Both the position numbers and the translations under genes were made by a program. Below, one piece after another: positions 1-64,000 of a stretch of 64,000 nt of DNA (positions are counted from its first letter, which is position 1; every line of letters begins with the position of its first letter). The stretch is from Cellulomonas chitinilytica (lineage in GTDB: Bacteria; Actinomycetota; Actinomycetes; Actinomycetales; Cellulomonadaceae). The notes below the pieces were generated by a model. That model worked only from the letters and a program-made list of their open reading frames with translations, ran no database searches and was not told the DNA's origin. The stretch lies in contig NZ_BONK01000003.1 of NCBI RefSeq assembly GCF_016862675.1, positions 310,001 through 374,000 of the forward strand, written 5' to 3'.

Positions 1-1094
1 TCGTCGCGCCCGCCCTGTGCGAGGACCTGGCCGAGCTCGTCACCGGCGGCGCGGTCCGCTGGCACGCCCGGGAGTACCTCGCGACCGACCTCGACGGCGC
101 CTGGCTCGTGCACACCGCGACCGGGGTCAGCCAGGTCGACGACGCGGTCGCGTCCGACGCCGAGGCGGCCCGGCTGTGGTGCGTCCGGGCCGACGACGCG
201 GGGGCGTCGAGCGCCTGGACCCCGGCCGTCGCCCGTGCCAGTGACGTCACCGTCGCCGTGGGCGCCGGGGGCGACCCGCGTCGCGCCGCCCGGCTCAGGT
301 CCGCCCTCGCGCTGCTGCTCGACACGGGCGAGCTCCCGCTGCGCCGGCAGCGGCCCGCCGCGACGGGGACCGTCACGCTCGTCGGCGGCGGCCCCGGCGA
401 CCCCGGGCTGATCACGACGCGGGGCCGGCGCGCGCTCGCGGAGGCGGACGTCGTCGTCGTGGACCGGCTGGCGCCGCGGGCGCTGCTGTCGCAGCTGGAC
501 GCGGACGTCGAGGTCATCGAGGCCGGCAAGTCACCGCACGCCCACACCCTCACGCAGACCCAGATCAACGAGGTGCTCGTGGAGCGTGCCCGCGCCGGCC
601 TGCGCGTGGTCCGGCTCAAGGGCGGCGACCCGTTCGTCCTGGGACGCGGCGGCGAGGAGGTCCAGGCCTGCCTCGAGGCCGGTGTCCCGGTCGAGGTCGT
701 GCCGGGTGTGACCAGCGCGATCGCGGTGCCCGGCGCCGCCGGCATCCCGGTCACGCACCGTGGGGTGTCCCGGCAGGTCACGATTCTGTCCGCGCACGAC
801 CGGGCCCCCGACTGGGCGACCCTGGCCCGTCTTGACGGCACCCTCGTGCTGCTCATGGGCGTCGCCCAGCTCGCGGGGCACGCGCGGTCGCTCGTCGAGC
901 ACGGACGCGACCCGTCCACGCCGGTCGCGGTCGTCGAGCGCGGCACGCTGCCCGACCAGCGCACGACCGTCGGGACGCTCGCGAACATCGCCGAGCAGGC
1001 GCTGGCCCGCGGCGTCGGCAACCCCGCTGTCGTCGTCGTCGGGGACGTGGCCGCCCTGGCCGACGTGCTCGGCCCGGGTCCACGGACGCACTGA
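1..1094 (+). CDS. cysG: Siroheme synthase CysG-like fusion / uroporphyrinogen-III C-methyltransferase (5' partial)
   Basis: The reading frame is open from base 3, so the gene begins upstream of the window; 363 residues are visible. The first 120 or so look like the end of a precorrin-2 dehydrogenase/ferrochelatase (CysG-A) domain. The rest is a complete SAM-dependent uroporphyrinogen-III methyltransferase (SUMT/CobA), starting with LVGGGPGDPGL near residue 124, followed by VVRLKGGDPFVLGRGGEE (the SUMT signature) and EVVPGVTSAIAVPGAAGIPV. SUMT methylates uroporphyrinogen III at C2 and C7 to give precorrin-2, the branch point to siroheme and cobalamin; siroheme serves sulfite and nitrite reductases. 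A GTG at base 108 could be called as a start, but the coding signal continues upstream of it. The downstream gene is in the same orientation after about 70 bases. Confidence 0.93.
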   Translation, partial: VAPALCEDLAELVTGGAVRWHAREYLATDLDGAWLVHTATGVSQVDDAVASDAEAARLWCVRADDAGASSAWTPAVARASDVTVAVGAGGDPRRAARLRSALALLLDTGELPLRRQRPAATGTVTLVGGGPGDPGLITTRGRRALAEADVVVVDRLAPRALLSQLDADVEVIEAGKSPHAHTLTQTQINEVLVERARAGLRVVRLKGGDPFVLGRGGEEVQACLEAGVPVEVVPGVTSAIAVPGAAGIPVTHRGVSRQVTILSAHDRAPDWATLARLDGTLVLLMGVAQLAGHARSLVEHGRDPSTPVAVVERGTLPDQRTTVGTLANIAEQALARGVGNPAVVVVGDVAALADVLGPGPRTH

Positions 1095-1152
1095 CCGCAG
1101 GACGCCCGCCCACCCTGGCGGACAGACCCGGCGAACCCGGCACGCCGACGCT

Positions 1153-1158
1153 TAGGGT
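1153..1158 (+). promoter_or_regulatory. -10 element TAGGGT, leaderless type
   Basis: TAGGGT lies 7 bases before the GTG at 1166. This spacing puts the predicted transcription start on the start codon itself, so it also decides the start of the RibD-C gene. Confidence 0.5.
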
Positions 1159-1165
1159 GAACGAC

Positions 1166-1975
1166 GTGCCCGACGACTTCCCCGCCCTCGACGTCCTGCT
1201 CCCCCTCGAACGCGCCGGCACCCGCTTCGAGCCCCGCGCCGACGAGGCCGAGCTCCTCGGCGCGTTCACCGACCGGCTGCCGCTCGACCCGCCCCGCGGC
1301 GTGCACGTGCGCGCCAACATGGTGAGCTCGGTCGACGGTGGCGCGACCGGCGCCGACCACCGGTCCGGCTCGATCAACGACCCCGCCGACTTCCGGGTGT
1401 TCCGGGTGCTGCGCGCCCTCGCGGACGTCGTGCTCATCGGCGCGGGCACGGCACGCGCCGAGCAGTACCGGGCGCTCTCCGTCCCCGACGAGCTCCGGGA
1501 GGCCCGCACCGCGCTCGGCCGGTCCCCGGAGATCGAGCTCGCGATCGTGTCGGCGTCGGGCGACGTGCCGGACGCCCTGCTCGACGGCGAGCGTCCCCCG
1601 ATGCTGCTGACGACGGGGACGTGCCCGAGGCTCGGCGAGCTGCGGGACCGCATCGGCGCGGAGCGGGTCATCGTCACCGAGGCCGACGTGCCCGGCGCTG
1701 TGGACCTGCGGGTCGCCCTGGCCGCGCTCGGCGCCCGCGGGCTGTCCCACGTGCTCACGGAGGGCGGGCCCACCCTGCTCGGCCAGCTCCTCGGCGCCGA
1801 TCTCGTGGACGAGCTGTGCCAGACGTTCAGCCCCGTGCTCGTCGGCGGGCCCGCCCCCCGCGTGGTCGACCTGCCGATGTGGCTCGATCCCGCCCGCGAG
1901 CTGCGCCCCCTGCACCTGCTGCACGCCGGCGGCGTGCTGCTGGGTCGGTGGCAGGTCGTTAGGCTCGGCGCGTGA
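1166..1975 (+). CDS. Pyrimidine reductase family protein (RibD C-terminal domain)
   Basis: A 269-residue stand-alone reductase domain of the RibD C-terminal (dihydrofolate-reductase-like) family. Visible motifs are RANMVSSVDGGATG near residue 50, VLIGAGTARAEQYR, and LTEGGPTLLGQLL in the C-terminal third, which bind NADPH and the ribitylamino-pyrimidine in family members. RibD reductases reduce the ribosylamino side chain in riboflavin synthesis; stand-alone actinobacterial versions are often unassigned, so substrate is inferred only. The start is taken as GTG 1166 because of the -10 hexamer 7 bases upstream; GTG 1157 would add three residues but overlaps that hexamer. The next gene begins before this one stops, its own -10 lying inside this coding sequence. 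Confidence 0.88.
   Translation: MPDDFPALDVLLPLERAGTRFEPRADEAELLGAFTDRLPLDPPRGVHVRANMVSSVDGGATGADHRSGSINDPADFRVFRVLRALADVVLIGAGTARAEQYRALSVPDELREARTALGRSPEIELAIVSASGDVPDALLDGERPPMLLTTGTCPRLGELRDRIGAERVIVTEADVPGAVDLRVALAALGARGLSHVLTEGGPTLLGQLLGADLVDELCQTFSPVLVGGPAPRVVDLPMWLDPARELRPLHLLHAGGVLLGRWQVVRLGA
1960..1965 (+). promoter_or_regulatory. -10 element TAGGCT, leaderless type
   Basis: TAGGCT is inside the last codons of the reductase gene and 6 bases before the GTG at 1972, giving the downstream gene its own probable leaderless promoter. Confidence 0.5.
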
Positions 1976-2457
1976 CCGACACCATCCTGGTCCTCGTCGA
2001 GGACACCCTGGCCGCCGCCGACGTGCAGCACCTCCTGTCGCTCCACGAGGGCGAGGTGCTCGCCTACCGGGTGATCGTCCCCGCCGACAGCGAGCGTCCG
2101 CTGATCTCGACGATCATCGACGACCTGAGCATGGGCGAGATCCGCAACGCGTGGGACCGTGCACGCGGCAAGGAGCCGAGCGAGCACCAGGCCAGGGCCA
2201 CGGCCACCGAGCAGCTCGAGGGCACCCTCGCGGCGTTCGCGGCGGCCGGCCGTGAGGCCACGGGGTCCGTCGTCGCGGACGACCCGCTGCCGGCGCTCCG
2301 CGAGGCGGTCGCCGCGGGCGACGTCCGCGAGGTCGCGGTCGTCACCTACCCGCACGCCGTCGAGGACACGCTGCACCGCGACTGGGCGTCCCGCGCCCGC
2401 GAGGACCTGCAGGTCCCCGTCCTGCACCTGTACGCGGGGACCAGCGAGCTCGGCTGA
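1972..2457 (+). CDS. Conserved hypothetical protein, universal-stress/Rossmann-like
   Basis: A 161-residue soluble protein that opens TDTILVLVEDTLAAAD, overlapping the previous gene's stop by four bases (GTGA). Alternating beta strands and helices are suggested by TILVLVED, EVLAYRVIVPAD, REVAVVTYP and QVPVLHLYAG, which resembles a universal-stress-protein or other HUP-like fold, but I see no G-2x-G-9x-G ATP loop. The family is common in actinobacteria as an uncharacterised protein; I cannot name a function. It has its own -10-like hexamer within the upstream gene. Transcription should stop at the strong hairpin just downstream, which also serves the convergent ATP-grasp gene. Confidence 0.75.
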   Translation: MTDTILVLVEDTLAAADVQHLLSLHEGEVLAYRVIVPADSERPLISTIIDDLSMGEIRNAWDRARGKEPSEHQARATATEQLEGTLAAFAAAGREATGSVVADDPLPALREAVAAGDVREVAVVTYPHAVEDTLHRDWASRAREDLQVPVLHLYAGTSELG

Positions 2458-2462
2458 CGCAC

Positions 2463-2497
2463 GGACGGCCCCGACCCGCGGAGGGTCGGGGCCGTCC
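2463..2497. terminator. Bidirectional hairpin terminator
   Basis: A perfect 15-bp inverted repeat, GGACGGCCCCGACCC, with a 5-base loop between convergent stops at 2457 (+) and 2503 (-). There is no T tract, as is usual in such GC-rich genomes. Confidence 0.8.
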
Positions 2498-2502
2498 GGC
2501 GG

Positions 2503-3729
2503 TCAGAACCCCGTCGACGTGACCTCCGGGTAGTACTTGCGGAACTTGCGCACCTGGTTGACCAGGGCCATCAGGATGTAGAGCCGGCGACGCGGCGACA
2601 GGTCCCCGGGGTAGCTCAGCGGGTGCGCCACGGCCTTGCTCTTGACGAGCCGGCGCACACGCGCGGCGAGCTGCGGGTCGCGCACGTACCGCAGCAGGAG
2701 CCTGTGCGGCACGACGGCGTAGAGGACCTCCCGGTCGACGACGACCGGCGGCACCGACCGGCCCTCGACGACGTCCTCCACGACGAACCGGGTGGGGTTC
2801 GCACCGGCGGCGGTGACGTAGTAGTTGTTCCGGCCGATCCGGGGGTTGACCTCGAAGAACCGGAACTGCCCGCTGCGCGGGTCCACCTTGACGTCGAAGT
2901 TGGCGAACCCCCGGTACCCGGTGGCCGCCAGGAACGTGCGCGCCTGGTCGAGCATGGCGTCGTCGCGGTCGGTGATCATGGCCGCGGGGTTGCCCAGCCC
3001 GGACGGCGTGTGCTCCTCGAGGAGCACGTGCGCCGAGCAGAGCAGCGTGATCTCGCCGTGGCTGTCGACGTACGCCGTGATCGACCGCATCTGCGTGTCG
3101 TCGCCGGGCACGAGCTCCTGGACGACGAACCGTCCCTGGAACCCGGCGCCCCGCAGCGCACCCCACAGCCACGCGAGCTCGGCGGGCGTCGCGATCTCGA
3201 AGACCTTCTTCTTGCCCGCGAACTCGACGTCCTGGTAGTCGGCGCTGCTCGCGGCCTTCGCGATGACGGGGAACTCGAGGTCCACCGCCACGTCGGCCGC
3301 ACCGGTCGCGAAGTCCTGCACGATCGTGCGGGGCACCGAGATGCCGAGCCGATCGCAGATCTCGGCGAAGGTCGCCTTGTCCGAGATCTGGTCGAGCAGC
3401 TCCTGCGAGAGGAACGGCACGGCGTAGAACTTCTCGAGCTCCTCGCGGTGCTGCACGACGACGCGCACGAGCCAGTCCGAGTTCGCCATGAGCAGCAGCC
3501 GGCGGTCGGGCAGGTGCCGGGCGACCTCGAGCAGCCGGTCGACGAGCTGCCGGGGGTCGTGCCCGTCGGCGACGATCTCGTGCCGCACGATCCGCGAGTG
3601 CTGGACCGGCCCGAGGGCCGCACCGGCCACCACGACGGACTGGACGCCGTACTGCTCGTGGAACGACCGGGCCAGCGCGTAGACGCCGATGTCGGCGCCG
3701 AGGATGACCGGCTGGAGCTCCCCGCTCAC
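2503..3729 (-). CDS. ATP-grasp carboxylate-amine ligase, D-aspartate-ligase-like
   Basis: A 408-residue ATP-grasp enzyme. The N-terminus PVILGADIGVYALARSFHE is an N-terminal Rossmann-like lobe; the ATP-grasp core includes FPVIAKAASSADY (ATP lysine), FVVQELVPGDDTQMRS, and the Mg-binding FFEVNPRIGRNNYY near residues 300-315. Start is GTG 3729, sharing GTGA with the stop of gnd, so the two genes are translationally coupled. By memory the sequence resembles the D-aspartate ligase (Asl) of Enterococcus faecium, which adds D-Asp to the stem-peptide lysine of peptidoglycan. Cellulomonas-type walls contain D-Asp or D-Glu bridges, so a role in peptidoglycan bridge formation is a reasonable inference; other carboxylate-amine ligations cannot be excluded. 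Upstream gnd would be an odd metabolic partner. Confidence 0.82.
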   Translation of the reverse strand: MSGELQPVILGADIGVYALARSFHEQYGVQSVVVAGAALGPVQHSRIVRHEIVADGHDPRQLVDRLLEVARHLPDRRLLLMANSDWLVRVVVQHREELEKFYAVPFLSQELLDQISDKATFAEICDRLGISVPRTIVQDFATGAADVAVDLEFPVIAKAASSADYQDVEFAGKKKVFEIATPAELAWLWGALRGAGFQGRFVVQELVPGDDTQMRSITAYVDSHGEITLLCSAHVLLEEHTPSGLGNPAAMITDRDDAMLDQARTFLAATGYRGFANFDVKVDPRSGQFRFFEVNPRIGRNNYYVTAAGANPTRFVVEDVVEGRSVPPVVVDREVLYAVVPHRLLLRYVRDPQLAARVRRLVKSKAVAHPLSYPGDLSPRRRLYILMALVNQVRKFRKYYPEVTSTGF

Positions 3730-5177
3730 GCGTCCTGCTCGGTGCGGTCGCCGGACCACAGCGTGTGGAACGTGCCCTCGCGGTCGGTGCGCCGGTAGGT
3801 GTGCGCGCCGAAGAAGTCGCGCTGCGCCTGGATCAGCGCGGCGGGCAGCCGCTCGGCGCGCACGCCGTCGTAGTACGACAGCGACGACGCGAACGCGGGC
3901 GTCGGGACACCGTGCAGCGCGGCGCCGGCGACGATCCGCCGCCACGCCTCGACGCCGTTGCCGACGGCACCGGTGAAGTACTCGTCGGCGAGCAGCAGCG
4001 GAAGGTTCCCGTCTCGCTCGTACGCCTCGGTGATCCGGTTGAGGAACCGCGCGCGGATGATGCAGCCCCCGCGCCAGATGCGGGCCATCGCACCGCGGTC
4101 GATGTTCCAGCCGAACTCCGCGGACGCGGCGGCGATCTGGTCGAAGCCCTGCGAGTACGCGACGACCTTCGAGGCGTACAGCGCGAGCCGCACGTCCTCG
4201 ACGAACGCGTCGCGGTCGCTGATCTCCCACGGCGTGGTGTGCGCGGGCAGCGTGCCGACGGCGGCGGTCCGCTGCGGGACCGACCCGGACAGCGCCCGGG
4301 CGAACGTCGCCTCCGCGATGCCGGTGATCGGCACGCCGAGGTCGAGGCCGTTCTGCACGGTCCAGCGGCCGGTGCCCTTCTGCTCCGCCTGGTCGAGCAC
4401 GACGTCGACGAACGCCGACCCCGTCTCGGCGTCCACGTGCTGCAGCACGTCGGCGGTGATCTCGATGAGGAACGACTCGAGGTCGCCCGTGTTCCACTCG
4501 GCGAAGATCTGCCCGATCTCCGCGGCGGACGCACCGAGCCCCTGCTTGAGCAGGTCGTACGCCTCGGCGATGAGCTGCATGTCGGCGTACTCGATGCCGT
4601 TGTGCACCATCTTGACGAAGTGACCGGCACCGTCGGGACCGACGTAGGTGCAGCACGGCACGCCGTCGACCTTGGCCGAGATCTTCTCGAGGATCGGACC
4701 GAGCGACTCGTACGACTCGGCGGTGCCGCCGGGCATGATCGACGGGCCGAGCAGTGCACCCTCCTCACCGCCGGAGACGCCGGACCCGACGAAGTGCAGG
4801 CCCTTCTCGCGCAGCGCGGCCTCGCGGCGGATCGTGTCGGGGAAGTGCGCGTTGCCCGCGTCGACGACGATGTCGCCCTCCTCGAGGAACGGCACGAGCT
4901 CGTCGATCACCGCGTCCGTCGGGCCGCCGGCCTTGACCATGACGACGACCTTGCGCGGGCGGGCGAGGCTCGCGACGAAGTCCTCGACGGACTCGGACGG
5001 GACGAACGTGCCCTCGTCGCCGTGGTCCTCGACCAGCGACTGCGTCTTGGCGTAGGAGCGGTTGTGCACCGCGACGGTGTAGCCGTTCCGCGCGAAGTTG
5101 CGGGCGAGGTTGCGGCCCATCACCGCCAGTCCGGTGACGCCGATCTGCGCTGTTCCGGTCGCGGTGCTGTTCGCCAT
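3726..5177 (-). CDS. gnd: 6-phosphogluconate dehydrogenase, decarboxylating
   Basis: A 483-residue 6-phosphogluconate dehydrogenase, the oxidative pentose-phosphate step that turns 6-phosphogluconate into ribulose 5-phosphate, CO2 and NADPH. The NADP fold GVTGLAVMGRNLARNFARNG is at the N-terminus, followed by VSGGEEGALLGPSIMPGG (substrate binding), GHFVKMVHNGIEYADMQ with the catalytic Lys, and IWRGGCIIRARFL in the helical C-terminal domain. Length is typical of the family's dimeric long form. ATG 5177 is chosen because GGAG lies a few bases upstream; the open frame extends 60 bases further without sensible homology. It forms an operon with the ATP-grasp gene through a 4-base overlap. A TAGGCT -10 candidate lies about 95 bases upstream of the start. 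Confidence 0.97.
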   Translation of the reverse strand: MANSTATGTAQIGVTGLAVMGRNLARNFARNGYTVAVHNRSYAKTQSLVEDHGDEGTFVPSESVEDFVASLARPRKVVVMVKAGGPTDAVIDELVPFLEEGDIVVDAGNAHFPDTIRREAALREKGLHFVGSGVSGGEEGALLGPSIMPGGTAESYESLGPILEKISAKVDGVPCCTYVGPDGAGHFVKMVHNGIEYADMQLIAEAYDLLKQGLGASAAEIGQIFAEWNTGDLESFLIEITADVLQHVDAETGSAFVDVVLDQAEQKGTGRWTVQNGLDLGVPITGIAEATFARALSGSVPQRTAAVGTLPAHTTPWEISDRDAFVEDVRLALYASKVVAYSQGFDQIAAASAEFGWNIDRGAMARIWRGGCIIRARFLNRITEAYERDGNLPLLLADEYFTGAVGNGVEAWRRIVAGAALHGVPTPAFASSLSYYDGVRAERLPAALIQAQRDFFGAHTYRRTDREGTFHTLWSGDRTEQDA

Positions 5178-5270
5178 GCGGGGAGTGCTCCTTCGGTCGA
5201 CGGTCGACGTGTGCAGTGCGCGCGTACGGCATGCCACGGAGCGTCGACCGGAGTAGTGGGTGCGCGGGTC

Positions 5271-5276
5271 AGCCTA
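5271..5276 (-). promoter_or_regulatory. -10 candidate TAGGCT for gnd
   Basis: TAGGCT on the minus strand predicts a start near 5264 and a leader of about 87 bases for gnd and the ATP-grasp gene. It faces the divergent promoter of the DUF3000 gene about 60 bases away. Confidence 0.4.
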
Positions 5277-5334
5277 GTCGCGCACCACACTCGTCGAAGC
5301 GGCGTGCCGGACCGCGAGACGGACAGCCCGGCCG

Positions 5335-5340
5335 TACAGT
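5335..5340 (+). promoter_or_regulatory. -10 element TACAGT, leaderless type
   Basis: TACAGT followed by 6 bases and then GTG 5347, the start of the DUF3000 gene. Confidence 0.55.
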
Positions 5341-5346
5341 CCACCC

Positions 5347-5931
5347 GTGACCCCCGCCGGACCCGACGACGTCCCCGCTGAGTTCATCCGTGCCCTGCGG
5401 TCGCTACGAGGCGTCGCCGTCCGGCCCGAGGTGATCCTCGACGAGGTGCCCGGACCTGCCCGGATCGCCCCGTTCACCGCCGCGCTCACCGCCGAGGTCC
5501 GCACGGCCCGCCGATCCGTCAACGCCGCCGAGCTCGCCTCCGGCCGGTTCGTCGTGCTGTACGACCCCGACGGTCAGGAGGCGTGGGAAGGGTCCTTCCG
5601 GCTGGTGACGCTGGTGCGCTGCACCCTCGAGCCCGAGGTCGGCGCCGACCCGCTGCTCGCCGAGGTGGCCTGGTCCTGGTTCTCGGACGCGCTCGAGTCG
5701 GCCGGCCTCACGCCGCACGCCGCGGGTGGGACCGTGACCCGGGTGCTGTCGCAGAGCTTTGGCGCGCTCGAGCGCCGGTCCGAGCAGACCGAGCTCGAGA
5801 TCCGGGCGTCCTGGACCGCCGCGGGCGAGGACCTCGGACCGCACTTGCGCGCGTGGGCGACCCTGCTGTGCACCGCGGCCGGCCTGCCGCCGCTGCCCGA
5901 GGGCGTCGTGCCGCTCGCCCCTCGTCGCTGA
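5347..5931 (+). CDS. DUF3000 domain-containing protein
   Basis: A 194-residue soluble protein of the actinobacterial DUF3000 family, corresponding in gene order to Rv2680 of M. tuberculosis (by memory). Recognisable segments are EFIRALRSLR at the start, GRFVVLYDPDGQEAWEGSFRLVTLVR in the centre (two hydrophobic strands around a DPDG turn) and ALERRSEQTELEIRASW. No catalytic motif or membrane segment is evident and no function is known. The gene normally sits beside RNase D, as it does here apart from an intervening regulator. The GTG start is 6 bases after a TACAGT hexamer, implying a leaderless message. Confidence 0.88.
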   Translation: MTPAGPDDVPAEFIRALRSLRGVAVRPEVILDEVPGPARIAPFTAALTAEVRTARRSVNAAELASGRFVVLYDPDGQEAWEGSFRLVTLVRCTLEPEVGADPLLAEVAWSWFSDALESAGLTPHAAGGTVTRVLSQSFGALERRSEQTELEIRASWTAAGEDLGPHLRAWATLLCTAAGLPPLPEGVVPLAPRR

Positions 5932-5966
5932 CCGCCGTCTGACGTCCGTCCCCGGCGGCGGGTGCC

Positions 5967-5982
5967 TCCACGCCCGTGGAGC
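5967..5982. terminator. Weak hairpin downstream of DUF3000
   Basis: CTCCAC and GTGGAG flank a short loop within the 124-base gap before the LuxR gene. It is short, and its role as a terminator is uncertain. Confidence 0.3.
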
Positions 5983-6055
5983 GCTCCCACGTATCGCCCA
6001 CTGGTCCCCCGGGCGGCACCTCAAGTACCCGGGGTGCCCTGCCGATGGATCGTTC

Positions 6056-6574
6056 GTGAGCATCGAGCCCCTGCGCCGCGACGTCGCCCCGGTCCGCCGG
6101 AGCCTCGCGGGGCACACCGTCCCGACCGTGAGGCGCGCCACCGCACCCCCCGGCCATCAGATGTGCGTCGTCGTGACCGACGTCGCCGACGGCGACGGGA
6201 CCGTGCTCGTGCGCAACCTGCGCCGCCGCGGGGCCCACCGTGTGGTGGTCCTCACACGGCGGGCGAGCCGGTCCGAGCTCGGGGTGCTCCTCGCGGGCGG
6301 CCTGCGTGGTGCGGTCGCCGGGATGACGGCGCCGAGCCTGCGCCGTGCGGTCGCCCCCCTGCCGCCGCGGCCGACGCTGCCGGAGCTGACCGCGCGGGAG
6401 ATCAGCGTGCTGCGCCACGTCGCCGACGGGTGCAGCAACCGCGCGATCGGTGACGAGCTCGGCCTGTCCGCCCTGACGGTGAAGAGCCACCTCGCCCGCA
6501 TCTCCCGCAAGCTGGGCACGGGCGACCGTGCGGAGCTCGTCGCGATCTCGATCCGTGCGGGCGTCATCGACTGA
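6056..6574 (+). CDS. Orphan LuxR/NarL-family transcriptional regulator
   Basis: A 172-residue regulator with a LuxR-type helix-turn-helix at about residues 108-165: LTAREISVLRHVADGCSNRA, then IGDELGLSALTVKSHLARIS and RKLGTGDRAELV, a good match to GerE-type DNA-binding domains. The N-terminal 100 residues hold strands such as QMCVVVTDVADGD and HRVVVLTRR, suggesting a shortened receiver-like fold, but the acidic pocket and a phosphoacceptor Asp are not clear. No kinase gene is adjacent. Start is GTG 6056, with an ATGGAT hexamer five bases upstream, so leaderless translation is possible. The frame is open far upstream inside DUF3000, but that part is a shadow of the neighbour. Targets are unknown. 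Confidence 0.8.
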   Translation: MSIEPLRRDVAPVRRSLAGHTVPTVRRATAPPGHQMCVVVTDVADGDGTVLVRNLRRRGAHRVVVLTRRASRSELGVLLAGGLRGAVAGMTAPSLRRAVAPLPPRPTLPELTAREISVLRHVADGCSNRAIGDELGLSALTVKSHLARISRKLGTGDRAELVAISIRAGVID

Positions 6575-6628
6575 CCGGGCCGGGCGGCGCACCGCGCCTG
6601 CCTGCGCGAACGGCGCGCCCGTGTCGCT

Positions 6629-6634
6629 TACCGT
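6629..6634 (+). promoter_or_regulatory. -10 element TACCGT, leaderless type
   Basis: TACCGT, 7 bases, then ATG 6642 of the RNase D gene. It fixes this start over upstream in-frame alternatives. Confidence 0.5.
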
Positions 6635-6641
6635 GGTGCCC

Positions 6642-7952
6642 ATGCAGCCCGACGTCTCCGCCGGCACCCCTGAGGCCGGCTCTCCCGAGGCCGTCGACCT
6701 CGACGCCGGTTCCCCCGACGCCGAGGCCGACCAGCCGACGGTGCCGGACGTCACCCCGCTGACGGAGCCCGCCGACGGCATCCCGCCCGTGGTGGACACG
6801 CCGGAGGCGCTCGCCGAGGTCGTCGCGGCGTTCGGCGCCGGGACCGGGCCCGTGGCCGTGGACGCGGAGCGCGCCTCGGGCTACCGCTACGGGCAGCGCA
6901 CGTACCTCGTGCAGCTGCGCCGCGAGGGAGCGGGCACCGCGCTCATCGACCCTGTCGCCCTGCCGGACCTGTCGGCGCTGTCGGACGCGCTCGTCGGCGT
7001 GGAGTGGGTGCTGCACGCCGCGTCGCAGGACCTTCCCGGGCTGGTCGAGCAGGGCATGCGGCCGACCCGGATCTTCGACACCGAGCTGGGCGCCCGCCTG
7101 CTGGGCATGGAACGGGTGGGGCTCGCGGCCGTCGTCGCCGACGCGCTGGGCCTCGGGCTCGCCAAGGAGCACTCGGCGGTCGACTGGTCGACGCGCCCGC
7201 TGCCCGCCGACTGGCTGCGGTACGCCGCGCTGGACGTCGAGGTGCTCGTCGAGCTGCGCTCGGTCCTCGCGGAGCGTCTGGCGGTGGCCGGCAAGGCGGA
7301 GTGGGCGGCCCAGGAGTTCGAGGCGGTGCGCTCGGCTCCCCCGGCGCCGGCCCGGGTGGACCCCTGGCGCCGCGTGTCCGGTCTGCACACGATCCGGGAC
7401 GCCCGTCGCCTCGCGGTGGTGCGTGAGCTGTGGCTGACCCGCGACCAGAACGCCCGCCAGCGCGACATCTCGCCCGGGCGCGTCCTGCCCGACGCGGCGA
7501 TCGTCGCGGCGGCCCAGGCCCTGCCGCGGTCGGTCCCGGCGCTGACGGCCCTGCCTGCGTTCTCCGGCAAGGGCACCCGGCGTCGGGCGACGCTGTGGCA
7601 GCAGGCGATCGACCGCGGGCTCGCGGTCCCCGACAGCGAGCTGCCGTCGGTGCGCGGCCCGAAGAGCGACGCTCCCCCGCCGCCGCGGGCCTGGGCGGAG
7701 AAGGACCCGGCGGCCGCGGCGCGGCTGACGGCAGCCCGGGACGTGGTCGCGGACCTGTCCTCGACGTACACGGTCCCGGCGGAGAACCTGCTGCAGCCCG
7801 ACCTGCTGCGGCGGCTGTGCTGGACGCCGCCGGCGTCGCTGGACGCCGCGTCGATCGCCGAGTTCCTGCAGGCCGGCGGCGCGCGACCGTGGCAGGTGGA
7901 GCTCGTCGCGGACCGCGTCGCGGCGGCTTTCGAGGCGTTGCCGACAGCCTGA
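6642..7952 (+). CDS. rnd: Ribonuclease D-like exonuclease with HRDC domain
   Basis: A 436-residue 3'-5' exonuclease of the DEDD superfamily. After an acidic, low-complexity N-terminal 45 residues come exo motif I VAVDAERASGYRYG (Asp and Glu metal ligands), motif II around VLHAASQDLPGL, and motif III LRYAALDVEVLVELR with Tyr and Asp. An HRDC domain follows (RLAVVRELWLTRDQNARQRD with GRVLPDAAIVAAA). RNase D trims 3' ends of tRNA precursors and other structured RNAs. It corresponds by position to Rv2681. The -10 hexamer 7 bases before the ATG supports the start. Downstream, the conserved backbone is interrupted by the accessory beta-oxidation and pfl block. Confidence 0.92.
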   Translation: MQPDVSAGTPEAGSPEAVDLDAGSPDAEADQPTVPDVTPLTEPADGIPPVVDTPEALAEVVAAFGAGTGPVAVDAERASGYRYGQRTYLVQLRREGAGTALIDPVALPDLSALSDALVGVEWVLHAASQDLPGLVEQGMRPTRIFDTELGARLLGMERVGLAAVVADALGLGLAKEHSAVDWSTRPLPADWLRYAALDVEVLVELRSVLAERLAVAGKAEWAAQEFEAVRSAPPAPARVDPWRRVSGLHTIRDARRLAVVRELWLTRDQNARQRDISPGRVLPDAAIVAAAQALPRSVPALTALPAFSGKGTRRRATLWQQAIDRGLAVPDSELPSVRGPKSDAPPPPRAWAEKDPAAAARLTAARDVVADLSSTYTVPAENLLQPDLLRRLCWTPPASLDAASIAEFLQAGGARPWQVELVADRVAAAFEALPTA

Positions 7953-7972
7953 ACCGGACACCGCTCGCCAGT

Positions 7973-7988
7973 GTTACTCTTCGGTAAC
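7973..7988. promoter_or_regulatory. Inverted repeat GTTAC-N6-GTAAC
   Basis: GTTAC, six bases, GTAAC: a 16-base perfect dyad about 20 bases upstream of the probable -35 of the beta-oxidation operon. It looks like a regulator site; the regulator is not identifiable. Confidence 0.4.
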
Positions 7989-7993
7989 TTCGG

Positions 7994-8023
7994 CTGGCAA
8001 GGGACCTAGGTCCCGGGTAGCGT
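7994..8023 (+). promoter_or_regulatory. Probable promoter of the beta-oxidation operon
   Basis: CTGGCA (4/6 match to TTGACA) at 7994-7999, an 18-base spacer and TAGCGT at 8018-8023. The predicted start is near 8030, leaving a leader of about 78 bases that ends in the GGAGG ribosome site at 8098-8102. Confidence 0.45.
8001..8014. promoter_or_regulatory. Perfect 14-base palindrome GGGACCTAGGTCCC (operator candidate)
   Basis: The palindrome lies within the spacer between the -35 and -10 of the operon promoter, a position typical of repressor operators. Half-sites GGGAC and GTCCC four bases apart also match the geometry of mycobacterial DosR boxes; see the findings. Confidence 0.55.
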
Positions 8024-8107
8024 CGGCCGTCGGTGGCCCGTTCGTCGGGCCTGTGCAAGTGCCAAGAACGCCATCCCTGGACACCGTCGTCCCGCCCTGG
8101 AGGCTCG

Positions 8108-9370
8108 ATGCCGACCGCATCCGCACGTCCTGCACCCCGCGTCCGCCGCGTCGTGTTCGTCGACGGGGTCCGCACCCCGTTCGGCCGCGCCCGCAAGGAC
8201 GGCATCTACGCGCACACCCGCGCCGACGACCTCGCGGTCAAGACCGTCCGCGAGCTGTTGCGGCGCCACCCGGAGCTCGCACCGGAGCGCATCGACGAGG
8301 TCGCCATCGCGGCCACGACGCAGCAGGGCGACCAGGGCCTCACCCTGGGCCGCACCGTCGGCGTCCTCGCCGGCCTGCCGCGCACGGTCCCCGGGTACGC
8401 CGTGGACCGGATGTGTGCCGGTGCGATGACCGCCGTGACGAACGTCGCCGCCGCGATCGGCGTCGGTGCGCAGGACGTCGCGCTCGCCGGCGGTGTCGAG
8501 CACATGGGGCACCACCCGATGGGCTTCGACGCCGACCCCAACCCGCGCTTCCTGTCCGAGCGGCTCGTCGCGAACGACGCGCTCAACATGGGCGTGACCG
8601 CCGAGAACCTGCACGACCGCTTCCCCGCGCTGACCCGTGAGCGCGCCGACGCGTACGGCGTCGCCAGCCAGGACAAGTACGCCGCCGCGCTCGCCGCCGG
8701 GAAGATCGACCCCGACCTGGTCCCCGTCGCGCTGCGCGACCCGGAGCACGGCTGGGGCCTGGCCACCGCCGACGAGCCGCCCCGCCCGGGCACCACGGTC
8801 GAGGCGATCCAGAAGCTCGCGACGCCGTTCCGTCCCGGCGGCCGCGTCACGGCCGGCACCGCCGCCCCGCTCACCGACGGCGCCGCCTCGTGCCTGCTCG
8901 CCGCGGAGGACACCGCCGCCGAGCTCGGCCTGCCGACGCGCATGCGGATGGTCTCGTTCGCGTACGCCGGCGTGGAGCCCGAGATCATGGGCATCGGCCC
9001 GGTCCCGGCCACCGTCAAGGCGCTCGAGCGCGCCGGCCTGACGATCGAGGACATCGGCCTGTTCGAGATCAACGAGGCGTTCGCCGTGCAGGTGCTCGCG
9101 TTCCTCGACGCGTTCGGCATCGCGGACGACGACCCACGCGTGAACCCCTACGGCGGTGCGATCGCCGTCGGGCACCCGCTCGCCTCGTCGGGCGTCCGCC
9201 TCATGACGCAGCTCGCCCGCCAGTTCGAGGAGCACCCCGAGGTCCGGTACGGCCTGACGACGATGTGCGTCGGGCTCGGCCAGGGCGGCACCGTCATCTG
9301 GGAGAACCCGCACCACCCCGACTACGAGCCGACGGTCGGCCCGACCGACATCGAGGAGGACGCGAAGTGA
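8108..9370 (+). CDS. fadA: Acetyl-CoA C-acyltransferase (thiolase, FadA type)
   Basis: A 420-residue thiolase that cleaves 3-ketoacyl-CoA to acetyl-CoA and a shortened acyl-CoA, the last step of beta-oxidation. The nucleophilic Cys103 is in VDRMCAGAMTAVTN; the catalytic His is in FEINEAFAVQ and GGAIAVGHPLASSG; the second Cys is in TTMCVGLGQGG. ATG 8108 has GGAGG 5-6 bases upstream. The stop overlaps the start of fadB by four bases (GTGA), so the two subunits of the trifunctional-like complex are probably made in balance. The promoter upstream carries a perfect palindrome in its spacer, suggesting repression when fatty acids are absent, but no dedicated repressor gene is adjacent. Confidence 0.95.
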   Translation: MPTASARPAPRVRRVVFVDGVRTPFGRARKDGIYAHTRADDLAVKTVRELLRRHPELAPERIDEVAIAATTQQGDQGLTLGRTVGVLAGLPRTVPGYAVDRMCAGAMTAVTNVAAAIGVGAQDVALAGGVEHMGHHPMGFDADPNPRFLSERLVANDALNMGVTAENLHDRFPALTRERADAYGVASQDKYAAALAAGKIDPDLVPVALRDPEHGWGLATADEPPRPGTTVEAIQKLATPFRPGGRVTAGTAAPLTDGAASCLLAAEDTAAELGLPTRMRMVSFAYAGVEPEIMGIGPVPATVKALERAGLTIEDIGLFEINEAFAVQVLAFLDAFGIADDDPRVNPYGGAIAVGHPLASSGVRLMTQLARQFEEHPEVRYGLTTMCVGLGQGGTVIWENPHHPDYEPTVGPTDIEEDAK

Positions 9371-11505
9371 CCGCGACGACCGACACCGCCGCTGCTCCGC
9401 GCGCCGAGCGCGTCACGCACGCCCACGTCCGCGACGTCGCGCTGCCCGGCGGCGCCGGGACGCTCGCGCTCGTGACGATCGACAACGGCCTCGACCACAC
9501 GAAGCCGTCGACGCTCGGCCCGCTCGGCATGGCCGAGCTCACCGCGGCGCTCACCGGCGTCCGGGACCGGGTCGCGGCGGGCGAGCTCGTCGCCGTCGCG
9601 GTGACCGGCAAGCCGTACTTCCTGGCGGCCGGCGCCGACCTCACACAGGCCACCGCGCTGACGGGCCGCGACGCCGCGCTCGAGCTCGGTCGCGGCGGGC
9701 ACACCGCGTACGCGCTGCTGCAGGACATGGGCGTGCCGACGTTCGCGTTCGTCAACGGCGTCGCGCTCGGCGGCGGTCTCGAGCTCGCGCTCAACTGCCA
9801 CTACCGCACCGCGGCGTCCGACGTGCGGGCGCTCGCGCTGCCGGAGACCGGCCTGGGCCTCGTACCCGGCTGGGGCGGCGCGTATCTCGTGCCGCGGCTC
9901 GTCGGCGTGGAGAAGGCGCTCGACGTCATCCTCACGCGTCCGGCCGCGAACAAGCCGTACTCGGCGACGGAGGCGGCCTCGATCGGGCTCGTCGACGTCG
10001 TGCTCGACCCGGCCGACTTCCTCGAGGAGTCGATCCGGTGGGCGGCGCGCGTCGTCGCCGGCGAGGTCGTCGTGGAGCGTCGCCCGCTCGACCCGGCCCC
10101 GGTGTGGGACGGCGTCGTCGCGGCGGCCCGGCAGCGGCTCGACGCGGTGATCCACGGCTCGCGACCGGCGCCGTACCGCGCGCTCGACCTCGTCGCCGCG
10201 GCGCGGGACGCCGACCGTGACTCGGCGTTCGCCGCGGAGGACGAGGCGCTCGCCGACCTGCTCATGAGCGACGAGATGCGCGCGTCGGTGTACGCGTTCG
10301 GTCTCGTCTCGGGCGGCAAGCGTCCCGTCGGGGCGCCCGACCGGTCGCTCGCCCAGCCCGTGACCCGGGTCGGGATCGTCGGCGCCGGCCTCATGGCCGC
10401 ACAGATCGCGACGCTGTTCGCGCAGCGGCTCGGCGTGCCGGTCGTCATGCGGGACCTCGACGAGGAGCGCGTGGCCAAGGGCCTCGAGGCGGTCCGGTCG
10501 ACCGTGGAGCGCCTCACGTCGACCGGCCGGATGAGCGAGGCCGCCGGTGCGCGCCTGCTCGGGTCGGTGCACGGCACCACGGACCTGAACGAGTTCGCGT
10601 CGTGCGACCTCGTCATCGAGGCGGTCACCGAGATCCTCGACCTGAAGAAGCGCGTGTTCGCCGAGCTGGAGACCGTCGTCTCCCCCACGACGATCCTCGC
10701 GACGAACACGTCCGCGCTGTCGATCACCGCGATGGCGGCGGACCTGCAGCACCCGGAGCGCGTCGTCGGGCTGCACTTCTTCAACCCCGTCGCCGCGATG
10801 CCGCTCGTCGAGGTCGTGCAGGCGGAGCACACGTCGCTGGAGGCGCTCGCCACCGGGTTCGCCGTCGTGTCCAAGCTGCGCAAGACGGCGGTGCTCGTGG
10901 CCGACCGGCCCGGCTTCGTCGTCAACCGGCTGCTCGTGCTGCTGCTCGGCGTGATCGTCGACGCCGTCGAGCACGGCACCCCGGTGGAGGTCGCCGACCG
11001 CGCGCTGCGGCCGCTCGGGCTCCCGATGCCGCCGTTCGAGCTGTTCGACCTCGTCGGTCCGGCGGTCGGCCTGCACGTCCTCACGTCGCTGCGCGAGGAC
11101 CTCGGCGACCGGTTCCCCCGGTCCCCCGGGCTCGAGAAGCTGGTCGCCGACGGGACGCGCGTCGTTCTCCCCGCACCCGCCAAGGGCCTGCCGAAGCCCG
11201 TCGACCCGGCCATCCAGGCCGTGTTCGACGACGCCCGCGAGGGCGCGGTGTCCGGCACGCCGCTCGACGAGGCGGGGGTGCTCGACTCCGTCCTCACCGC
11301 GCTCACCGTCGAGGTGGGCCACATGCTCGACGAGGGCGTCGTCGCCACGCCGCAGCAGATCGACCTGTGCATGATCCTCGGCGCCGGGTGGGGCTTCCAC
11401 CTCGGCGGGATCACGCCGTACCTGGACCGCACCGGGTACTCCGAGAAGGTCCTCGGGCGCCGCCTGCTCCCGGACGGCGTCGCGAACGTCCCCGCCGCCG
11501 GCTGA
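9367..11505 (+). CDS. fadB: Multifunctional enoyl-CoA hydratase / 3-hydroxyacyl-CoA dehydrogenase (FadB type)
   Basis: A 712-residue fusion. The N-terminal crotonase domain (about residues 15-250) shows ALGGGLELALNCHYR and LPETGLGLVPGWGG, carrying the two catalytic glutamates. The NAD-binding 3-hydroxyacyl-CoA dehydrogenase domain begins at VGIVGAGLMAAQIATLF near residue 336 and includes LHFFNPVAAMPLVEVV with the catalytic His; C-terminal dehydrogenase domains follow (DRPGFVVNRLLVLLLG, FELFDLVGPAVGLHV). It hydrates trans-2-enoyl-CoA and oxidises L-3-hydroxyacyl-CoA, feeding the FadA thiolase. Length matches the family. GTG 9367 overlaps the fadA stop. A strong hairpin follows the stop. Confidence 0.95.
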   Translation: MTATTDTAAAPRAERVTHAHVRDVALPGGAGTLALVTIDNGLDHTKPSTLGPLGMAELTAALTGVRDRVAAGELVAVAVTGKPYFLAAGADLTQATALTGRDAALELGRGGHTAYALLQDMGVPTFAFVNGVALGGGLELALNCHYRTAASDVRALALPETGLGLVPGWGGAYLVPRLVGVEKALDVILTRPAANKPYSATEAASIGLVDVVLDPADFLEESIRWAARVVAGEVVVERRPLDPAPVWDGVVAAARQRLDAVIHGSRPAPYRALDLVAAARDADRDSAFAAEDEALADLLMSDEMRASVYAFGLVSGGKRPVGAPDRSLAQPVTRVGIVGAGLMAAQIATLFAQRLGVPVVMRDLDEERVAKGLEAVRSTVERLTSTGRMSEAAGARLLGSVHGTTDLNEFASCDLVIEAVTEILDLKKRVFAELETVVSPTTILATNTSALSITAMAADLQHPERVVGLHFFNPVAAMPLVEVVQAEHTSLEALATGFAVVSKLRKTAVLVADRPGFVVNRLLVLLLGVIVDAVEHGTPVEVADRALRPLGLPMPPFELFDLVGPAVGLHVLTSLREDLGDRFPRSPGLEKLVADGTRVVLPAPAKGLPKPVDPAIQAVFDDAREGAVSGTPLDEAGVLDSVLTALTVEVGHMLDEGVVATPQQIDLCMILGAGWGFHLGGITPYLDRTGYSEKVLGRRLLPDGVANVPAAG

Positions 11506-11520
11506 CCCCGCGGCACGCAC

Positions 11521-11555
11521 GAGGGCCCTCGGACCGTCACGGTCCGGGGGCCCTC
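11521..11555. terminator. Bidirectional hairpin terminator after fadB
   Basis: GAGGGCCC-TCGGACCG and its near-perfect complement around a TCA loop, between fadB (+) and the convergent DUF4180 gene (-). Confidence 0.8.
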
Positions 11556-11562
11556 GTCGTCG

Positions 11563-11934
11563 TCAGCGCCGCGGCGACGCGGCCAGCCGGGCGGCCAGCG
11601 CCGCCTCGTCGGGCAGGAACCAGGCGTGGTCGCCGCGGTTCGACTCGTACACGAAGTCGCGCAGGGCGTCGCTGCGCTCGACGTACTCGGTGATGTCCCC
11701 GATCACCGCGATCTGCACGTGGTAGTTCACGGCCTTCTGCAGGAACTCCCCGGCGACGAGCGAGCTGAGCCGGAAGAACTCCGGGTCGAGGCGACCGACC
11801 GGCACCGCGACGACCCCGGCGTCCTGCGCCCAGGCGTTGCCGATGAGGTCGGAGGCGTCCGCCGAGCTGGAGATGACCGGTCCGTCGTGGTCCAGGTACT
11901 GCACCCGGACGTCGCCGTGCTCCTCGATGCGCAT
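11563..11934 (-). CDS. DUF4180 domain-containing protein
   Basis: A 123-residue cytoplasmic protein of the DUF4180 family. Typical segments are DGPVISSSADASDLIGNAW near residue 18, VVAVPVGRLDPEFFRLSS, GEFLQKAVNYHVQIAVIGDI and the C-terminal ESNRGDHAWFLPDE. The family is widespread in bacteria, often as single genes with no known biochemical role; the pattern of alternating strands and helices hints at a SpoIIAA/STAS-like fold, which is inference. Start ATG 11934 follows a TAGGGT hexamer by six bases, so the message is probably leaderless. It shares a bidirectional terminator with fadB. Confidence 0.88.
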   Translation of the reverse strand: MRIEEHGDVRVQYLDHDGPVISSSADASDLIGNAWAQDAGVVAVPVGRLDPEFFRLSSLVAGEFLQKAVNYHVQIAVIGDITEYVERSDALRDFVYESNRGDHAWFLPDEAALAARLAASPRR

Positions 11935-11940
11935 GGCACG

Positions 11941-11946
11941 ACCCTA
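11941..11946 (-). promoter_or_regulatory. -10 element TAGGGT, leaderless type
   Basis: On the minus strand TAGGGT is followed by six bases and ATG 11934 of the DUF4180 gene. Confidence 0.55.
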
Positions 11947-12020
11947 GGGAGCATCCCCTGGGTGCCGTCCACCGCAATGCCGCCCTCGACCAGGCCGGCA
12001 CCCGCGCTTCCGGGGCTCGA

Positions 12021-12040
12021 CCGTCGTCCGGCGACGACGG
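12021..12040. terminator. Hairpin downstream of the SnoaL-like gene
   Basis: CCGTCGTC and GACGACGG, an 8-bp stem with a 4-base loop just after the minus-strand stop at 12047. Confidence 0.4.
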
Positions 12041-12046
12041 CCGCCG

Positions 12047-12475
12047 TCACGCGACGACCGGGACCGGGGCGGCGCCGACGCGCCACAGGGGCACGATCTC
12101 GAGCCGGGCGAGCCGCCATCCCCCGGCCGTGCGCCGGGTCGCGAGCCGGTAGACGGCGCCCAGCTCGAGCACCGTCTCGAGGTCGGCGGTCGCGAACCGG
12201 GCGGCCAGGTTGGCGCGCATGGCGCCGGTGTCACCGGCGAGCTCGACGAGCACGTCGGTCAGCCGGTGCTGGAGGTGTGCGTAGCCCTGGTGGTTGCGGG
12301 TGGCCTGGGCGACGACGGCGTCGACGCCGTCGGCGGTCCCACCCGGGGTCGCCACCGTGGCGTCGTCGGTGAACAGCGCACGCAGGTCGTCGAAGCGGTG
12401 CTCGTCGAGGCAGGCACCGAGACGTGCGACGAGGTCGAGGTGGTCGAGCCGGTCCTGGAGCGATGCGAGTGTCAT
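12047..12475 (-). CDS. SnoaL-like / NTF2-like polyketide-cyclase-fold protein
   Basis: A 142-residue protein with the cone-shaped NTF2/SnoaL fold. The signature region LACLDEHRFDDLRALFTDD-style segment is near residues 20-40 (FDDLRALFTDDATVATPGG), followed by VDAVVAQATRNHQGYAHLQH and a C-terminal strand GWRLARLEIVPLWRVG. Many such proteins bind small aromatic or steroid-like molecules, and some act as isomerases or cyclases; the substrate here is unknown. It is divergently transcribed from a MarR regulator, with an extensive operator of TTGG/CCAA repeats between them, so it is very likely the regulator's target. A drug- or phenolic-responsive role is plausible but not shown. Confidence 0.82.
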   Translation of the reverse strand: MTLASLQDRLDHLDLVARLGACLDEHRFDDLRALFTDDATVATPGGTADGVDAVVAQATRNHQGYAHLQHRLTDVLVELAGDTGAMRANLAARFATADLETVLELGAVYRLATRRTAGGWRLARLEIVPLWRVGAAPVPVVA

Positions 12476-12485
12476 CACAGCCTCT

Positions 12486-12519
12486 TCGTTGGTGGTACCA
12501 ATGTTGGCACGACCAACGA
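12486..12519. promoter_or_regulatory. 34-base imperfect palindromic operator between SnoaL-like and marR genes
   Basis: 14 of 17 base pairs are symmetric. It starts TCGTTGGT and ends ACCAACGA, with CCAA/TTGG repeats in the middle; a further GCCAACGAT half-site lies at 12533-12541. This is the probable MarR binding region, adjacent to the marR -35 zone. Confidence 0.65.
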
Positions 12520-12543
12520 TAACAGGAGGTGGCGCCAACGATC

Positions 12544-12549
12544 TAGAGT
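12544..12549 (+). promoter_or_regulatory. -10 element TAGAGT, leaderless type (marR)
   Basis: TAGAGT, 7 bases, then ATG 12557. Confidence 0.55.
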
Positions 12550-12556
12550 GCGAGCC

Positions 12557-12991
12557 ATGGAGACGTGGGACGCCCCGGCGCGCGTGCGCGCCCTGCCCAG
12601 CTGGCTGGTGAGCCAGGTCGCGCTGCAGGCCCGGAACGTCGTCGCCCGGCACTTCGGGGCCGTCGGCGGCCACCGGACGCAGTTCACGATGCTCGCCGCG
12701 CTCGCCGAGTTCGGTCCGATGAGCCAGGCGGACCTCGGCCGACGGGTCGGGCTCGACCGCAGCGACGTCGCCGCCGCTGTCGCTGCGCTCGCGGCCGACG
12801 GCCTGCTCGACCGGACCCCGGACCCGCACGACCGGCGCCGCAACGTCGTGCGGGTCACGACCGAGGGGCAGGTGAGGCTCGCCGCGCTCGACGCCGCGGC
12901 GCACGCCGCCCAGGACGAGCTCCTCGCCGGGCTCAGCACTGCGGAGCGTGACCAGCTCGCCGCCCTCCTGGCCCGGGTCGCGGGCGTCTGA
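12557..12991 (+). CDS. MarR-family transcriptional regulator
   Basis: A 144-residue winged-helix regulator of the MarR family. The recognition region reads MSQADLGRRVGLDRSDVAAA near residues 56-75, followed by the wing LLDRTPDPHDRRRNVVRVT with the family DxRxR motif (DPHDRRRN). Helices at both ends (LVSQVALQARNVVARHF and AHAAQDELLAGLSTAERDQL) form the dimer interface. MarR proteins usually repress a divergent gene and are released by small phenolic or other ligands. The 34-base operator between this gene and the SnoaL-like gene would allow control of both. The start is supported by the leaderless-type -10. Confidence 0.92.
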   Translation: METWDAPARVRALPSWLVSQVALQARNVVARHFGAVGGHRTQFTMLAALAEFGPMSQADLGRRVGLDRSDVAAAVAALAADGLLDRTPDPHDRRRNVVRVTTEGQVRLAALDAAAHAAQDELLAGLSTAERDQLAALLARVAGV

Positions 12992-13057
12992 CCCTGCACG
13001 AGGACCGCGACGACGGACGGTCCGGCGACGGCTCGTCGCGCACGGAAGGATGAGCCC

Positions 13058-13720
13058 ATGACGACGCTGCCTCCCCTGTCCCTCGCCGGCACCCTCGACC
13101 GCGGAGCGCTCGTGCCCGCCGTCGACCTCCTCGCGAACCTCGTCGCACGGCCTGAGGTGGGCGCCCGCTGGGACGACGAGTCGTCGTGCGCCGGCATGAC
13201 CGTCGGCGCGCTGGCGTGGCACCTCGTCAACCAGCCGCAGCGGGTGGTCGAGGTGCTCGCCGCACCGGCGCCCGACATCGAGCCCATCTCCCTCGACGAG
13301 CACTACGCGCGGGCGGCGTGGCTGCAGCAGGACCTCGACGGGCCGGCCAACGTCGGGGTCCGCGAGCGCGGCGCCGAGCAGGCGACGGCGGGGCAGGACG
13401 CGGCGGTGGCCGCGGCCCGGGAGGCGCGCGACGCCCTGGCGGCCACCCTCGCGGCGGCGGCCCCGACGGTGGGCCTGCCGTGGACGGGGACGGCCCTGCG
13501 GACGGACGACTTCCTCGTCACGCGGCTCATGGAGATCGTCGTGCACAGCGACGACCTGGCGGCCAGCGTCGACGTCCCGGTGCCGGCGTTCGCCCCCGAG
13601 ACGCTGGGGCCGGTCCTCACACTGCTCACGGACCTGTCGTTGCGCCGGCACGGGCAGGACGCCCTCGTCCGCACGCTCACCCGCCCGCAGCGGGCGCCGG
13701 GGTCGATCAGCGCGTTCTGA
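13058..13720 (+). CDS. Maleylpyruvate isomerase N-terminal (MDMPI) domain protein
   Basis: A 220-residue protein of the DinB/MDMPI superfamily. The four-helix bundle is visible as LVPAVDLLANLVARPE, MTVGALAWHLVNQPQRVVEV and TDDFLVTRLMEIVVHSDDLAAS. Conserved histidines in AWHLVNQ and IVVHSDD fit the three-His metal site of mycothiol-dependent enzymes in actinobacteria. Members include mycothiol-dependent maleylpyruvate isomerase and mycothiol S-transferases, so a thiol-transfer or detoxification role is likely but unassigned. ATG 13058 has GAAGGA seven bases upstream. The same bases read as a weak -10, so a leadered or leaderless message is undecided. It converges on pflA. Confidence 0.82.
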   Translation: MTTLPPLSLAGTLDRGALVPAVDLLANLVARPEVGARWDDESSCAGMTVGALAWHLVNQPQRVVEVLAAPAPDIEPISLDEHYARAAWLQQDLDGPANVGVRERGAEQATAGQDAAVAAAREARDALAATLAAAAPTVGLPWTGTALRTDDFLVTRLMEIVVHSDDLAASVDVPVPAFAPETLGPVLTLLTDLSLRRHGQDALVRTLTRPQRAPGSISAF

Positions 13721-13728
13721 CGACGCGG

Positions 13729-13743
13729 CCGGTCACCGACCGG
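13729..13743. terminator. Short hairpin between MDMPI gene and pflA
   Basis: CCGGTC-acc-GACCGG in the 23-base gap of a convergent pair; short but well placed. Confidence 0.35.
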
Positions 13744-14640
13744 TCAGTAGACCGTGAGCCCGTGGTCGCGGAACTGCCCGCGCACGCGTTCGACCAGCTC
13801 GGGCGTCGGCGGCTGGGTCTCGTCGAGCTCGTAGCGCATCCCGAGCTCCTCCCACTTGTCGCGGCCCATCTGGTGGAAGGGCAGCACCTCGACGCGGGTG
13901 ACGGCGCCACCGAGCGACGCGACGTACGCGGCGACGCGCTCGACGTTGTCCTCCTCGTCGGTGAGCCCGGGGACCAGCACGAAGCGCACCCAGATCTCGG
14001 TGTCGCCACGACCGGCGATCCGGCGGCCGAAGTCGAGCGTCGGCTGCAGCTCCCGCCCCGTCACGCGACGGTAGGCGTCGGGGTCGCCCGACTTGACGTC
14101 GAGCAGGACGAGGTCGACGTCGTCGAGCATCTCGTCGGTGCACGCCGAGCCGAGGAAGCCGGACGTGTCGATCGCCGTGTGCACGTCCATCGCCTTCGCG
14201 CCGCGCAGCAGACGGCGGACGAACGCGGGCTGCATGAGCGGCTCGCCGCCGGAGATCGTCAGGCCGCCGCCGGTGGCCTTCATGACGCCGCGGTAGCGGG
14301 CGACCCGGCGCAGGATCTCGTCGGCGGCGACGTCGGTGCCGCGGCGCATCTCCATCGTGTCGGGGTTGTGGCAGTACAGGCACCGCAGCGGGCAGCCGGC
14401 GAGGAACGTGGTCATCCGCGTCCCCGGGCCGTCGACCGCGGTGACGAGCTCCCACGAGTGGACCGAGCCGATCTCGCCGGACCGGACGGCGGCGAACCGC
14501 TGCGACCGTGCCCGCTCGTCGTCGACGGCCAGGCCCTCGGTGCCCGCACCGGAGACGCGACCGAGCGCCCCGCCGACGAGCGGCATGCCGAGCGGCACCA
14601 CTGGTGCGCCGGTCTGCCGCTCGTCGGTCGCGGTGCTCAT
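13744..14640 (-). CDS. pflA: Pyruvate formate-lyase 1-activating enzyme
   Basis: A 298-residue radical-SAM activase. The iron-sulfur cluster motif CPLRCLYC places the three cysteines at 83, 87 and 90; GGGLTISGGEPLMQ is the SAM-binding segment, and DLVLLDVKSGDPDAYRRVTG and VLPFHQMGRDKWEELGM are typical of PflA. It generates the glycyl radical on PflB using S-adenosylmethionine and an electron donor, only under anaerobic conditions. An N-terminal stretch of about 50 residues precedes the core and is longer than in E. coli PflA; it may be genuine or reflect a start further downstream. The gene lies 51 bases after pflB and is probably co-transcribed. Confidence 0.95.
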   Translation of the reverse strand: MSTATDERQTGAPVVPLGMPLVGGALGRVSGAGTEGLAVDDERARSQRFAAVRSGEIGSVHSWELVTAVDGPGTRMTTFLAGCPLRCLYCHNPDTMEMRRGTDVAADEILRRVARYRGVMKATGGGLTISGGEPLMQPAFVRRLLRGAKAMDVHTAIDTSGFLGSACTDEMLDDVDLVLLDVKSGDPDAYRRVTGRELQPTLDFGRRIAGRGDTEIWVRFVLVPGLTDEEDNVERVAAYVASLGGAVTRVEVLPFHQMGRDKWEELGMRYELDETQPPTPELVERVRGQFRDHGLTVY

Positions 14641-14691
14641 GGTCGCGTCTCCTCGTGCGTCGTGCGGGTCGGTCGGTGCGGGGTCAGACCG

Positions 14692-16965
14692 TCAGACCGC
14701 GCCGTGGAACGTGCGGGACAGCACGTCGAGCTGCTGCTCCCGGGTGAGCCGCACGAAGTTCACCGCGTACCCGGAGACCCGGATGGTGAGCTGCGGGTAG
14801 TTCTCCGGGTGCTCCATGGCGTCCAGGAGCGTCTCGCGGTTCAGCACGTTGACGTTCATGTGGTACCCGGAGGACAGGGTGTACGCGTCGAGCAGACCGA
14901 CGAGGTTCGTCACCTGCTCCTCGGGGGTCCGGCCGAGCCCGCTGGGCACGACCGAGGACGTCAGCGAGATGCCGTCCTGCGCCTCCGAGTAGGGCAGCTT
15001 CGCGACGGACAGCGCCGAGGCGAGCATGCCGTGCGTGTCGCGGCCGTTCATCGGGTTGGCACCCGGGGCGAACGGCTCGCCGAGGCGGCGGCCGTCGGGC
15101 GTCGAGCCGGTGGCCTTGCCGTAGACGACGTTCGACGTGATCGTCAGCACGGACTGCGTGTGCAGGGCGTTGCGGTACGTCGGGTACTGGCGGATCTTCT
15201 GCATGAACGTCTTGACGATCCACACGGCGATCTCGTCGGCGCGGTCGTCGTCGTTGCCGTAGGTCGGGAAGTCGCCGGTCACGCTGTACTCGGTGACGAG
15301 CCCGTCCGTGGTCCGCAGGCCCTTGACGGTCGCGTACTTGATGGCCGACAGCGAGTCGACGACGACCGACAGGCCGGCGATGCCGCAGGCCATCGTCCGC
15401 AGGATCTCGCGGTCGTGCAGCGCCATCTCGATGCGCTCGTAGGCGTACTTGTCGTGCATGAAGTGCACGCAGTTGAGCGCGTCGACGTACGTCTGGGCCA
15501 GCCAGTCCATCATCACGTCGAACTTCGCCATGACGTCGTCGTAGTCGAGGAGCTCGCCCTCGACGGGCGCGGCGACGGGTGCGACCTGCTTGCCGGAGAC
15601 CTCGTCGCGGCCGCCGTTGATCGCGTACAGCAGCGCCTTGGCGAGGTTGACCCGCGCGCCGAAGAACTGCATCTGCTTGCCGACCTTCATCGGCGACACG
15701 CAGCACGCGATGGCCGCGTCGTCGCCCCAGTCGGCACGGATGAGGTCGTCGGACTCGTACTGCACGGCGGAGGTGTCGATCGACACCTGCGCGCAGTACC
15801 GCTTGAAGCCCTCGGGGAGCTTGTCGCTCCAGAACACCGTCATGTTCGGCTCGGGGGCCGGGCCCAGGTTGTAGAGCGTCTGCAGGTACCGGAACGACGT
15901 CTTGGTGACGAGCGGCCGGCCGTCCTCGCCGATCCCGCCGATCGACTCGGTGACCCAGGTCGGGTCGCCGGAGAACAGCGCGTCGTACTCGGGCGTGCGC
16001 AGGAAGCGCACGATCCGCAGCTTGATGACGAAGTCGTCGACGAGCTCCTGCGCCTGCTCCTCGGTGAGGACGCCCGCCTCGAGGTCGCGCTGCAGGTAGA
16101 CGTCGAGGAACGTCGAGGTGCGGCCCAGCGACATCGCCGCGCCGTTCTGCTCCTTGACCGCGGCCAGGTACGCGAAGTACAGCCACTGCACGGCCTCACG
16201 GCCCGTGGTCGCCGGCCCGGAGATGTCGTAGCCGTAGGACGCGGCCATGGCCTTCAGCTCGCCGAGCGCGCGGATCTGCTCCGCGTTCTCCTCGCGGTCG
16301 CGGATGACGTCCTCGACGGAGCGCTCCATGTCGAGCTCGGCCCGCTCGAGCTTCTTCGCGGCGATCAGCGCGTCGACGCCGTACAGGGCGACGCGGCGGT
16401 AGTCGCCGATGATCCGGCCGCGGCCGTAGGCGTCGGGCAGGCCCGTGATGATGTGGCTGCTGCGCGCGGCCCGGACCGCCGGCGGGTACACGTCGAAGAC
16501 GCCGTCGTTGTGCGTCTTGCGGTACTTGCCGAAGATCTCGCCGACCCGCGGGTCGGGCTCGTAGCCGTACGTCTCGAGCGACTTCTCGACCATCCGGTAG
16601 CCGCCGTTGGGCATGATCGCGCGCTTCAGCGGCGCGTCCGTCTGGAGGCCCACGATGAGCTCGTTCGCCTCGTCGATGTAGCCCGGGGCGTGCGACGTGA
16701 TGGTCGACGGGGTGTGCTGGTCGACGTCGTAGACGCCCTTCTCGCGCTCGGCCGGGAACATCGCCGAGAGCCGGTCCCAGATGCCCGTCGTCCGGGCGGT
16801 CGGGCCTGCGAGGAACGCGCTGTCACCCTCGTACGGGGTGTAGTTGCGCTGGATGAAGTCGCGCACGTCGATGTGGTCCGCCCACGGACCCGACGTGAAA
16901 CCGCTCCAGGCGGCAGGCGTGGCGCTCGCGAGGTCCTCGCGGCTGTGGGCGGTGGTGGTCGACAT
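14692..16965 (-). CDS. pflB: Formate C-acetyltransferase (pyruvate formate-lyase)
   Basis: A 757-residue glycyl-radical enzyme that cleaves pyruvate with CoA into acetyl-CoA and formate. The thiyl pair Cys421-Cys422 lies in [12 protein letters not shown] and the radical glycine is Gly732 in RVSGYAVNF near the C-terminus; both fit the E. coli numbering (418/419 and 734) within a few residues. GAGGAG sits about 8 bases before ATG 16965. It is oxygen-sensitive in known cases and serves mixed-acid fermentation. The promoter region upstream has a readable -35/-10 and, directly upstream of the -35, a DosR/DevR-like box, so hypoxic induction is likely. It lies downstream of dxs on the same strand but with its own promoter. 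Confidence 0.97.
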
Positions 16966-16996
16966 CTTTGCTCCTCGTGGGGTGGTCGATAACCCG

Positions 16997-17025
16997 ACGC
17001 TATGAAGCAAATGATGGGATGTCTT
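16997..17025 (-). promoter_or_regulatory. Promoter of pflB
   Basis: Minus strand: AAGACA (17025-17020, 4/6 to TTGACA), a 17-base spacer and TAGCGT (17002-16997). The predicted start is near 16990, giving a leader of about 25 bases with a GAGGAG ribosome site. Confidence 0.5.
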
Positions 17026-17039
17026 AGGACCTTCGACCC
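17026..17039. promoter_or_regulatory. DosR/DevR-like box AGGACCTTCGACCC at pflB
   Basis: Matches most of the mycobacterial hypoxia box core (GGGACTTNNGNCCC, from memory) at 12 of 14 positions counting N as match. It abuts the -35 and is centred near -42 from the predicted start, the usual place for an activator. Confidence 0.5.
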
Positions 17040-17091
17040 GGCGGGGCCAGAGAGAGGCGCAGGTCACACCAGCCCGTGGCGAATGCGCAGG

Positions 17092-18969
17092 TCAGACGGC
17101 CTTCCCGAGTGCAGTCAGCACGTCCCGGGCCACATCCTCGGGGCGCAGCCGCAGGGTGCCGACGAGCTGCTCCCGGGTCGCGTGGTCGAGGAACTGGCGT
17201 GGGATCCCCACGGCCTGCACCGCCGTCGAGATACCCGCCTCGCGGCAGCGCTGCCCGACGAGCGCGCCGACCCCACCGTCGACCACGCCGTCCTCGATCG
17301 TCACGGTGTGGTCGTGCTCCCCGACGAGCTTGGTGAGCGCTGCGGGGACCGGCATGACCCAGCGCGGGTCGACGACGGTGGCGCGCAGCCCGTGCGCGGC
17401 GAGGATCTCGGCGGTCCGCAGCGCGGTGGACGCCATCGCACCGACGCCGACGACGAGCACGGACGGCCCCTGCCCGCCGTGCCGGGCGAGGACGTCGACA
17501 CCGTCCACGTCCTCGAGCGACGGGATCTCGTCGCCCATCGCACCCTTGGGGTACCGCACCACCGTGGGGGCGTCGTCGACGTCCACCGCCTCGCGCAGCG
17601 CGACGCGCAGCGTCTGCTCGTCGCGGGGCGCCGCGAGGCGCAGGCCCGGCACCACACCGAGCATCGCCATGTCCCACATCCCGTTGTGGCTCGCGCCGTC
17701 GTCGCCGGTGAGCCCGGCCCGGTCCAGCACGAACGTGACGCCGGCGCGGTGCAGGGCCACGTCCATGAGCACCTGGTCGAACGCGCGGTTCAGGAACGTC
17801 GCGTAGACGGCCACCACGGGGTGCAGCCCGCCGAAGGCCATGCCCGCGGCCGACGTCGCCGCGTGCTGCTCCGCGATGCCGACGTCGAACACCCGCTCGG
17901 GGAACTCCTCGGCGAACGGGGCGAGCCCCACGGGCTGGAGCATCGCCGCGGTGATCGCGACGACGTCCTTGCGGCGCCGGCCGATCCGCACGATCTCGTC
18001 GGCGAACACGCTCGTCCACCCGAACCGCGACGGCGCGAGGGGCAGCCCCGTCTCGGGGTGGATCCGCCCGACCGCGTGGAACCGGTCGGCGATGTCCTGC
18101 TCGGCCGGCGTGTACCCGCGGCCCTTCTCGGTGATGACGTGCACGATGACCGGCCCGCCGAACGCCTTCGCCCGGACGAGCGCGCGCTCGACGGCAGGCT
18201 CGTCGTGCCCGTCGACCGGTCCGACGTACTTGATGCCGAGGTCCTCGAACATGCCCTGCGGCGCGACGACGTCCTTGATGCCCTTCTTCAGGCCGTGCAG
18301 CGCGTCGTACGCCATCCGGCCCGGCGTCCCGGAGCGCCGCAGCGTGCGCTTGCCCCAGGACAGGACGTTCTCGTACCCCTGCGTCGTGCGCAGCGTGTCG
18401 AGGTGGTGCGCGAGGCCACCGATCGTCGGCGCGTACGACCGGCCGTTGTCGTTGACGACCACCACCAGCCGGCGGTCCTGGCCCGCCGCGATGTTGTTCA
18501 GGGCCTCCCACGCCATGCCGCCGGTGAGGGCGCCGTCGCCGATCACGGCGACGACGGAACGATCCCCGCGACCCTGCAGCTGGTTCGCCTTCGCGATGCC
18601 GTCGGCCCAGCTCAACGCGGTCGACGCGTGCGAGTTCTCGACGACGTCGTGCTCGGACTCGGCGCGGCTCGGGTAGCCCGACAGGCCGCCCTTGCGGCGC
18701 AGCTGCGAGAAGTCGGAACGCCCGGTCAGCAGCTTGTGCACGTACGCCTGGTGGCCGGTGTCGAAGACCATCGTGTCGAGCGGCGACTCGAACACGCGGT
18801 GCAGCGCGATGGTGAGCTCGACGACGCCGAGGTTCGGTCCGAGGTGACCGCCCGTGCGGGAGACCTGCTCGACGAGGAACGTGCGGATCTCGTCCGCGAG
18901 GTCCTGGACCTGGCGGGGGGTGAGCGCGCGCACGTCGGCAGGCGACCCGATGCTGTCGAGCTGTCCCAT
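17092..18969 (-). CDS. dxs: 1-deoxy-D-xylulose-5-phosphate synthase
   Basis: A 625-residue thiamine-diphosphate enzyme, first step of the MEP pathway: pyruvate plus glyceraldehyde 3-phosphate give DXP and CO2. Signatures are [21 protein letters not shown] at the N-terminus (split here: [20 protein letters not shown]), the TPP-Mg motif [24 protein letters not shown], and in the transketolase-like middle domain [15 protein letters not shown] with the catalytic Glu. ATG 18969 is preceded by GAAGGAGG, an excellent ribosome site. Corresponds in gene order to Rv2682c. A TAGAGT -10 lies about 65 bases upstream, divergent from the guaB1 promoter. DXP feeds isoprenoids, and a polyprenyl synthase occurs later in the window. 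Confidence 0.97.
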
Positions 18970-19033
18970 GGCGGCCTCCTTCCTCGGTGCGGCGACGATG
19001 CCGCACGGTGCGGACTGCCGAAGGCTTGCCCAC

Positions 19034-19039
19034 ACTCTA
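19034..19039 (-). promoter_or_regulatory. -10 element TAGAGT for dxs
   Basis: Predicts a start near 19027 and a 58-base leader holding a CCGCAC-GTGCGG hairpin (19002-19014) and the GAAGGAGG ribosome site. Confidence 0.45.
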
Positions 19040-19097
19040 GGACGCGATCCGTCCCCCTCGCCGCCGCGACCGGCGTCCGGTGGTGGAGGCTGCGTGA

Positions 19098-21336
<2,239 letters not shown>

Positions 21337-21340
<4 letters not shown>

Positions 21341-22011
21341 CCGGTTCCGGCGCCCGGGCCGAGCTCGTCGACCTGTGCGGGCGCGGGATCGACTGGCGCA
21401 TGGACCCGGCCCGGGTCCTGCCTGACCCAGGCACGGCCCGCCCCGCCGCCGTGCTCGTCCTGTTCGGGCACCTCGACGACCGGCCGGCGGACGCGGCGCA
21501 CCCGGCGGTGGCGCGCGACCTCGACGTCCTGCTGCAGCGCCGCTCGGCGACCCTCGGCCACCACGCCGGACAGGTCGCGTTCCCGGGCGGAGGCATCGAC
21601 GCGACGGACGCCGACGCCGCCGGTGCGGCGCTGCGGGAGGCGGTCGAGGAGACCGGTCTCGACCCGAGCGGGGTCGAGGTGCTGGGCGCGCTCGCGCCGC
21701 TGGCCCTCCCGGTGAGCAACTACCTCGTCACGCCCGTGCCCGCGTGGTGGACCCGGCCGTCGCAGGTCGCCGCCGTCGACCACCGCGAGACGGTCGACGT
21801 GTTCCGCGTGCCGGTCGCCGACCTGCTGGACCCGGCGAACCGCGCGAGCGTCGAGCAAGAGCGCGGTGACCGTCGCGTCCGCACCCCGGCGTTCGTCGTC
21901 GACGACGTGCTGGTGTGGGGGTTCACCGCCATCGTGCTGTCCCGGATGTTCGACGCGCTCGGCTGGGCGGAGCCGTGGGACACCCGTAGGCTCGTCGATC
22001 CCCGCACCTGA
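21337..22011 (+). CDS. NUDIX hydrolase, CoA pyrophosphatase type
   Basis: A 224-residue hydrolase. The NUDIX helix reads GGGIDATDADAAGAALREAV then EETGLD, with the RE-x2-EE catalytic core; the D-A-D replacement of the usual glutamate before the core is normal in the CoA-diphosphatase subfamily (PF00293 CoAse group). Upstream LLQRRSATLGHHAGQVAFPG matches the UPF0035/CoA-binding motif LLTRRS-HxGQVAFPGG. Such enzymes cleave CoA or oxidised CoA to 3',5'-ADP and phosphopantetheine. GTG 21337 shares four bases with the preceding stop. The last codons contain the -10 hexamer of the next gene. Confidence 0.9.
21987..21992 (+). promoter_or_regulatory. -10 candidate TAGGCT inside the NUDIX gene
   Basis: Predicts a start near 22000 and a 20-base leader with GAGGAG before GTG 22020. 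Confidence 0.4.
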
Positions 22012-22019
22012 GGAGCGTC

Positions 22020-22904
22020 GTGCCGCACCCGAAGATCGAGGTCACCGTCACCGAGGACCTCGCCCGTACCCTGCTGCGCCGGCAGCACCCGGACCTGGCC
22101 GACCTGCCCCTGCGGTGGGTCGGGACCGGATGGGACAACGCCCTGTGGCGGCTCGGAGACCACCTGGCGCTCCGGTTCCCCGTGCGGGAGTCCGCGGTGC
22201 CGCTCGTGATCCACGAGCAGCAGTGGCTGCCGGTGCTCGCGCCGCACCTCCCCGTCGACGTGCCCGTCCCCGTCCGGGTGGGGGTCGCCGGTGCCGGGTA
22301 CCCGTGGCCGTGGAGCGTCGTGCCGTGGTTCGACTCCGTCTCCGCGGGCGTGACCCCCGTCGAGGAACGCGGCGCCTGGGCGGAGCAGCTCGCGGACGTG
22401 TTCGTCGCGCTGCACCGGCCCGCCCCGGTGGACGCTCCCCGGAACCCGTTCCGGGGAGTGCCGCTCGCGACCCGCCGCCAGGCCGTCGAGCACCGGGCCC
22501 GCACGGTGGTGCCCCGTCGTGCCGAGCGCGTGCTGGCCCGGTTCGACGCACTGGCCGCGGCACCCACCTGGGACGGGCAGCCGTTGTGGCTGCACGGCGA
22601 CCCGCATCCCGCGAACCTGCTCGTCCACGACGGCGCGCTGCGGGCGGTCATCGACTTCGGCGACCTCACCTCCGGTGACCCGGCCTGCGACCTCAGCACC
22701 GCGTGGCTGACGTTCGACGCCGACGCCCGGGCCCGGTTCCGGGCGCGCGTGGACGCGGGGTGCGGCTGGGACGACGCGATGTGGCGCCGGGCGCAGGCCT
22801 GGGCGCTGTCGATGTCGGTGTCGTTGCTCGCGCACCCCGACGAGTACCCGGAGCTCGCCGCGATGGGCCGTCACGGCCTCGCGCAGGCTCTGGCCGAGGA
22901 CTGA
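22020..22904 (+). CDS. Aminoglycoside phosphotransferase (APH)-family kinase
   Basis: A 294-residue kinase-like fold protein. The catalytic loop LWLHGDPHPANLLVHDG (Asp in HGD, Asn in ANLL) and the Mg-binding IDFGDLTSGDPACDLS are intact near residues 195-230. N-terminal strands RWVGTGWDNALWRLGDHLAL and ALRFPVRES form the nucleotide loop. APH-family members phosphorylate aminoglycosides, macrolides, homoserine, fructosamines or other small alcohols; the chromosomal setting without resistance genes argues for a housekeeping or unknown metabolite substrate rather than antibiotic resistance. GTG 22020 has GAGGAG 5 bases upstream, eight bases after the NUDIX stop. Confidence 0.85.
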   Translation: MPHPKIEVTVTEDLARTLLRRQHPDLADLPLRWVGTGWDNALWRLGDHLALRFPVRESAVPLVIHEQQWLPVLAPHLPVDVPVPVRVGVAGAGYPWPWSVVPWFDSVSAGVTPVEERGAWAEQLADVFVALHRPAPVDAPRNPFRGVPLATRRQAVEHRARTVVPRRAERVLARFDALAAAPTWDGQPLWLHGDPHPANLLVHDGALRAVIDFGDLTSGDPACDLSTAWLTFDADARARFRARVDAGCGWDDAMWRRAQAWALSMSVSLLAHPDEYPELAAMGRHGLAQALAED

Positions 22905-22914
22905 CCGGGCCGCT

Positions 22915-22920
22915 GATACT
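22915..22920 (+). promoter_or_regulatory. -10 element GATACT, leaderless type
   Basis: GATACT (TGATACT), six bases, ATG 22927. Confidence 0.5.
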
Positions 22921-22926
22921 GGCGCC

Positions 22927-23373
22927 ATGGCCGACGAGCCGAAGACCCGCCCCACCGACGCGGACGTCGACGCGTTCGTCGACGCCGTGCCCCATCCCGT
23001 GCGCCGGCGTGACGCACGGACGTTGATCGAGCTGCTCTCGCGCGTCACCGGTGAGGCGCCGACGCTGTGGGGCCCCTCGATCATCGGGTTCGGCACGTAC
23101 CACTACCGGTACGCGACCGGGCGCGAGGGCGACATGGCCGCCGCCGGCTTCTCCCCCCGGAAGGCTGCGACCACGGTGTACCTGAACGACGGGGTCGACA
23201 CGCACGCGGACCTGCTCGAACGGCTCGGACCGCACACGACCGGCAGGGGCTGCCTGTACGTCAAGGACCTCGACGACGTGGACCTGGGCGTGCTCGAGGC
23301 GATCCTGCGCGCGTCCTACGCGGCGTTGACGGTCGGCGACTTCGGCAGGCGCCTGTCGGGCCCCTCCGTCTGA
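22927..23373 (+). CDS. DUF1801 domain-containing protein (YdhG-like)
   Basis: A 148-residue protein of the DUF1801/YdhG superfamily. The conserved N-terminal helix-strand unit is VDAFVDAVPHPVRRRDARTL then IELLSRVTGEAP, followed by LWGPSIIGFGTYHYRYATGR, the diagnostic W-G-x-S-I-x-G-F-G motif, and a C-terminal VYLNDGVDTHADLLERLGPH. These small proteins are related to the frataxin-like YdhG/YjbR folds and have no settled function. GATACT six bases before the ATG suggests a leaderless message independent of the APH gene 22 bases upstream. Confidence 0.88.
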   Translation: MADEPKTRPTDADVDAFVDAVPHPVRRRDARTLIELLSRVTGEAPTLWGPSIIGFGTYHYRYATGREGDMAAAGFSPRKAATTVYLNDGVDTHADLLERLGPHTTGRGCLYVKDLDDVDLGVLEAILRASYAALTVGDFGRRLSGPSV

Positions 23374-23415
23374 TCGACCACGGTCGCGACGCCTGACCGT
23401 GTCGGAGCCCGTCCC

Positions 23416-23421
23416 TACAGT
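23416..23421 (+). promoter_or_regulatory. -10 element TACAGT, leaderless type
   Basis: TACAGT, six bases, ATG 23428 of the arginase-like gene. Confidence 0.55.
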
Positions 23422-23427
23422 GACCAG

Positions 23428-24336
23428 ATGGCTCCCGGCACCCCGCTCGGGCTCGTCGGCATCCCGTCGAGCGTCGCCGCGCACGCCCCCGGTCTCGAGC
23501 GGGCACCGGCCGCCCTGCGCGCCGCCGGGCTCGCCGACGCCCTCGGCGTCCCGCTCGTCGACCACGGCGACACGCCGGTGGCGCGCTGGCGTCACGACCC
23601 GCCGCGCGACGAGTCGCCGCACGACGCCGAACGGGTCGCCGAGGTCCTGCAGGAGGCCCGTGCCGCGGTCCGTGGCGTCCTCGCGCACGCGCACCGACCC
23701 CTCGTCCTGGGCGGCGAGTGCACGGTGACCCTCGCCGTCCTCGCAGCGTTCGCGGACGCCGGTCAGGACGTCGGGCTCGTTTACGTCGACGGCGGTCAGG
23801 ACCTCCACCTGCCGGCCGACCACCCGGACGAGCCGATCGCCGACTCGATGGGTGTCGCGCACCTGCTCGACCTTCCCGGGGCGCACGACGCGCTCGCCGG
23901 GATCGGTCCGCGCCGCCCGCTGCTCACGCCCGACCGGCTGGCGTTCGTGGGCTTCTCGGACGACGAGGAGGACGTGCACGGGCAGGTCCCGGCGCTGCGG
24001 CTGCCCGCCTCCGTTGTCGAGACCGACCCCTCCGCGGCGGCAGCGCACGCGGTGGCGACGGTTCAGGGGGACGACGGCTTCGTCGTCCATCTGGACGTCG
24101 ACGTCCTCGACTTCCTGCGGCTCCCCCTCGCCGACATCCCGACCTACGGCCGTGGGCTCGCGCCCGACGATCTCGCGACGCTGCTGCGAGGGCTGGTCCG
24201 CTCCCCCGGGTTCGGCGGCCTGGTCCTCGTCGAGGCCAACCCCGACCGGGACGACGCCGCCGGGACGCACCTGCGCACGCTCGTCCGGCTGCTCGCGCAC
24301 GCGTTCGCCGACGAGGAGACCCCCCAGGAGGGCTGA
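23428..24336 (+). CDS. Arginase/agmatinase-fold protein with altered metal site
   Basis: A 302-residue ureohydrolase-fold protein. Family positions are recognisable: LVLGGECTVTLAVLA in place of GGDHS-x-T, LVYVDGGQDLHLPAD in place of DAHxDxN, and VVHLDVDVLDFLRLP for the SxDxDxxDP motif. The aspartates (Asp121, Asp125, Asp223, Asp225) are retained but both metal-binding histidines are replaced, by Cys98 and Gly123. Classical binuclear-manganese ureohydrolase activity is therefore doubtful; a one-metal, other-metal or non-catalytic role is possible. The short N-terminus GLVGIPSSVAAHAPGLERAP resembles formiminoglutamase/arginase entry loops. The gene appears monocistronic, with its own leaderless-type -10 and a strong downstream hairpin. 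Confidence 0.8.
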   Translation: MAPGTPLGLVGIPSSVAAHAPGLERAPAALRAAGLADALGVPLVDHGDTPVARWRHDPPRDESPHDAERVAEVLQEARAAVRGVLAHAHRPLVLGGECTVTLAVLAAFADAGQDVGLVYVDGGQDLHLPADHPDEPIADSMGVAHLLDLPGAHDALAGIGPRRPLLTPDRLAFVGFSDDEEDVHGQVPALRLPASVVETDPSAAAAHAVATVQGDDGFVVHLDVDVLDFLRLPLADIPTYGRGLAPDDLATLLRGLVRSPGFGGLVLVEANPDRDDAAGTHLRTLVRLLAHAFADEETPQEG

Positions 24337-24358
24337 CCGTCGTTCGTGGCAGACGCGA

Positions 24359-24391
24359 ACGCGCCCGGACCCCGTCGGGGTCCGGGCGCGT
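24359..24391. terminator. Bidirectional hairpin terminator
   Basis: A perfect 15-bp stem (ACGCGCCCGGACCCC) with a GTC loop between the arginase-like gene (+) and acnA (-). Confidence 0.8.
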
Positions 24392-24408
24392 GTCACGTGG
24401 TCCGGACG

Positions 24409-27156
<2,748 letters not shown>

Positions 27157-27238
27157 GTGGGGCTCCTTCGCTGGCGAGTGTGCCGGTGGTGCTGCCGGGG
27201 ATGGGGGTCACCCGGACGGCGGGGCTGTGCGACCGTCC

Positions 27239-27244
27239 AGCCTA
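27239..27244 (-). promoter_or_regulatory. -10 element TAGGCT for acnA
   Basis: Predicts a start near 27232, giving acnA a leader of about 75 bases. Confidence 0.45.
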
Positions 27245-27264
27245 CGTCGGCGGCAGTCGCAAAC

Positions 27265-27282
27265 TATCTCGACGTCAAGATA
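27265..27282. promoter_or_regulatory. 18-base near-palindrome TATCTCGACGTCAAGATA, acnA operator candidate
   Basis: Symmetric at all but one base pair. Centred about 41 bases upstream of the predicted acnA start, overlapping where the -35 should be; no good -35 hexamer is present, consistent with an activator-dependent or repressed promoter. Confidence 0.6.
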
Positions 27283-27329
27283 CATGCTGGAGGCGCTTCG
27301 CCGCACCTCTGCCCACGTCGTGGCGCAGA

Positions 27330-27365
27330 TCGACCCCCGACGCCACCCTGAGGCTCGGGGGTCGA
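27330..27365. terminator. Hairpin terminator for the small charged-protein gene
   Basis: TCGACCCCCGA and TCGGGGGTCGA pair fully (11 bp) with a further GCC/GGC inside; just downstream of the minus-strand stop at 27377. Confidence 0.7.
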
Positions 27366-27376
27366 CGTCCTGCCCG

Positions 27377-27553
27377 TCAGGCGGAGCCGCTGCCGTCCTT
27401 CTCCTTCTGGAGAGCGTCCAGCGCTTTGCGCTCCGCCTCCACGGCTCGCTGGTGCGCCCGCGCGTCGTACTCCGGCGTGCCCTGCTTGTGCAGCTCCTGC
27501 GTCGCCAGCCGGCTCGCCTCGGCCAGCCGGTGCGCCGCGTCGTGCTCGCTCAC
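27377..27553 (-). CDS. Small charged hypothetical protein
   Basis: A 58-residue protein, almost entirely helical by composition: SEHDAAHRLAEASRLATQEL, ARAHQRAVEAERKALDALQK. It is rich in Ala, Glu, Lys and Arg with a heptad-like spacing of alanine and leucine, so a short coiled coil is likely. GTG 27553 is preceded by AGAAGGAG at a good distance, favouring it over an upstream in-frame ATG at 27601. It has its own terminator and lies between acnA and the RNA methyltransferase gene, all on the minus strand. I recognise no family and offer no function. Confidence 0.65.
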   Translation of the reverse strand: MSEHDAAHRLAEASRLATQELHKQGTPEYDARAHQRAVEAERKALDALQKEKDGSGSA

Positions 27554-27653
27554 CGTCAGCTCCTTCTCCGCCGGCCGCCGCGGTCCGGCTCCGCGTTCCA
27601 CGGTAGTCCGGCGGGCCTCGCCCGTCGCGCGCTCCGACGGCGTCGGCAGGACG

Positions 27654-28913
27654 TCACCGGGTGAGGACCGCGACCGCCTCGACGTGGTGGGTCATGGGGA
27701 ACAGGTCGAACGCCCGCAGGTCGGCCAGCCCGTAGCCGGCGTCCCCGAGCAGCGCGATGTCACGCGCCAGGGCGGCGGGGTCGCACGCGACGTAGACGAC
27801 ACGCTCGGGCCGCAGCGCCGTGATCCCCTCGACCACCCGTCGCCCGGCACCCGTGCGCGGCGGGTCGAGCACCACGACGTCGGCGTGCACCACGTCGGAG
27901 TCCGCGTCCTGCCGGCCCGTGAGGACCCGCGCGACGTCCCCCGCGTGCAGCTCGACGTGCGGCCGGTCGTGCAGGTTGCGCCGCGCGTCCCGCACGGCCC
28001 GCGCGTCGCCCTCGATCGAGATGACCTCGCCCGACTCCCCCACGGCGTCCGCGAGCGGGACGGTGAACAGCCCCGCGCCGGAGTACAGGTCCAGCACCGC
28101 CGATCCCTCGACGTCACCGACCCCGGCGAGCACCGCGCCGACCAGCACGGCAGGCGCCTCACGGTGCACCTGCCAGAAACCGGCGGCGGCCACACGGTAG
28201 TCGTACGTGCGCTCCCCGAGCTGCAGGCGCTCACGGACCGCCACCCGGGCGTTGGGACGCGGGTCCGGCTTGCCGCGACGCAGGTCGAACGGTGCGCCGT
28301 CGACGAGCACCAGGGGCGGCTCACCGTCGGCGGGAGCGACCGCCTCGATCGCGGCGCCCGCGGTCCACCGGCGCCCGAACAGGTCGAGCTCCTCGATGGC
28401 CTCCGACGCGAGCGGCATCGACGTCAGCGCGTGCAGCTCGTGCGACCGGAACCCCCGCATCGCCGCACGGCCCTCCGCGTCGGCGACGAGGTCGATGCGG
28501 GTACGCCACCGCAGCCCGCCGCGCTCGTCGTCACCCGGGGCGGGCCGCACCTCGACCGCACGGTCGAGCTTCGCGAGCCGGCGCAGCTGCTCCTCGACCA
28601 CCGCCGCCTTCCACGCCCGCTGCGCAGGCAGCGACACGTGGGCGAGCTCCCCGCCACCGACACCACCGGGACCGGCCTCGGGCCACGCCGACGGGACCCG
28701 GTCGGGCGACGCCTCGAGCACCTCGACCGCGTCGGCCCGCCAGAACTTCGACGTCTCGCCCGCGTCGGTCAGCCGCGCCCGCACCCGCTCGCCGGGCAGC
28801 GTGTGCCGGACGAACACCACGCGCCCCTCGTGCCGGGCGACGCAGTGCCCGCCGTGCGCGACGGGCCCGACCTCCAGCTCGACCAGGTCAGGGACGATCG
28901 CGTCAGTAGCCAC
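27654..28913 (-). CDS. Class I SAM-dependent RNA methyltransferase (TrmA/RlmD family)
   Basis: A 419-residue RNA uracil-C5 methyltransferase. An N-terminal TRAM domain (LVELEVGPVAHGGHCVARHE to VFVRHTLPGERVRARL, residues about 8-60) binds RNA. The catalytic domain shows VLDLYSGAGLFTVPLAD (SAM-binding motif I), VVLDPPRTGAGRRVVEGI, and the nucleophile motif VVYVACDPAALARDIALL. No N-terminal cysteine cluster is seen, so it is a cluster-less form. Corresponds in gene order to Rv2689c. GTG 28913 overlaps the stop of the upstream transporter gene by 11 bases, so the pair is co-transcribed. Whether it acts on tRNA or rRNA cannot be told. Confidence 0.9.
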   Translation of the reverse strand: MATDAIVPDLVELEVGPVAHGGHCVARHEGRVVFVRHTLPGERVRARLTDAGETSKFWRADAVEVLEASPDRVPSAWPEAGPGGVGGGELAHVSLPAQRAWKAAVVEEQLRRLAKLDRAVEVRPAPGDDERGGLRWRTRIDLVADAEGRAAMRGFRSHELHALTSMPLASEAIEELDLFGRRWTAGAAIEAVAPADGEPPLVLVDGAPFDLRRGKPDPRPNARVAVRERLQLGERTYDYRVAAAGFWQVHREAPAVLVGAVLAGVGDVEGSAVLDLYSGAGLFTVPLADAVGESGEVISIEGDARAVRDARRNLHDRPHVELHAGDVARVLTGRQDADSDVVHADVVVLDPPRTGAGRRVVEGITALRPERVVYVACDPAALARDIALLGDAGYGLADLRAFDLFPMTHHVEAVAVLTR

Positions 28914-30906
28914 GCGGAACGGTACCCCGGATGGGGTCCTCGAGCCCCGTCTGCCCCTCGGAGGACGCCAGCTGCCACGGCACCGACGCGACGACGACCC
29001 CGGGCGTGAACAGCAGCCGGCCCTTGAGCCGCAGGGCGCTCTGGTTGTGCAGGAGCTGCTCCCACCAGTGCCCCACGACGTACTCCGGGATGTACACCAC
29101 GACGAGGTCGCGCGGGCTGTCCCGGCGGATCGAGCGCACGTACGTGAGCACCGGCCGGGTGATCTCCCGGAACGGCGAGTCGAGCACCTTGAGCGGCACC
29201 GGGAGGTTCATCGCCTCCCACTGCTCGCGCAGCCGCTCGACGTCGTCCGGGTCCACGCCCACCGTCACGGCCTCGATGTAGTGCGGGCGCGACGCACGGG
29301 CGTACGCGAGCGCCCGCATCGTCGGCCGGTGCAGGTGCGAGACGAGCACGATCGCGTGCACCCGCGACGGCAGCGCGCGCGTGGCCTCCGCGTCGTCACC
29401 GAGCGCGAGCTCGGCCCGCACGTGCGTGTAGTGCCGGTGGATGCCCTTCATGAGCGCGAACACGAGGATCATCGCGATGATCGCGATGTACGCGCCGTGC
29501 GTGAACTTGGTGATCAGCACGATGACGAGCACGGTCGCGGTCATCGCGAGCCCGATCGTGTTGATGACGCGCGACCGCTTCATCTGCGCACGCCGGGCCG
29601 GGCTGGGCTCGGTCCGCAGGAGGCGGCCCCAGTGCCGCACCATGCCGAGCTGGCTCAGCGTGAACGACACGAACACGCCGACGATGTACAGCTGGATGAG
29701 CCGGGTGACCTCCGCGTCGAACGCCCAGATCAGGCCGATCGCGACGAGCGCCAGGGTCACGATGCCGTTGGAGTACGCCAGCCGGTCGCCGCGGGTGTGG
29801 AGCTGGCGCGGCAGGTATCCGTCGCGGGCGAGGATCGAGCCGAGCACCGGGAACCCGTTGAACGCCGTGTTCGCGGCGAGCACGAGGATGAACCCGGTGA
29901 CGACCGAGACGAACACGATCGCGGGGGTGAACCCCTGGAACACCGTCTCGGCGAGCTGCGAGATCACCGGGTTCTGCACGTACGAGTCCCCGACCGGCAC
30001 GCCGTTCAGCAGCAGCTGGTTGGCCTCGTCGTCGGCGAACACCACCCCGGTGGCGCGTGCGAGCAGCAGGATCGACATGATCATCGTGATCGAGAGCCCG
30101 CCCAGCAGCGCCAGGGTCGTCGCCGCGTTCTTCGACTTCGGCTTCTTGAACGCGGGCACACCGTTGCTGATCGCCTCGACACCGGTGAGCGCGGCACACC
30201 CCGAGGCGAACGCGCGCAGGATGAGGAAGAAGCCCGCGAGCCCCGCGAGACCGTCGGAGAACCCGGGCTCGGTCGCGAGGTCGAACTGCGAGCTGGCCGC
30301 CATCGGCAGCGTCCCCAGGAAGAACCTCACCCCGCCCACGACCGCGACCGAGCCGATCGCGAGCATGAACAGGTACACCGGGATCGCGAACGCGCTGCCC
30401 GACTCCTTGACGCCGCGCAGGTTCGCGAGCGTGATGACGACCACCAGGGCGATCGCGAACGCCGCCTCGTGCCCCCGCAGGGCCGGCAGCGCCGTCGCGG
30501 CGTACTGCGCGCCCGACGAGATCGACACCGCGACCGTGAGGATGTAGTCGACGAGCAGCGCGCTCGCCACCGTCACGCCCGCGTTCGGCCCGAGGTTCAC
30601 CGTCGCGACCTCGTAGTCGCCGCCGCCCGAGGGGTACGCGTGCACGTTCTGCCGGTAGGACGCCACGACGGTGAGCATCACGACGACGACCCCGAGACCG
30701 ACCCACGGGGAGATCACGAGCGCCGACATGCCGGCGAGCGAGAGCGTCAGCAGGATCTCGTCGGGCGCGTACGCCACGGACGACAAGGCGTCCGACGCGA
30801 ACACCGGCAGGGCGATGCGCTTGGGCAAGAGGGTGTGGCCGAGCCGGTCGCTGCGGACGGGGCGTCCGAGGAGCAAGCGCTTGGCGGCATCCGAGAGGTC
30901 CGACAC
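28903..30906 (-). CDS. KimA-like potassium transporter (APC superfamily)
   Basis: A 667-residue membrane protein of the amino acid-polyamine-organocation superfamily with about 12 helices, e.g. VGLGVVVVMLTVVASY and ITMIMSILLLARATGVVF. The N-terminus ALPVFASDALSSVAYAPDEI and YPSGGGDYEVATVNLG match the KimA potassium importer family (Bacillus subtilis YdaO). The last 150 residues form a cytosolic USP-like domain (VHAIVLVSHLHRPTMRALAY). Potassium as substrate is further supported by divergent trkA genes 120 bases away. GTG 30906 is favoured because TAGCAT lies 8 bases upstream. Corresponds to Rv2690c. No c-di-AMP riboswitch is visible in the short upstream gap. Confidence 0.85.
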   Translation of the reverse strand: MSDLSDAAKRLLLGRPVRSDRLGHTLLPKRIALPVFASDALSSVAYAPDEILLTLSLAGMSALVISPWVGLGVVVVMLTVVASYRQNVHAYPSGGGDYEVATVNLGPNAGVTVASALLVDYILTVAVSISSGAQYAATALPALRGHEAAFAIALVVVITLANLRGVKESGSAFAIPVYLFMLAIGSVAVVGGVRFFLGTLPMAASSQFDLATEPGFSDGLAGLAGFFLILRAFASGCAALTGVEAISNGVPAFKKPKSKNAATTLALLGGLSITMIMSILLLARATGVVFADDEANQLLLNGVPVGDSYVQNPVISQLAETVFQGFTPAIVFVSVVTGFILVLAANTAFNGFPVLGSILARDGYLPRQLHTRGDRLAYSNGIVTLALVAIGLIWAFDAEVTRLIQLYIVGVFVSFTLSQLGMVRHWGRLLRTEPSPARRAQMKRSRVINTIGLAMTATVLVIVLITKFTHGAYIAIIAMILVFALMKGIHRHYTHVRAELALGDDAEATRALPSRVHAIVLVSHLHRPTMRALAYARASRPHYIEAVTVGVDPDDVERLREQWEAMNLPVPLKVLDSPFREITRPVLTYVRSIRRDSPRDLVVVYIPEYVVGHWWEQLLHNQSALRLKGRLLFTPGVVVASVPWQLASSEGQTGLEDPIRGTVPRGY

Positions 30907-30914
30907 GATGACTG

Positions 30915-30920
30915 ATGCTA
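30915..30920 (-). promoter_or_regulatory. -10 element TAGCAT for the KimA-like gene
   Basis: TAGCAT, 8 bases, GTG 30906 on the minus strand; nearly leaderless and divergent from the trkA promoter. Confidence 0.45.
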
Positions 30921-31015
30921 GGCCGCCGGAGGCCCCCGAGCACCACTGCGACCACGAACGCCGCGCCGGGGCTGTGCGGCTCTGCCGCGCTGCACCCCGC
31001 GACGCCGGCACGGTA

Positions 31016-31021
31016 TAGCGT
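31016..31021 (+). promoter_or_regulatory. -10 element TAGCGT, leaderless type (trkA)
   Basis: TAGCGT (within TATAGCGT), 7 bases, then GTG 31029, deciding this start over in-frame upstream alternatives. Confidence 0.5.
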
Positions 31022-31028
31022 GCGCCTC

Positions 31029-31694
31029 GTGCACTTCGTGATCATGGGATGCGGCCGCGTCGGCGCGACGCTCGCGCAGACCCTCGAGAGCAACGGCCAC
31101 TCGGTGGCGGTCATCGACCAGAACCCGGAGGCGTTCCGCCGCCTCGACGCCGAGTTCGGCGGGAACAAGGTCACGGGCCTCGGGTTCGACCGCGACACCC
31201 TGACCCAGGCGGGGATCGAGGACGCGTTCGGGTTCGCGGCCGTCTCCGACGGCGACAACTCGAACATCCTGGCCGCCCGCGTGGTGCGCGAGACGTTCGG
31301 CATCGAGAACGTCGTCGCGCGCATCTACGACCCGCACCGCGCCGAGATCTACCAGCGCCTCGGCATCCCCACGGTCGCGACCGTGCGGTGGACCGCGCAC
31401 CAGGTGCTGCGCCGGATGCTCCCGATGGGCGCCACGGACGACTACCGCGACTCGTCCGGGCAGATCCAGCTCGCCCAGGTCGACGTGCACGAGGGCTGGA
31501 TCGGTCGCCCGCTGCGCGCGCTCGAGTCCGCCAGCGGCTCACGGATCGCCTACCTCACCCGCTACGGCGACGGCGTGCTGCCGACGTCGGACACCGTCCT
31601 CCAGGAGAACGACACCGTGCACGTGCTGCTCAAGGCCGACGACGCCGCCTTCGTCGAGCGGACCCTCGCGAACGCGCCGGCGGTGACCGAGTGA
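31029..31694 (+). CDS. trkA: TrkA-family potassium uptake regulator (CeoB-like)
   Basis: A 221-residue RCK protein with one N-terminal NAD-binding fold (HFVIMGCGRVGATLAQTLES, and the acidic end of strand two in VAVIDQNPEAF) followed by an RCK-C/TrkA-C domain (LAQVDVHEGWIGRPLRALES). It gates potassium transporters in response to NAD(H) or nucleotides. It is half the size of E. coli TrkA, so it should pair with the next gene's product; CeoB and CeoC are the equivalents in mycobacteria (Rv2691 and Rv2692). No TrkH/KtrB membrane channel is encoded in the window, leaving the divergent KimA-like transporter as a candidate partner. Confidence 0.92.
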   Translation: MHFVIMGCGRVGATLAQTLESNGHSVAVIDQNPEAFRRLDAEFGGNKVTGLGFDRDTLTQAGIEDAFGFAAVSDGDNSNILAARVVRETFGIENVVARIYDPHRAEIYQRLGIPTVATVRWTAHQVLRRMLPMGATDDYRDSSGQIQLAQVDVHEGWIGRPLRALESASGSRIAYLTRYGDGVLPTSDTVLQENDTVHVLLKADDAAFVERTLANAPAVTE

Positions 31695-32365
31695 GGGTCC
31701 TCGTCGCCGGCGCCGGGTCCGTCGGACGGTCCATCGCCCGGGAGCTGCTGGGCCACGACCACGAGGTCACGATCATCGACCGGCAGCCGTCCGCGATGCG
31801 CGTCGCGTCCGTCGCCGACGCCGACTGGCTCCTCGCGGACGCGTGCGAGCTGCCGACGCTGCGCCAGGCCAAGGCCGACGAGTGCGACGTGGTGGTGGCC
31901 GCGACGGGCGACGACAAGGCGAACCTCGTCATCGCGTTCCTCGCGAAGACGGAGTTCGGCGTCCCGCGCACCGTGGCGCGCGTGAACAACCCGAAGAACG
32001 AGTGGATGTTCGACGAGGCCTGGGGCGTGGACGTCGCCGTGTCGACGCCCCGGATCATGACGGCGATGGTCGAGGAGGCCGTGACCGTCGGCGACCTGGT
32101 CCGGATCTTCACGTTCCACCAGTCCCGCGCGGACATCCTCGAGCTCACGCTGCCCGAGGACTCGCCGCTCGCGGGCGTGCGCGTCGGTCAGGTCGAGTGG
32201 CCCGAGGACACCGTGCTCGCGTGCATCGTGCGGGACACCCGCCCGATCGCGCCCAGCCCCGACGACACGCTCGAGGCCCGCGACGAGCTGCTGTTCGTCA
32301 CGGGACGGGACGCGGACGAGTCCGAGCTGGAGCAGATCCTGACCCGCGGACCAGCGTCCAGCTGA
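31691..32365 (+). CDS. trkA: TrkA-family potassium uptake regulator (CeoC-like)
   Basis: A 224-residue RCK protein paralogous to its upstream neighbour: VLVAGAGSVGRSIARELLGH (dinucleotide fold) and EVTIIDRQPSAM at the N-terminus, then a TrkA-C domain with ILELTLPEDSPLAGVRVGQV. GTG 31691 overlaps the preceding stop by four bases, so the two RCK subunits are coupled. The last 68 bases overlap, tail to tail, with the end of the DUF3159 gene on the other strand, an arrangement without room for a terminator. Function is as for the upstream gene. Confidence 0.92.
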   Translation: MRVLVAGAGSVGRSIARELLGHDHEVTIIDRQPSAMRVASVADADWLLADACELPTLRQAKADECDVVVAATGDDKANLVIAFLAKTEFGVPRTVARVNNPKNEWMFDEAWGVDVAVSTPRIMTAMVEEAVTVGDLVRIFTFHQSRADILELTLPEDSPLAGVRVGQVEWPEDTVLACIVRDTRPIAPSPDDTLEARDELLFVTGRDADESELEQILTRGPASS

Positions 32366-33074
32366 TCCACAGCGCGAGGGCCGTCAACGGGATGCCCATG
32401 ACGAGCTTCGCCGTGCCGAGCCACCCGACCTCCGCGTCGAGGTACAGCGGCACCTGAACCGCGAGCCGGGCGGCGAACATGGCCACCCACGGCCACGTCG
32501 CGAGCGCGTAGCGCCGACGCAGGGCCCGGTCGTCGTGCCACGCGACGGCCGCCCCCCACGTGCCGCCGGTGATCGGGCCGTCCTTGTGGAACAGGCCGAC
32601 GACGAGCCCCACGAGGGGCCAGCCCACGAGGATCGACACGAGCGTCCCCACGAGGTACACGACGTTGACCCACAGGCCGTACAGGAAGTAGTTCTGCGCC
32701 TGCCCGGACTTCCACGCCCAGATGACGCCGATGCCCACACCGAGCAGCCCGGAGAAGGCCTGCGTGACGGGCGTGCGCTGCACGAGCCGCACGGCGACCG
32801 CGACGAGGGCGGCCGCGGACGCGGCGACGAGCGCGGGCGTGAGCTGCTGCCCCGTGACGAGGTACACGACGACGAAGAGCAGCCCGGGGGCCACCGACTC
32901 GACGACCCCGCGCACCCCGCCGACGGCGTCCGCGGCGGAGAACTCCTCGCCGGTCAGCGCCCGCATCCCGCGCAGGCCGCCCTCCTCGGGCTGCACGACG
33001 TCGTCGACCGCCTCGAGCGCGTGGTCCACGCGGGTCTCCTGCGGCTGCTCCTGGGGGTGCTCGCGCTCACTCAC
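32298..33074 (-). CDS. DUF3159 membrane protein
   Basis: A 258-residue integral membrane protein of the actinobacterial DUF3159 family (Rv2693c by gene order). After a hydrophilic 60 residues come five or six helices: GLLFVVVYLVTGQQLTPALV, AASAAALVAVAVRLVQ, FSGLLGVGIGVIWAWK, VNVVYLVGTLVSILVGW, WPWVAMFAARLAVQVPL and LVMGIPLTALALWISW. The motif LFHKDGPITGGTWG between helices is a family hallmark. No function is known. GTG 33074 overlaps the OB-fold gene's stop by 8 bases. Its 3' end overlaps the convergent trkA gene by 68 bases. Confidence 0.88.
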   Translation of the reverse strand: MSEREHPQEQPQETRVDHALEAVDDVVQPEEGGLRGMRALTGEEFSAADAVGGVRGVVESVAPGLLFVVVYLVTGQQLTPALVAASAAALVAVAVRLVQRTPVTQAFSGLLGVGIGVIWAWKSGQAQNYFLYGLWVNVVYLVGTLVSILVGWPLVGLVVGLFHKDGPITGGTWGAAVAWHDDRALRRRYALATWPWVAMFAARLAVQVPLYLDAEVGWLGTAKLVMGIPLTALALWISWTLVRGSGSAPARTRPRPVP

Positions 33075-33435
33075 CGGGACGCGGCCGCAGCTCGTACTTC
33101 GGGTTGAACACGGTCCGGCGGCCGTCGACGAGGCACACCAGCCCCTCGATCTTCGCCCGGCGGCCCGGCGCGACGCCGGCGATCTCCCGGCGTCCGAGCC
33201 ACACGAGGTCCAGGGTCCCGCTGCCGTCGTAGAGCTCGGCCTCGAGCGCCGGGACGCCTTCACGCGGACGCAGGGTCACCGAGCGGATGACGCCCGACAC
33301 GCTCGCGCGCGAGCGGTTCGTGAGCTGGTCGACGGGCGTGCAGCCGACGACGCGGACCGCGTCGGCCCGCTCCTCGTCGGCCTCGATCTCGGCCTGCGAG
33401 GCGACGACCTTGCGCAGGCGGTCCTTGAGCGTCAT
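33067..33435 (-). CDS. OB-fold nucleic acid binding domain protein
   Basis: A 122-residue protein with one OB-fold of the tRNA_anti/RecG-wedge type: ASVSGVIRSVTLRPREGVPA, LEAELYDGSGTLDLVWLGRR, EIAGVAPGRRAKIEGLVC. The family accompanies DUF3710 and dut in actinobacteria (Rv2694c equivalent by order). It may bind RNA or DNA; the role is not established. ATG 33435 shares ATGA with the DUF3710 stop and its own stop overlaps the DUF3159 start, so DUF3710, OB-fold and DUF3159 form a tightly coupled operon. Confidence 0.88.
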   Translation of the reverse strand: MTLKDRLRKVVASQAEIEADEERADAVRVVGCTPVDQLTNRSRASVSGVIRSVTLRPREGVPALEAELYDGSGTLDLVWLGRREIAGVAPGRRAKIEGLVCLVDGRRTVFNPKYELRPRPGE

Positions 33436-34178
33436 CGGATCTCCGTGATCTCCGGTCCGCGGGTCAACGGGTCGAACCCGGGCGCCTGCTCGGCGGCCTC
33501 GGCGGCCTCGGCGGCCTCGGCGGCCGGGGCCGCCGGACCGGGCAGGCGCAGCTGCAGCAGGTCGCGGGGCGGCAGCGCCTCCGTGCCGCGGACCACGACG
33601 ATCCCGGCGAACACCTGCTCGAGCGTCTGGGCGGCCTCGGGCTCGACCGCGGCGCGACCCGACAGGACGCCGCGCAGGAACCAGCGCGGGCCGTCCGTGC
33701 CGATGAAGCGCGCCGGGCGGTGACCCGTCCGGCCCTCGGGCGTACGGACGGGCAGGCGAGCGAGCAGCTCCCGCCCGAACGGCCCGGGCAGGTCGTCGAC
33801 CGAGCCGCCCTGCTGGCTGACCGACTCGGCGATCTCCGCGCGGATCTCGTCCCAGATGCCCTCGCGCCGGGGGGCGGCGAAGGCCTGCACCTGCAGCGAG
33901 GAGCCGTCGAGCAGCACCGAGGCCGCCGAGACCACGTTGGTGGCCTTGTCGATCTCCATGCGCAGCTCCATGCCCGGGACACCGGGGAGCCGGATCGCGC
34001 CGAGGTCGACCCGCGGCAGCTCGTCGTCCACCTCGTCGACGTCCCACGGACCCGAGGTGCGCACCGGCAGCGGCGGCGCCTCCTCGGTCGTCTCGTCGGT
34101 GCTCACGTCGTCCGCGCCCGTGGGCTCGGCGACGTCGTCGGTGGCGGAGTCCTTGCCGCCACGCCGGAACAGACCCAC
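33432..34178 (-). CDS. DUF3710 domain-containing protein
   Basis: A 248-residue actinobacterial DUF3710 protein (Rv2696c equivalent). The acidic N-terminal 45 residues are followed by RVDLGAIRLPGVPGMELRME, SVLLDGSSLQVQAFAAPRRE and GIWDEIRAEIAESVSQQGGS, then ARFIGTDGPRWFLRGVLSG near residue 155. These are family marks without known enzymatic meaning. The C-terminal tail holds an AEA repeat encoded by four copies of a 9-base unit. GTG 34178 has GAGGAGG upstream; a TACCGT -10 and a 20-base palindrome lie in the leader. First gene of an operon with the OB-fold and DUF3159 genes. Confidence 0.88.
   Translation of the reverse strand: MGLFRRGGKDSATDDVAEPTGADDVSTDETTEEAPPLPVRTSGPWDVDEVDDELPRVDLGAIRLPGVPGMELRMEIDKATNVVSAASVLLDGSSLQVQAFAAPRREGIWDEIRAEIAESVSQQGGSVDDLPGPFGRELLARLPVRTPEGRTGHRPARFIGTDGPRWFLRGVLSGRAAVEPEAAQTLEQVFAGIVVVRGTEALPPRDLLQLRLPGPAAPAAEAAEAAEAAEQAPGFDPLTRGPEITEIR
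33491..33526. repeat. Four tandem copies of a 9-base unit (CGGCGGCCT/GGCGGCCTC frame) in the DUF3710 gene
   Basis: GGCGGCCTC repeated in register, coding on the minus strand for Ala-Glu-Ala-type triplets near the protein's C-terminus; likely length-variable. Confidence 0.8.
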
Positions 34179-34192
34179 GACTCACTCCTCCT

Positions 34193-34212
34193 CGGCACGC
34201 ACGTGCGTGCCG
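34193..34212. promoter_or_regulatory. Perfect 20-base palindrome in the DUF3710 leader
   Basis: CGGCACGCAC and its exact complement, with CACGTG at the centre, between the predicted start (about 34215) and the ribosome site. It could be an RNA hairpin or a protein site. Confidence 0.5.
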
Positions 34213-34221
34213 TACCTGGCA

Positions 34222-34227
34222 ACGGTA
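34222..34227 (-). promoter_or_regulatory. -10 element TACCGT for the DUF3710 operon
   Basis: Minus-strand TACCGT about 44 bases upstream of GTG 34178, predicting a leader of about 37 bases. Confidence 0.45.
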
Positions 34228-34247
34228 GCCCCGCGTTCGGCGGCCAC

Positions 34248-34742
34248 CTAGCCCGCCACCTCTGCGGTGCCGCGGGACTCGCTCGGTGCGTTCCAGCCGC
34301 CGCTCGAGCCGAAGCCGCCCTCGCCGCGGTGCGAGCCGGGCAGGCGCTCGACGTCCACGAACCGGACCCGCTCGACGCGCTGCACCACGAGCTGCGCGAT
34401 GCGGTCACCGCGGTGCAGCACGAGGGGCTCGTGGGCGTCGGTGTTGAGCAGCGTCACGGCGATCTCGCCGCGGTACCCGGCGTCGACCGTCCCCGGAGCG
34501 TTCACGATCGTCAGACCGTGCCGCGCCGCGAGGCCCGAGCGCGGGTGCACGAACGCCGCGAAGCCGTCGGGCAGCGCGATCGCGACGCCGGTCGGGACGG
34601 TCGCCCGACCCTGCGGCGGCAACGTCACGTCGACCCGGGCGACCAGGTCGGCACCGGCGTCACCGGGGTGCGCGTACGCCGGGGCGGGGAGGTCCGGGTC
34701 GAGGCGGAGCAGGAGCACCTCGGTGCTGGGTTCGGCCGTCAC
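34248..34742 (-). CDS. dut: dUTP diphosphatase
   Basis: A 164-residue trimeric dUTPase that hydrolyses dUTP to dUMP and pyrophosphate, keeping uracil out of DNA. All five family motifs are present: DAGADL (I), [10 protein letters not shown] (II), [14 protein letters not shown] (III, with the catalytic Asp and the uracil-stacking Tyr), RGDRIAQLV (IV) and [11 protein letters not shown] (V) near the C-terminus, the flexible arm that closes over the nucleotide. GTG 34742 lies 8 bases after TAGGGT, and the promoter is back-to-back with that of the DUF3093 gene in a 39-base gap. Corresponds to Rv2697c. Confidence 0.96.
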
Positions 34743-34750
34743 GGGGCCCG

Positions 34751-34756
34751 ACCCTA
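34751..34756 (-). promoter_or_regulatory. -10 element TAGGGT for dut
   Basis: TAGGGT, 8 bases, GTG 34742 on the minus strand. Confidence 0.5.
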
Positions 34757-34769
34757 CCGGCAGGGGTGG

Positions 34770-34775
34770 GATGCT
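34770..34775 (+). promoter_or_regulatory. -10 element GATGCT for DUF3093
   Basis: GATGCT, six bases, ATG 34782; the dut and DUF3093 -10 elements are only 13 bases apart. Confidence 0.4.
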
Positions 34776-34781
34776 GGGGCC

Positions 34782-35288
34782 ATGCCCGACGTGCCCGACC
34801 GCCTTCCCGCGCCCGCGAGCGGCCCCGAGACCGGCCCGGTCCCGTCGGGGACGTCGCCCGCGTACTCCGAGCGGCTGTGGCCCGGTGCCCTGGCGTGGGT
34901 CCTGCTGGGGGTCGTCGCGGTGATGGTCGGGATCGCGCTCGTCCCGGTGGACGCCACAGCGGGTGCGGCGGTCGCGGCGCTCACGGTGGCCGTGGGCACG
35001 GTCGCCCTGCTGCGCACGTCACCGGTGGTGGAGGTCTCCGGTGGCATGCTGCGTGCGGGTTCCGCCCGCATCCCGCTCGCCCTCCTGGGCGACGCGCGGG
35101 CCCTGGACGCTGTGGCGACGCGGGCCGAGCTCGGGCCGCGCCTGGATGCGCGGGCGCACCTGTGCCACCGCGGCTGGGTGCCGACGGCCGTGCGCGTCGA
35201 GGTGCACGACCCGCGGGACCCGACGCCCTACTGGGTGGTGTCGTCGCGGCGTCCGGCCGAGCTCGTCGCCGCCGTCCGCGGCGCCTGA
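34782..35288 (+). CDS. DUF3093 membrane protein
   Basis: A 168-residue protein of the DUF3093 family (Rv2698 equivalent). After a proline-rich start come [20 protein letters not shown], then two transmembrane helices ([19 protein letters not shown] and [16 protein letters not shown]), and a soluble C-terminal half with [40 protein letters not shown] and [17 protein letters not shown], which resembles a PH-like lipid- or protein-binding fold; that fold assignment is inference. Function unknown. A double hairpin follows the gene before the convergent DUF4193 gene. Confidence 0.88.
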
Positions 35289-35293
35289 CCCGT

Positions 35294-35315
35294 CCGCGCC
35301 GCCTGGGCGGCGCGG
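35294..35315. terminator. Hairpin directly after the DUF3093 gene
   Basis: CCGCGCCGCC and GGCGGCGCGG, a 10-bp stem with almost no loop, 6 bases after the stop. Confidence 0.5.
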
Positions 35316-35342
35316 CAGCCTGCGGTCACGCTCCCACAGACG

Positions 35343-35376
35343 GACGGCCGACCACCCGTGAGGGTGATCGGCCGTC
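35343..35376. terminator. Bidirectional hairpin terminator
   Basis: 15-base arms pairing at 14 positions around a GTGA loop, between DUF3093 (+) and DUF4193 (-). Confidence 0.75.
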
Positions 35377-35405
35377 GCGTGGGTCGATCGGTGCTGCGCG
35401 CAGCG

Positions 35406-35705
35406 TCAGGCAGCGCACTCCGAGCAGACGGGGTGCCCGTCGCGCTCGTAGGCGAGCTGGCTGCGGTGGTGCACCAGGAAGCAGTGGGAGCACGTGAACT
35501 CGTCCGCCTGCCGGGGCAGGACCCGCACGGAGAGCTCTTCGCCCGAGAGGTCGGCACCAGGGAGCTCGAACCCTTCGGCGGCCTCGGTCTCGTCCTCGTC
35601 CACCACGCCAGAGTTCTTGTCCGAGCGCCGAGTCTGGAGCTCCTGGAGCGAGTCCTCGCTCAGGTCCTCCTCGGTCTTGCGCGGGGCGTCGTAGTCGGTA
35701 GCCAT
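35406..35705 (-). CDS. DUF4193 zinc-ribbon protein
   Basis: A 99-residue actinobacterial DUF4193 protein (Rv2699c equivalent). The first 60 residues are highly acidic (DETEAAEGFELPGADLSGEE). The C-terminus is a zinc ribbon: FTCSHCFLVHHRSQLAYERD followed by GHPVCSECAA, i.e. two Cys-x2-Cys knuckles. It may bind RNA polymerase or another nucleic-acid machine, but this is inference. ATG 35705 has GGAG 14 bases upstream with GTGTG/CACAC complementary arms between them, an unusual ribosome-site context. It follows the inositol monophosphatase gene on the same strand after 161 bases, which hold only weak promoter candidates (CAGAAT, GACAAT). Confidence 0.92.
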   Translation of the reverse strand: MATDYDAPRKTEEDLSEDSLQELQTRRSDKNSGVVDEDETEAAEGFELPGADLSGEELSVRVLPRQADEFTCSHCFLVHHRSQLAYERDGHPVCSECAA

Positions 35706-35866
35706 GTGTGGCGTCACACTCCGTGGTCCAGGTGGATTGTCGTACGCGGGATCAATGCCGCAGAGACAGGTTTTGTTCCCGTGCGCGGTGGGATTCTGCA
35801 CCACATCCGGCGCGGTTGCGAACACGGACACGTGACCACATTCGTGGGGGCCTCTCGCGCCCGTTT

Positions 35867-36733
35867 TCACATGTCCGAGTCGGCCCGCATCTCTTCGAGA
35901 AGACCCACCAGCTCGGCCACCTGCGAGGGGTGCCCGGCCACGGTCATGTCGACACCCGCACGACGCCCGCGCAGGCCTGTGACCAGGGCGCCTGCCTCCT
36001 GCGCGACGAGTCCGGCGGCCGCCAGGTCCCACGGCGCGAGACCCCTTTCGTAGAACAGGTCGAGACCTCCGAACCCCAGCGTGCACAGCTCGATCGCCGC
36101 GGAACCGTTGCGACGAATGTCACGTACTCGGGGCAACAGCTCGACGAGCACGCGCGCCTGGGAACGCCGACGCGTGGCGAGGTATCCGAAGCCCGTGCCG
36201 ACCAGGCATCCGCTCAGCGGGCGCGCTTCGCCGATGCTGAGCCGGCGACCGTCGAGGTAGGCGCCCCGACCGTGGCCGGCGGTGAACGTGCGACCGTCGG
36301 ACGGGGCGTGCACGCACCCCGCGAGCACCGTCCACGTCGCCGGGTCGGGCGCACGCCCGTCGTCGCCGGCCGGGCCGACGACCGCGGCGACCGACACCGC
36401 GTACGACGGGATGCCGTAGAGGTAGTTGACGGTGCCGTCGATCGGGTCCACGACCCACGTGACACCCGAGGTCCCCGGCACGAACCCCTGCTCCTCACCG
36501 AGGATCCCGTCCCGCGGCCGCAGCTCCCCCAGCCGGCGGCGCAGCAGCTCCTCCGACGCGAGGTCCATCGCCGTCACGACGTCGACCGCGCTCGACTTCG
36601 TGGCGGCCACCTCGACGCGGTCGGGGCGGCCCTCGTGCACCATCCGCCCCGCCTCGCGCGCGAGCCCCTCGGCGATCGCCACGAGCTCGTCCACCTGGTC
36701 CGCTGCCATCGGGAGGTCGGTCACGTCGTCCAT
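35867..36733 (-). CDS. suhB: Inositol monophosphatase family protein (SuhB-like)
   Basis: A 288-residue lithium-sensitive-type phosphatase. Metal ligands appear in LGEEQGFV (Glu), VVDPIDGTVNYLYGIP (the DPIDGT motif) and LAPWDLAAAGLVAQEAGA (second Asp motif, WDxAAG). It hydrolyses inositol 1-phosphate and related sugar phosphates. In actinobacteria inositol feeds mycothiol and phosphatidylinositol, and mycothiol use is supported by the MDMPI protein in this window. Corresponds to Rv2701c. ATG 36733 is 14 bases after the TRIC gene's stop on the same strand; GTG 36724 is an alternative start, since CAGGAT lies 7 bases before it. Confidence 0.93.
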   Translation of the reverse strand: MDDVTDLPMAADQVDELVAIAEGLAREAGRMVHEGRPDRVEVAATKSSAVDVVTAMDLASEELLRRRLGELRPRDGILGEEQGFVPGTSGVTWVVDPIDGTVNYLYGIPSYAVSVAAVVGPAGDDGRAPDPATWTVLAGCVHAPSDGRTFTAGHGRGAYLDGRRLSIGEARPLSGCLVGTGFGYLATRRRSQARVLVELLPRVRDIRRNGSAAIELCTLGFGGLDLFYERGLAPWDLAAAGLVAQEAGALVTGLRGRRAGVDMTVAGHPSQVAELVGLLEEMRADSDM

Positions 36734-36747
36734 CCTGCCGGACGGCG

Positions 36748-37395
36748 TCAGAGCCCCGCCTTCCCCCGCCACGGACCGGGCACGCTCAGCCGCAGGCGCA
36801 GGGCGGCGACCCGCAGCGCGAACACCCCGAGCACGATCGCGACGCTGCCCGCGGTGCCGAGCACGCCCTGCTCCGCGAGCACGACGGTCAGGGTCGCGCC
36901 GAGCAGGGCCGGTGTCGCGTAGAGCTGCCGGTCCTGCAGCACGACGGGCACCTCGGCGGTGAGCAGGTCACGCAGCACTCCCCCGCCGACGCCCGTCATG
37001 ACCCCGACCAGCGCGGCCGCGACCGGCGTCGCACCGTACTCGAGACCTTTGAGCGTGCCGACCACCGTGAACAGCGCGAGCGCCCCCGCGTCGAGCACCA
37101 CGATGAACCGCCGGGCGCGCTCGAGGCGCGGGTGGAAGAAGTACATGACCGTCCCGCCGAGCACCGCGGTCACGATGAACCGCCAGTCCGAGATCCCGAC
37201 CGGCGGCACGGCCCCGATGAGGACGTCCCGCAGCATGCCGCCGCCGAGGCCCGCGGCCCAGCCGAGCACGAGGATGCCGAAGGCGTCGAGCTGCTTGCGC
37301 ACCCCCGCGAGCGCCCCTGCCATCGCGCCGACGAAGACGCCGCCGATCTCGAGGACGGGCTCGAGCGGGATCTCGGTGATCACGTCCCGCATCAT
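36748..37395 (-). CDS. TRIC-type cation channel family protein (UPF0126)
   Basis: A 215-residue membrane protein of the YicG/YadS (UPF0126, now bacterial TRIC) family with seven predicted helices and the diagnostic repeated glycine motif: GLGGGMLRDVLIGAVPP near residue 50 and GVGGGVLRDLLTAEVPVVL near residue 135. Bacterial TRIC proteins form trimeric monovalent-cation channels. ATG 37395 is the first of two adjacent ATGs. It is the upstream gene of a probable pair with the inositol monophosphatase and is divergent from sepH; the 93-base gap should hold both promoters, with only weak hexamers visible. Confidence 0.92.
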   Translation of the reverse strand: MMRDVITEIPLEPVLEIGGVFVGAMAGALAGVRKQLDAFGILVLGWAAGLGGGMLRDVLIGAVPPVGISDWRFIVTAVLGGTVMYFFHPRLERARRFIVVLDAGALALFTVVGTLKGLEYGATPVAAALVGVMTGVGGGVLRDLLTAEVPVVLQDRQLYATPALLGATLTVVLAEQGVLGTAGSVAIVLGVFALRVAALRLRLSVPGPWRGKAGL

Positions 37396-37488
37396 CGCAG
37401 CGCGCACCTCCCGGGCGGCGCACCGCCGCGGATCCGCACGGCGCGCGCCGAGAGGTGGCAGGCTCTTCCCGAGGTACCGGGAGGTCGT

Positions 37489-38511
37489 ATGAATGAGCTC
37501 GAGCTCAAGGGGCTGCACGAGGACGGGGAGCACCTGGTCCTCGTGGGCCCGGGCGGCGAGCAGTTCCGCCTGCGCATCGACGAGGCGCTGCGGGCTGCCG
37601 TGCGCCGTGACCGGCCGCAGCTGGAGCAGCTGCGCGCGGAGAGCGCGGGGACGCTGAGCCCCCGGGAGATCCAGGCGCGGATCAGGGCCGGGGCGACGAC
37701 GCAGGAGGTGGCCGACACCGCGGGCATCCCCGTGGAGCACGTGCGCCGCTACGAGGGGCCCGTGCTCGCGGAGCGCGAGTACGTCGCGGAGCAGGCCCGC
37801 GGCACGCGCGTCGGTCGTGACGCCGGCGCGCCGACCCTCGGCGACCTGGTGACCGACCGGCTCGCTACGCGTGGCGTCGACCTGTCGTCGCTCGCCTGGG
37901 ACGCGGCCCGTGAGGCGTCGGGGCCGTGGACCGTCTTCGCCCGCTTCTCGGTCGCCGACGAGACCCGTGAGGCGCGCTGGACGTTCGACGCGTCGCGGCG
38001 GACCGTCGTCGCCGACGAGGACGAGGCCCGGTGGCTCTCCGAGACCGAGATCGCCGACGAGCCGGTGTCCCGCCGGCACCTGGCCGCCGTGCGGGACGTC
38101 GTGTTCGACTTCCAGGCGGACGGCTCGGTGCTGTCCGGGGACCTGGTCGCACCGTCCGCGCCCGAGCCCGACCCGGTCGACGAGACGCACACGCTGCTCG
38201 ACGACCTGCGCGCCCGACGCGGCACACGGCAGGCGCTCGAGCTGGAGGACGACGACACCGACGAGTTCGAGGGGTTCGGGCCGCAGCACGCGTTCGACTT
38301 CCAGCGGCTCGAGCAATCGGTGCCGGGCGCGCACCCGGTGGACGCCGACCACGAGGCCGAGGCCGTGGTGCTGCCCGTGCCCGCCGCGGAGCCGTCGGTG
38401 GTCGACGCACCGGCCGAGGACGACGTGCACGCCGAGCGGCCACGTGCCCGCCGGGGCCGCGCGAAGGTCCCGAGCTGGGACGAGATCGTGTTCGGGGCGA
38501 AGCCCGAGTAG
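37489..38511 (+). CDS. sepH: Cell division protein SepH (DUF3071)
   Basis: A 340-residue septation regulator. The N-terminal DUF3071 domain begins ELELKGLHEDGEHLVLVGPG and includes the helix-turn-helix-like IQARIRAGATTQEVADTAGI and PVEHVRRYEGPVLAEREYV, then GRDAGAPTLGDLVTDRLATR; the C-terminal half is acidic, low in complexity and ends in a basic patch RPRARRGRAKVPSWDEIVFG, a conserved tail. SepH in Streptomyces and Mycobacterium binds FtsZ through its HTH region and stimulates Z-ring assembly. ATG 37489 has GGGAGG at the right spacing. The gene converges on tdk with only 10 bases between stops and no hairpin. Confidence 0.94.
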   Translation: MNELELKGLHEDGEHLVLVGPGGEQFRLRIDEALRAAVRRDRPQLEQLRAESAGTLSPREIQARIRAGATTQEVADTAGIPVEHVRRYEGPVLAEREYVAEQARGTRVGRDAGAPTLGDLVTDRLATRGVDLSSLAWDAAREASGPWTVFARFSVADETREARWTFDASRRTVVADEDEARWLSETEIADEPVSRRHLAAVRDVVFDFQADGSVLSGDLVAPSAPEPDPVDETHTLLDDLRARRGTRQALELEDDDTDEFEGFGPQHAFDFQRLEQSVPGAHPVDADHEAEAVVLPVPAAEPSVVDAPAEDDVHAERPRARRGRAKVPSWDEIVFGAKPE

Positions 38512-38521
38512 GCGGAAGCGG

Positions 38522-39208
38522 TCAGGCGTCCAGCGGCAGGCGTCCCTGGTCGGCGGCAGGCGCGAGGCCGAGCGTCTGCGGGCTCGGTGAGGCGGCACGT
38601 GCGGCCGCCGCGGTCATCCGACGCATGTGGTGCCGTCGGCACAGCACCTCGTACCCGACCTCGTCGGCGCCGGCCGCGACGTCCCCGACGACCACCTGCG
38701 CCCCCTCGACGACCATCGTGCCGCCGACGGTGCGGGCGTTGTGCGTCGCCCGCGCACCGCACCAGCACAGGGCCCTGACCTGCAGCACCTCGACCCGGTC
38801 GGCGAGCTCGACGAGGCGCGCCGAGCCGGGGAACAGCCGGGCACGGAAGTCCGTCGAGATGCCGAACGCGTACACGTCGACGGCGAGCTCGTCGACCACG
38901 CGCGCGAGCTGCTCGACCTGCTCCGCGGTGTAGAACTGCGCCTCGTCGCCGACGAGGTAGTCGACGGCCCGGCCGTGCGTCCGGCGGGTGATGACCTCGG
39001 ACCAGAAGTCCGTGTCGTCGCCCACCTCGTGAGCCCGCTGGGTCAGCCCCAGCCGGGACGAGATCGTCGCCGTCCCGGCCCGGTCGTGCCGGGTGAACAG
39101 CACTCCGTCACGACCGCGCGCCGCGTGGTTGTGGTGCATCTGCAGCGCGAGCGTCGACTTGCCGCAGTCCATCGTGCCGGAGAAGAACACGAGCTCGGCC
39201 ACGGTCAC
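38522..39208 (-). CDS. tdk: Thymidine kinase
   Basis: A 228-residue type II (TK1-like) thymidine kinase, salvaging thymidine to dTMP with ATP. The P-loop FFSGTMDCGKSTLALQMH is at the N-terminus, YLVGDEAQFYTAEQVEQLA holds the Walker B and catalytic glutamate, FGISTDFRARLFPGS is the lasso lead-in, and the zinc cysteines are in ALCWCGARATHNAR with a C-terminal YEVLCRRHH. GTG 39208 has a GGAAGG ribosome site. It follows the alkaline-phosphatase-fold gene by 13 bases, as the last gene of a three-gene minus-strand operon with DUF5998. Confidence 0.95.
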   Translation of the reverse strand: MTVAELVFFSGTMDCGKSTLALQMHHNHAARGRDGVLFTRHDRAGTATISSRLGLTQRAHEVGDDTDFWSEVITRRTHGRAVDYLVGDEAQFYTAEQVEQLARVVDELAVDVYAFGISTDFRARLFPGSARLVELADRVEVLQVRALCWCGARATHNARTVGGTMVVEGAQVVVGDVAAGADEVGYEVLCRRHHMRRMTAAAARAASPSPQTLGLAPAADQGRLPLDA

Positions 39209-39221
39209 GCACCTTCCGTCG

Positions 39222-40412
39222 TCATGCCACGACCACGCAGGGCACGAGCATCTCGTGCCGGGTCAGCGAGCCGTGCACGCCGACGAGCTCGAGCGAGGCG
39301 GCCGTCTGGGTCGTGGAGTCCACCACGGTGGCACGGCCGGTCATCGCGACGACGACCTGTCCGACCACGGGCTCGACGCGCGGCGTGACCGCACCGAACC
39401 AGCCGGACGCGACCGCCTCGTCGCGCGTCACCACGACGGCGTGCTCGCCGAGCACGTCACGCCACCGCTTCGCGACGACGTCGGCGTCGGCCCCCGGGTC
39501 GAGGTGCAGGTGCAGCGCTCGCGGCTCGCCGGCGACCAGCGCGACGTCGGTCGACAGCACGGGGTGCGTCCCGGCGTCCCACCGCAGCGTGCGGTCGACG
39601 TCGACCATGCCGTGGTCGGCCGTGATGACGAGCACCGTGTCGCGCGGGAGCCGCCGGGCCAACCGGCCGAGCTCCGCGTCGAGGTCGGCGAGCGCGTCGC
39701 CCCACTGGCTCGAGCCCCAGCCGTGGTGGTGGCCGGCCTTGTCGACGTCGCCCCAGTACAGGTACGCGACGCCGGGGCGCCGCAGCACGTCGAGCGTCGC
39801 GTCGACCCGGTCGGAGAGGCTCTCGGCGGTGCGGTAGGCCGCGCCGCGCAGGGCGGCCTCCGTCAGGCCCGACCCGGCGAACCTGGCCGGTCCGATGCTG
39901 GTCACAGGCGTGCCGCTGTCGGCGAGGCGTTCGAACACCGTCGGCGCAGGCTGCCACTCGCGCGCGGGCGGGAGGCCCGTCCACGAGACCAGGTTCCCGA
40001 GCGTGCCCGTGCCCGGGACGCGCACCGTGTAGCCCAGCATCCCCGTGCCGCCGGGCGGCTCCGCCAGGCCGAACGTGCCCATCGCGGTCGCCGTGGTCGA
40101 CGGGAACGTGCTCGTCAGCGGCGTCGATCCACCGAGCCTGCCCCGCAGGAACGGCGCGTGCCCGGCGCGGTCGGCGAGGTTCGCGAAGCCGAGGCCGTCG
40201 ACCAGCACGACGCACGCCCGCGACGCCGTCGGCAGACCGAGGGTCGTCCGCGCGTCGCCGGCCCCGGGCACGGCGTCGACGCCGAGCGCCCCTGCGACCG
40301 CGGGCAGGACGTTGCCCAGGCACGGCCACGACGAGCCCGGCAGGACGAGGTCCGCCGCGGCGAACCGGTCCGTGGCGCTCGTCTCGACCGTCGCGCGCTC
40401 GGTCGCCGTCAT
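39222..40412 (-). CDS. Alkaline phosphatase family protein (nucleotide pyrophosphatase/PDE-like)
   Basis: A 396-residue metal-dependent hydrolase of the alkaline phosphatase superfamily, type I phosphodiesterase/nucleotide pyrophosphatase group. ACVVLVDGLGFANLADRAGH supplies a metal Asp, TSTFPSTTATAMGTFGLAEP the nucleophile Thr, VAYLYWGDVDKAGHHHGWGS the metal Asp and His, and VLVITADHGMVDVDRT the Asp-His pair. No signal peptide is seen, so it acts in the cytoplasm. Substrate unknown; nucleotide or phosphodiester cleavage is expected. ATG 40412 overlaps the DUF5998 stop (ATGA). It is in an operon with tdk, hinting at nucleotide metabolism. Confidence 0.9.
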   Translation of the reverse strand: MTATERATVETSATDRFAAADLVLPGSSWPCLGNVLPAVAGALGVDAVPGAGDARTTLGLPTASRACVVLVDGLGFANLADRAGHAPFLRGRLGGSTPLTSTFPSTTATAMGTFGLAEPPGGTGMLGYTVRVPGTGTLGNLVSWTGLPPAREWQPAPTVFERLADSGTPVTSIGPARFAGSGLTEAALRGAAYRTAESLSDRVDATLDVLRRPGVAYLYWGDVDKAGHHHGWGSSQWGDALADLDAELGRLARRLPRDTVLVITADHGMVDVDRTLRWDAGTHPVLSTDVALVAGEPRALHLHLDPGADADVVAKRWRDVLGEHAVVVTRDEAVASGWFGAVTPRVEPVVGQVVVAMTGRATVVDSTTQTAASLELVGVHGSLTRHEMLVPCVVVA

Positions 40413-40984
40413 CGCGGACGGGTGCTCGCCGCCGAGAGGCGACGGGCGAACGCGGCCGCGGCACGGACGGAGTCGACGCCTTCGGCGGCGGCGCTGACGC
40501 GCACGACGACGTCGTCGGGCGTCATCGTGCCCGTGAACCCGTGGTCGGCGTCGCAGGCGGGGTCGCCGCACGTCGCCGGCTCGAGGTCGACCCGCGACAC
40601 CGCACCCCACCCGATCACGAGCGTGAGCTCCGTCGCCGGGCTGCCGGGCACGTGCTGCTCCGGGCTGGGCACGACGTGCGTGACCGCGACCGACCGGAGC
40701 TCGGCGAGCGGGACGGCCTCGGTCGTGGCGGAGGCGCTGGCCGACGGGTGCTCCGAGTCGGCGGGATGGTCGTCCACGTGGGTCACGACCAGACGGGTCG
40801 GCGTGAGCGCGAGGACCGTCACGTGGCGACGGACCTCCGCGGCGTCGAACGTGGTCTCGGGATGGACGAGGTGGGCGACCACCGGTTCGTCGGCGAGCGC
40901 GACGTCGAGGACGTCGGCCACGAGGTCCGGGTAGTAGCCGGCGCGGTGCAGGTCGCCGCGCAGGTCGTTGGAGACGGCAGGCAC
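40409..40984 (-). CDS. DUF5998 family protein
   Basis: A 191-residue actinobacterial protein of the DUF5998 family. It has DLRGDLHRAGYYPDLVADVL at the start, a strand-rich core (RHVTVLALTPTRLVVTHVDD, ELRSVAVTHVVPSPEQHVPG) and CGDPACDADHGFTGTMTPDD, a Cys-x4-Cys-Asp-x2-His cluster that could bind a metal, followed by a C-terminal helix. Function is unknown. GTG 40984 is the best start: GAGGAT lies six bases upstream, resembling either a ribosome site or a leaderless -10. It heads the operon with the phosphatase-fold gene and tdk; a hairpin separates it from the GNAT fusion upstream. Confidence 0.85.
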   Translation of the reverse strand: MPAVSNDLRGDLHRAGYYPDLVADVLDVALADEPVVAHLVHPETTFDAAEVRRHVTVLALTPTRLVVTHVDDHPADSEHPSASASATTEAVPLAELRSVAVTHVVPSPEQHVPGSPATELTLVIGWGAVSRVDLEPATCGDPACDADHGFTGTMTPDDVVVRVSAAAEGVDSVRAAAAFARRLSAASTRPR

Positions 40985-41007
40985 CCGCTCATCCTCCCAC
41001 CTCGCAG

Positions 41008-41038
41008 GGCGTCGTCCGGCAGCCACCCGGATGACGCC
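41008..41038. terminator. Hairpin terminator after the GNAT/acyl-CoA synthetase gene
   Basis: GGCGTCGTCCGG pairs with CCGGATGACGCC (one G-U) around a 7-base loop, directly after the minus-strand stop at 41044. Confidence 0.65.
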
Positions 41039-41043
41039 GCCCG

Positions 41044-43779
41044 TCACGTGCTGGCCAGCCGCCTCGTGGCGTCCGTCCGGTCGGCGGGGGCGAGGGTCGC
41101 ACGGGCCCCGAGCGCCACGCTGCCGTGCTCGGACACCACCACGGGGTTGACCTCGAGCATCCTCAGCTCGGGCAGGTCGTCCGCGAGCACCGCGACGCGG
41201 GCGATCAGGTCCTCCAGGGACGCCACGTCGACGGCCGGCAGGCCGCGGTAGCCGAACAGCCGCGGCGTCGCGCGGGCGGAACGGACGAGCTCCCCCACGT
41301 CGACGTCGGTCAGGGGCGGGAAGCCGTAGGTCACGTCGCCGAGCAGGTCGAACGCGTCGCCCCCGAGGCCGAAGCTCACGATGGGCCCGAACAGCGGGTC
41401 CTCCGCGGAGCGGACGACGCACGCCGAGCCGTGCGGGGCCATCGACTGCACCTCGAGCGGGGCGTCGGTCGCGTCGCCGCGGTGGGCGGCCGCGAGCGTG
41501 AGGACCGCCTCGACGTCGGCCCGGAGCTCGACCTCGTCGGCGACGTCGAGCCGGACACCGCCCAGGTCGGCGCGGTGCCGCAGCGCCGGCACGGTCGTCT
41601 TGACCGCGACGGGCCAGCCGATCGCCCGGGCGACGTCGACCGCCTCGTCGGCGTCGTGCACCGGGTAGGAGGGCAGCACGTCGACGCCGACGGTGGCGAG
41701 GAGCTCGCGCGTGCGCAGGGCGTCGAGAGGCAGGACGGCCCCGACGCCCGGCTCGCCGAGCCACCGGGCGACCAGCCGCCGCGCCGCCCGGGTGTCCGCG
41801 CCGGTCGGGTGCACCGGTCGTCCGCGGTCCCCTGCCCGCCACACGGCGTAGCGTGCCGCCCGGCCGAGGGCGAGGGCGGCGTCCTCCGGGGTGCTGTAGG
41901 CAGGGACCGTCCACGAGCGGCCGTCGCCGCCGGGCGCCGTGAGCGCCGGGGTGATGCCGTGCAGGTCCAGGAGGCACGCGGCGGTCGCCTTCCCGGTGGA
42001 CGCGGCGGCGTGCGCGACCGACGACGGCAGGGTGGACGACACGTCGCCGACGGTCGGGATGCTGACCACGAGCACCACGTCGCTCTCGGGGTCGGCGTAG
42101 AGCCGCCCGACCGTCGAGCGGACCGTCTCGTCGTCGGCGTCCTCCGGCAGGAGCTCGACGAGCCCGGACACCTGCAGCCCGCTCGCGGACGCCGCTTCCG
42201 CGACGAGCGCCGCGACGGACGCGGACGACGCGAGGATCGCGGTGCGGCGGCCGGCGGGCAACGGCTGGTGCGCGAGGAGCTGGGCGACATCGAGGAGCTG
42301 GTGGGTGTTGTCGACGCGGATGACGCCGGCCTGGCGCAGGACCTCCTCGAGGGTCCGGGGCGGTGCGTACGTGGGCCGCACGGCGTGACCGGGCGGGACG
42401 ACCTGGCCCGACCGTCCGGCGGTGACGACGACCACGGGCTTGGTCAGCGCGAGCCGCCGCGCGATGCGGGAGAACTTGCGGGGGTTGCCGATCGACTCCA
42501 GGTACAGGCCGACGACGTCCGTGCCGTCGTCGTCGCCCCAGAACTGCATGACGTCGTTCCCGGAGACGTCCGCCCGGTGGCCGGACGAGACGAGCTCGGC
42601 GATGCCCAGCCCCCGCCGCCGGACCGCCGCGAGCAGTGCGACCGCGAGCGGTGCGGACTGGCAGAACAGCCCGATCCTGCCCCGGTCGGGCTGCTCGGCG
42701 GCGAGCGACGCGTTGAGCGTGACGTCCTCGCCGAGGCTGAGCAGCCCGTAGGACGCAGGCCCGACGACCCGGATGCCGGCGCTGTGCGCGGTGCGCAGCA
42801 GCGTGCGCTGCAGCTCGAGCCCGTCGGGCCCGGTCTCGCCGAAGCCCGCGGACAGCAGGACGACGCCGCGCACTCCGAGCGTGCCGAGCGCTCGCACCAC
42901 CGGGACCGCCTCGGGTGCGGGCACGGCCACGACCGCGAGCTGCACGGGCCCGGGCACGTCGTGGACCTGCGGGTACAGCCTCACGCCGGCGTCTGCGGCG
43001 ACGTCGGCGGGCAGGCCGACAGCGTGCACGGACACGCCGGTCCCTGACGCCGTGAGGTTCTGCAGGGCCCGGGCGGCCTGGCGGCCGTGCAGCGTCGCGT
43101 CCGCGTCCGGCCCCGGTCCGACGACGACGACGGAGCGGGCTTCGAGGAGCGCGCGCATCGACAGCGACTCGGCCCGGTGCTCCCGGTCGGCCATCACGGC
43201 GAGCGACCGGTCGGTGGGGTCGATGTCGAAGCCGACCGCGACGATGCCGTCCTCGGTGCGCTGGCGCACCTCGTAGCCGGCCTCCCGGAAGACGGCGATC
43301 ATGCGGCCGTTCTGCGGGAGGACCTCCGCCACGAACCGCCGGACGCCACGCTCGCGCGCCGCGGCGGCGAGGTGCTCGAGCAGGACGGACCCGAGCCCGC
43401 GGCCCTGCACCGCGTCCGCGACGTTGAACGCGACCTCTGCCTCGTCGGTGCCGACGCGGTCGTACCGGGCGACGCCGAGGATGTGCTCGAGGCCGCTGCC
43501 GTCGCTCGCGACCGCGACGAGCGCCACGCGGTCGACGTGGTCGACGGTGACGAGCCGTTGCAGGTCCCGTTCGGGCAGCCGCTGCAGCGGTGCGAAGAAC
43601 CGCAGGTACGTGGACCGTTCGGACTGGCCCACGTGGAACGTCTGGAGCGCGTCCGCGTCGGTGGTGAGGATGGGGCGGACGTGCGTCGTGGAGCCGTCGG
43701 CGAGGACCACGTCCGCCTCCCACGCGGCCGGGTACGCGGGTCGGCCCGAGGGGGCGGCGTCTCCTGCGACGACTGCCAT
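41044..43779 (-). CDS. GNAT acetyltransferase fused to NDP-forming acyl-CoA synthetase (Pat-like)
   Basis: A 911-residue bifunctional protein. An N-terminal GNAT domain (about residues 20-190) has [20 protein letters not shown], the acetyl-CoA-binding Q/RxxGxG/A loop. It is followed by the CoA-binding and ligase-CoA domains of NDP-forming acyl-CoA synthetases ([40 protein letters not shown]) and a C-terminal ATP-grasp_5 domain ([35 protein letters not shown]). In Salmonella Pat the GNAT domain is at the C-terminus and acetylates acetyl-CoA synthetase; here the order is reversed, as in several actinobacteria. Protein-lysine acetyltransfer is likely; the synthetase part may only sense ligands. 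ATG 43779 follows TAGCCT by 7 bases. Confidence 0.9.
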
Positions 43780-43786
43780 GCTCGCC

Positions 43787-43792
43787 AGGCTA
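43787..43792 (-). promoter_or_regulatory. -10 element TAGCCT, leaderless type
   Basis: TAGCCT, 7 bases, ATG 43779 of the GNAT fusion on the minus strand. Confidence 0.55.
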
Positions 43793-43857
43793 GCGGCGGG
43801 ACGTCCCACGTCCGCACCGATCCGCGCGCCGGTGCCGGGCTGCGCCGCCGGACGGTC

Positions 43858-43863
43858 CACAAT
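43858..43863 (+). promoter_or_regulatory. -10 candidate CACAAT for the topoisomerase A-subunit gene
   Basis: CACAAT predicts a start near 43870 and a 34-base leader with GAGGAG before ATG 43904. Confidence 0.4.
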
Positions 43864-43903
43864 GGACGCCGCACCACCGACCCGCACCGAGGAGCACAGA
43901 CGC

Positions 43904-46378
43904 ATGGCGCGCCGCCCCGCGACCCCCGACCTGCCCCCCGAGGACCTCGTCGAGCGCATCGTCGACATCGACGTCGCGACCGAGATGGAGGGCTCGTTCC
44001 TCGAGTACGCGTACTCGGTCATCTACTCGCGTGCGCTCCCCGACGCGCGTGACGGCATGAAGCCCGTGCAGCGCCGCATCCTCTTCCAGATGTCGGACAT
44101 GGGCCTCCGGCCGGAGCGTCCGTACGTGAAGTCGGCGCGCGTCGTCGGCGAGGTCATGGGCAAGCTGCACCCGCACGGCGACGCCGCGATCTACGACGCG
44201 ATGGTGCGTCTCGCGCAGCCGTTCTCCCTGCGCCTGCCGCTCGTCGACGGGCACGGCAACTTCGGCTCGCTCGACGACGGCCCGGCTGCGGCCCGGTACA
44301 CCGAGGCGCGGATGGCGCCGTCGGCGATCGCGATGACGGCGGGGCTCGACGAGGACGTCGTCGACTTCGTCCCGAACTACGACAACAAGCTGACCCAGCC
44401 GGAGGTGCTGCCGGCGGCCGTGCCGAACCTGCTGGTCAACGGCGCGTCGGGCATCGCGGTCGGCATGGCGACGAACATGGCGCCGCACAACCTCGTCGAG
44501 GTCGTCGCCGCCGCGCGCCACCTCGTGATGCACCCCGACGCGACGCTCGACGACCTCATGCGCTTCGTGCCCGGGCCGGACCTGCCGAGCGGCGGGAAGA
44601 TCGTCGGGCTCGACGGCGTCCGCGACGCCTACCGCACGGGCCGCGGGGCGTTCCGGACGCGAGCCACCGCGCGCATCGACAACGTGACGCCGCGCCGCAA
44701 GGGCATCGTCGTCACGGAGCTGCCGTACACGGTCGGGCCCGAGAAGGTCATCGAGAAGATCAAGGAGGGCGTGCAGTCCAAGAAGCTCTCCGGCATCTCC
44801 GACGCCGTCGACCTCACGGACCGCGTGCACGGCCTGCGCCTCGTGATCGAGGTGAAGACGGGCTTCAACCCGGAGGCGGTCCTCGAGCAGCTCTACCGGT
44901 ACACGCCGCTCGAGGACTCGTTCTCGATCAACAACGTCGCGCTCGTCGACGGCCAGCCCCGCACGCTGGGGCTGCGCGAGCTGCTGCAGGTCTGGGTGGA
45001 CCACCGGATCTCGGTCGTACGCCGGCGCACGACGCACCGCCTCGGTCGCCGGCAGGAGCGCCTGCACCTCGTCGAGGGCCTGCTCGTCGCCATCGTCGAC
45101 ATCGACGAGGTGATCCAGGTCATCCGCACGTCCGACGACGCCGAGGAGGCGCGCGGGCGCCTGCGCACCGTGTTCGACCTGTCCGACCCGCAGGCCGAGT
45201 ACATCCTCGAGCTGCGGCTGCGCCGCCTCACCAAGTTCTCCCGCATCGAGCTCGAGCGCGAGCAGCAGCAGCTCACCGAGGAGATCGCGGAGCTGCAGGC
45301 GATCCTCGCGGACGACGCCCGGCTGCGGACCGTCGTCTCGGACGAGATGGCGGAGGCGGCCGCGACGTACGGCACCCCGCGGCGCACGGTGCTGCTCGAG
45401 TCCGCCGGCGGCGCGACCGTCACGGGCGCGCCGGCGGCCCGCGGTTCCGCGGCACCGCTGGAGATCGCGGACACCGCCTGCTGGGTGCTGCTGTCCGGCA
45501 CGGGGCTGCTCGCCCGGACCGCGGGCGACGAGGAGCCGGTCCGTGACGACGGCACGCGTCGTGCCCGCCACGACGTCCTGGCGTCATATCTGCCGACGAC
45601 GGCGCGCGCCGAGATCGGTGCCGTGACCTCCCGCGGTCGTGTCGTGCGGCTCTCCGTCCTGGACCTGCCCGCGCTGCCCCCGACCGACGGGCACCCGTCG
45701 CTGTCGGGCGGCGTGCCGCTCGCCGAGGTGGTCGCCGTAGAACCCGGCGAGCAGGTCGTCGCCCTCACCTCCCTCGCCACCGACGCGCCGACTCTCGCGC
45801 TGGCCACCGCCCAGGGCACCGTGAAGCGCGTCGCCCAGGGGGACGTGCCGGGCAACAGGGACGCGTGGGACGTGATCGCGCTCAAGGACGACGACACGGT
45901 CGTCGGCGCGGTCGCGGTGCGCGAGACCGACGAGCTCGTGCTCGTCAGCTCCGACTCGTCGCTCCTGCACTTCCCCGCCTCGTCGGTCCGTCCGCAGGGC
46001 CGTGCGGCAGGAGGCATGGCGGGCATCAAGCTCGCCCCGGGGCACCGGGTCGTGGCGTTCGCCGCGGTGCCCGAGGACCGGGCGTCCGAGGCCGTCCTGG
46101 TCACGGTGTCGGGGTCGTCCACCGCACTCCCCGGCACGCAGGCGGGCGCGGCGAAGGTCACCCCCTTCGACGCGTACCCGGGCAAGGGCCGGGCCACGGG
46201 CGGCGTCCGCTCGCACCGGTTCCTCAAGGGCGAGGACGCCCTGATCCTCGCGTGGGTCGGCGCGGCGCCGGCGTGGGCCAGCGGCTCGGCGGGCCAGCCG
46301 ATCGACCTGCCCGTGCCGGACCCCCGGCGCGACGGGTCCGGTACGCCCCTCGGCGCACCGGTCCACGCGATCGGCTGA
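43904..46378 (+). CDS. parC: Type IIA topoisomerase subunit A (ParC/ParY-like, topoisomerase IV)
   Basis: An 824-residue GyrA/ParC-family subunit that breaks and rejoins DNA. The quinolone-region segment [20 protein letters not shown] precedes the catalytic Tyr132 in [14 protein letters not shown]; the winged helix and coiled-coil gate follow (GVDHR-like [20 protein letters not shown]), and the C-terminal beta-pinwheel contains repeats such as GQVVALT and [20 protein letters not shown]. The canonical GyrA box QRRGGRG is not seen, in line with a non-gyrase type (ParC or Streptomyces ParY). Its partner B subunit is encoded 2 kb away on the other strand. It ends one base before the stop of the convergent YhhN-like gene. 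Confidence 0.9.
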
Positions 46379-46379
46379 C

Positions 46380-47120
46380 CTACACGAGCACGGTCACGTT
46401 GTCGCGCTTCGCCGCCTGCGGCACCGCGAGCCGGACCGGCACGGGCGGGGCCTTGCGCTGGGCGAGGTTGTGCTGCAGGACGGCGGCGGTGAGCAGCGCC
46501 TGCCCGGCGAGGTAGGTGAGCATCACCCAGAAGTCCTGCCCCGGCAGGGACCAGCCGGGCACGAACTGCTCCAGCGCGATCAGCGAGTCGGACACGACGA
46601 ACACGGCCGCGCCGAGGCCAGCCGTCCGCCCGAGACCCGTCGCGAGGACGGCCATCGACACCAGGCAGCCCCCGTACACCGCCACCGGGACCAGCAGGCC
46701 GCCGGCGTGCGGCGCGCACACCGCCACCAGCCCGACGAGCACCGCGCCGTACGCGACGAGCGCGACGGGCCGGCGGTGCACGACGGACCGGCGCGCGTAC
46801 GGCGTGAACGCGACCACGTAGACGATCTGCGCCGCCAGGAAGCAGCCCACCATCACGAGGAACGCCTGCTCCCCCGCGAACGCCGGCAGCAGGTCGCCGA
46901 GCCACGACAGCCCGAGCGCGACGGCGACCAGGTTGACCAGCCGGCCCCGCGGCCACCGCGCGACGGAGAGCAGCACACCGGCCAGCGCAGGCATCGCGAG
47001 CCACTGGGCGACCTCGCCGACGGCGTCCGCGCCGACGAGCCGCGCGACGAGCAGCACGACGCTCACGACGACGAACGCCCCGACCCATGCACGTGCGGCG
47101 GTGGACAGCGTGCGCACCAC
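46380..47120 (-). CDS. YhhN/TMEM86-family membrane protein (lysoplasmalogenase-like)
   Basis: A 246-residue protein with about eight transmembrane helices. The family motif SWLGDLLPAF (usual form G-x2-GDxxL) near residue 75 and VVSDSLIALEQF near residue 180 carry the acidic residues conserved in YhhN/TMEM86. Mammalian TMEM86B is a lysoplasmalogenase; bacterial roles are not settled, and plasmalogen use by this organism is only a possibility, though anaerobic metabolism (pflB) would fit plasmalogens. Start GTG 47120 (or 47117) follows GAGGAGG. The leader of about 68 bases holds two tandem near-identical hairpins. It converges on the topoisomerase gene with a one-base gap. Confidence 0.85.
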   Translation of the reverse strand: MVRTLSTAARAWVGAFVVVSVVLLVARLVGADAVGEVAQWLAMPALAGVLLSVARWPRGRLVNLVAVALGLSWLGDLLPAFAGEQAFLVMVGCFLAAQIVYVVAFTPYARRSVVHRRPVALVAYGAVLVGLVAVCAPHAGGLLVPVAVYGGCLVSMAVLATGLGRTAGLGAAVFVVSDSLIALEQFVPGWSLPGQDFWVMLTYLAGQALLTAAVLQHNLAQRKAPPVPVRLAVPQAAKRDNVTVLV

Positions 47121-47137
47121 AGCGACCTCCTCGCGGA

Positions 47138-47155
47138 CCGGACGTCGTCGTCCGG
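47138..47155. repeat. First of two tandem hairpins in the YhhN-like gene leader
   Basis: CCGGACG-TCGT-CGTCCGG, a 7-bp stem-loop close to the ribosome site. Confidence 0.7.
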
Positions 47156-47164
47156 CATGCCGAT

Positions 47165-47186
47165 GCCCGGACCTCGTCGTCCGGGC
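47165..47186. repeat. Second of two tandem hairpins in the YhhN-like gene leader
   Basis: GCCCGGAC-CTCGTC-GTCCGGGC, an 8-bp stem-loop differing from the first by one central base and an extra outer pair; 9 bases separate them. Confidence 0.7.
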
Positions 47187-47194
47187 GTGGGCCG

Positions 47195-47200
47195 ATGCTA
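47195..47200 (-). promoter_or_regulatory. -10 element TAGCAT for the YhhN-like gene
   Basis: Predicts a start near 47188, directly upstream of the two hairpins. Confidence 0.45.
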
Positions 47201-47275
47201 ACCCCCGGGCCGCCTGCCCGGTGGCAGGTTCGACGCGGCCACCGGGTGGCTTCGCGGACGGTGCCGACGACCTGC

Positions 47276-48307
47276 TCAGAGCTCGATCGAGTACATGATC
47301 TCGCGGTGCTGCGCCTCGAACCCGAGCCGCTCGTACAGACCGTGCGCGCCGGACTGGTTCGCGCTGTCCACGCCGAGCACCGCGTACTGCATGCCGTCCG
47401 CCCGGTACGCGGTCATCGCCGCGACGAGCAGGCTCGGCGCGAGCCCACGGCGCCGCCATCCGGGCCGCACGCCGAGCAGCTCGACGTACCCGAACGAGAA
47501 GCCGTTCACCGCCCAGTCCTGCTCGTACCGGCCGGACATCAGGTACCCGGCGACCTCGCCGGTGGCCTCGTCGACCGCGACCGTGCTCCACATGGGGGCG
47601 AACATGCTGCGGTGCTGCGCCCACTGCTCGGCGTTGCGGGGCTCGCTCCCCCAGTGGTCGGCGAAGGCCTCGTTGTGCGCGAGCCGGACCTGCTCCTCGA
47701 GGTCGGCGCTCCACGGCACCAGACGGATGCCGGCGGGCGGGTCCGCGAGAGGCAGCGGCTCGGCCAGCGAGCGGCGCATGTCGTCGTAGTACCGGACGGG
47801 CCGGAAGCCCGCCGCGGTGAGCAGGCGCGCGGTCGCCGTCGCGGACTCCTGGATGTGCACCGCCAGACGCCCGGGGACAGCCGCGGTGGAGCGCGCCAGC
47901 AGCTGGCGCCCGCGCCCCTCGGACCAGGCGAGCACGGCACGGCCGACACCCCGCCCCCGCCACTGCGGGTCGACCCCGCCGTCGAGGAACGCACGGATCG
48001 TGCGGACGTCACCGGGCAGGGCGGTGACCTGCGCGTACGCGCGCAGCACGCCATCGGCGTCGACGCCGGTGATCGTGTCCGTCGTGGGGTCGTGCCAGTC
48101 GCCGTCGAACCGCTCCTGCGCCTCGGGGACCGCCGTCCGGTACGGCGCACCGTCGGCCTCCTCCACGGCGTTCAGCAGGCGTGTGAGGGCCTCGGCGTCG
48201 TCGCGCCGCAGCGGGCGCCACGTCAGGCCCAGGCCGTCGGGCGGGCGAGGCGGTGCGGCCGGGGCGTCCGCACGGTCGGCGAGCGGGGACAGCGAGGTGT
48301 CGGTCAC
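47276..48307 (-). CDS. Double-GNAT N-acetyltransferase
   Basis: A 343-residue protein with two GNAT domains. The first (about residues 20-180) has GGVDPQWRGRGVGRAVLAWS with the acetyl-CoA loop; the second (about 185-340) has YVELLGVRPGWRRRGLAPSL and the C-terminal VDSANQSGAHGLYERLGFEA. The two-domain plan recalls mycothiol synthase MshD, but the sequence lacks obvious MshD marks, so the substrate is unassigned; peptides, antibiotics or amino sugars are possible. GTG 48307 is chosen because AAGGGT lies 7 bases upstream, matching the leaderless pattern, over a more upstream ATG at 48343. It follows the topoisomerase B gene by 75 bases. Confidence 0.85.
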   Translation of the reverse strand: MTDTSLSPLADRADAPAAPPRPPDGLGLTWRPLRRDDAEALTRLLNAVEEADGAPYRTAVPEAQERFDGDWHDPTTDTITGVDADGVLRAYAQVTALPGDVRTIRAFLDGGVDPQWRGRGVGRAVLAWSEGRGRQLLARSTAAVPGRLAVHIQESATATARLLTAAGFRPVRYYDDMRRSLAEPLPLADPPAGIRLVPWSADLEEQVRLAHNEAFADHWGSEPRNAEQWAQHRSMFAPMWSTVAVDEATGEVAGYLMSGRYEQDWAVNGFSFGYVELLGVRPGWRRRGLAPSLLVAAMTAYRADGMQYAVLGVDSANQSGAHGLYERLGFEAQHREIMYSIEL

Positions 48308-48382
48308 GCTCGCCACCCTTCCCGCGGCACGACGGGACGGCAACCGACTTTCGGACGGCTCGCCCCGTCGGGCGCGTGACGG

Positions 48383-50521
<2,139 letters not shown>

Positions 50522-50528
50522 GGCCCGA

Positions 50529-50534
50529 ATGGTA
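50529..50534 (-). promoter_or_regulatory. -10 element TACCAT, leaderless type (parE)
   Basis: TACCAT, 7 bases, GTG 50521 on the minus strand. Confidence 0.55.
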
Positions 50535-50662
50535 TCCGCCGCACCTGACAGGCCGTCGGCACCATGCCGTCGGCGGGTGCTTCACCCTCCTCGGGGTACG
50601 CGCACAGCGAACCACCCGCTCTGGGTGCCATGGATGTGGGAACGGGATGGTTGTATGGATTC

Positions 50663-50884
50663 GTGACTGGGACGACGACCGAACCGCTGACCGCAGCCGA
50701 CCGCTGCGACCGTTGTGGCGCGCAGGCCTACGTTCGCGTGGTGCTGCCCGTGGGCGAGCTGCTCTTCTGCGCGCACCACGCTCGTGAGCACGCCCCGAAG
50801 TTCGAGGCGGTCGCCACACACGTGCACGACGAGACCCAGCGCCTGCTCGAGGAGCACGGCGCGGGAGCCGGCGCCGCACGCTGA
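50663..50884 (+). CDS. DUF7455 small zinc-binding protein
   Basis: A 73-residue protein typical of actinobacteria. ADRCDRCGAQAYVRVVLPVG and ELLFCAHHAREHAPKFEAVA form a Cys-x2-Cys plus Cys-x-His-His zinc-knuckle arrangement; a helical tail follows. Family members sit beside the primary sigma factor or topoisomerase genes, and a role with the transcription machinery is sometimes supposed but not shown. GTG 50663 is preferred because the conserved region begins right after it; upstream the frame is open but unlike any family. TTGTAT six bases upstream could be the -10 of a leaderless message. A strong hairpin follows. Confidence 0.85.
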   Translation: MTGTTTEPLTAADRCDRCGAQAYVRVVLPVGELLFCAHHAREHAPKFEAVATHVHDETQRLLEEHGAGAGAAR

Positions 50885-50910
50885 CGGTCGCCAGACCCGA
50901 CAGACGACGA

Positions 50911-50940
50911 CGAGGCCCGGACCGGACGGTCCGGGCCTCG
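50911..50940. terminator. Bidirectional hairpin terminator
   Basis: CGAGGCCCGGACC and its exact complement around a 4-base loop, between the DUF7455 gene (+) and the YciI gene (-). Confidence 0.8.
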
Positions 50941-51028
50941 TCGCGTCTCTCGCAGTCGCCGGCCGCGCCGGCCATCGCGTCCCCGGTCGCGGTCCGGTCG
51001 GTCGCGCCGCGTCGACCGGCGTCGCTGG

Positions 51029-51304
51029 TCAGCCGAGGACGTCGTTCCACGCGAGGATCCGGTACGACACCACGAGCCCGTGCACCACGAACGGGTCGCC
51101 GGCGGCGAACTCCTCGGCCGCGTCGCGGCTCACCAGGACGCACATCGCGCCGTTGACGGCCGGGTCCTCGAACGTCCCGATGCCGACCAGCAGGCCCCGC
51201 GCCGCGTAGCTCTCGTAGTGCGCGGTGTGCTCGACCATGTGGTCGGGCGCACGCCGCAGGACGTCCGCGGCGGACTCGTACAGCACGACGTAGCGCGTCG
51301 ACAT
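51029..51304 (-). CDS. YciI-like protein
   Basis: A 91-residue protein with the ferredoxin-like YciI/YCII fold. YVVLYESAADVLRRAPDHMV starts the domain; HTAHYESYAARGLLVGIGTF contains the conserved His, and MCVLVSRDAAEEFAAGDPFV with HGLVVSYRILAWNDVL completes it, including the GDPF-type turn. Members include dehalochlorinases and domains with unknown hydrolytic or lyase roles; the conserved His-Asp dyad may be catalytic. TAGGAC seven bases before ATG 51304 suggests a leaderless message independent of the sigma factor gene, whose terminator lies in between. Confidence 0.9.
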   Translation of the reverse strand: MSTRYVVLYESAADVLRRAPDHMVEHTAHYESYAARGLLVGIGTFEDPAVNGAMCVLVSRDAAEEFAAGDPFVVHGLVVSYRILAWNDVLG

Positions 51305-51311
51305 GCCCTCA

Positions 51312-51317
51312 GTCCTA
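51312..51317 (-). promoter_or_regulatory. -10 element TAGGAC, leaderless type (YciI gene)
   Basis: TAGGAC(T), 7 bases, ATG 51304. Confidence 0.45.
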
Positions 51318-51380
51318 CCGCACCGGTGCCGCGGTCCGGCACGGCAGGTCGCGCTCGGCACGGTCGGGTCCAGATGCGAC

Positions 51381-51415
51381 GACGCCCCGCGCCGCGAGGA
51401 GCGGAGCGGGGCGTC
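51381..51415. terminator. Hairpin terminator after the sigma factor gene
   Basis: GACGCCCCGC and GCGGGGCGTC pair exactly; 14 bases after the minus-strand stop at 51429. Confidence 0.75.
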
Positions 51416-51428
51416 GACGAACGGCGGA

Positions 51429-53021
51429 TCAGTCCAGGTAGTCGCGCAGCACCTGAGACCGCGACGGGTGGCGCAGCTTGGACATCGTCTTCGACTCGAT
51501 CTGACGGATCCGCTCACGCGTGACCCCGTACACCTTGCCGATCTCGTCGAGAGTCTTCGGCTGGCCGTCGGTCAGACCGAACCGCATGGACACGACTCCG
51601 GCCTCGCGCTCGGAGAGCGTGTCGAGGACCTGGTGCAGCTGCTCCTGCAGGAGCGTGAAGCTCACCGCATCTGCGGGCACGACGGCCTCGGAGTCCTCGA
51701 TGAGGTCACCGAACTCGCTGTCGCCGTCCTCACCGAGCGGCGTGTGCAGCGAGATGGGCTCGCGGCCGTACTTCTGGACCTCGACGACCTTCTCGGGCGT
51801 CATGTCGAGCTCCTTGGCGAGCTCCTCGGGCGTGGGCTCGCGGCCCAGGTCCTGGAGCATCTGCCGCTGGACGCGCGCCAGCTTGTTGATGACCTCGACC
51901 ATGTGCACCGGGATGCGGATGGTGCGCGCCTGGTCGGCCATCGCGCGGGTGATCGCCTGACGGATCCACCACGTCGCGTAGGTCGAGAACTTGTAGCCCT
52001 TGGTGTAGTCGAACTTCTCGACCGCACGGATCAGACCGAGGTTGCCCTCCTGGATCAGGTCCAGGAACAGCATGCCGCGGCCGGTGTACCGCTTGGCGAG
52101 CGAGACGACGAGACGCAGGTTCGCCTCGAGCAGGTGGTTCTTCGCGCGACGGCCGTCCTGCGCGATCCACTCGAGCTCACGACGGATCTTGGGCTCCATC
52201 GCGACGCCCGCGTTGAGCCGCTCCTCGGCGAACAGACCGGCCTCGATGCGCTTGGCGAGCTCGACCTCCTGCTCGGCGTTGAGGAGCGCGACCTTGCCGA
52301 TCTGCTTGAGGTAGTCCTTGACCGGGTCGGCGGTCGCACCGGCGGTGACGACCTGCTGCGCCGGGGCGTCGTCGTCGTCGGCGTCGGAGTAGACGAAGCC
52401 CTTGTCCTCGGTCTCCTCCTCCTCGGCCGCAGCGGCGGGCTTCGCCGTCTCGCCGTCCTCGGAGTCGTCACCGTCCGCGTCCGCCTCGACGACCTCGGCC
52501 ACGTCGACGTCGTCCGCGACGACCTCGTCGGTGACGTCGATCTCGACGTCCTCGAGCTCCTCGGGCTCCTCCTCGGAGTCCACGTCGGGAGCATCGGCGA
52601 CCGTCGCGCCCTTCGGGGCGGCCTTGGTCGCCGCGGGAGCCTTGGCCGTCGACTTCGCGCCGGCGGTCTTCGTCGCGGCAGCCTTCGTCGCCCGCACTGC
52701 GGGCTTGGCGCTCACGGCCTCCTCCGTACCGTCGGCGGAGGCGACCACGGCCTTCGCCGAGGGCCGAGCCTTCGCACTGGTGGCGGCCACGGCGCGCGTC
52801 GTGGCGGGCACGGCAGGCTCGCGCACACCGATGCCGGCGGTCGCGAGACCGCGGACGACGGCGCGCAGCCGCTTGGCGTCCTGGACGTCGGCCTGCTCGC
52901 ACGCGGAGCGCAGCTCCTCGGCTCCGACGCTGCCGTGCGTCCGGCCGCGCAGCACGAGGTCCTGCATGGCGGGGTGCTCGAACTCACGCGGAAGTGCGGG
53001 ATGCGGGGTCTGGGACGACAC
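51429..53021 (-). CDS. sigA: Primary RNA polymerase sigma factor (SigA/HrdB)
   Basis: A 530-residue group 1 sigma-70 factor. The first 215 residues are an Ala/Lys-rich then strongly acidic extension, as in HrdB. Region 1.2 is [20 protein letters not shown]; region 2 has [20 protein letters not shown] and [20 protein letters not shown] (the -10-reading helix); region 3 [20 protein letters not shown]; region 4.2 [20 protein letters not shown] reads the -35. It directs most housekeeping transcription, including presumably the TANNNT promoters listed here. GTG 53021 follows GAAAGG. A TACAAT -10 lies about 55 bases upstream. Corresponds to Rv2703. Confidence 0.97.
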
Positions 53022-53074
53022 GAACGACCTTTCGGCAGCAAGACACCCGGGACGTGTCCGGGAGGTAGACAGAC

Positions 53075-53080
53075 ATTGTA
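53075..53080 (-). promoter_or_regulatory. -10 element TACAAT for sigA
   Basis: Minus-strand TACAAT predicts a start near 53068 and a leader of about 47 bases; no good -35 is visible 17 bases upstream. Confidence 0.5.
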
Positions 53081-53208
53081 CCGACGATGTCCCGGCAGGA
53101 CGGCTCATCGGGCACGGTCGGGGGCGTCGATGACGGCCCTTGACGAGTCAACGCCCTAGTTCAACGGGCGAGGCCCGCAGGTGATTCCCGATGTGGCCGT
53201 CCGATCGT

Positions 53209-53223
53209 CGAACCACCGGTTCG
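53209..53223. terminator. Short hairpin downstream of the universal stress protein gene
   Basis: CGAACC-acc-GGTTCG in the 232-base gap between the USP gene and sigA. The rest of that gap holds the sigA promoter and a TTGACGAGTCAA dyad at 53140-53151. Confidence 0.35.
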
Positions 53224-53253
53224 CGGCGTGACCCGACCGCTCGCCGACCGAGG

Positions 53254-53649
53254 TCAGGCCGACGTCGGCTTCACGGTCAGCACCGGGCACGGGGCGTCGA
53301 AGAGCACCCGCTGGGCGTTCGCGCCGAGGATCAGCTTGCCGACGGGGCTGCGCCGCCGCAGGCCGATCACGACGAGCTGGGCGTCGACCTCCTCCGCGGT
53401 CGCGATGAGGTCGTCCGCGACATCGCCGCCGTCCAGGAGGCGGACCTCGTGCGAGATCCCGGCGCCGGAGAGGTCCGCGTCGACCTGCGAGAGGGCGGTC
53501 TCCACCAGAGCACGCTGGTCGGTCGGCTCGTCCGGCCTCGCGCTCACGACGACCACGACGTTCGTGCTGCGGCGTCGCGCCTCGTCGACCGCCGCGTCCA
53601 GGGCCGCCCGACCTTCCGGGGTGGCCAGGTAGCCGACCACGATGCTCAT
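53254..53649 (-). CDS. Universal stress protein (UspA family)
   Basis: A 131-residue single-domain USP. IVVGYLATPEGRAALDAAVD forms the first strand and helix, VVVVVSARPDEP follows, and the ATP-binding loop is GLRRRSPVGKLILGANAQRV, matching G-2x-G-9x-G(S/T) loosely, then FDAPCPVLTVKPTS. Such proteins bind ATP and help cells survive growth arrest; many actinobacterial ones are induced by hypoxia, but no DosR-like box was found near its promoter. ATG 53649 has GAGGAGG upstream. A TAGCGT -10 lies about 45 bases before the start. It is transcribed toward sigA but has its own weak hairpin. Confidence 0.92.
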   Translation of the reverse strand: MSIVVGYLATPEGRAALDAAVDEARRRSTNVVVVVSARPDEPTDQRALVETALSQVDADLSGAGISHEVRLLDGGDVADDLIATAEEVDAQLVVIGLRRRSPVGKLILGANAQRVLFDAPCPVLTVKPTSA

Positions 53650-53690
53650 CGGTCCTCCTCGTCGATGCGGCCGGACACGCCGTGGAACGG

Positions 53691-53696
53691 ACGCTA
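53691..53696 (-). promoter_or_regulatory. -10 element TAGCGT for the USP gene
   Basis: Predicts a start near 53684 and a leader of about 35 bases with GAGGAGG. Confidence 0.4.
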
Positions 53697-53743
53697 CCCG
53701 AGGCGTGCGAGCAGGACGAGCGCTGGTCGGCATCCACGCCCGG

Positions 53744-54874
53744 TCAGGCCCCGCGGCGCGTCCAACCAGGCCCGACGCCCGCCTCGACGAGCCCGTGCAG
53801 CAGGAGCGCGAGCCGGTAGCGCCCGTCGTCGCCGAGGGCCCGGTCGAGCAGCACGGCGGCACGCGCACCGTCGCCGCGCCACCAGGCGAGCAGGGCGAGG
53901 AGCGTGAGCGCGGGAGCCTGCTGACCCGCGCGTCCGTGCGCCACGACGTGCTCGAGCACGTCCTCGTGGACGCGCGTGGCGACCACCGGCGGCGGCGCGG
54001 CGCACCCCGGGTCGAGGATCGTCGCGACCGCCGAGGCGAGCGCCGCCTCGTCCCGCGGCGCCGGTGCCGCACCCCGGACGCACCGCTCCGGAAGTTCACC
54101 CGTACCGGGCACGAGCGCGACGAGGACGCTGTCCCGGACACGGCGGTCGGCGAGCCCCGCCTCGAGGCGGCCCCACGGGGCCCCGCCCGGTGCCGGACCG
54201 GCGCACGCGTGCGACACCGCGGCCCGCCACGCGGCCACCGAGTCCAGCCTCCACCGGGCTGCCGCCTCCTCGCCGGCCTGGAGCGCCTCCTCGCGACGGG
54301 CCTCCCACCGGCGCCGCACCCGGGCCACCGAGCGCCGCCGCTCGGCGCTCGCGGGCCGGATGGTCGCGACGTCGGCGCGCGAGTCGGCGACCGCCGACCC
54401 GGCGAGCACGAGCTCGGCGCCCACCTGCGTCGAGTCGAGCTCGCGCAGAGGGCGCCCGCCGGACGGGCAGCAGTCGTCACGGCAGTCGAGCGCGAGGTAG
54501 CCCGTGGACGTCACGACCCACACCACGACGTCGCCGAAGGGCGCCTCGGCCGCCTCGCGGAACAGCTCGACCGCGCGGTGCGCGGGATGCTCGGCCGCAC
54601 CTCGAGGGTCGTCGTCGGTGTAGACGACGAGCAGCACGCGCGTGGCGCCGTCCCGGTCGAGCAGCGTGGTGAGCGCGCGCGCACGGTCGGCGCCGTCGTG
54701 CGGGTCGGCGAGCTGGAGGAGGTCGACACGGGCGACGACGCCCACGAGCCCGCGAGGCGGGCGCAGGCTCACGGCGACGACGCTCTCCTGCGGGCGGAAC
54801 CCGAGGCGGTGCGGGACGAGGGCGAGGATCTCGGCGGGTTCGTTGACGCGCAGAGTCGTGGCGGATGGCTGCAT
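53744..54874 (-). CDS. DUF4192 domain-containing protein
   Basis: A 376-residue actinobacterial DUF4192 protein. The N-terminal signature is RVNEPAEILALVPHRLGFRP then QESVVAVSLRPPRGLVGVVA; a Rossmann-like segment ATRVLLVVYTDDDPRGAAEH follows, and a Cys cluster DCRDDCCPSGGRPLRELDST sits near residue 130, a family hallmark that may bind a metal. The C-terminal half is helical with RAGQQAPALTLLALLAWWRG and GDGARAAVLLDRALGDDGRY, resembling a TPR-like repeat. Function is unknown; the family is nearly universal in actinobacteria. ATG 54874 is the first start. It is divergent from the lipoprotein gene, with a 157-base gap. Confidence 0.88.
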   Translation of the reverse strand: MQPSATTLRVNEPAEILALVPHRLGFRPQESVVAVSLRPPRGLVGVVARVDLLQLADPHDGADRARALTTLLDRDGATRVLLVVYTDDDPRGAAEHPAHRAVELFREAAEAPFGDVVVWVVTSTGYLALDCRDDCCPSGGRPLRELDSTQVGAELVLAGSAVADSRADVATIRPASAERRRSVARVRRRWEARREEALQAGEEAAARWRLDSVAAWRAAVSHACAGPAPGGAPWGRLEAGLADRRVRDSVLVALVPGTGELPERCVRGAAPAPRDEAALASAVATILDPGCAAPPPVVATRVHEDVLEHVVAHGRAGQQAPALTLLALLAWWRGDGARAAVLLDRALGDDGRYRLALLLHGLVEAGVGPGWTRRGA

Positions 54875-55019
54875 GCGTCGCAGCCCATCGCACGCCGGCC
54901 GCGCCGCGGCGGCCTCGGCTCCCGGGCTGTGGGCCGACGACCTCGACGCCGGGATGTGGTCGCCTCGAGACGCACCACGGCGGCCTGTGGTCGCGTCGGC
55001 GCGCCGCCGGTCAGCCCAC

Positions 55020-55025
55020 TACCCT
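55020..55025 (+). promoter_or_regulatory. -10 element TACCCT, leaderless type
   Basis: TACCCT, six bases, ATG 55032 of the lipoprotein gene. Confidence 0.5.
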
Positions 55026-55031
55026 GGCCCG

Positions 55032-55565
55032 ATGCCTCGCCTCCGCGCCGTCGGCGCCCGCCTCGCCGGCGGCCTCACGGTCGCCGTCGTCGTGGCGCTC
55101 GCAGGGTGCTCGTCGAGCGAACCAGCCGCGCTGGCCCCCACCGGGTCCGCTGCCGCGGTGCAGTCCGACCCGGCGCCGACCGAGACCCTGCTCGGCACCC
55201 CGGAGAGCGACGGGTCGACGGTCGGGTCGCTGGCCGACGGCTTCCCCGCCGACCTCCTGCCCGTCCCGGCGGGGGCCACGGTGCTCGTCTCCTCGGTCGA
55301 GCCGGTGCCCACGACCGACCTCGTCCAGATCAGCCTGAACCTGCGCACCGCGCAGGACACCGACGGCCTCATGGGCGCGGTCCGCGCGCCGCTGCTCGCT
55401 GCGGGCTTCGTGGAGGGTGCGCCACCGGTCGTCGAGCCCGGCCTCGCCGCGCAGTCGACGTTCTCCCGCGCCGACGGCACCGAGCTGCTCGTGGTCGGCG
55501 TCCTCGACCGTGACGGCGAGCGCACGCTCACGCTCGGTGGCAAGGTCCGGGCCGCGGTCCCCTAG
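55032..55565 (+). CDS. Putative lipoprotein
   Basis: A 177-residue exported protein. The signal peptide ends in a lipobox, VVVALAGCSSSEPAALAPTG, so Cys26 should be lipidated and the protein anchored to the outside of the membrane. After a Ser/Thr/Pro/Ala-rich linker to about residue 60, a small domain contains DLLPVPAGATVLVSSVEPVP, LVQISLNLRTAQDTDGLMGA and AAQSTFSRADGTELLVVGVL, an alternating alpha-beta pattern. I recognise no family. It starts six bases after TACCCT and is followed within 11 bases by the polyprenyl synthase gene, which has its own -10. Confidence 0.82.
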   Translation: MPRLRAVGARLAGGLTVAVVVALAGCSSSEPAALAPTGSAAAVQSDPAPTETLLGTPESDGSTVGSLADGFPADLLPVPAGATVLVSSVEPVPTTDLVQISLNLRTAQDTDGLMGAVRAPLLAAGFVEGAPPVVEPGLAAQSTFSRADGTELLVVGVLDRDGERTLTLGGKVRAAVP

Positions 55566-55568
55566 GGT
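55563..55568 (+). promoter_or_regulatory. -10 element TAGGGT, leaderless type
   Basis: Overlaps the lipoprotein stop; 7 bases, then GTG 55576. Confidence 0.55.
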
Positions 55569-55575
55569 GCCAGGT

Positions 55576-56697
55576 GTGAGTCAGGACGTCCCCGCCCTCG
55601 TCGACGTCGAGGACGTCCGTCCCCGGGTCGACGCGATCCTCCAGCAGCACGTCGCGCAGCTGCGTTCCGTGCTCGCCGTGGCGAGCGCCGACGCCGACGT
55701 GCTCGCGGACGCCGTCGAGCAGATGCTGTCCGGCGGCAAGCGCCTCCGCGCGGCGTTCTGCTACTGGTCCTGGAGGGCGCACGGGGGGCAGCCCGGCACG
55801 CCCGAGGCCGAGGCCGTCCTGCGCGTCGGCGCCGCGCTGGAGCTGTTCCAGGCGGCCGCGCTGTTCCACGACGACGTGATGGACGACTCGGACACCCGCC
55901 GTGGCTTCCCGGCGGCCCACCGGTCCTTCTCCGCGGTCCACGCGGCGCACGGCTTCACGGGTGACGCCGACAAGTTCGGCGAGTCGGCCGCCATCCTCCT
56001 CGGTGACCTCACCCTGGTGGCGAGCGAGCAGGAGTTCGCGGGCGCCCTCGCGCTGCAGCCGTGGCCGCGCATCCAGCGCGCCCGCGCCGTGTTCGACCTG
56101 ATGCGGACCGAGGTGACGATCGGCCAGTACCTCGACGTGCTCGCCCAGGCCCTCCCCTGGGGCGACGACCCGGCCGCCGACGAGGCGCGCGCACGGGAGG
56201 TGATCCGGGCCAAGTCGGCGCGGTACAGCGTCGAGCACCCGATCGTCCTCGGCGCGGCGCTGGCGGACGCCGACGAGCCGGAGCTCGCCGCGTGCCGGTC
56301 ACTCGGTCTGCCCCTCGGTGAGGCCTACCAGCTGCGCGACGACCTGCTGGGGGTGTTCGGCGACCCCGACGCGACGGGCAAGCCCGCGGGCGACGACCTG
56401 CGGGAGGGCAAGCGCACGGTGCTGGTCGCACGGTCGCTCGCCCGGGCGCTCGAGACCGGCGACGACGGCACCGTCGCGCTGCTCCGTGAGCACCTCGGGG
56501 ACCGGGGCATGACGTCGGACGTCGTCGACCTGCTGACGTCGGCGATCGACGCGACGGGCGCACCGCACGAGGTGGAGCAGCTGATCGACGACCTCTCCGG
56601 TCGCGCGTTCGCCGTCATGGACGGGCTCGCCTGGCCGGAGCCTGCGCGGTCACGGCTCGCCGCCCTCGCCCACGCCGCGGTCGACCGCCACTCCTGA
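55576..56697 (+). CDS. idsA: Polyprenyl diphosphate synthase (IdsA-like)
   Basis: A 373-residue trans-prenyltransferase that condenses isopentenyl diphosphate units onto allylic diphosphates. The IPP-binding GGKRLRAAFCYWSWRAHGG, first aspartate-rich motif FHDDVMDDSDTRRGFPAAHR and the second around LRDDLLGVFGDPDATGKPAG are intact, the latter in the D-D-x-x-G form; AEGK-like DDLREGKRTVLVARSLA follows. Product length (geranylgeranyl or farnesyl) cannot be read from the sequence. It corresponds to idsA2/Rv2173 by neighbourhood. It uses the isoprenoid units that Dxs starts. GTG 55576 is 7 bases after TAGGGT. It converges on the Rv2175c-like gene. Confidence 0.94.
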   Translation: MSQDVPALVDVEDVRPRVDAILQQHVAQLRSVLAVASADADVLADAVEQMLSGGKRLRAAFCYWSWRAHGGQPGTPEAEAVLRVGAALELFQAAALFHDDVMDDSDTRRGFPAAHRSFSAVHAAHGFTGDADKFGESAAILLGDLTLVASEQEFAGALALQPWPRIQRARAVFDLMRTEVTIGQYLDVLAQALPWGDDPAADEARAREVIRAKSARYSVEHPIVLGAALADADEPELAACRSLGLPLGEAYQLRDDLLGVFGDPDATGKPAGDDLREGKRTVLVARSLARALETGDDGTVALLREHLGDRGMTSDVVDLLTSAIDATGAPHEVEQLIDDLSGRAFAVMDGLAWPEPARSRLAALAHAAVDRHS

Positions 56698-56736
56698 CCG
56701 GGGCCGCACCCGGACGGGATCGCTGCGTCCCTCAGG

Positions 56737-57150
56737 TCAGAGCTCGGCCTGCGCCCGGCGCCGGACCTCCGTCTTGCGCCCTGCACGCAGCGCCTCGATC
56801 GGGGTGCCGGGCAGCGACGGGTCGTCGGTGAACAGCCAGGCGATGGCCTCCTCGTCGGAGAAACCTGCGTCCGCGAGCACGGTGAACGTGCCCTGCAGGG
56901 CGCTCAGCACGGTCCACTGCGGACCACCTTCCGTGCGTGACGGTGCGGCCGGGTTCGCGAGGTGCCCGGCCACGAGGAACTGCGCCGGCACGGACAGGAC
57001 CTTGGGCTCGCCGCGGCGGGCCCCGACGAGCCGGCGCTCCTGGAGCAGCCTGCGCACCTTGCCCGCGTCGAGGGCGAGCCGCTCGGAGAGGTCAGGGACC
57101 GTCAGCCACTCGTCGACCAGGGAATCGAGCGTGCTCGGGGAGTCATTCAC
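56737..57150 (-). CDS. Rv2175c-like DNA-binding protein
   Basis: A 137-residue protein with an N-terminal winged helix-turn-helix: DEWLTVPDLSERLALDAGKV then RRLLQERRLVGARRGEPKVL, followed by a C-terminal part with FLVAGHLANPAAPSRTEGGP, LQGTFTVLADAGFSDEEAIA and WLFTDDPSLPGTPIEALRAG, all typical of the Rv2175c family. In M. tuberculosis Rv2175c binds DNA and is phosphorylated by the neighbouring kinase PknL, which abolishes binding. A PknL-like kinase follows here too, one gene away. GTG 57150 follows TACTCT by six bases. It is divergent from the LysM gene. Confidence 0.92.
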   Translation of the reverse strand: MNDSPSTLDSLVDEWLTVPDLSERLALDAGKVRRLLQERRLVGARRGEPKVLSVPAQFLVAGHLANPAAPSRTEGGPQWTVLSALQGTFTVLADAGFSDEEAIAWLFTDDPSLPGTPIEALRAGRKTEVRRRAQAEL

Positions 57151-57156
57151 CCGACA

Positions 57157-57162
57157 AGAGTA
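57157..57162 (-). promoter_or_regulatory. -10 element TACTCT, leaderless type
   Basis: TACTCT, six bases, GTG 57150 of the Rv2175c-like gene. Confidence 0.55.
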
Positions 57163-57224
57163 CGCATGCATGAATTACAGCCGCGCAATTCGCCCTCGCG
57201 CTTTCGGAATGCGTGTCGCTGGGC

Positions 57225-57230
57225 TACGTT
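57225..57230 (+). promoter_or_regulatory. -10 candidate TACGTT for the LysM gene
   Basis: Predicts a start near 57237, just before the 9-base repeats and about 59 bases before ATG 57296. Confidence 0.35.
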
Positions 57231-57238
57231 CACATTCT

Positions 57239-57265
57239 GTCACTCCTGTCACACCAGTAACACAT
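57239..57265 (+). promoter_or_regulatory. Three abutting 9-base repeats, MtrA-site-like
   Basis: GTCACTCCT, GTCACACCA and GTAACACAT lie head to tail with exact 9-base phasing; a fourth, poorer unit GTTCACTCG follows. The GTCAC/GTAAC cores match the repeats described for the actinobacterial response regulator MtrA. Confidence 0.5.
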
Positions 57266-57295
57266 GTTCACTCGAGCCCCACCGAAGGAACCGCC

Positions 57296-58447
57296 ATGGC
57301 CCAGTCCGTCAACGCCCCCTCCGAGGGACTGCGTCGAGCCGCCACATGTACCGGGGCCACGCTCGCACTGGCCGCCGTCGCCGTCACGGCCACGGGCACC
57401 GGCGCGCACGCGGACGAGCAGTACACGGTGCGGGCAGGGGACACCGTCAGCCACATCGCGGCACGCACGAGCACCTCCGTCGCGGCCATCGCGCAGGCGA
57501 ACGCCCTCGCGAACGTCTCGAAGATCCGGATCGGGCAGGTGCTGACGATCCCGTCGGCGGGTACGCGTGCCGCAGCCACCGCTCCCGCCCCCGCCGCCGC
57601 TCCCCCGGCCGCGACCTACGTGGTCCGCGCGGGCGACACCGTCGGCCGTATCGCGAGCCAGCAGGGCACCACCGTCGCCGCGATCGTGGCCGCGAACGGG
57701 CTCGACGCGCGCGCGTTCATCCGGATCGGGCAGACGCTCACCGTCCCCGGCGCGTCCGGCGCCACCGCGACCGCACCGGCCGCCTCCGCCGCCACGACGG
57801 CCCCCGCAGGCACGTACACCGTCGTCAAGGGCGACACGGTCACGAGCATCGCCGCCCGTCTCGGGACGAGCGCCGCGACGATCGTCGCCGCGAACGGGCT
57901 CGACGCACGCGCGTTCATCCGGATCGGGCAGACCCTCACGATCCCCGGGACCGCGCCCCAGGCCGTCGGGAACACGTTCGCCGGTCGCACGTACCCGGAC
58001 GCCGTCGTCGACGCCGCCAACACGAACCTCGCGACGCTGCGCGCGAACGGCGTGCCGTCGAAGGCCACGATGCAGGCGAAGGTCGCCGCCACCGCGCGCG
58101 CCATGGGCGTCGACGTCGCGCTCGCGCAGGCGATCGCGTTCCAGGAGTCGGGCTTCAACCATGCCGTGGTCTCCCCCGCGAACGCGATCGGCACGATGCA
58201 GGTCATCCCGAGCTCCGGCGCCTGGGCCTCGGACCTGGTGGGCCGGCGCCTCGACCTGCTGAACCCCGACGACAACGTCGTAGCGGGCGTCGCCATCCTG
58301 CGCGCGCTCCTGCGGACGTCCCCCGACGTCCCGACCGCGATCGCCGGCTACTACCAGGGTGCGGCGTCCGTGCAGCGCAACGGCATGTTCGCCGACACGC
58401 GGCGGTACGTCGCCAACGTGCAGACGCACATGACGCGCTTCGCCTGA
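57296..58447 (+). CDS. Secreted LysM lytic transglycosylase
   Basis: A 383-residue exported protein. A signal peptide (hydrophobic core TLALAAVAVTATGTGAHADE) is followed by three LysM domains: YTVRAGDTVSHIAARTSTSV near residue 43, YVVRAGDTVGRIASQQGTTV near 103 and YTVVKGDTVTSIAARLGTSA near 175, joined by Ala/Pro linkers; the second and third are nearly identical over ANGLDARAFIRIGQTLT. The C-terminal SLT domain has AQAIAFQESGFNHAVVSPAN with the catalytic Glu and AIGTMQVIPSSGAW. It should bind and cleave peptidoglycan glycan strands. GAAGGA precedes ATG 57296. The leader carries MtrA-like repeats. Confidence 0.93.
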   Translation: MAQSVNAPSEGLRRAATCTGATLALAAVAVTATGTGAHADEQYTVRAGDTVSHIAARTSTSVAAIAQANALANVSKIRIGQVLTIPSAGTRAAATAPAPAAAPPAATYVVRAGDTVGRIASQQGTTVAAIVAANGLDARAFIRIGQTLTVPGASGATATAPAASAATTAPAGTYTVVKGDTVTSIAARLGTSAATIVAANGLDARAFIRIGQTLTIPGTAPQAVGNTFAGRTYPDAVVDAANTNLATLRANGVPSKATMQAKVAATARAMGVDVALAQAIAFQESGFNHAVVSPANAIGTMQVIPSSGAWASDLVGRRLDLLNPDDNVVAGVAILRALLRTSPDVPTAIAGYYQGAASVQRNGMFADTRRYVANVQTHMTRFA

Positions 58448-58484
58448 GCGGCCCCGGCTCCGACGAACCGGGCACGCCCGACCG

Positions 58485-58490
58485 TAGACT
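58485..58490 (+). promoter_or_regulatory. -10 element TAGACT, leaderless type
   Basis: TAGACT, 7 bases, GTG 58498 of the kinase gene; fixes this start. Confidence 0.55.
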
Positions 58491-58497
58491 CCTGCGC

Positions 58498-60516
58498 GTG
58501 GGAGCCACCGTCACCGATCCGCTCGTGGGCCGCCTGGTCGACGGGCGGTACGAAGTCGTCTCCCGGATCGCCCGCGGCGGGATGGCGACGGTGTACCTCG
58601 CCGTCGACCGTCGGCTCGACCGCGACGTCGCGCTCAAGGTGATGCACCCGCACCTCGCCGAGGGCGCCAGCGGCAGCGACTTCGTCGCGCGGTTCCGCCG
58701 CGAGGCCCGCGCCGCCGCACGCCTGACGCACCCGGGGCTCGTCGGCGTCTACGACCAGGGCGTCGACGGCGAGACCAGCTACCTCACGATGGAGCACGTC
58801 GACGGCTCCAACCTGCGGCGGCGCCTCGGCGAGCGCGGCGCCCTCACCGTCGAGGAGGCGCTGCGGGTCGGCGAGAGCGTGCTCGACGCGCTCGCGGCGG
58901 CACACCGCGCCGGCCTGGTGCACCGTGACATCAAGCCCGAGAACGTCCTGCTCGCCACGGACGGCCGCGTCAAGCTCGCCGACTTCGGACTGGCGCGCGC
59001 AGTCACGGAGGTGACGTCGACCACCACGGGCACCGTCCTCGGGACCGTCGCCTACCTCGCGCCCGAGCTCGTCGTCCGGGGCGCCAGCGACGCCCGGACG
59101 GACGTGTACGCGTGCGGCATCCTGCTGTTCGAGATGCTCACCGGTCGGCAGCCGTTCACCGGCGAGACCCCCATCCAGGTCGCGTTCCAGCACGTCAACT
59201 CCGACGTCCCCGCTCCGAGCGACGAGCTCACGTGGCTTCCGATGGAGGTCGACGAGCTCGTGCAGGCGCTCGCCGCACGGGCTCCCGACGACCGGCCGGT
59301 CGACGCCGCCGCCGCGCTCGTCCTGCTGCGCCGTACCCGGGCCGCGCTCGACCCGGAGACCCTCGCACGCCGTGCCGACGTCGCCCCGTCGATCGTGCTG
59401 CCCCTCGCGACCGACCCCGACGAGACCGACCTCGACGACCTCGACGAAGGCACGACGCCGACCACCGCCGACGAGGACGGGCAGGAGACGACCCGCCTCG
59501 ACGCGTCGTCGGCGCGCGGAGCCACGGTCGCGCTGCCCATCGGCCTCGGCGTCCAGCCCGCGGACGCGCCCCCGGACCGCCCGGCCCCCACCGACGCGCG
59601 TCGCCACCGGGCTCGGTGGTGGGTGGTGCTCGCCGTGCTGGCAGCTCTCGTCGGCGCCGGCGTCCTGTGGTACGTGCAGGCCGGGCCGGGCGCGTTCACC
59701 ACGGTCCCACGGGTCCTCGGTGGCGACGAGGCCACCGTGACGGCCGCTCTCGAGGACGCCGGGCTGGGCGCCCACGCGACCCATGACTTCGACACCGCCG
59801 CGCCGGTCGACACCGTCTTCGCCACCGAACCCGGCGTCGGCTCCCGCGTCCGCAAGGGCACTGTCGTCGTGTTCACCGTGTCCAAGGGGCCTGACTACGT
59901 GCAGGTGCCCGACGGTGTCGTCCTGGTCCTCCAGAAGGACGCCGCGAACGCCCTCACGACGGCCGGCCTCACACCCCGGTACGACGAGCCGAAGTACGAC
60001 GACACCGCCGCGAACGGGTACGTCCTCAGCGCCACGCTCCCCGACGGCACGCCGGCCGCGCCGGGCACGCAGTCGACCCGTGGCACCGAGGTGACGCTCG
60101 TCGTCTCGAAGGGACCCGCCCCGGCCGCGATCACGTCGGTCGTCGGCGACACCGTCGAGCAGGCGACCGCGTCGCTCCTGACGGACAACATGAAGCTCGT
60201 CGCGACCGAGGCGTTCCACGACACCGTCGAGGCTGGGCGGATCATCTCGCAGGACCCGCCGTCCGGGACGCAGGGCCACCGCGGCGACACCGTCGACGTC
60301 GTCGTGTCGAAGGGCCCCGAGCCGATCGCGCTGCCGAACACGTACGGCCAGAACGTCAAGACGGCGCAGAAGGCGCTCGAGGACCTCGGGTTCGTCGTGA
60401 AGGTGCAGCACCCGCAGGGGATCTCACCCCTGAACCTCGTCTACTCGCAGAGCCCCGCGGGCGGTGAGGGGAAGACCGCCCCGAAGGGCAGCACCATCAC
60501 GCTGAACGTGTTCTGA
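58498..60516 (+). CDS. pknL: PASTA-domain serine/threonine protein kinase (PknL-like)
   Basis: A 672-residue membrane kinase. The kinase domain has the glycine loop YEVVSRIARGGMATVYLAVD, VALKVMHPH (ATP Lys), VHRDIKPENVLLATDG (catalytic loop) and LADFGLARAV with an activation loop containing TSTTTGTVLGTVAYLAPE. A linker and one transmembrane helix (WWVVLAVLAALVGAGVLWYV, about residues 375-395) lead to four extracellular PASTA repeats, e.g. ending VFTVSKGPDY and VDVVVSKGPEPIALPN, which sense cell-wall fragments. M. tuberculosis PknL lacks PASTA domains, whereas corynebacterial PknL has them. Position next to an Rv2175c-like gene and aroG supports PknL. The likely substrate is the Rv2175c-like protein. 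Confidence 0.93.
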   Translation: MGATVTDPLVGRLVDGRYEVVSRIARGGMATVYLAVDRRLDRDVALKVMHPHLAEGASGSDFVARFRREARAAARLTHPGLVGVYDQGVDGETSYLTMEHVDGSNLRRRLGERGALTVEEALRVGESVLDALAAAHRAGLVHRDIKPENVLLATDGRVKLADFGLARAVTEVTSTTTGTVLGTVAYLAPELVVRGASDARTDVYACGILLFEMLTGRQPFTGETPIQVAFQHVNSDVPAPSDELTWLPMEVDELVQALAARAPDDRPVDAAAALVLLRRTRAALDPETLARRADVAPSIVLPLATDPDETDLDDLDEGTTPTTADEDGQETTRLDASSARGATVALPIGLGVQPADAPPDRPAPTDARRHRARWWVVLAVLAALVGAGVLWYVQAGPGAFTTVPRVLGGDEATVTAALEDAGLGAHATHDFDTAAPVDTVFATEPGVGSRVRKGTVVVFTVSKGPDYVQVPDGVVLVLQKDAANALTTAGLTPRYDEPKYDDTAANGYVLSATLPDGTPAAPGTQSTRGTEVTLVVSKGPAPAAITSVVGDTVEQATASLLTDNMKLVATEAFHDTVEAGRIISQDPPSGTQGHRGDTVDVVVSKGPEPIALPNTYGQNVKTAQKALEDLGFVVKVQHPQGISPLNLVYSQSPAGGEGKTAPKGSTITLNVF

Positions 60517-60537
60517 TCCGCGCAGCTCACGGACGCA

Positions 60538-60573
60538 CGAAGGGCCGGGTCGCCGTCGCGGCCCGGCCCTTCG
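60538..60573. terminator. Bidirectional hairpin terminator
   Basis: CGAAGGGCCGGG and its exact complement around a 12-base loop, between the kinase gene (+) and aroG (-). Confidence 0.8.
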
Positions 60574-60589
60574 TCACGTCCTGCCCAGG

Positions 60590-61942
60590 TCACGCCTTGC
60601 GGAGCAGCTCCACGACCTGGAACGCCATCTCCAGCGACTGCTGGTGGTTCAGGCGCGGGTCGACGAGCGTCTCGTAGCGCCGCGCCAGACCCTCGTCGTC
60701 GATCTCCTCGGACCCGCCGAGCACCTCGGTGACGTCGTCACCCGTGAGCTCGATGTGCAGGCCGCCCGGCACCGTGCCGAGCGCACGGTGCACCTCGAAG
60801 AACCCGGCGACCTCGTCCATGACGTCCGAGAACCGCCGCGTCTTGTACCCCGACGCCGAGGTGATGCCGTTGCCGTGCATCGGGTCGCACACCCAGGTGA
60901 CGGGCCTGCCGTCAGCGGTGACCTTCTCCACGAGCCCGGGCAGCAGGTCGCGGACCTTGCCCGCACCCATGCGCGTGATGAACGTGATCCGCCCGGGCTC
61001 GCCGCTCGGGTTGAGCCGGTCGATCAGGGCGAGCGCGTCGTCACCCGTCGTCGTCGGACCGAGCTTGATGCCGAGCGGGTTCTGCACGCGCGAGAAGTAG
61101 TCGACGTGCGCGCCGTCGAGCTGCCGGGTCCGCTCGCCGATCCACACGAAGTGCGCCGAGCAGTCGTACGGCAGACCGGTCCGGGAGTCGATCCGCGTGA
61201 GCGGCCGCTCGTAGTCGAGCAGCAGCCCCTCGTGGCTCGAGTAGAAGTCGACGGACCGGAGCGCCTCGAAGTCCGCGCCGCAGGCCGCCATGAACCGGAT
61301 CGCCCGGTCGATCTCCGCCGCGATCTCCTCGTAGCGCGAGTACGACGGGTTCGTCGTGAACCCGCGGTTCCACTCGTGCACCCGCAGCAGCGACGCGAAG
61401 CCGCCCGTGGTGAACGCGCGGATGAGGTTCAGCGTCGACGCGGACGTGTGGTACGCCTCGAGCAGCCGCTGCGGGTCCGGGACGCGCGCCTCCGGGGTGA
61501 AGTCGTAGCCGTTGATGATGTCGCCGCGGAACGCGGGCAGCGTCTGCCCGTCCCGCGTCTCACTGTCCGACGAGCGCGGCTTGGCGTACTGCCCGGCCAT
61601 CCGGCCCATCTTGATGACGGGCAGGCTCGCGCCGTACGTGAGCACGACCGCCATCTGGAGGATCGTCTTGATCTTGTTCCGGATGTTGTCCGCGGTCGCC
61701 TCGGCGAACGTCTCCGCGCAGTCCCCGCCCTGGAGCAGGAACGCCTCACCACGACCCGCGGCCGCGAGCTGCGTGCGCAGCGCGTCGGCCTCACCGGCGA
61801 AGACGAGCGGCGGGAGGGTCGCGAGACGCGTCGAGACCGCCTCGAGCGCAGCGGCGTCGGGCCAGCTCGGCTGCTGCCCGGCCGGCAGGGTGCGCCACGT
61901 GTCGAGGCCGGCGACGACCTTCGGGTCGGGCTCGACGCTCAT
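60590..61942 (-). CDS. aroG: Class II 3-deoxy-7-phosphoheptulonate synthase (DAHP synthase)
   Basis: A 450-residue class II (plant-type) DAHP synthase that condenses phosphoenolpyruvate and erythrose 4-phosphate, the first step of the shikimate pathway. Signatures are FLLQGGDCAETFAEATADNI (metal Cys), VIKMGRMAGQYAKPRSSD, NPLGIKLGPTTTGDDALALI, RITFITRMGAGKVRDLLPGL and TWVCDPMHGNGITSASGYKT with the metal-binding His. ATG 61942 shares ATGA with the pfkA stop, so the two genes, which draw on central carbon, are translationally coupled. Corresponds to Rv2178c. Feedback control by aromatic amino acids is typical of the class but cannot be seen here. Confidence 0.96.
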   Translation of the reverse strand: MSVEPDPKVVAGLDTWRTLPAGQQPSWPDAAALEAVSTRLATLPPLVFAGEADALRTQLAAAGRGEAFLLQGGDCAETFAEATADNIRNKIKTILQMAVVLTYGASLPVIKMGRMAGQYAKPRSSDSETRDGQTLPAFRGDIINGYDFTPEARVPDPQRLLEAYHTSASTLNLIRAFTTGGFASLLRVHEWNRGFTTNPSYSRYEEIAAEIDRAIRFMAACGADFEALRSVDFYSSHEGLLLDYERPLTRIDSRTGLPYDCSAHFVWIGERTRQLDGAHVDYFSRVQNPLGIKLGPTTTGDDALALIDRLNPSGEPGRITFITRMGAGKVRDLLPGLVEKVTADGRPVTWVCDPMHGNGITSASGYKTRRFSDVMDEVAGFFEVHRALGTVPGGLHIELTGDDVTEVLGGSEEIDDEGLARRYETLVDPRLNHQQSLEMAFQVVELLRKA

Positions 61943-63159
61943 GAGTGGTCCGCCGGGACCAGCTCCTGGCCGATGTCGGCGAGGAGCGCGCCGAACCACG
62001 GCTGCGACACGTCGAACGCCTTGCCGCCCGCGATGCGCGGGAACTCGATGGCGCGCAGCACGTCGCCCTGCTCCTCGTCGTGCCCGATGACGCCGGACTC
62101 GCCGCGCAGCGCGCACTCGACCGCGAGGTCCGTCATCGACTTGATGAGCCGCAGGTCCTCGGCGTTCGCCGCCGCCGCACGCGAGTAGTAGCCGGACTTC
62201 TGGACCATCGTCTTCTCGGCGCCGAGCTTCTTGGAGAACTGCTTCGCGAACCACTGGCCCGGGTTGACGGTGTCGAGCTTCACGTGCCCGAACGGGTCAC
62301 GCTGCACCTCGGCGCCGGACGCCTCGAGCTGCTCGACGATCTCGTGCATGCCCGCACCCTCGGACAGGAAGATGTTGACGTTGCCCTGCTCGTCCATGAC
62401 CTTGCGCAGCCGCTCGGCCTCCGCGTCGATGTCGAGCGCGAGCTCCGGCACGAAGACGGCGTGGATGTCCCAGCGCTCACGCGTGAGGCCGATGCCGGGG
62501 ACCCACTCCTGCTGGTCGAGCCACTTGCGGTACTCGACGGCGGCCGCGGCGGTCAGCCAGCCGCAGTGCCGGCCCATGACCTCGTGCACGATGAGCATGC
62601 GCGGGCCCGACCGGTGCTCGCCGATGACGTTCGCGGCGAAGCCGGCGGCCTCCTCGGCGGCGGTCCACGCCCCCAGCGACTGCCGGATCGGCACCACGTC
62701 GTTGTCGATCGTCTTGGGCAGGCCCACGACGGTCAGGCCGTAGTCGTTCGCCGCGAGGTAGGCGGCCAGGTCGGCCGCGGTCGTGTTGGTGTCGTCGCCG
62801 CCGATCGTGTGCAGCACGTCGACGCCGTCCGCCTTGAGCTGCTCGGCCGCGACCTGCAGGGGGTCCTGGCCCTCCTGCACCAGGCCGCGCTTGACGCAGT
62901 CGGCGGCGTTGGTGAGCTTGACCCGCGAGTTGCCGATCGGCGACCCGCCGAAGCGGTGCAGGATGCCGGCCTTGGCGCGCGTCTCCGCGTCGATGACGAT
63001 CTTGTCGCCGCGCAGGAGGCCGTAGTAGCCGTGCTCGTAGGCGATGATCTCGATGTCGGGAGCGATCTCGGTGTAGCGCTCGATGAGCCCACCGACGGCC
63101 GACGACAGGCACGGAGCGAAGCCACCCGCGGTGAGGAGGGCGACGCGACGAACCGACAT
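61939..63159 (-). CDS. pfkA: 6-phosphofructokinase, pyrophosphate-dependent type
   Basis: A 406-residue phosphofructokinase. VALLTAGGFAPCLSSAVGGL is the donor-binding start, HTIGGDDTNTTAADLAAYLA carries the GGDD motif whose second Asp blocks ATP and marks pyrophosphate-dependent enzymes, GLPKTIDNDVVPIRQSLGAW holds the catalytic TIDND, and IVHEVMGRHCGWLTAAAAVE the fructose 6-phosphate-binding MGRxxG. The sequence therefore suggests a reversible PPi-PFK working in both glycolysis and gluconeogenesis, although some GGDD enzymes in actinobacteria use ATP or polyphosphate. ATG 63159 follows AGAGG by about 8 bases. Its -10 candidate overlaps the stop of the acyltransferase gene upstream. Confidence 0.93.
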   Translation of the reverse strand: MSVRRVALLTAGGFAPCLSSAVGGLIERYTEIAPDIEIIAYEHGYYGLLRGDKIVIDAETRAKAGILHRFGGSPIGNSRVKLTNAADCVKRGLVQEGQDPLQVAAEQLKADGVDVLHTIGGDDTNTTAADLAAYLAANDYGLTVVGLPKTIDNDVVPIRQSLGAWTAAEEAAGFAANVIGEHRSGPRMLIVHEVMGRHCGWLTAAAAVEYRKWLDQQEWVPGIGLTRERWDIHAVFVPELALDIDAEAERLRKVMDEQGNVNIFLSEGAGMHEIVEQLEASGAEVQRDPFGHVKLDTVNPGQWFAKQFSKKLGAEKTMVQKSGYYSRAAAANAEDLRLIKSMTDLAVECALRGESGVIGHDEEQGDVLRAIEFPRIAGGKAFDVSQPWFGALLADIGQELVPADHS

Positions 63160-63277
63160 GAGACACACCTCTCGTTGATCTTCACGGCGGGCAGTGACGC
63201 CCGCCAGGACGCGCGACACCCGGGAGAGCCTCACGACGAGGCCAGACGGCGCGCTGGGTCGGCTCACGCCGACCGGG

Positions 63278-64000
63278 TCATCCTACTGACGTGGGAGCGT
63301 CGTCCTGCGGCGGTACCGGCACCTGGACGTCCGGCGCGGGGCGACCGCCGGGGGCGACGGGCAGGTGGTCGGCCGCGGACCCGGCGACAGCCGGGTGACC
63401 TGTGGCGATACGGGCCTTCTGCGTCGCCGCGTACACGTCGACGTACTCCTGGCCCGACAGGCTCATGATCGCGTACATGATCTCGTCGCTCACGGACCGC
63501 AGGATGAACCGGTCGTTCTCCATGCCGCGGTACCGGCTGAAGTCCAGCGGCTCGCCGATGACGACCCCGATGCGCATGACCTTCGGGATCTTGCGCCCCA
63601 GGGGCTGCGCCACGTCGGTCCCGACCATGGCGACGGGGATCACCGGTGCGCCGGACTCGAGGGCGAGCCGGGCGACACCCGTCTTCCCGCGGTACAGGCG
63701 CCCGTCGGGGCTGCGCGTCCCCTCGGGATAGATGCCGAACAGGTCCCCCGCCGCCAGCCGGCGCAGTCCCGTGTTGAGCGCGGCCTCGCTCGCCTTGCCG
63801 CCCCCGCGGTCCACCGGGATCGTCCCGACCCCGCGCATGAACCCCGCCGTGACCCGGCCCTTGAGCCCGTGTCCGGTGAAGTACTCCTGCTTGCCGATGA
63901 AGACGATCTCGCGGTCGAGCACGAGCGGCAGGAAGAAGGAGTCGATCACGGCGAGATGGTTGCTCGCGAGGATCGCCGCGCCCTCCGACGGCACGTGCTC
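63278..64000 (-). CDS. plsC: 1-acyl-sn-glycerol-3-phosphate acyltransferase family protein (5' partial)
   Basis: The gene runs off the right edge of the window; 240 codons are visible and the true start is beyond base 64000. The PlsC motifs are present: ILASNHLAVIDSFFLPLVLD (NHx4D catalytic dyad), GFMRGVGTIPVDRGGG, FGIYPEGTRSPDGRLYRGKT (EGTR substrate-binding) and VIPVAMVGTDVAQPLG. These enzymes acylate lysophosphatidic acid to phosphatidic acid at the membrane. The C-terminal 60 residues after ATQKARIATGHPA are a Pro/Ala-rich tail not needed for the fold. An in-frame GTG at 63994 is internal, since coding clearly continues to the edge. Confidence 0.93.
   Translation of the reverse strand, partial: EHVPSEGAAILASNHLAVIDSFFLPLVLDREIVFIGKQEYFTGHGLKGRVTAGFMRGVGTIPVDRGGGKASEAALNTGLRRLAAGDLFGIYPEGTRSPDGRLYRGKTGVARLALESGAPVIPVAMVGTDVAQPLGRKIPKVMRIGVVIGEPLDFSRYRGMENDRFILRSVSDEIMYAIMSLSGQEYVDVYAATQKARIATGHPAVAGSAADHLPVAPGGRPAPDVQVPVPPQDDAPTSVG
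63280..63285 (-). promoter_or_regulatory. -10 candidate TAGGAT for pfkA-aroG
   Basis: Overlaps the last codons of the acyltransferase gene; predicts a start near 63273 and a leader of about 114 bases. Confidence 0.4.

Follow-up and report, generated by a model that had tools for sequence, protein, structure and literature searches.

Most work on DosR concerns its role as a dormancy regulator in obligate aerobes, and in mycobacteria dosR and dosS form one operon. In enterobacteria pyruvate formate-lyase (Pfl) is controlled by FNR and ArcA, with oxygen-dependent activation. The start-proximal Dev boxes of mycobacteria commonly overlap the -35 element (PMC3029386). For the OsdR-OsdK system of Streptomyces coelicolor and S. 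lividans (SCO0204/SCO0203), the site GGGACCTTCGGCCC is listed at narG2, SCO0167 and SCO5979, and 20 of the 22 genes in the span SCO0198-SCO0219, which includes SCO0206, are described as controlled from sites near osdR; in its accessible part, the site table of that paper has no entry for SCO0206 itself, and cydA and nrdD are absent from it (PMC5069765). In S. lividans, a putative pyruvate formate-lyase (SCO0206) and an activase fragment have been reported to be co-expressed with OsdR (PMC6302529, Table 2). A literature search by title among open-licence PMC papers found none dealing with a DosR regulon of Cellulomonas.

In this study, a DosR-type box upstream of pflB of Cellulomonas was followed up. 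The initial annotation had suggested that a DosR-type circuit reaches pyruvate formate-lyase outside the mycobacteria. This is supported by our analysis, but because the OsdR-co-expressed pfl of S. lividans had already been described (PMC6302529, Table 2), the Cellulomonas box extends a known kind of circuit. The type of site is the same as that of OsdR-OsdK; however, the Streptomyces pfl gene lies in the osdR island, whereas the Cellulomonas pflB, which is next to pflA, lies on a different contig from dosR. The likeness to the enterobacterial FNR/ArcA system is confined to the oxygen-dependent activation of pyruvate formate-lyase that is proposed here; the regulators and their sites are unrelated.

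The pflB promoter and its box

The window, i.e., the whole stretch of 64,000 nucleotides that was analysed, corresponds to G000:C3:310001-374000 of a 4.9-Mb genome. Its pflB and pflA genes match equivalog models, and the upstream neighbour of pflB is dxs (NCBIfam). Among the named matches listed, the window pflB is nearest to that of Cellulomonas septica (91%). According to the gene calls of this analysis, the box sits inside the 126-bp gap between dxs (stop at 17092) and pflB; its plus-strand reading is AGGACCTTCGACCC. The promoter had been described as AAGACA, a 17-nt spacer and TAGCGT on the minus strand, with the box abutting the -35 and centred near -42, and all of these coordinates proved exact. 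With -12 taken as the first base of the -10, the box extends from -49 to -36 around a centre at -42.5, and 31 nt separate TAGCGT from the ATG of pflB at 16965. Compared with the genus consensus GGGACNNNNGTCCC, the window box has two mismatches. The proposed DosR-like core is borne out by its conservation in the genus, whereas the window copy is a weak, degenerate form of the consensus.

Table 1. Features of the pflB locus, the second window box and the candidate regulatory genes
Feature	Position	Strand or arrangement	Basis
DosR-type 14-mer box GGGTCGAAGGTCCT	17026..17039	-	window sequence; position kept in 69/69 main-copy genus pflB upstreams
-35-like AAGACA, abuts box	17020..17025	-	sequence; mean 1.91 bits, n=66 aligned genus promoters
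-10-like TAGCGT (actinobacterial TANNNT)	16997..17002	-	sequence; box-to-10 spacing 23 nt in 66/69, 24 nt in 3/69
Predicted transcription start (A)	near 16990	-	inferred, counted from -10
GAGGAG, ribosome-binding site of pflB	16971..16976	-	sequence
pflB, formate C-acetyltransferase, 757 aa	14692..16965	-	TIGR01255, 1160 bits (cut-off 994.2); translation
pflA, pyruvate formate-lyase-activating protein, downstream of pflB	13744..14640	-	TIGR02493, 297.6 bits (cut-off 231.75)
Second window box GGGACCTAGGTCCC, both half-sites exact	8001..8014	+	pattern search
Thiolase and fadJ/fadB-like pair	8108-9370, 9367-11505	downstream of box 8001-8014	gene calls, NCBIfam
DosR-like regulator gene	G000:C2:376211-376882	convergent with kinase	phmmer, Pfam
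GAF-type DosS-like kinase gene	G000:C2:374299-376191	convergent with regulator	Pfam domains

The centre of the second window box lies 100 nt upstream of the start of the thiolase and fadJ/fadB-like gene pair, and no TANNNT was found 21-25 nt after it. A second pflB of the same genome (G000:C2:275089-277320, 84% identical) has no box.

Conservation within and outside Cellulomonas

A pflB relative was found in 77 of the 80 genus genomes searched. We fetched 83 genus pflB upstreams, and 69 of them were counted as main copies (at least 83% identity). Four second copies (L169, L170, L202, and L203), nine remote paralogues (66-75% identical) and L214, a likely further second copy with no box of the pflB layout, were left out of this set. 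Gene fragments, matches truncated at a contig edge, and matches of 43-49% identity were excluded, and L208, which holds the first half of the gene, was kept. Within 250 nt, the best match to GGGACN4GTCCC had exact half-sites in 39 of the 69 upstreams, at most one mismatch in 60, and at most two in all 69, where shuffles give 0.13, 2.8, and 24.9, respectively. A box followed after 22-24 nt by TANNNT was present in 69 of 69 (0.15 expected from shuffles), although such genus counts are not independent because the genomes share ancestry. The retention of the 14-mer upstream of pflB in relatives, on which the initial annotation had staked its proposal, was therefore seen in every main copy, and at a fixed distance from the -10.

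The 66 promoters with the 23-nt spacing comprised 64 distinct 40-mers. Information per position was 1.35 and 1.66 bits in the two half-sites, 0.69 bits in the 4-nt centre and 0.09-0.17 bits in the 30 nt upstream; the upstream flank has thus diverged while the dimer site has not. At genus pflB promoters the box abuts the -35-like AAGACA, making it a start-proximal box at -35. A box with at most one mismatch was found at none of the four second pflB copies and at four of the nine remote paralogues.

Two further elements were observed at these promoters. At pflB, the stretch AAGACATCCCAT between the box and the -10 is conserved to the same degree as the box; its window equivalent is AAGACATCCCATCA (17012-17025, minus strand). 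Upstream of the box, a palindrome GTGAN6TCAC of the CRP/FNR/GlxR type occurs with at most one mismatch in 41 of 69 upstreams (1.7 in shuffles), for instance in L149 and L151-L157, and is absent from the window (L081). In 35 of the 41 its start precedes the box by 23, 32-33 or 43-44 nt, positions that differ by steps of 10-11 bp, as if on one helix face.

For cydA and nrdD in the genus, 30 of 43 and 29 of 29 match rows were read, respectively. A box with at most one mismatch was found in 25 of the 30 cydA upstreams (2.0 expected) and in 22 of the 29 nrdD upstreams (1.2 expected). All 25 box-bearing cydA upstreams have TANNNT 22-24 nt downstream of the box, the same geometry as at pflB; AAGACA is not shared with pflB at the cydA promoters, and no -35 was identified there. 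The five genomes with no such cydA box (G005, G018, G021, G023, and G039) are exactly those among the 30 in which the best DosR is at most 81% identical, the other 25 having a DosR of at least 83%; since the five may be one clade, few independent events stand behind this covariation. These genomes retain their pflB boxes, in part as variants. At nrdD the covariation fails: G026, G033, and G035 have a DosR of 86-88% and no nrdD box, and G018 and G023 carry an nrdD box with one mismatch despite a DosR of at most 81% identity.

Beyond the genus, 80 loci were considered, of which 36 from other Actinobacteria and 26 of 40 from non-Actinobacteria were used; four from Cellulomonas were set aside, and the 14 unused ones were Clostridia-type loci and one Bacillus locus. 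A box with at most one mismatch was present at pflB in 13 of the 36 other actinobacterial upstreams (1.5 expected) and in none of the 26 non-actinobacterial ones. A DosR-family match (E<=1e-40) was detected in 33 of the 35 searchable actinobacterial genomes outside Cellulomonas. All 13 close-box genomes fall within these 33, and neither of the two genomes with no match (L010 and L012) has a close box. The presence of a DosR relative is not enough to predict the box, however, because a close pflB box is missing from 20 of the 33 genomes with a match. The DosR-like proteins of Jonesia and Georgenia are 77-78% identical.

Other motifs were noticed in some of these upstreams. Four pflB loci with no close DosR box, from Microbacterium, Isoptericola, and Agromyces (L008, L011, L012, and L053), carry TGGTCAGACCA or TGGTCTGACCA, which suggests a swapped regulator. 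Three Streptomyces pflB upstreams (L021, L028, and L031) contain TTGTGAA-N4-TTCACAAG besides DosR-like boxes, an arrangement that we take to resemble a Rex operator.

Candidate regulator, kinase, and further sites

The genome has 36 GerE matches, and 30 of these loci were fetched. A DosR-like regulator gene and a DosS-like kinase gene were identified, with 19 nt between their stops. The regulator has Response_reg and GerE domains (Pfam), and its best solved match is DevR of M. tuberculosis (3c3w, 175 bits), followed by VraR (134 bits, phmmer). In NCBIfam no model scored above its cut-off for this protein, the nearest being NarL and MadR. The EKTVKN motif of the recognition helix makes DNA contacts; this helix and the phospho-acceptor Asp align between the regulator and DevR, and among 15 aligned DosR-like sequences of the genus EKTVKN is present in 14 and EKTIKN in one. 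The kinase has the architecture GAF-GAF-HisKA_3-HATPase_c (Pfam). Among solved structures it best matches the GAF domain 2vzw, an entry whose name says no more than probable histidine kinase; DevS GAF entries come next, and its ATPase-domain matches include DevS and DosT. The HPPM segment, which carries the haem-pocket His, aligns as well. By its domains and HPPM segment the protein is of the DosS/DosT type and a putative haem sensor.

A regulator match at E<=1e-55 was found in 76 of the 80 genus genomes, G005 passing this threshold only through a 49% identical protein. Proteins of 48-49% identity are also present in G021 and G023. In G021, G023, and G005 there is no dosR beside cydA, and the 48-49% type is located elsewhere in the genome; these proteins resemble canonical DosR and adjoin a DevS-like GAF protein. 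The incomplete genomes G062 and G063 gave no regulator match at 1e-28.

The system resembles DosRS/DevRS of M. tuberculosis in having a NarL-family regulator nearest to DevR among solved structures, a GAF-GAF-HisKA_3 kinase with DevS among its nearest solved relatives, a box at -35 and universal-stress genes among the likely targets. Unlike the mycobacterial operon, the Cellulomonas pair is convergent, and its likely targets include pflB, cydA, nrdD, and alcohol dehydrogenases. A further difference is that no autoregulatory box with at most one mismatch was found in the sequence scanned near the predicted starts of dosR and dosS, so that autoregulation of dosR is not supported; two-mismatch matches alone were seen, at L201:10899 and 11043 near dosR and at 7930 near dosS, the start of which is uncertain.

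The LuxR gene at 6056-6574 of the window had been mentioned as a possible regulator. It is an unlikely one, as the protein has 172 aa according to our gene call and a SALTVKSH helix instead of EKTVKN. The gene was rejected as a candidate: its NCBIfam matches span residues 87-172 only, the best reaching 53 bits against a cut-off of 300.

Exact GGGACN4GTCCC sites number 28 in the genome, and the reversed pattern 4. The other spacers from 1 to 9 gave 117 sites over eight spacers, a mean of 14.6 (28 vs. 14.6, Poisson p=0.0012). The genes at these sites come from a codon-usage caller made for this analysis, not from a published one. Of the 28 exact sites, 18 are intergenic, whereas non-coding sequence makes up about 10% of those loci; the excess is only borderline, because 5 of 15 sites with control spacers 5-9 are intergenic too (Fisher p=0.052). 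The centre lies 90-124 nt before the start of the gene to the right in 10 of the 18. TANNNT was found 21-25 nt after the box in only 4 of the 30 site-and-gene pairs examined, and the pflB/cydA geometry is therefore not general in this genome.

Beside exact intergenic sites we found cydA, nrdD, a universal-stress gene, phosphoketolase, adhP, and GAPDH, as well as lipoyl synthase/flavodoxin, nrdI, feoA, and thiolases. Other neighbours have no evident oxygen link: genes of no known function, a glycosyltransferase, an M24 peptidase, a binding protein, an aminotransferase, SURF1, YwiC, and regulators. The near-exact site GGGACCTTCGACCC precedes lactaldehyde reductase, and another near-exact site precedes a gene of the pyruvate:ferredoxin-oxidoreductase family (incomplete in the fetched stretch, with a score under the NCBIfam cut-off). 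Boxes also stand upstream of two Usp genes (L111:9945 and L113:2607, one exact and one near-exact) and of alcohol-dehydrogenase genes of this genome. At L237:1531-1565, two boxes that start 21 bp apart (GGGACGGAGGTCCC, then GGGACCTCCGACCC) precede a gene for a 358-aa protein, an arrangement like tandem Dev boxes.

Interpretation and biological meaning

Judged from sequence, the geometry at pflB and cydA (centre at about -42.5, fixed -10 distance, poor or absent -35) appears to be of the class II activation type. The 14-mer is probably a DosR/DevR-type operator in the class II activator position of pflB(A), with a DosRS-type system activating pflB within an anaerobic/fermentative regulon. The sequences directly show the conserved box, its constant spacing from the -10 at pflB, the matching layout at cydA, and the existence of the regulator and kinase genes; the identity of the binding protein, activation over repression, and oxygen as the signal are inferred. 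A fall in oxygen would lead the DosS-like kinase to phosphorylate the DosR-like regulator, which would then occupy the box as a dimer and bring RNA polymerase to the weak AAGACA/TAGCGT promoter. Expression of cydA, nrdD, and the universal-stress and alcohol-dehydrogenase genes would likewise be activated by this regulator.

The conserved box could instead be bound by another NarL-family regulator with a similar helix, such as L179 or, where present, a canonical-type DosR, which we regard as unlikely. L179, another regulator of this genome, shares EKTVKN with the DosR-like regulator, and a six-frame scan found the pattern EK(T/S)VxN in 3 of the 30 fetched GerE loci (of 36). In addition, G021 and G023 have kept pflB boxes without the Cellulomonas-type DosR, their different DosR-like regulator being the one that adjoins a DevS-like GAF protein. 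Against this, the DevR score of L179 (110.9 bits) is barely above those for ChrA (105.8) and VraR (104.5), while almost all sampled genomes of the genus have the DosR-like protein, and the cydA box is missing in those where this protein has diverged.

A further reading, in which the box is just one part of a 43-nt block conserved as the core promoter of an alternative sigma factor or as the target of some other DNA-binding protein that reads AAGACATCCCAT, is quite improbable. AAGACA (1.91 bits) and TCCCAT (1.61 bits) are indeed as conserved as the half-sites, and the box-less second pflB copy L170 retains the stretch CATCCCATGA; yet the cydA and nrdD promoters have the box in common with pflB and AAGACATCCCAT was not seen at them, and conserved halves around a variable centre are expected of a dimer site. 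Chance, which at a genomic GC content of 73% should often produce a degenerate GGGACN4GTCCC, is ruled out for the pflB box by its position-specific conservation (69 of 69 vs. 0.15 expected) among 64 distinct 40-mers with unconserved upstream flanks, even though the 14-mer alone proves nothing, because in the window by itself the pattern with at most two mismatches is rarer than in shuffles and not above chance (77 matches vs. 115.6).

With the 14-mer read as a DosR-type operator, the conserved switch at a fermentation gene suggests that fermentation genes are turned on when oxygen runs out. We give even weight to a wider proposal: in Cellulomonas, and probably in Jonesia and Georgenia, the DosRS-type system could be the master switch for facultative anaerobiosis and take the role that FNR has in enterobacteria, acting on pyruvate formate-lyase, cytochrome bd, and anaerobic ribonucleotide reductase. 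In many species a CRP/FNR-family co-activator would assist it, bound upstream in helical phase. If this is true, the same DosR machinery would run the anaerobic growth of a facultative anaerobe, including its genes for fermentation, low-oxygen respiration, and anaerobic synthesis of DNA precursors, and a harmless, easily grown genus would become available for the study of DosRS signalling.
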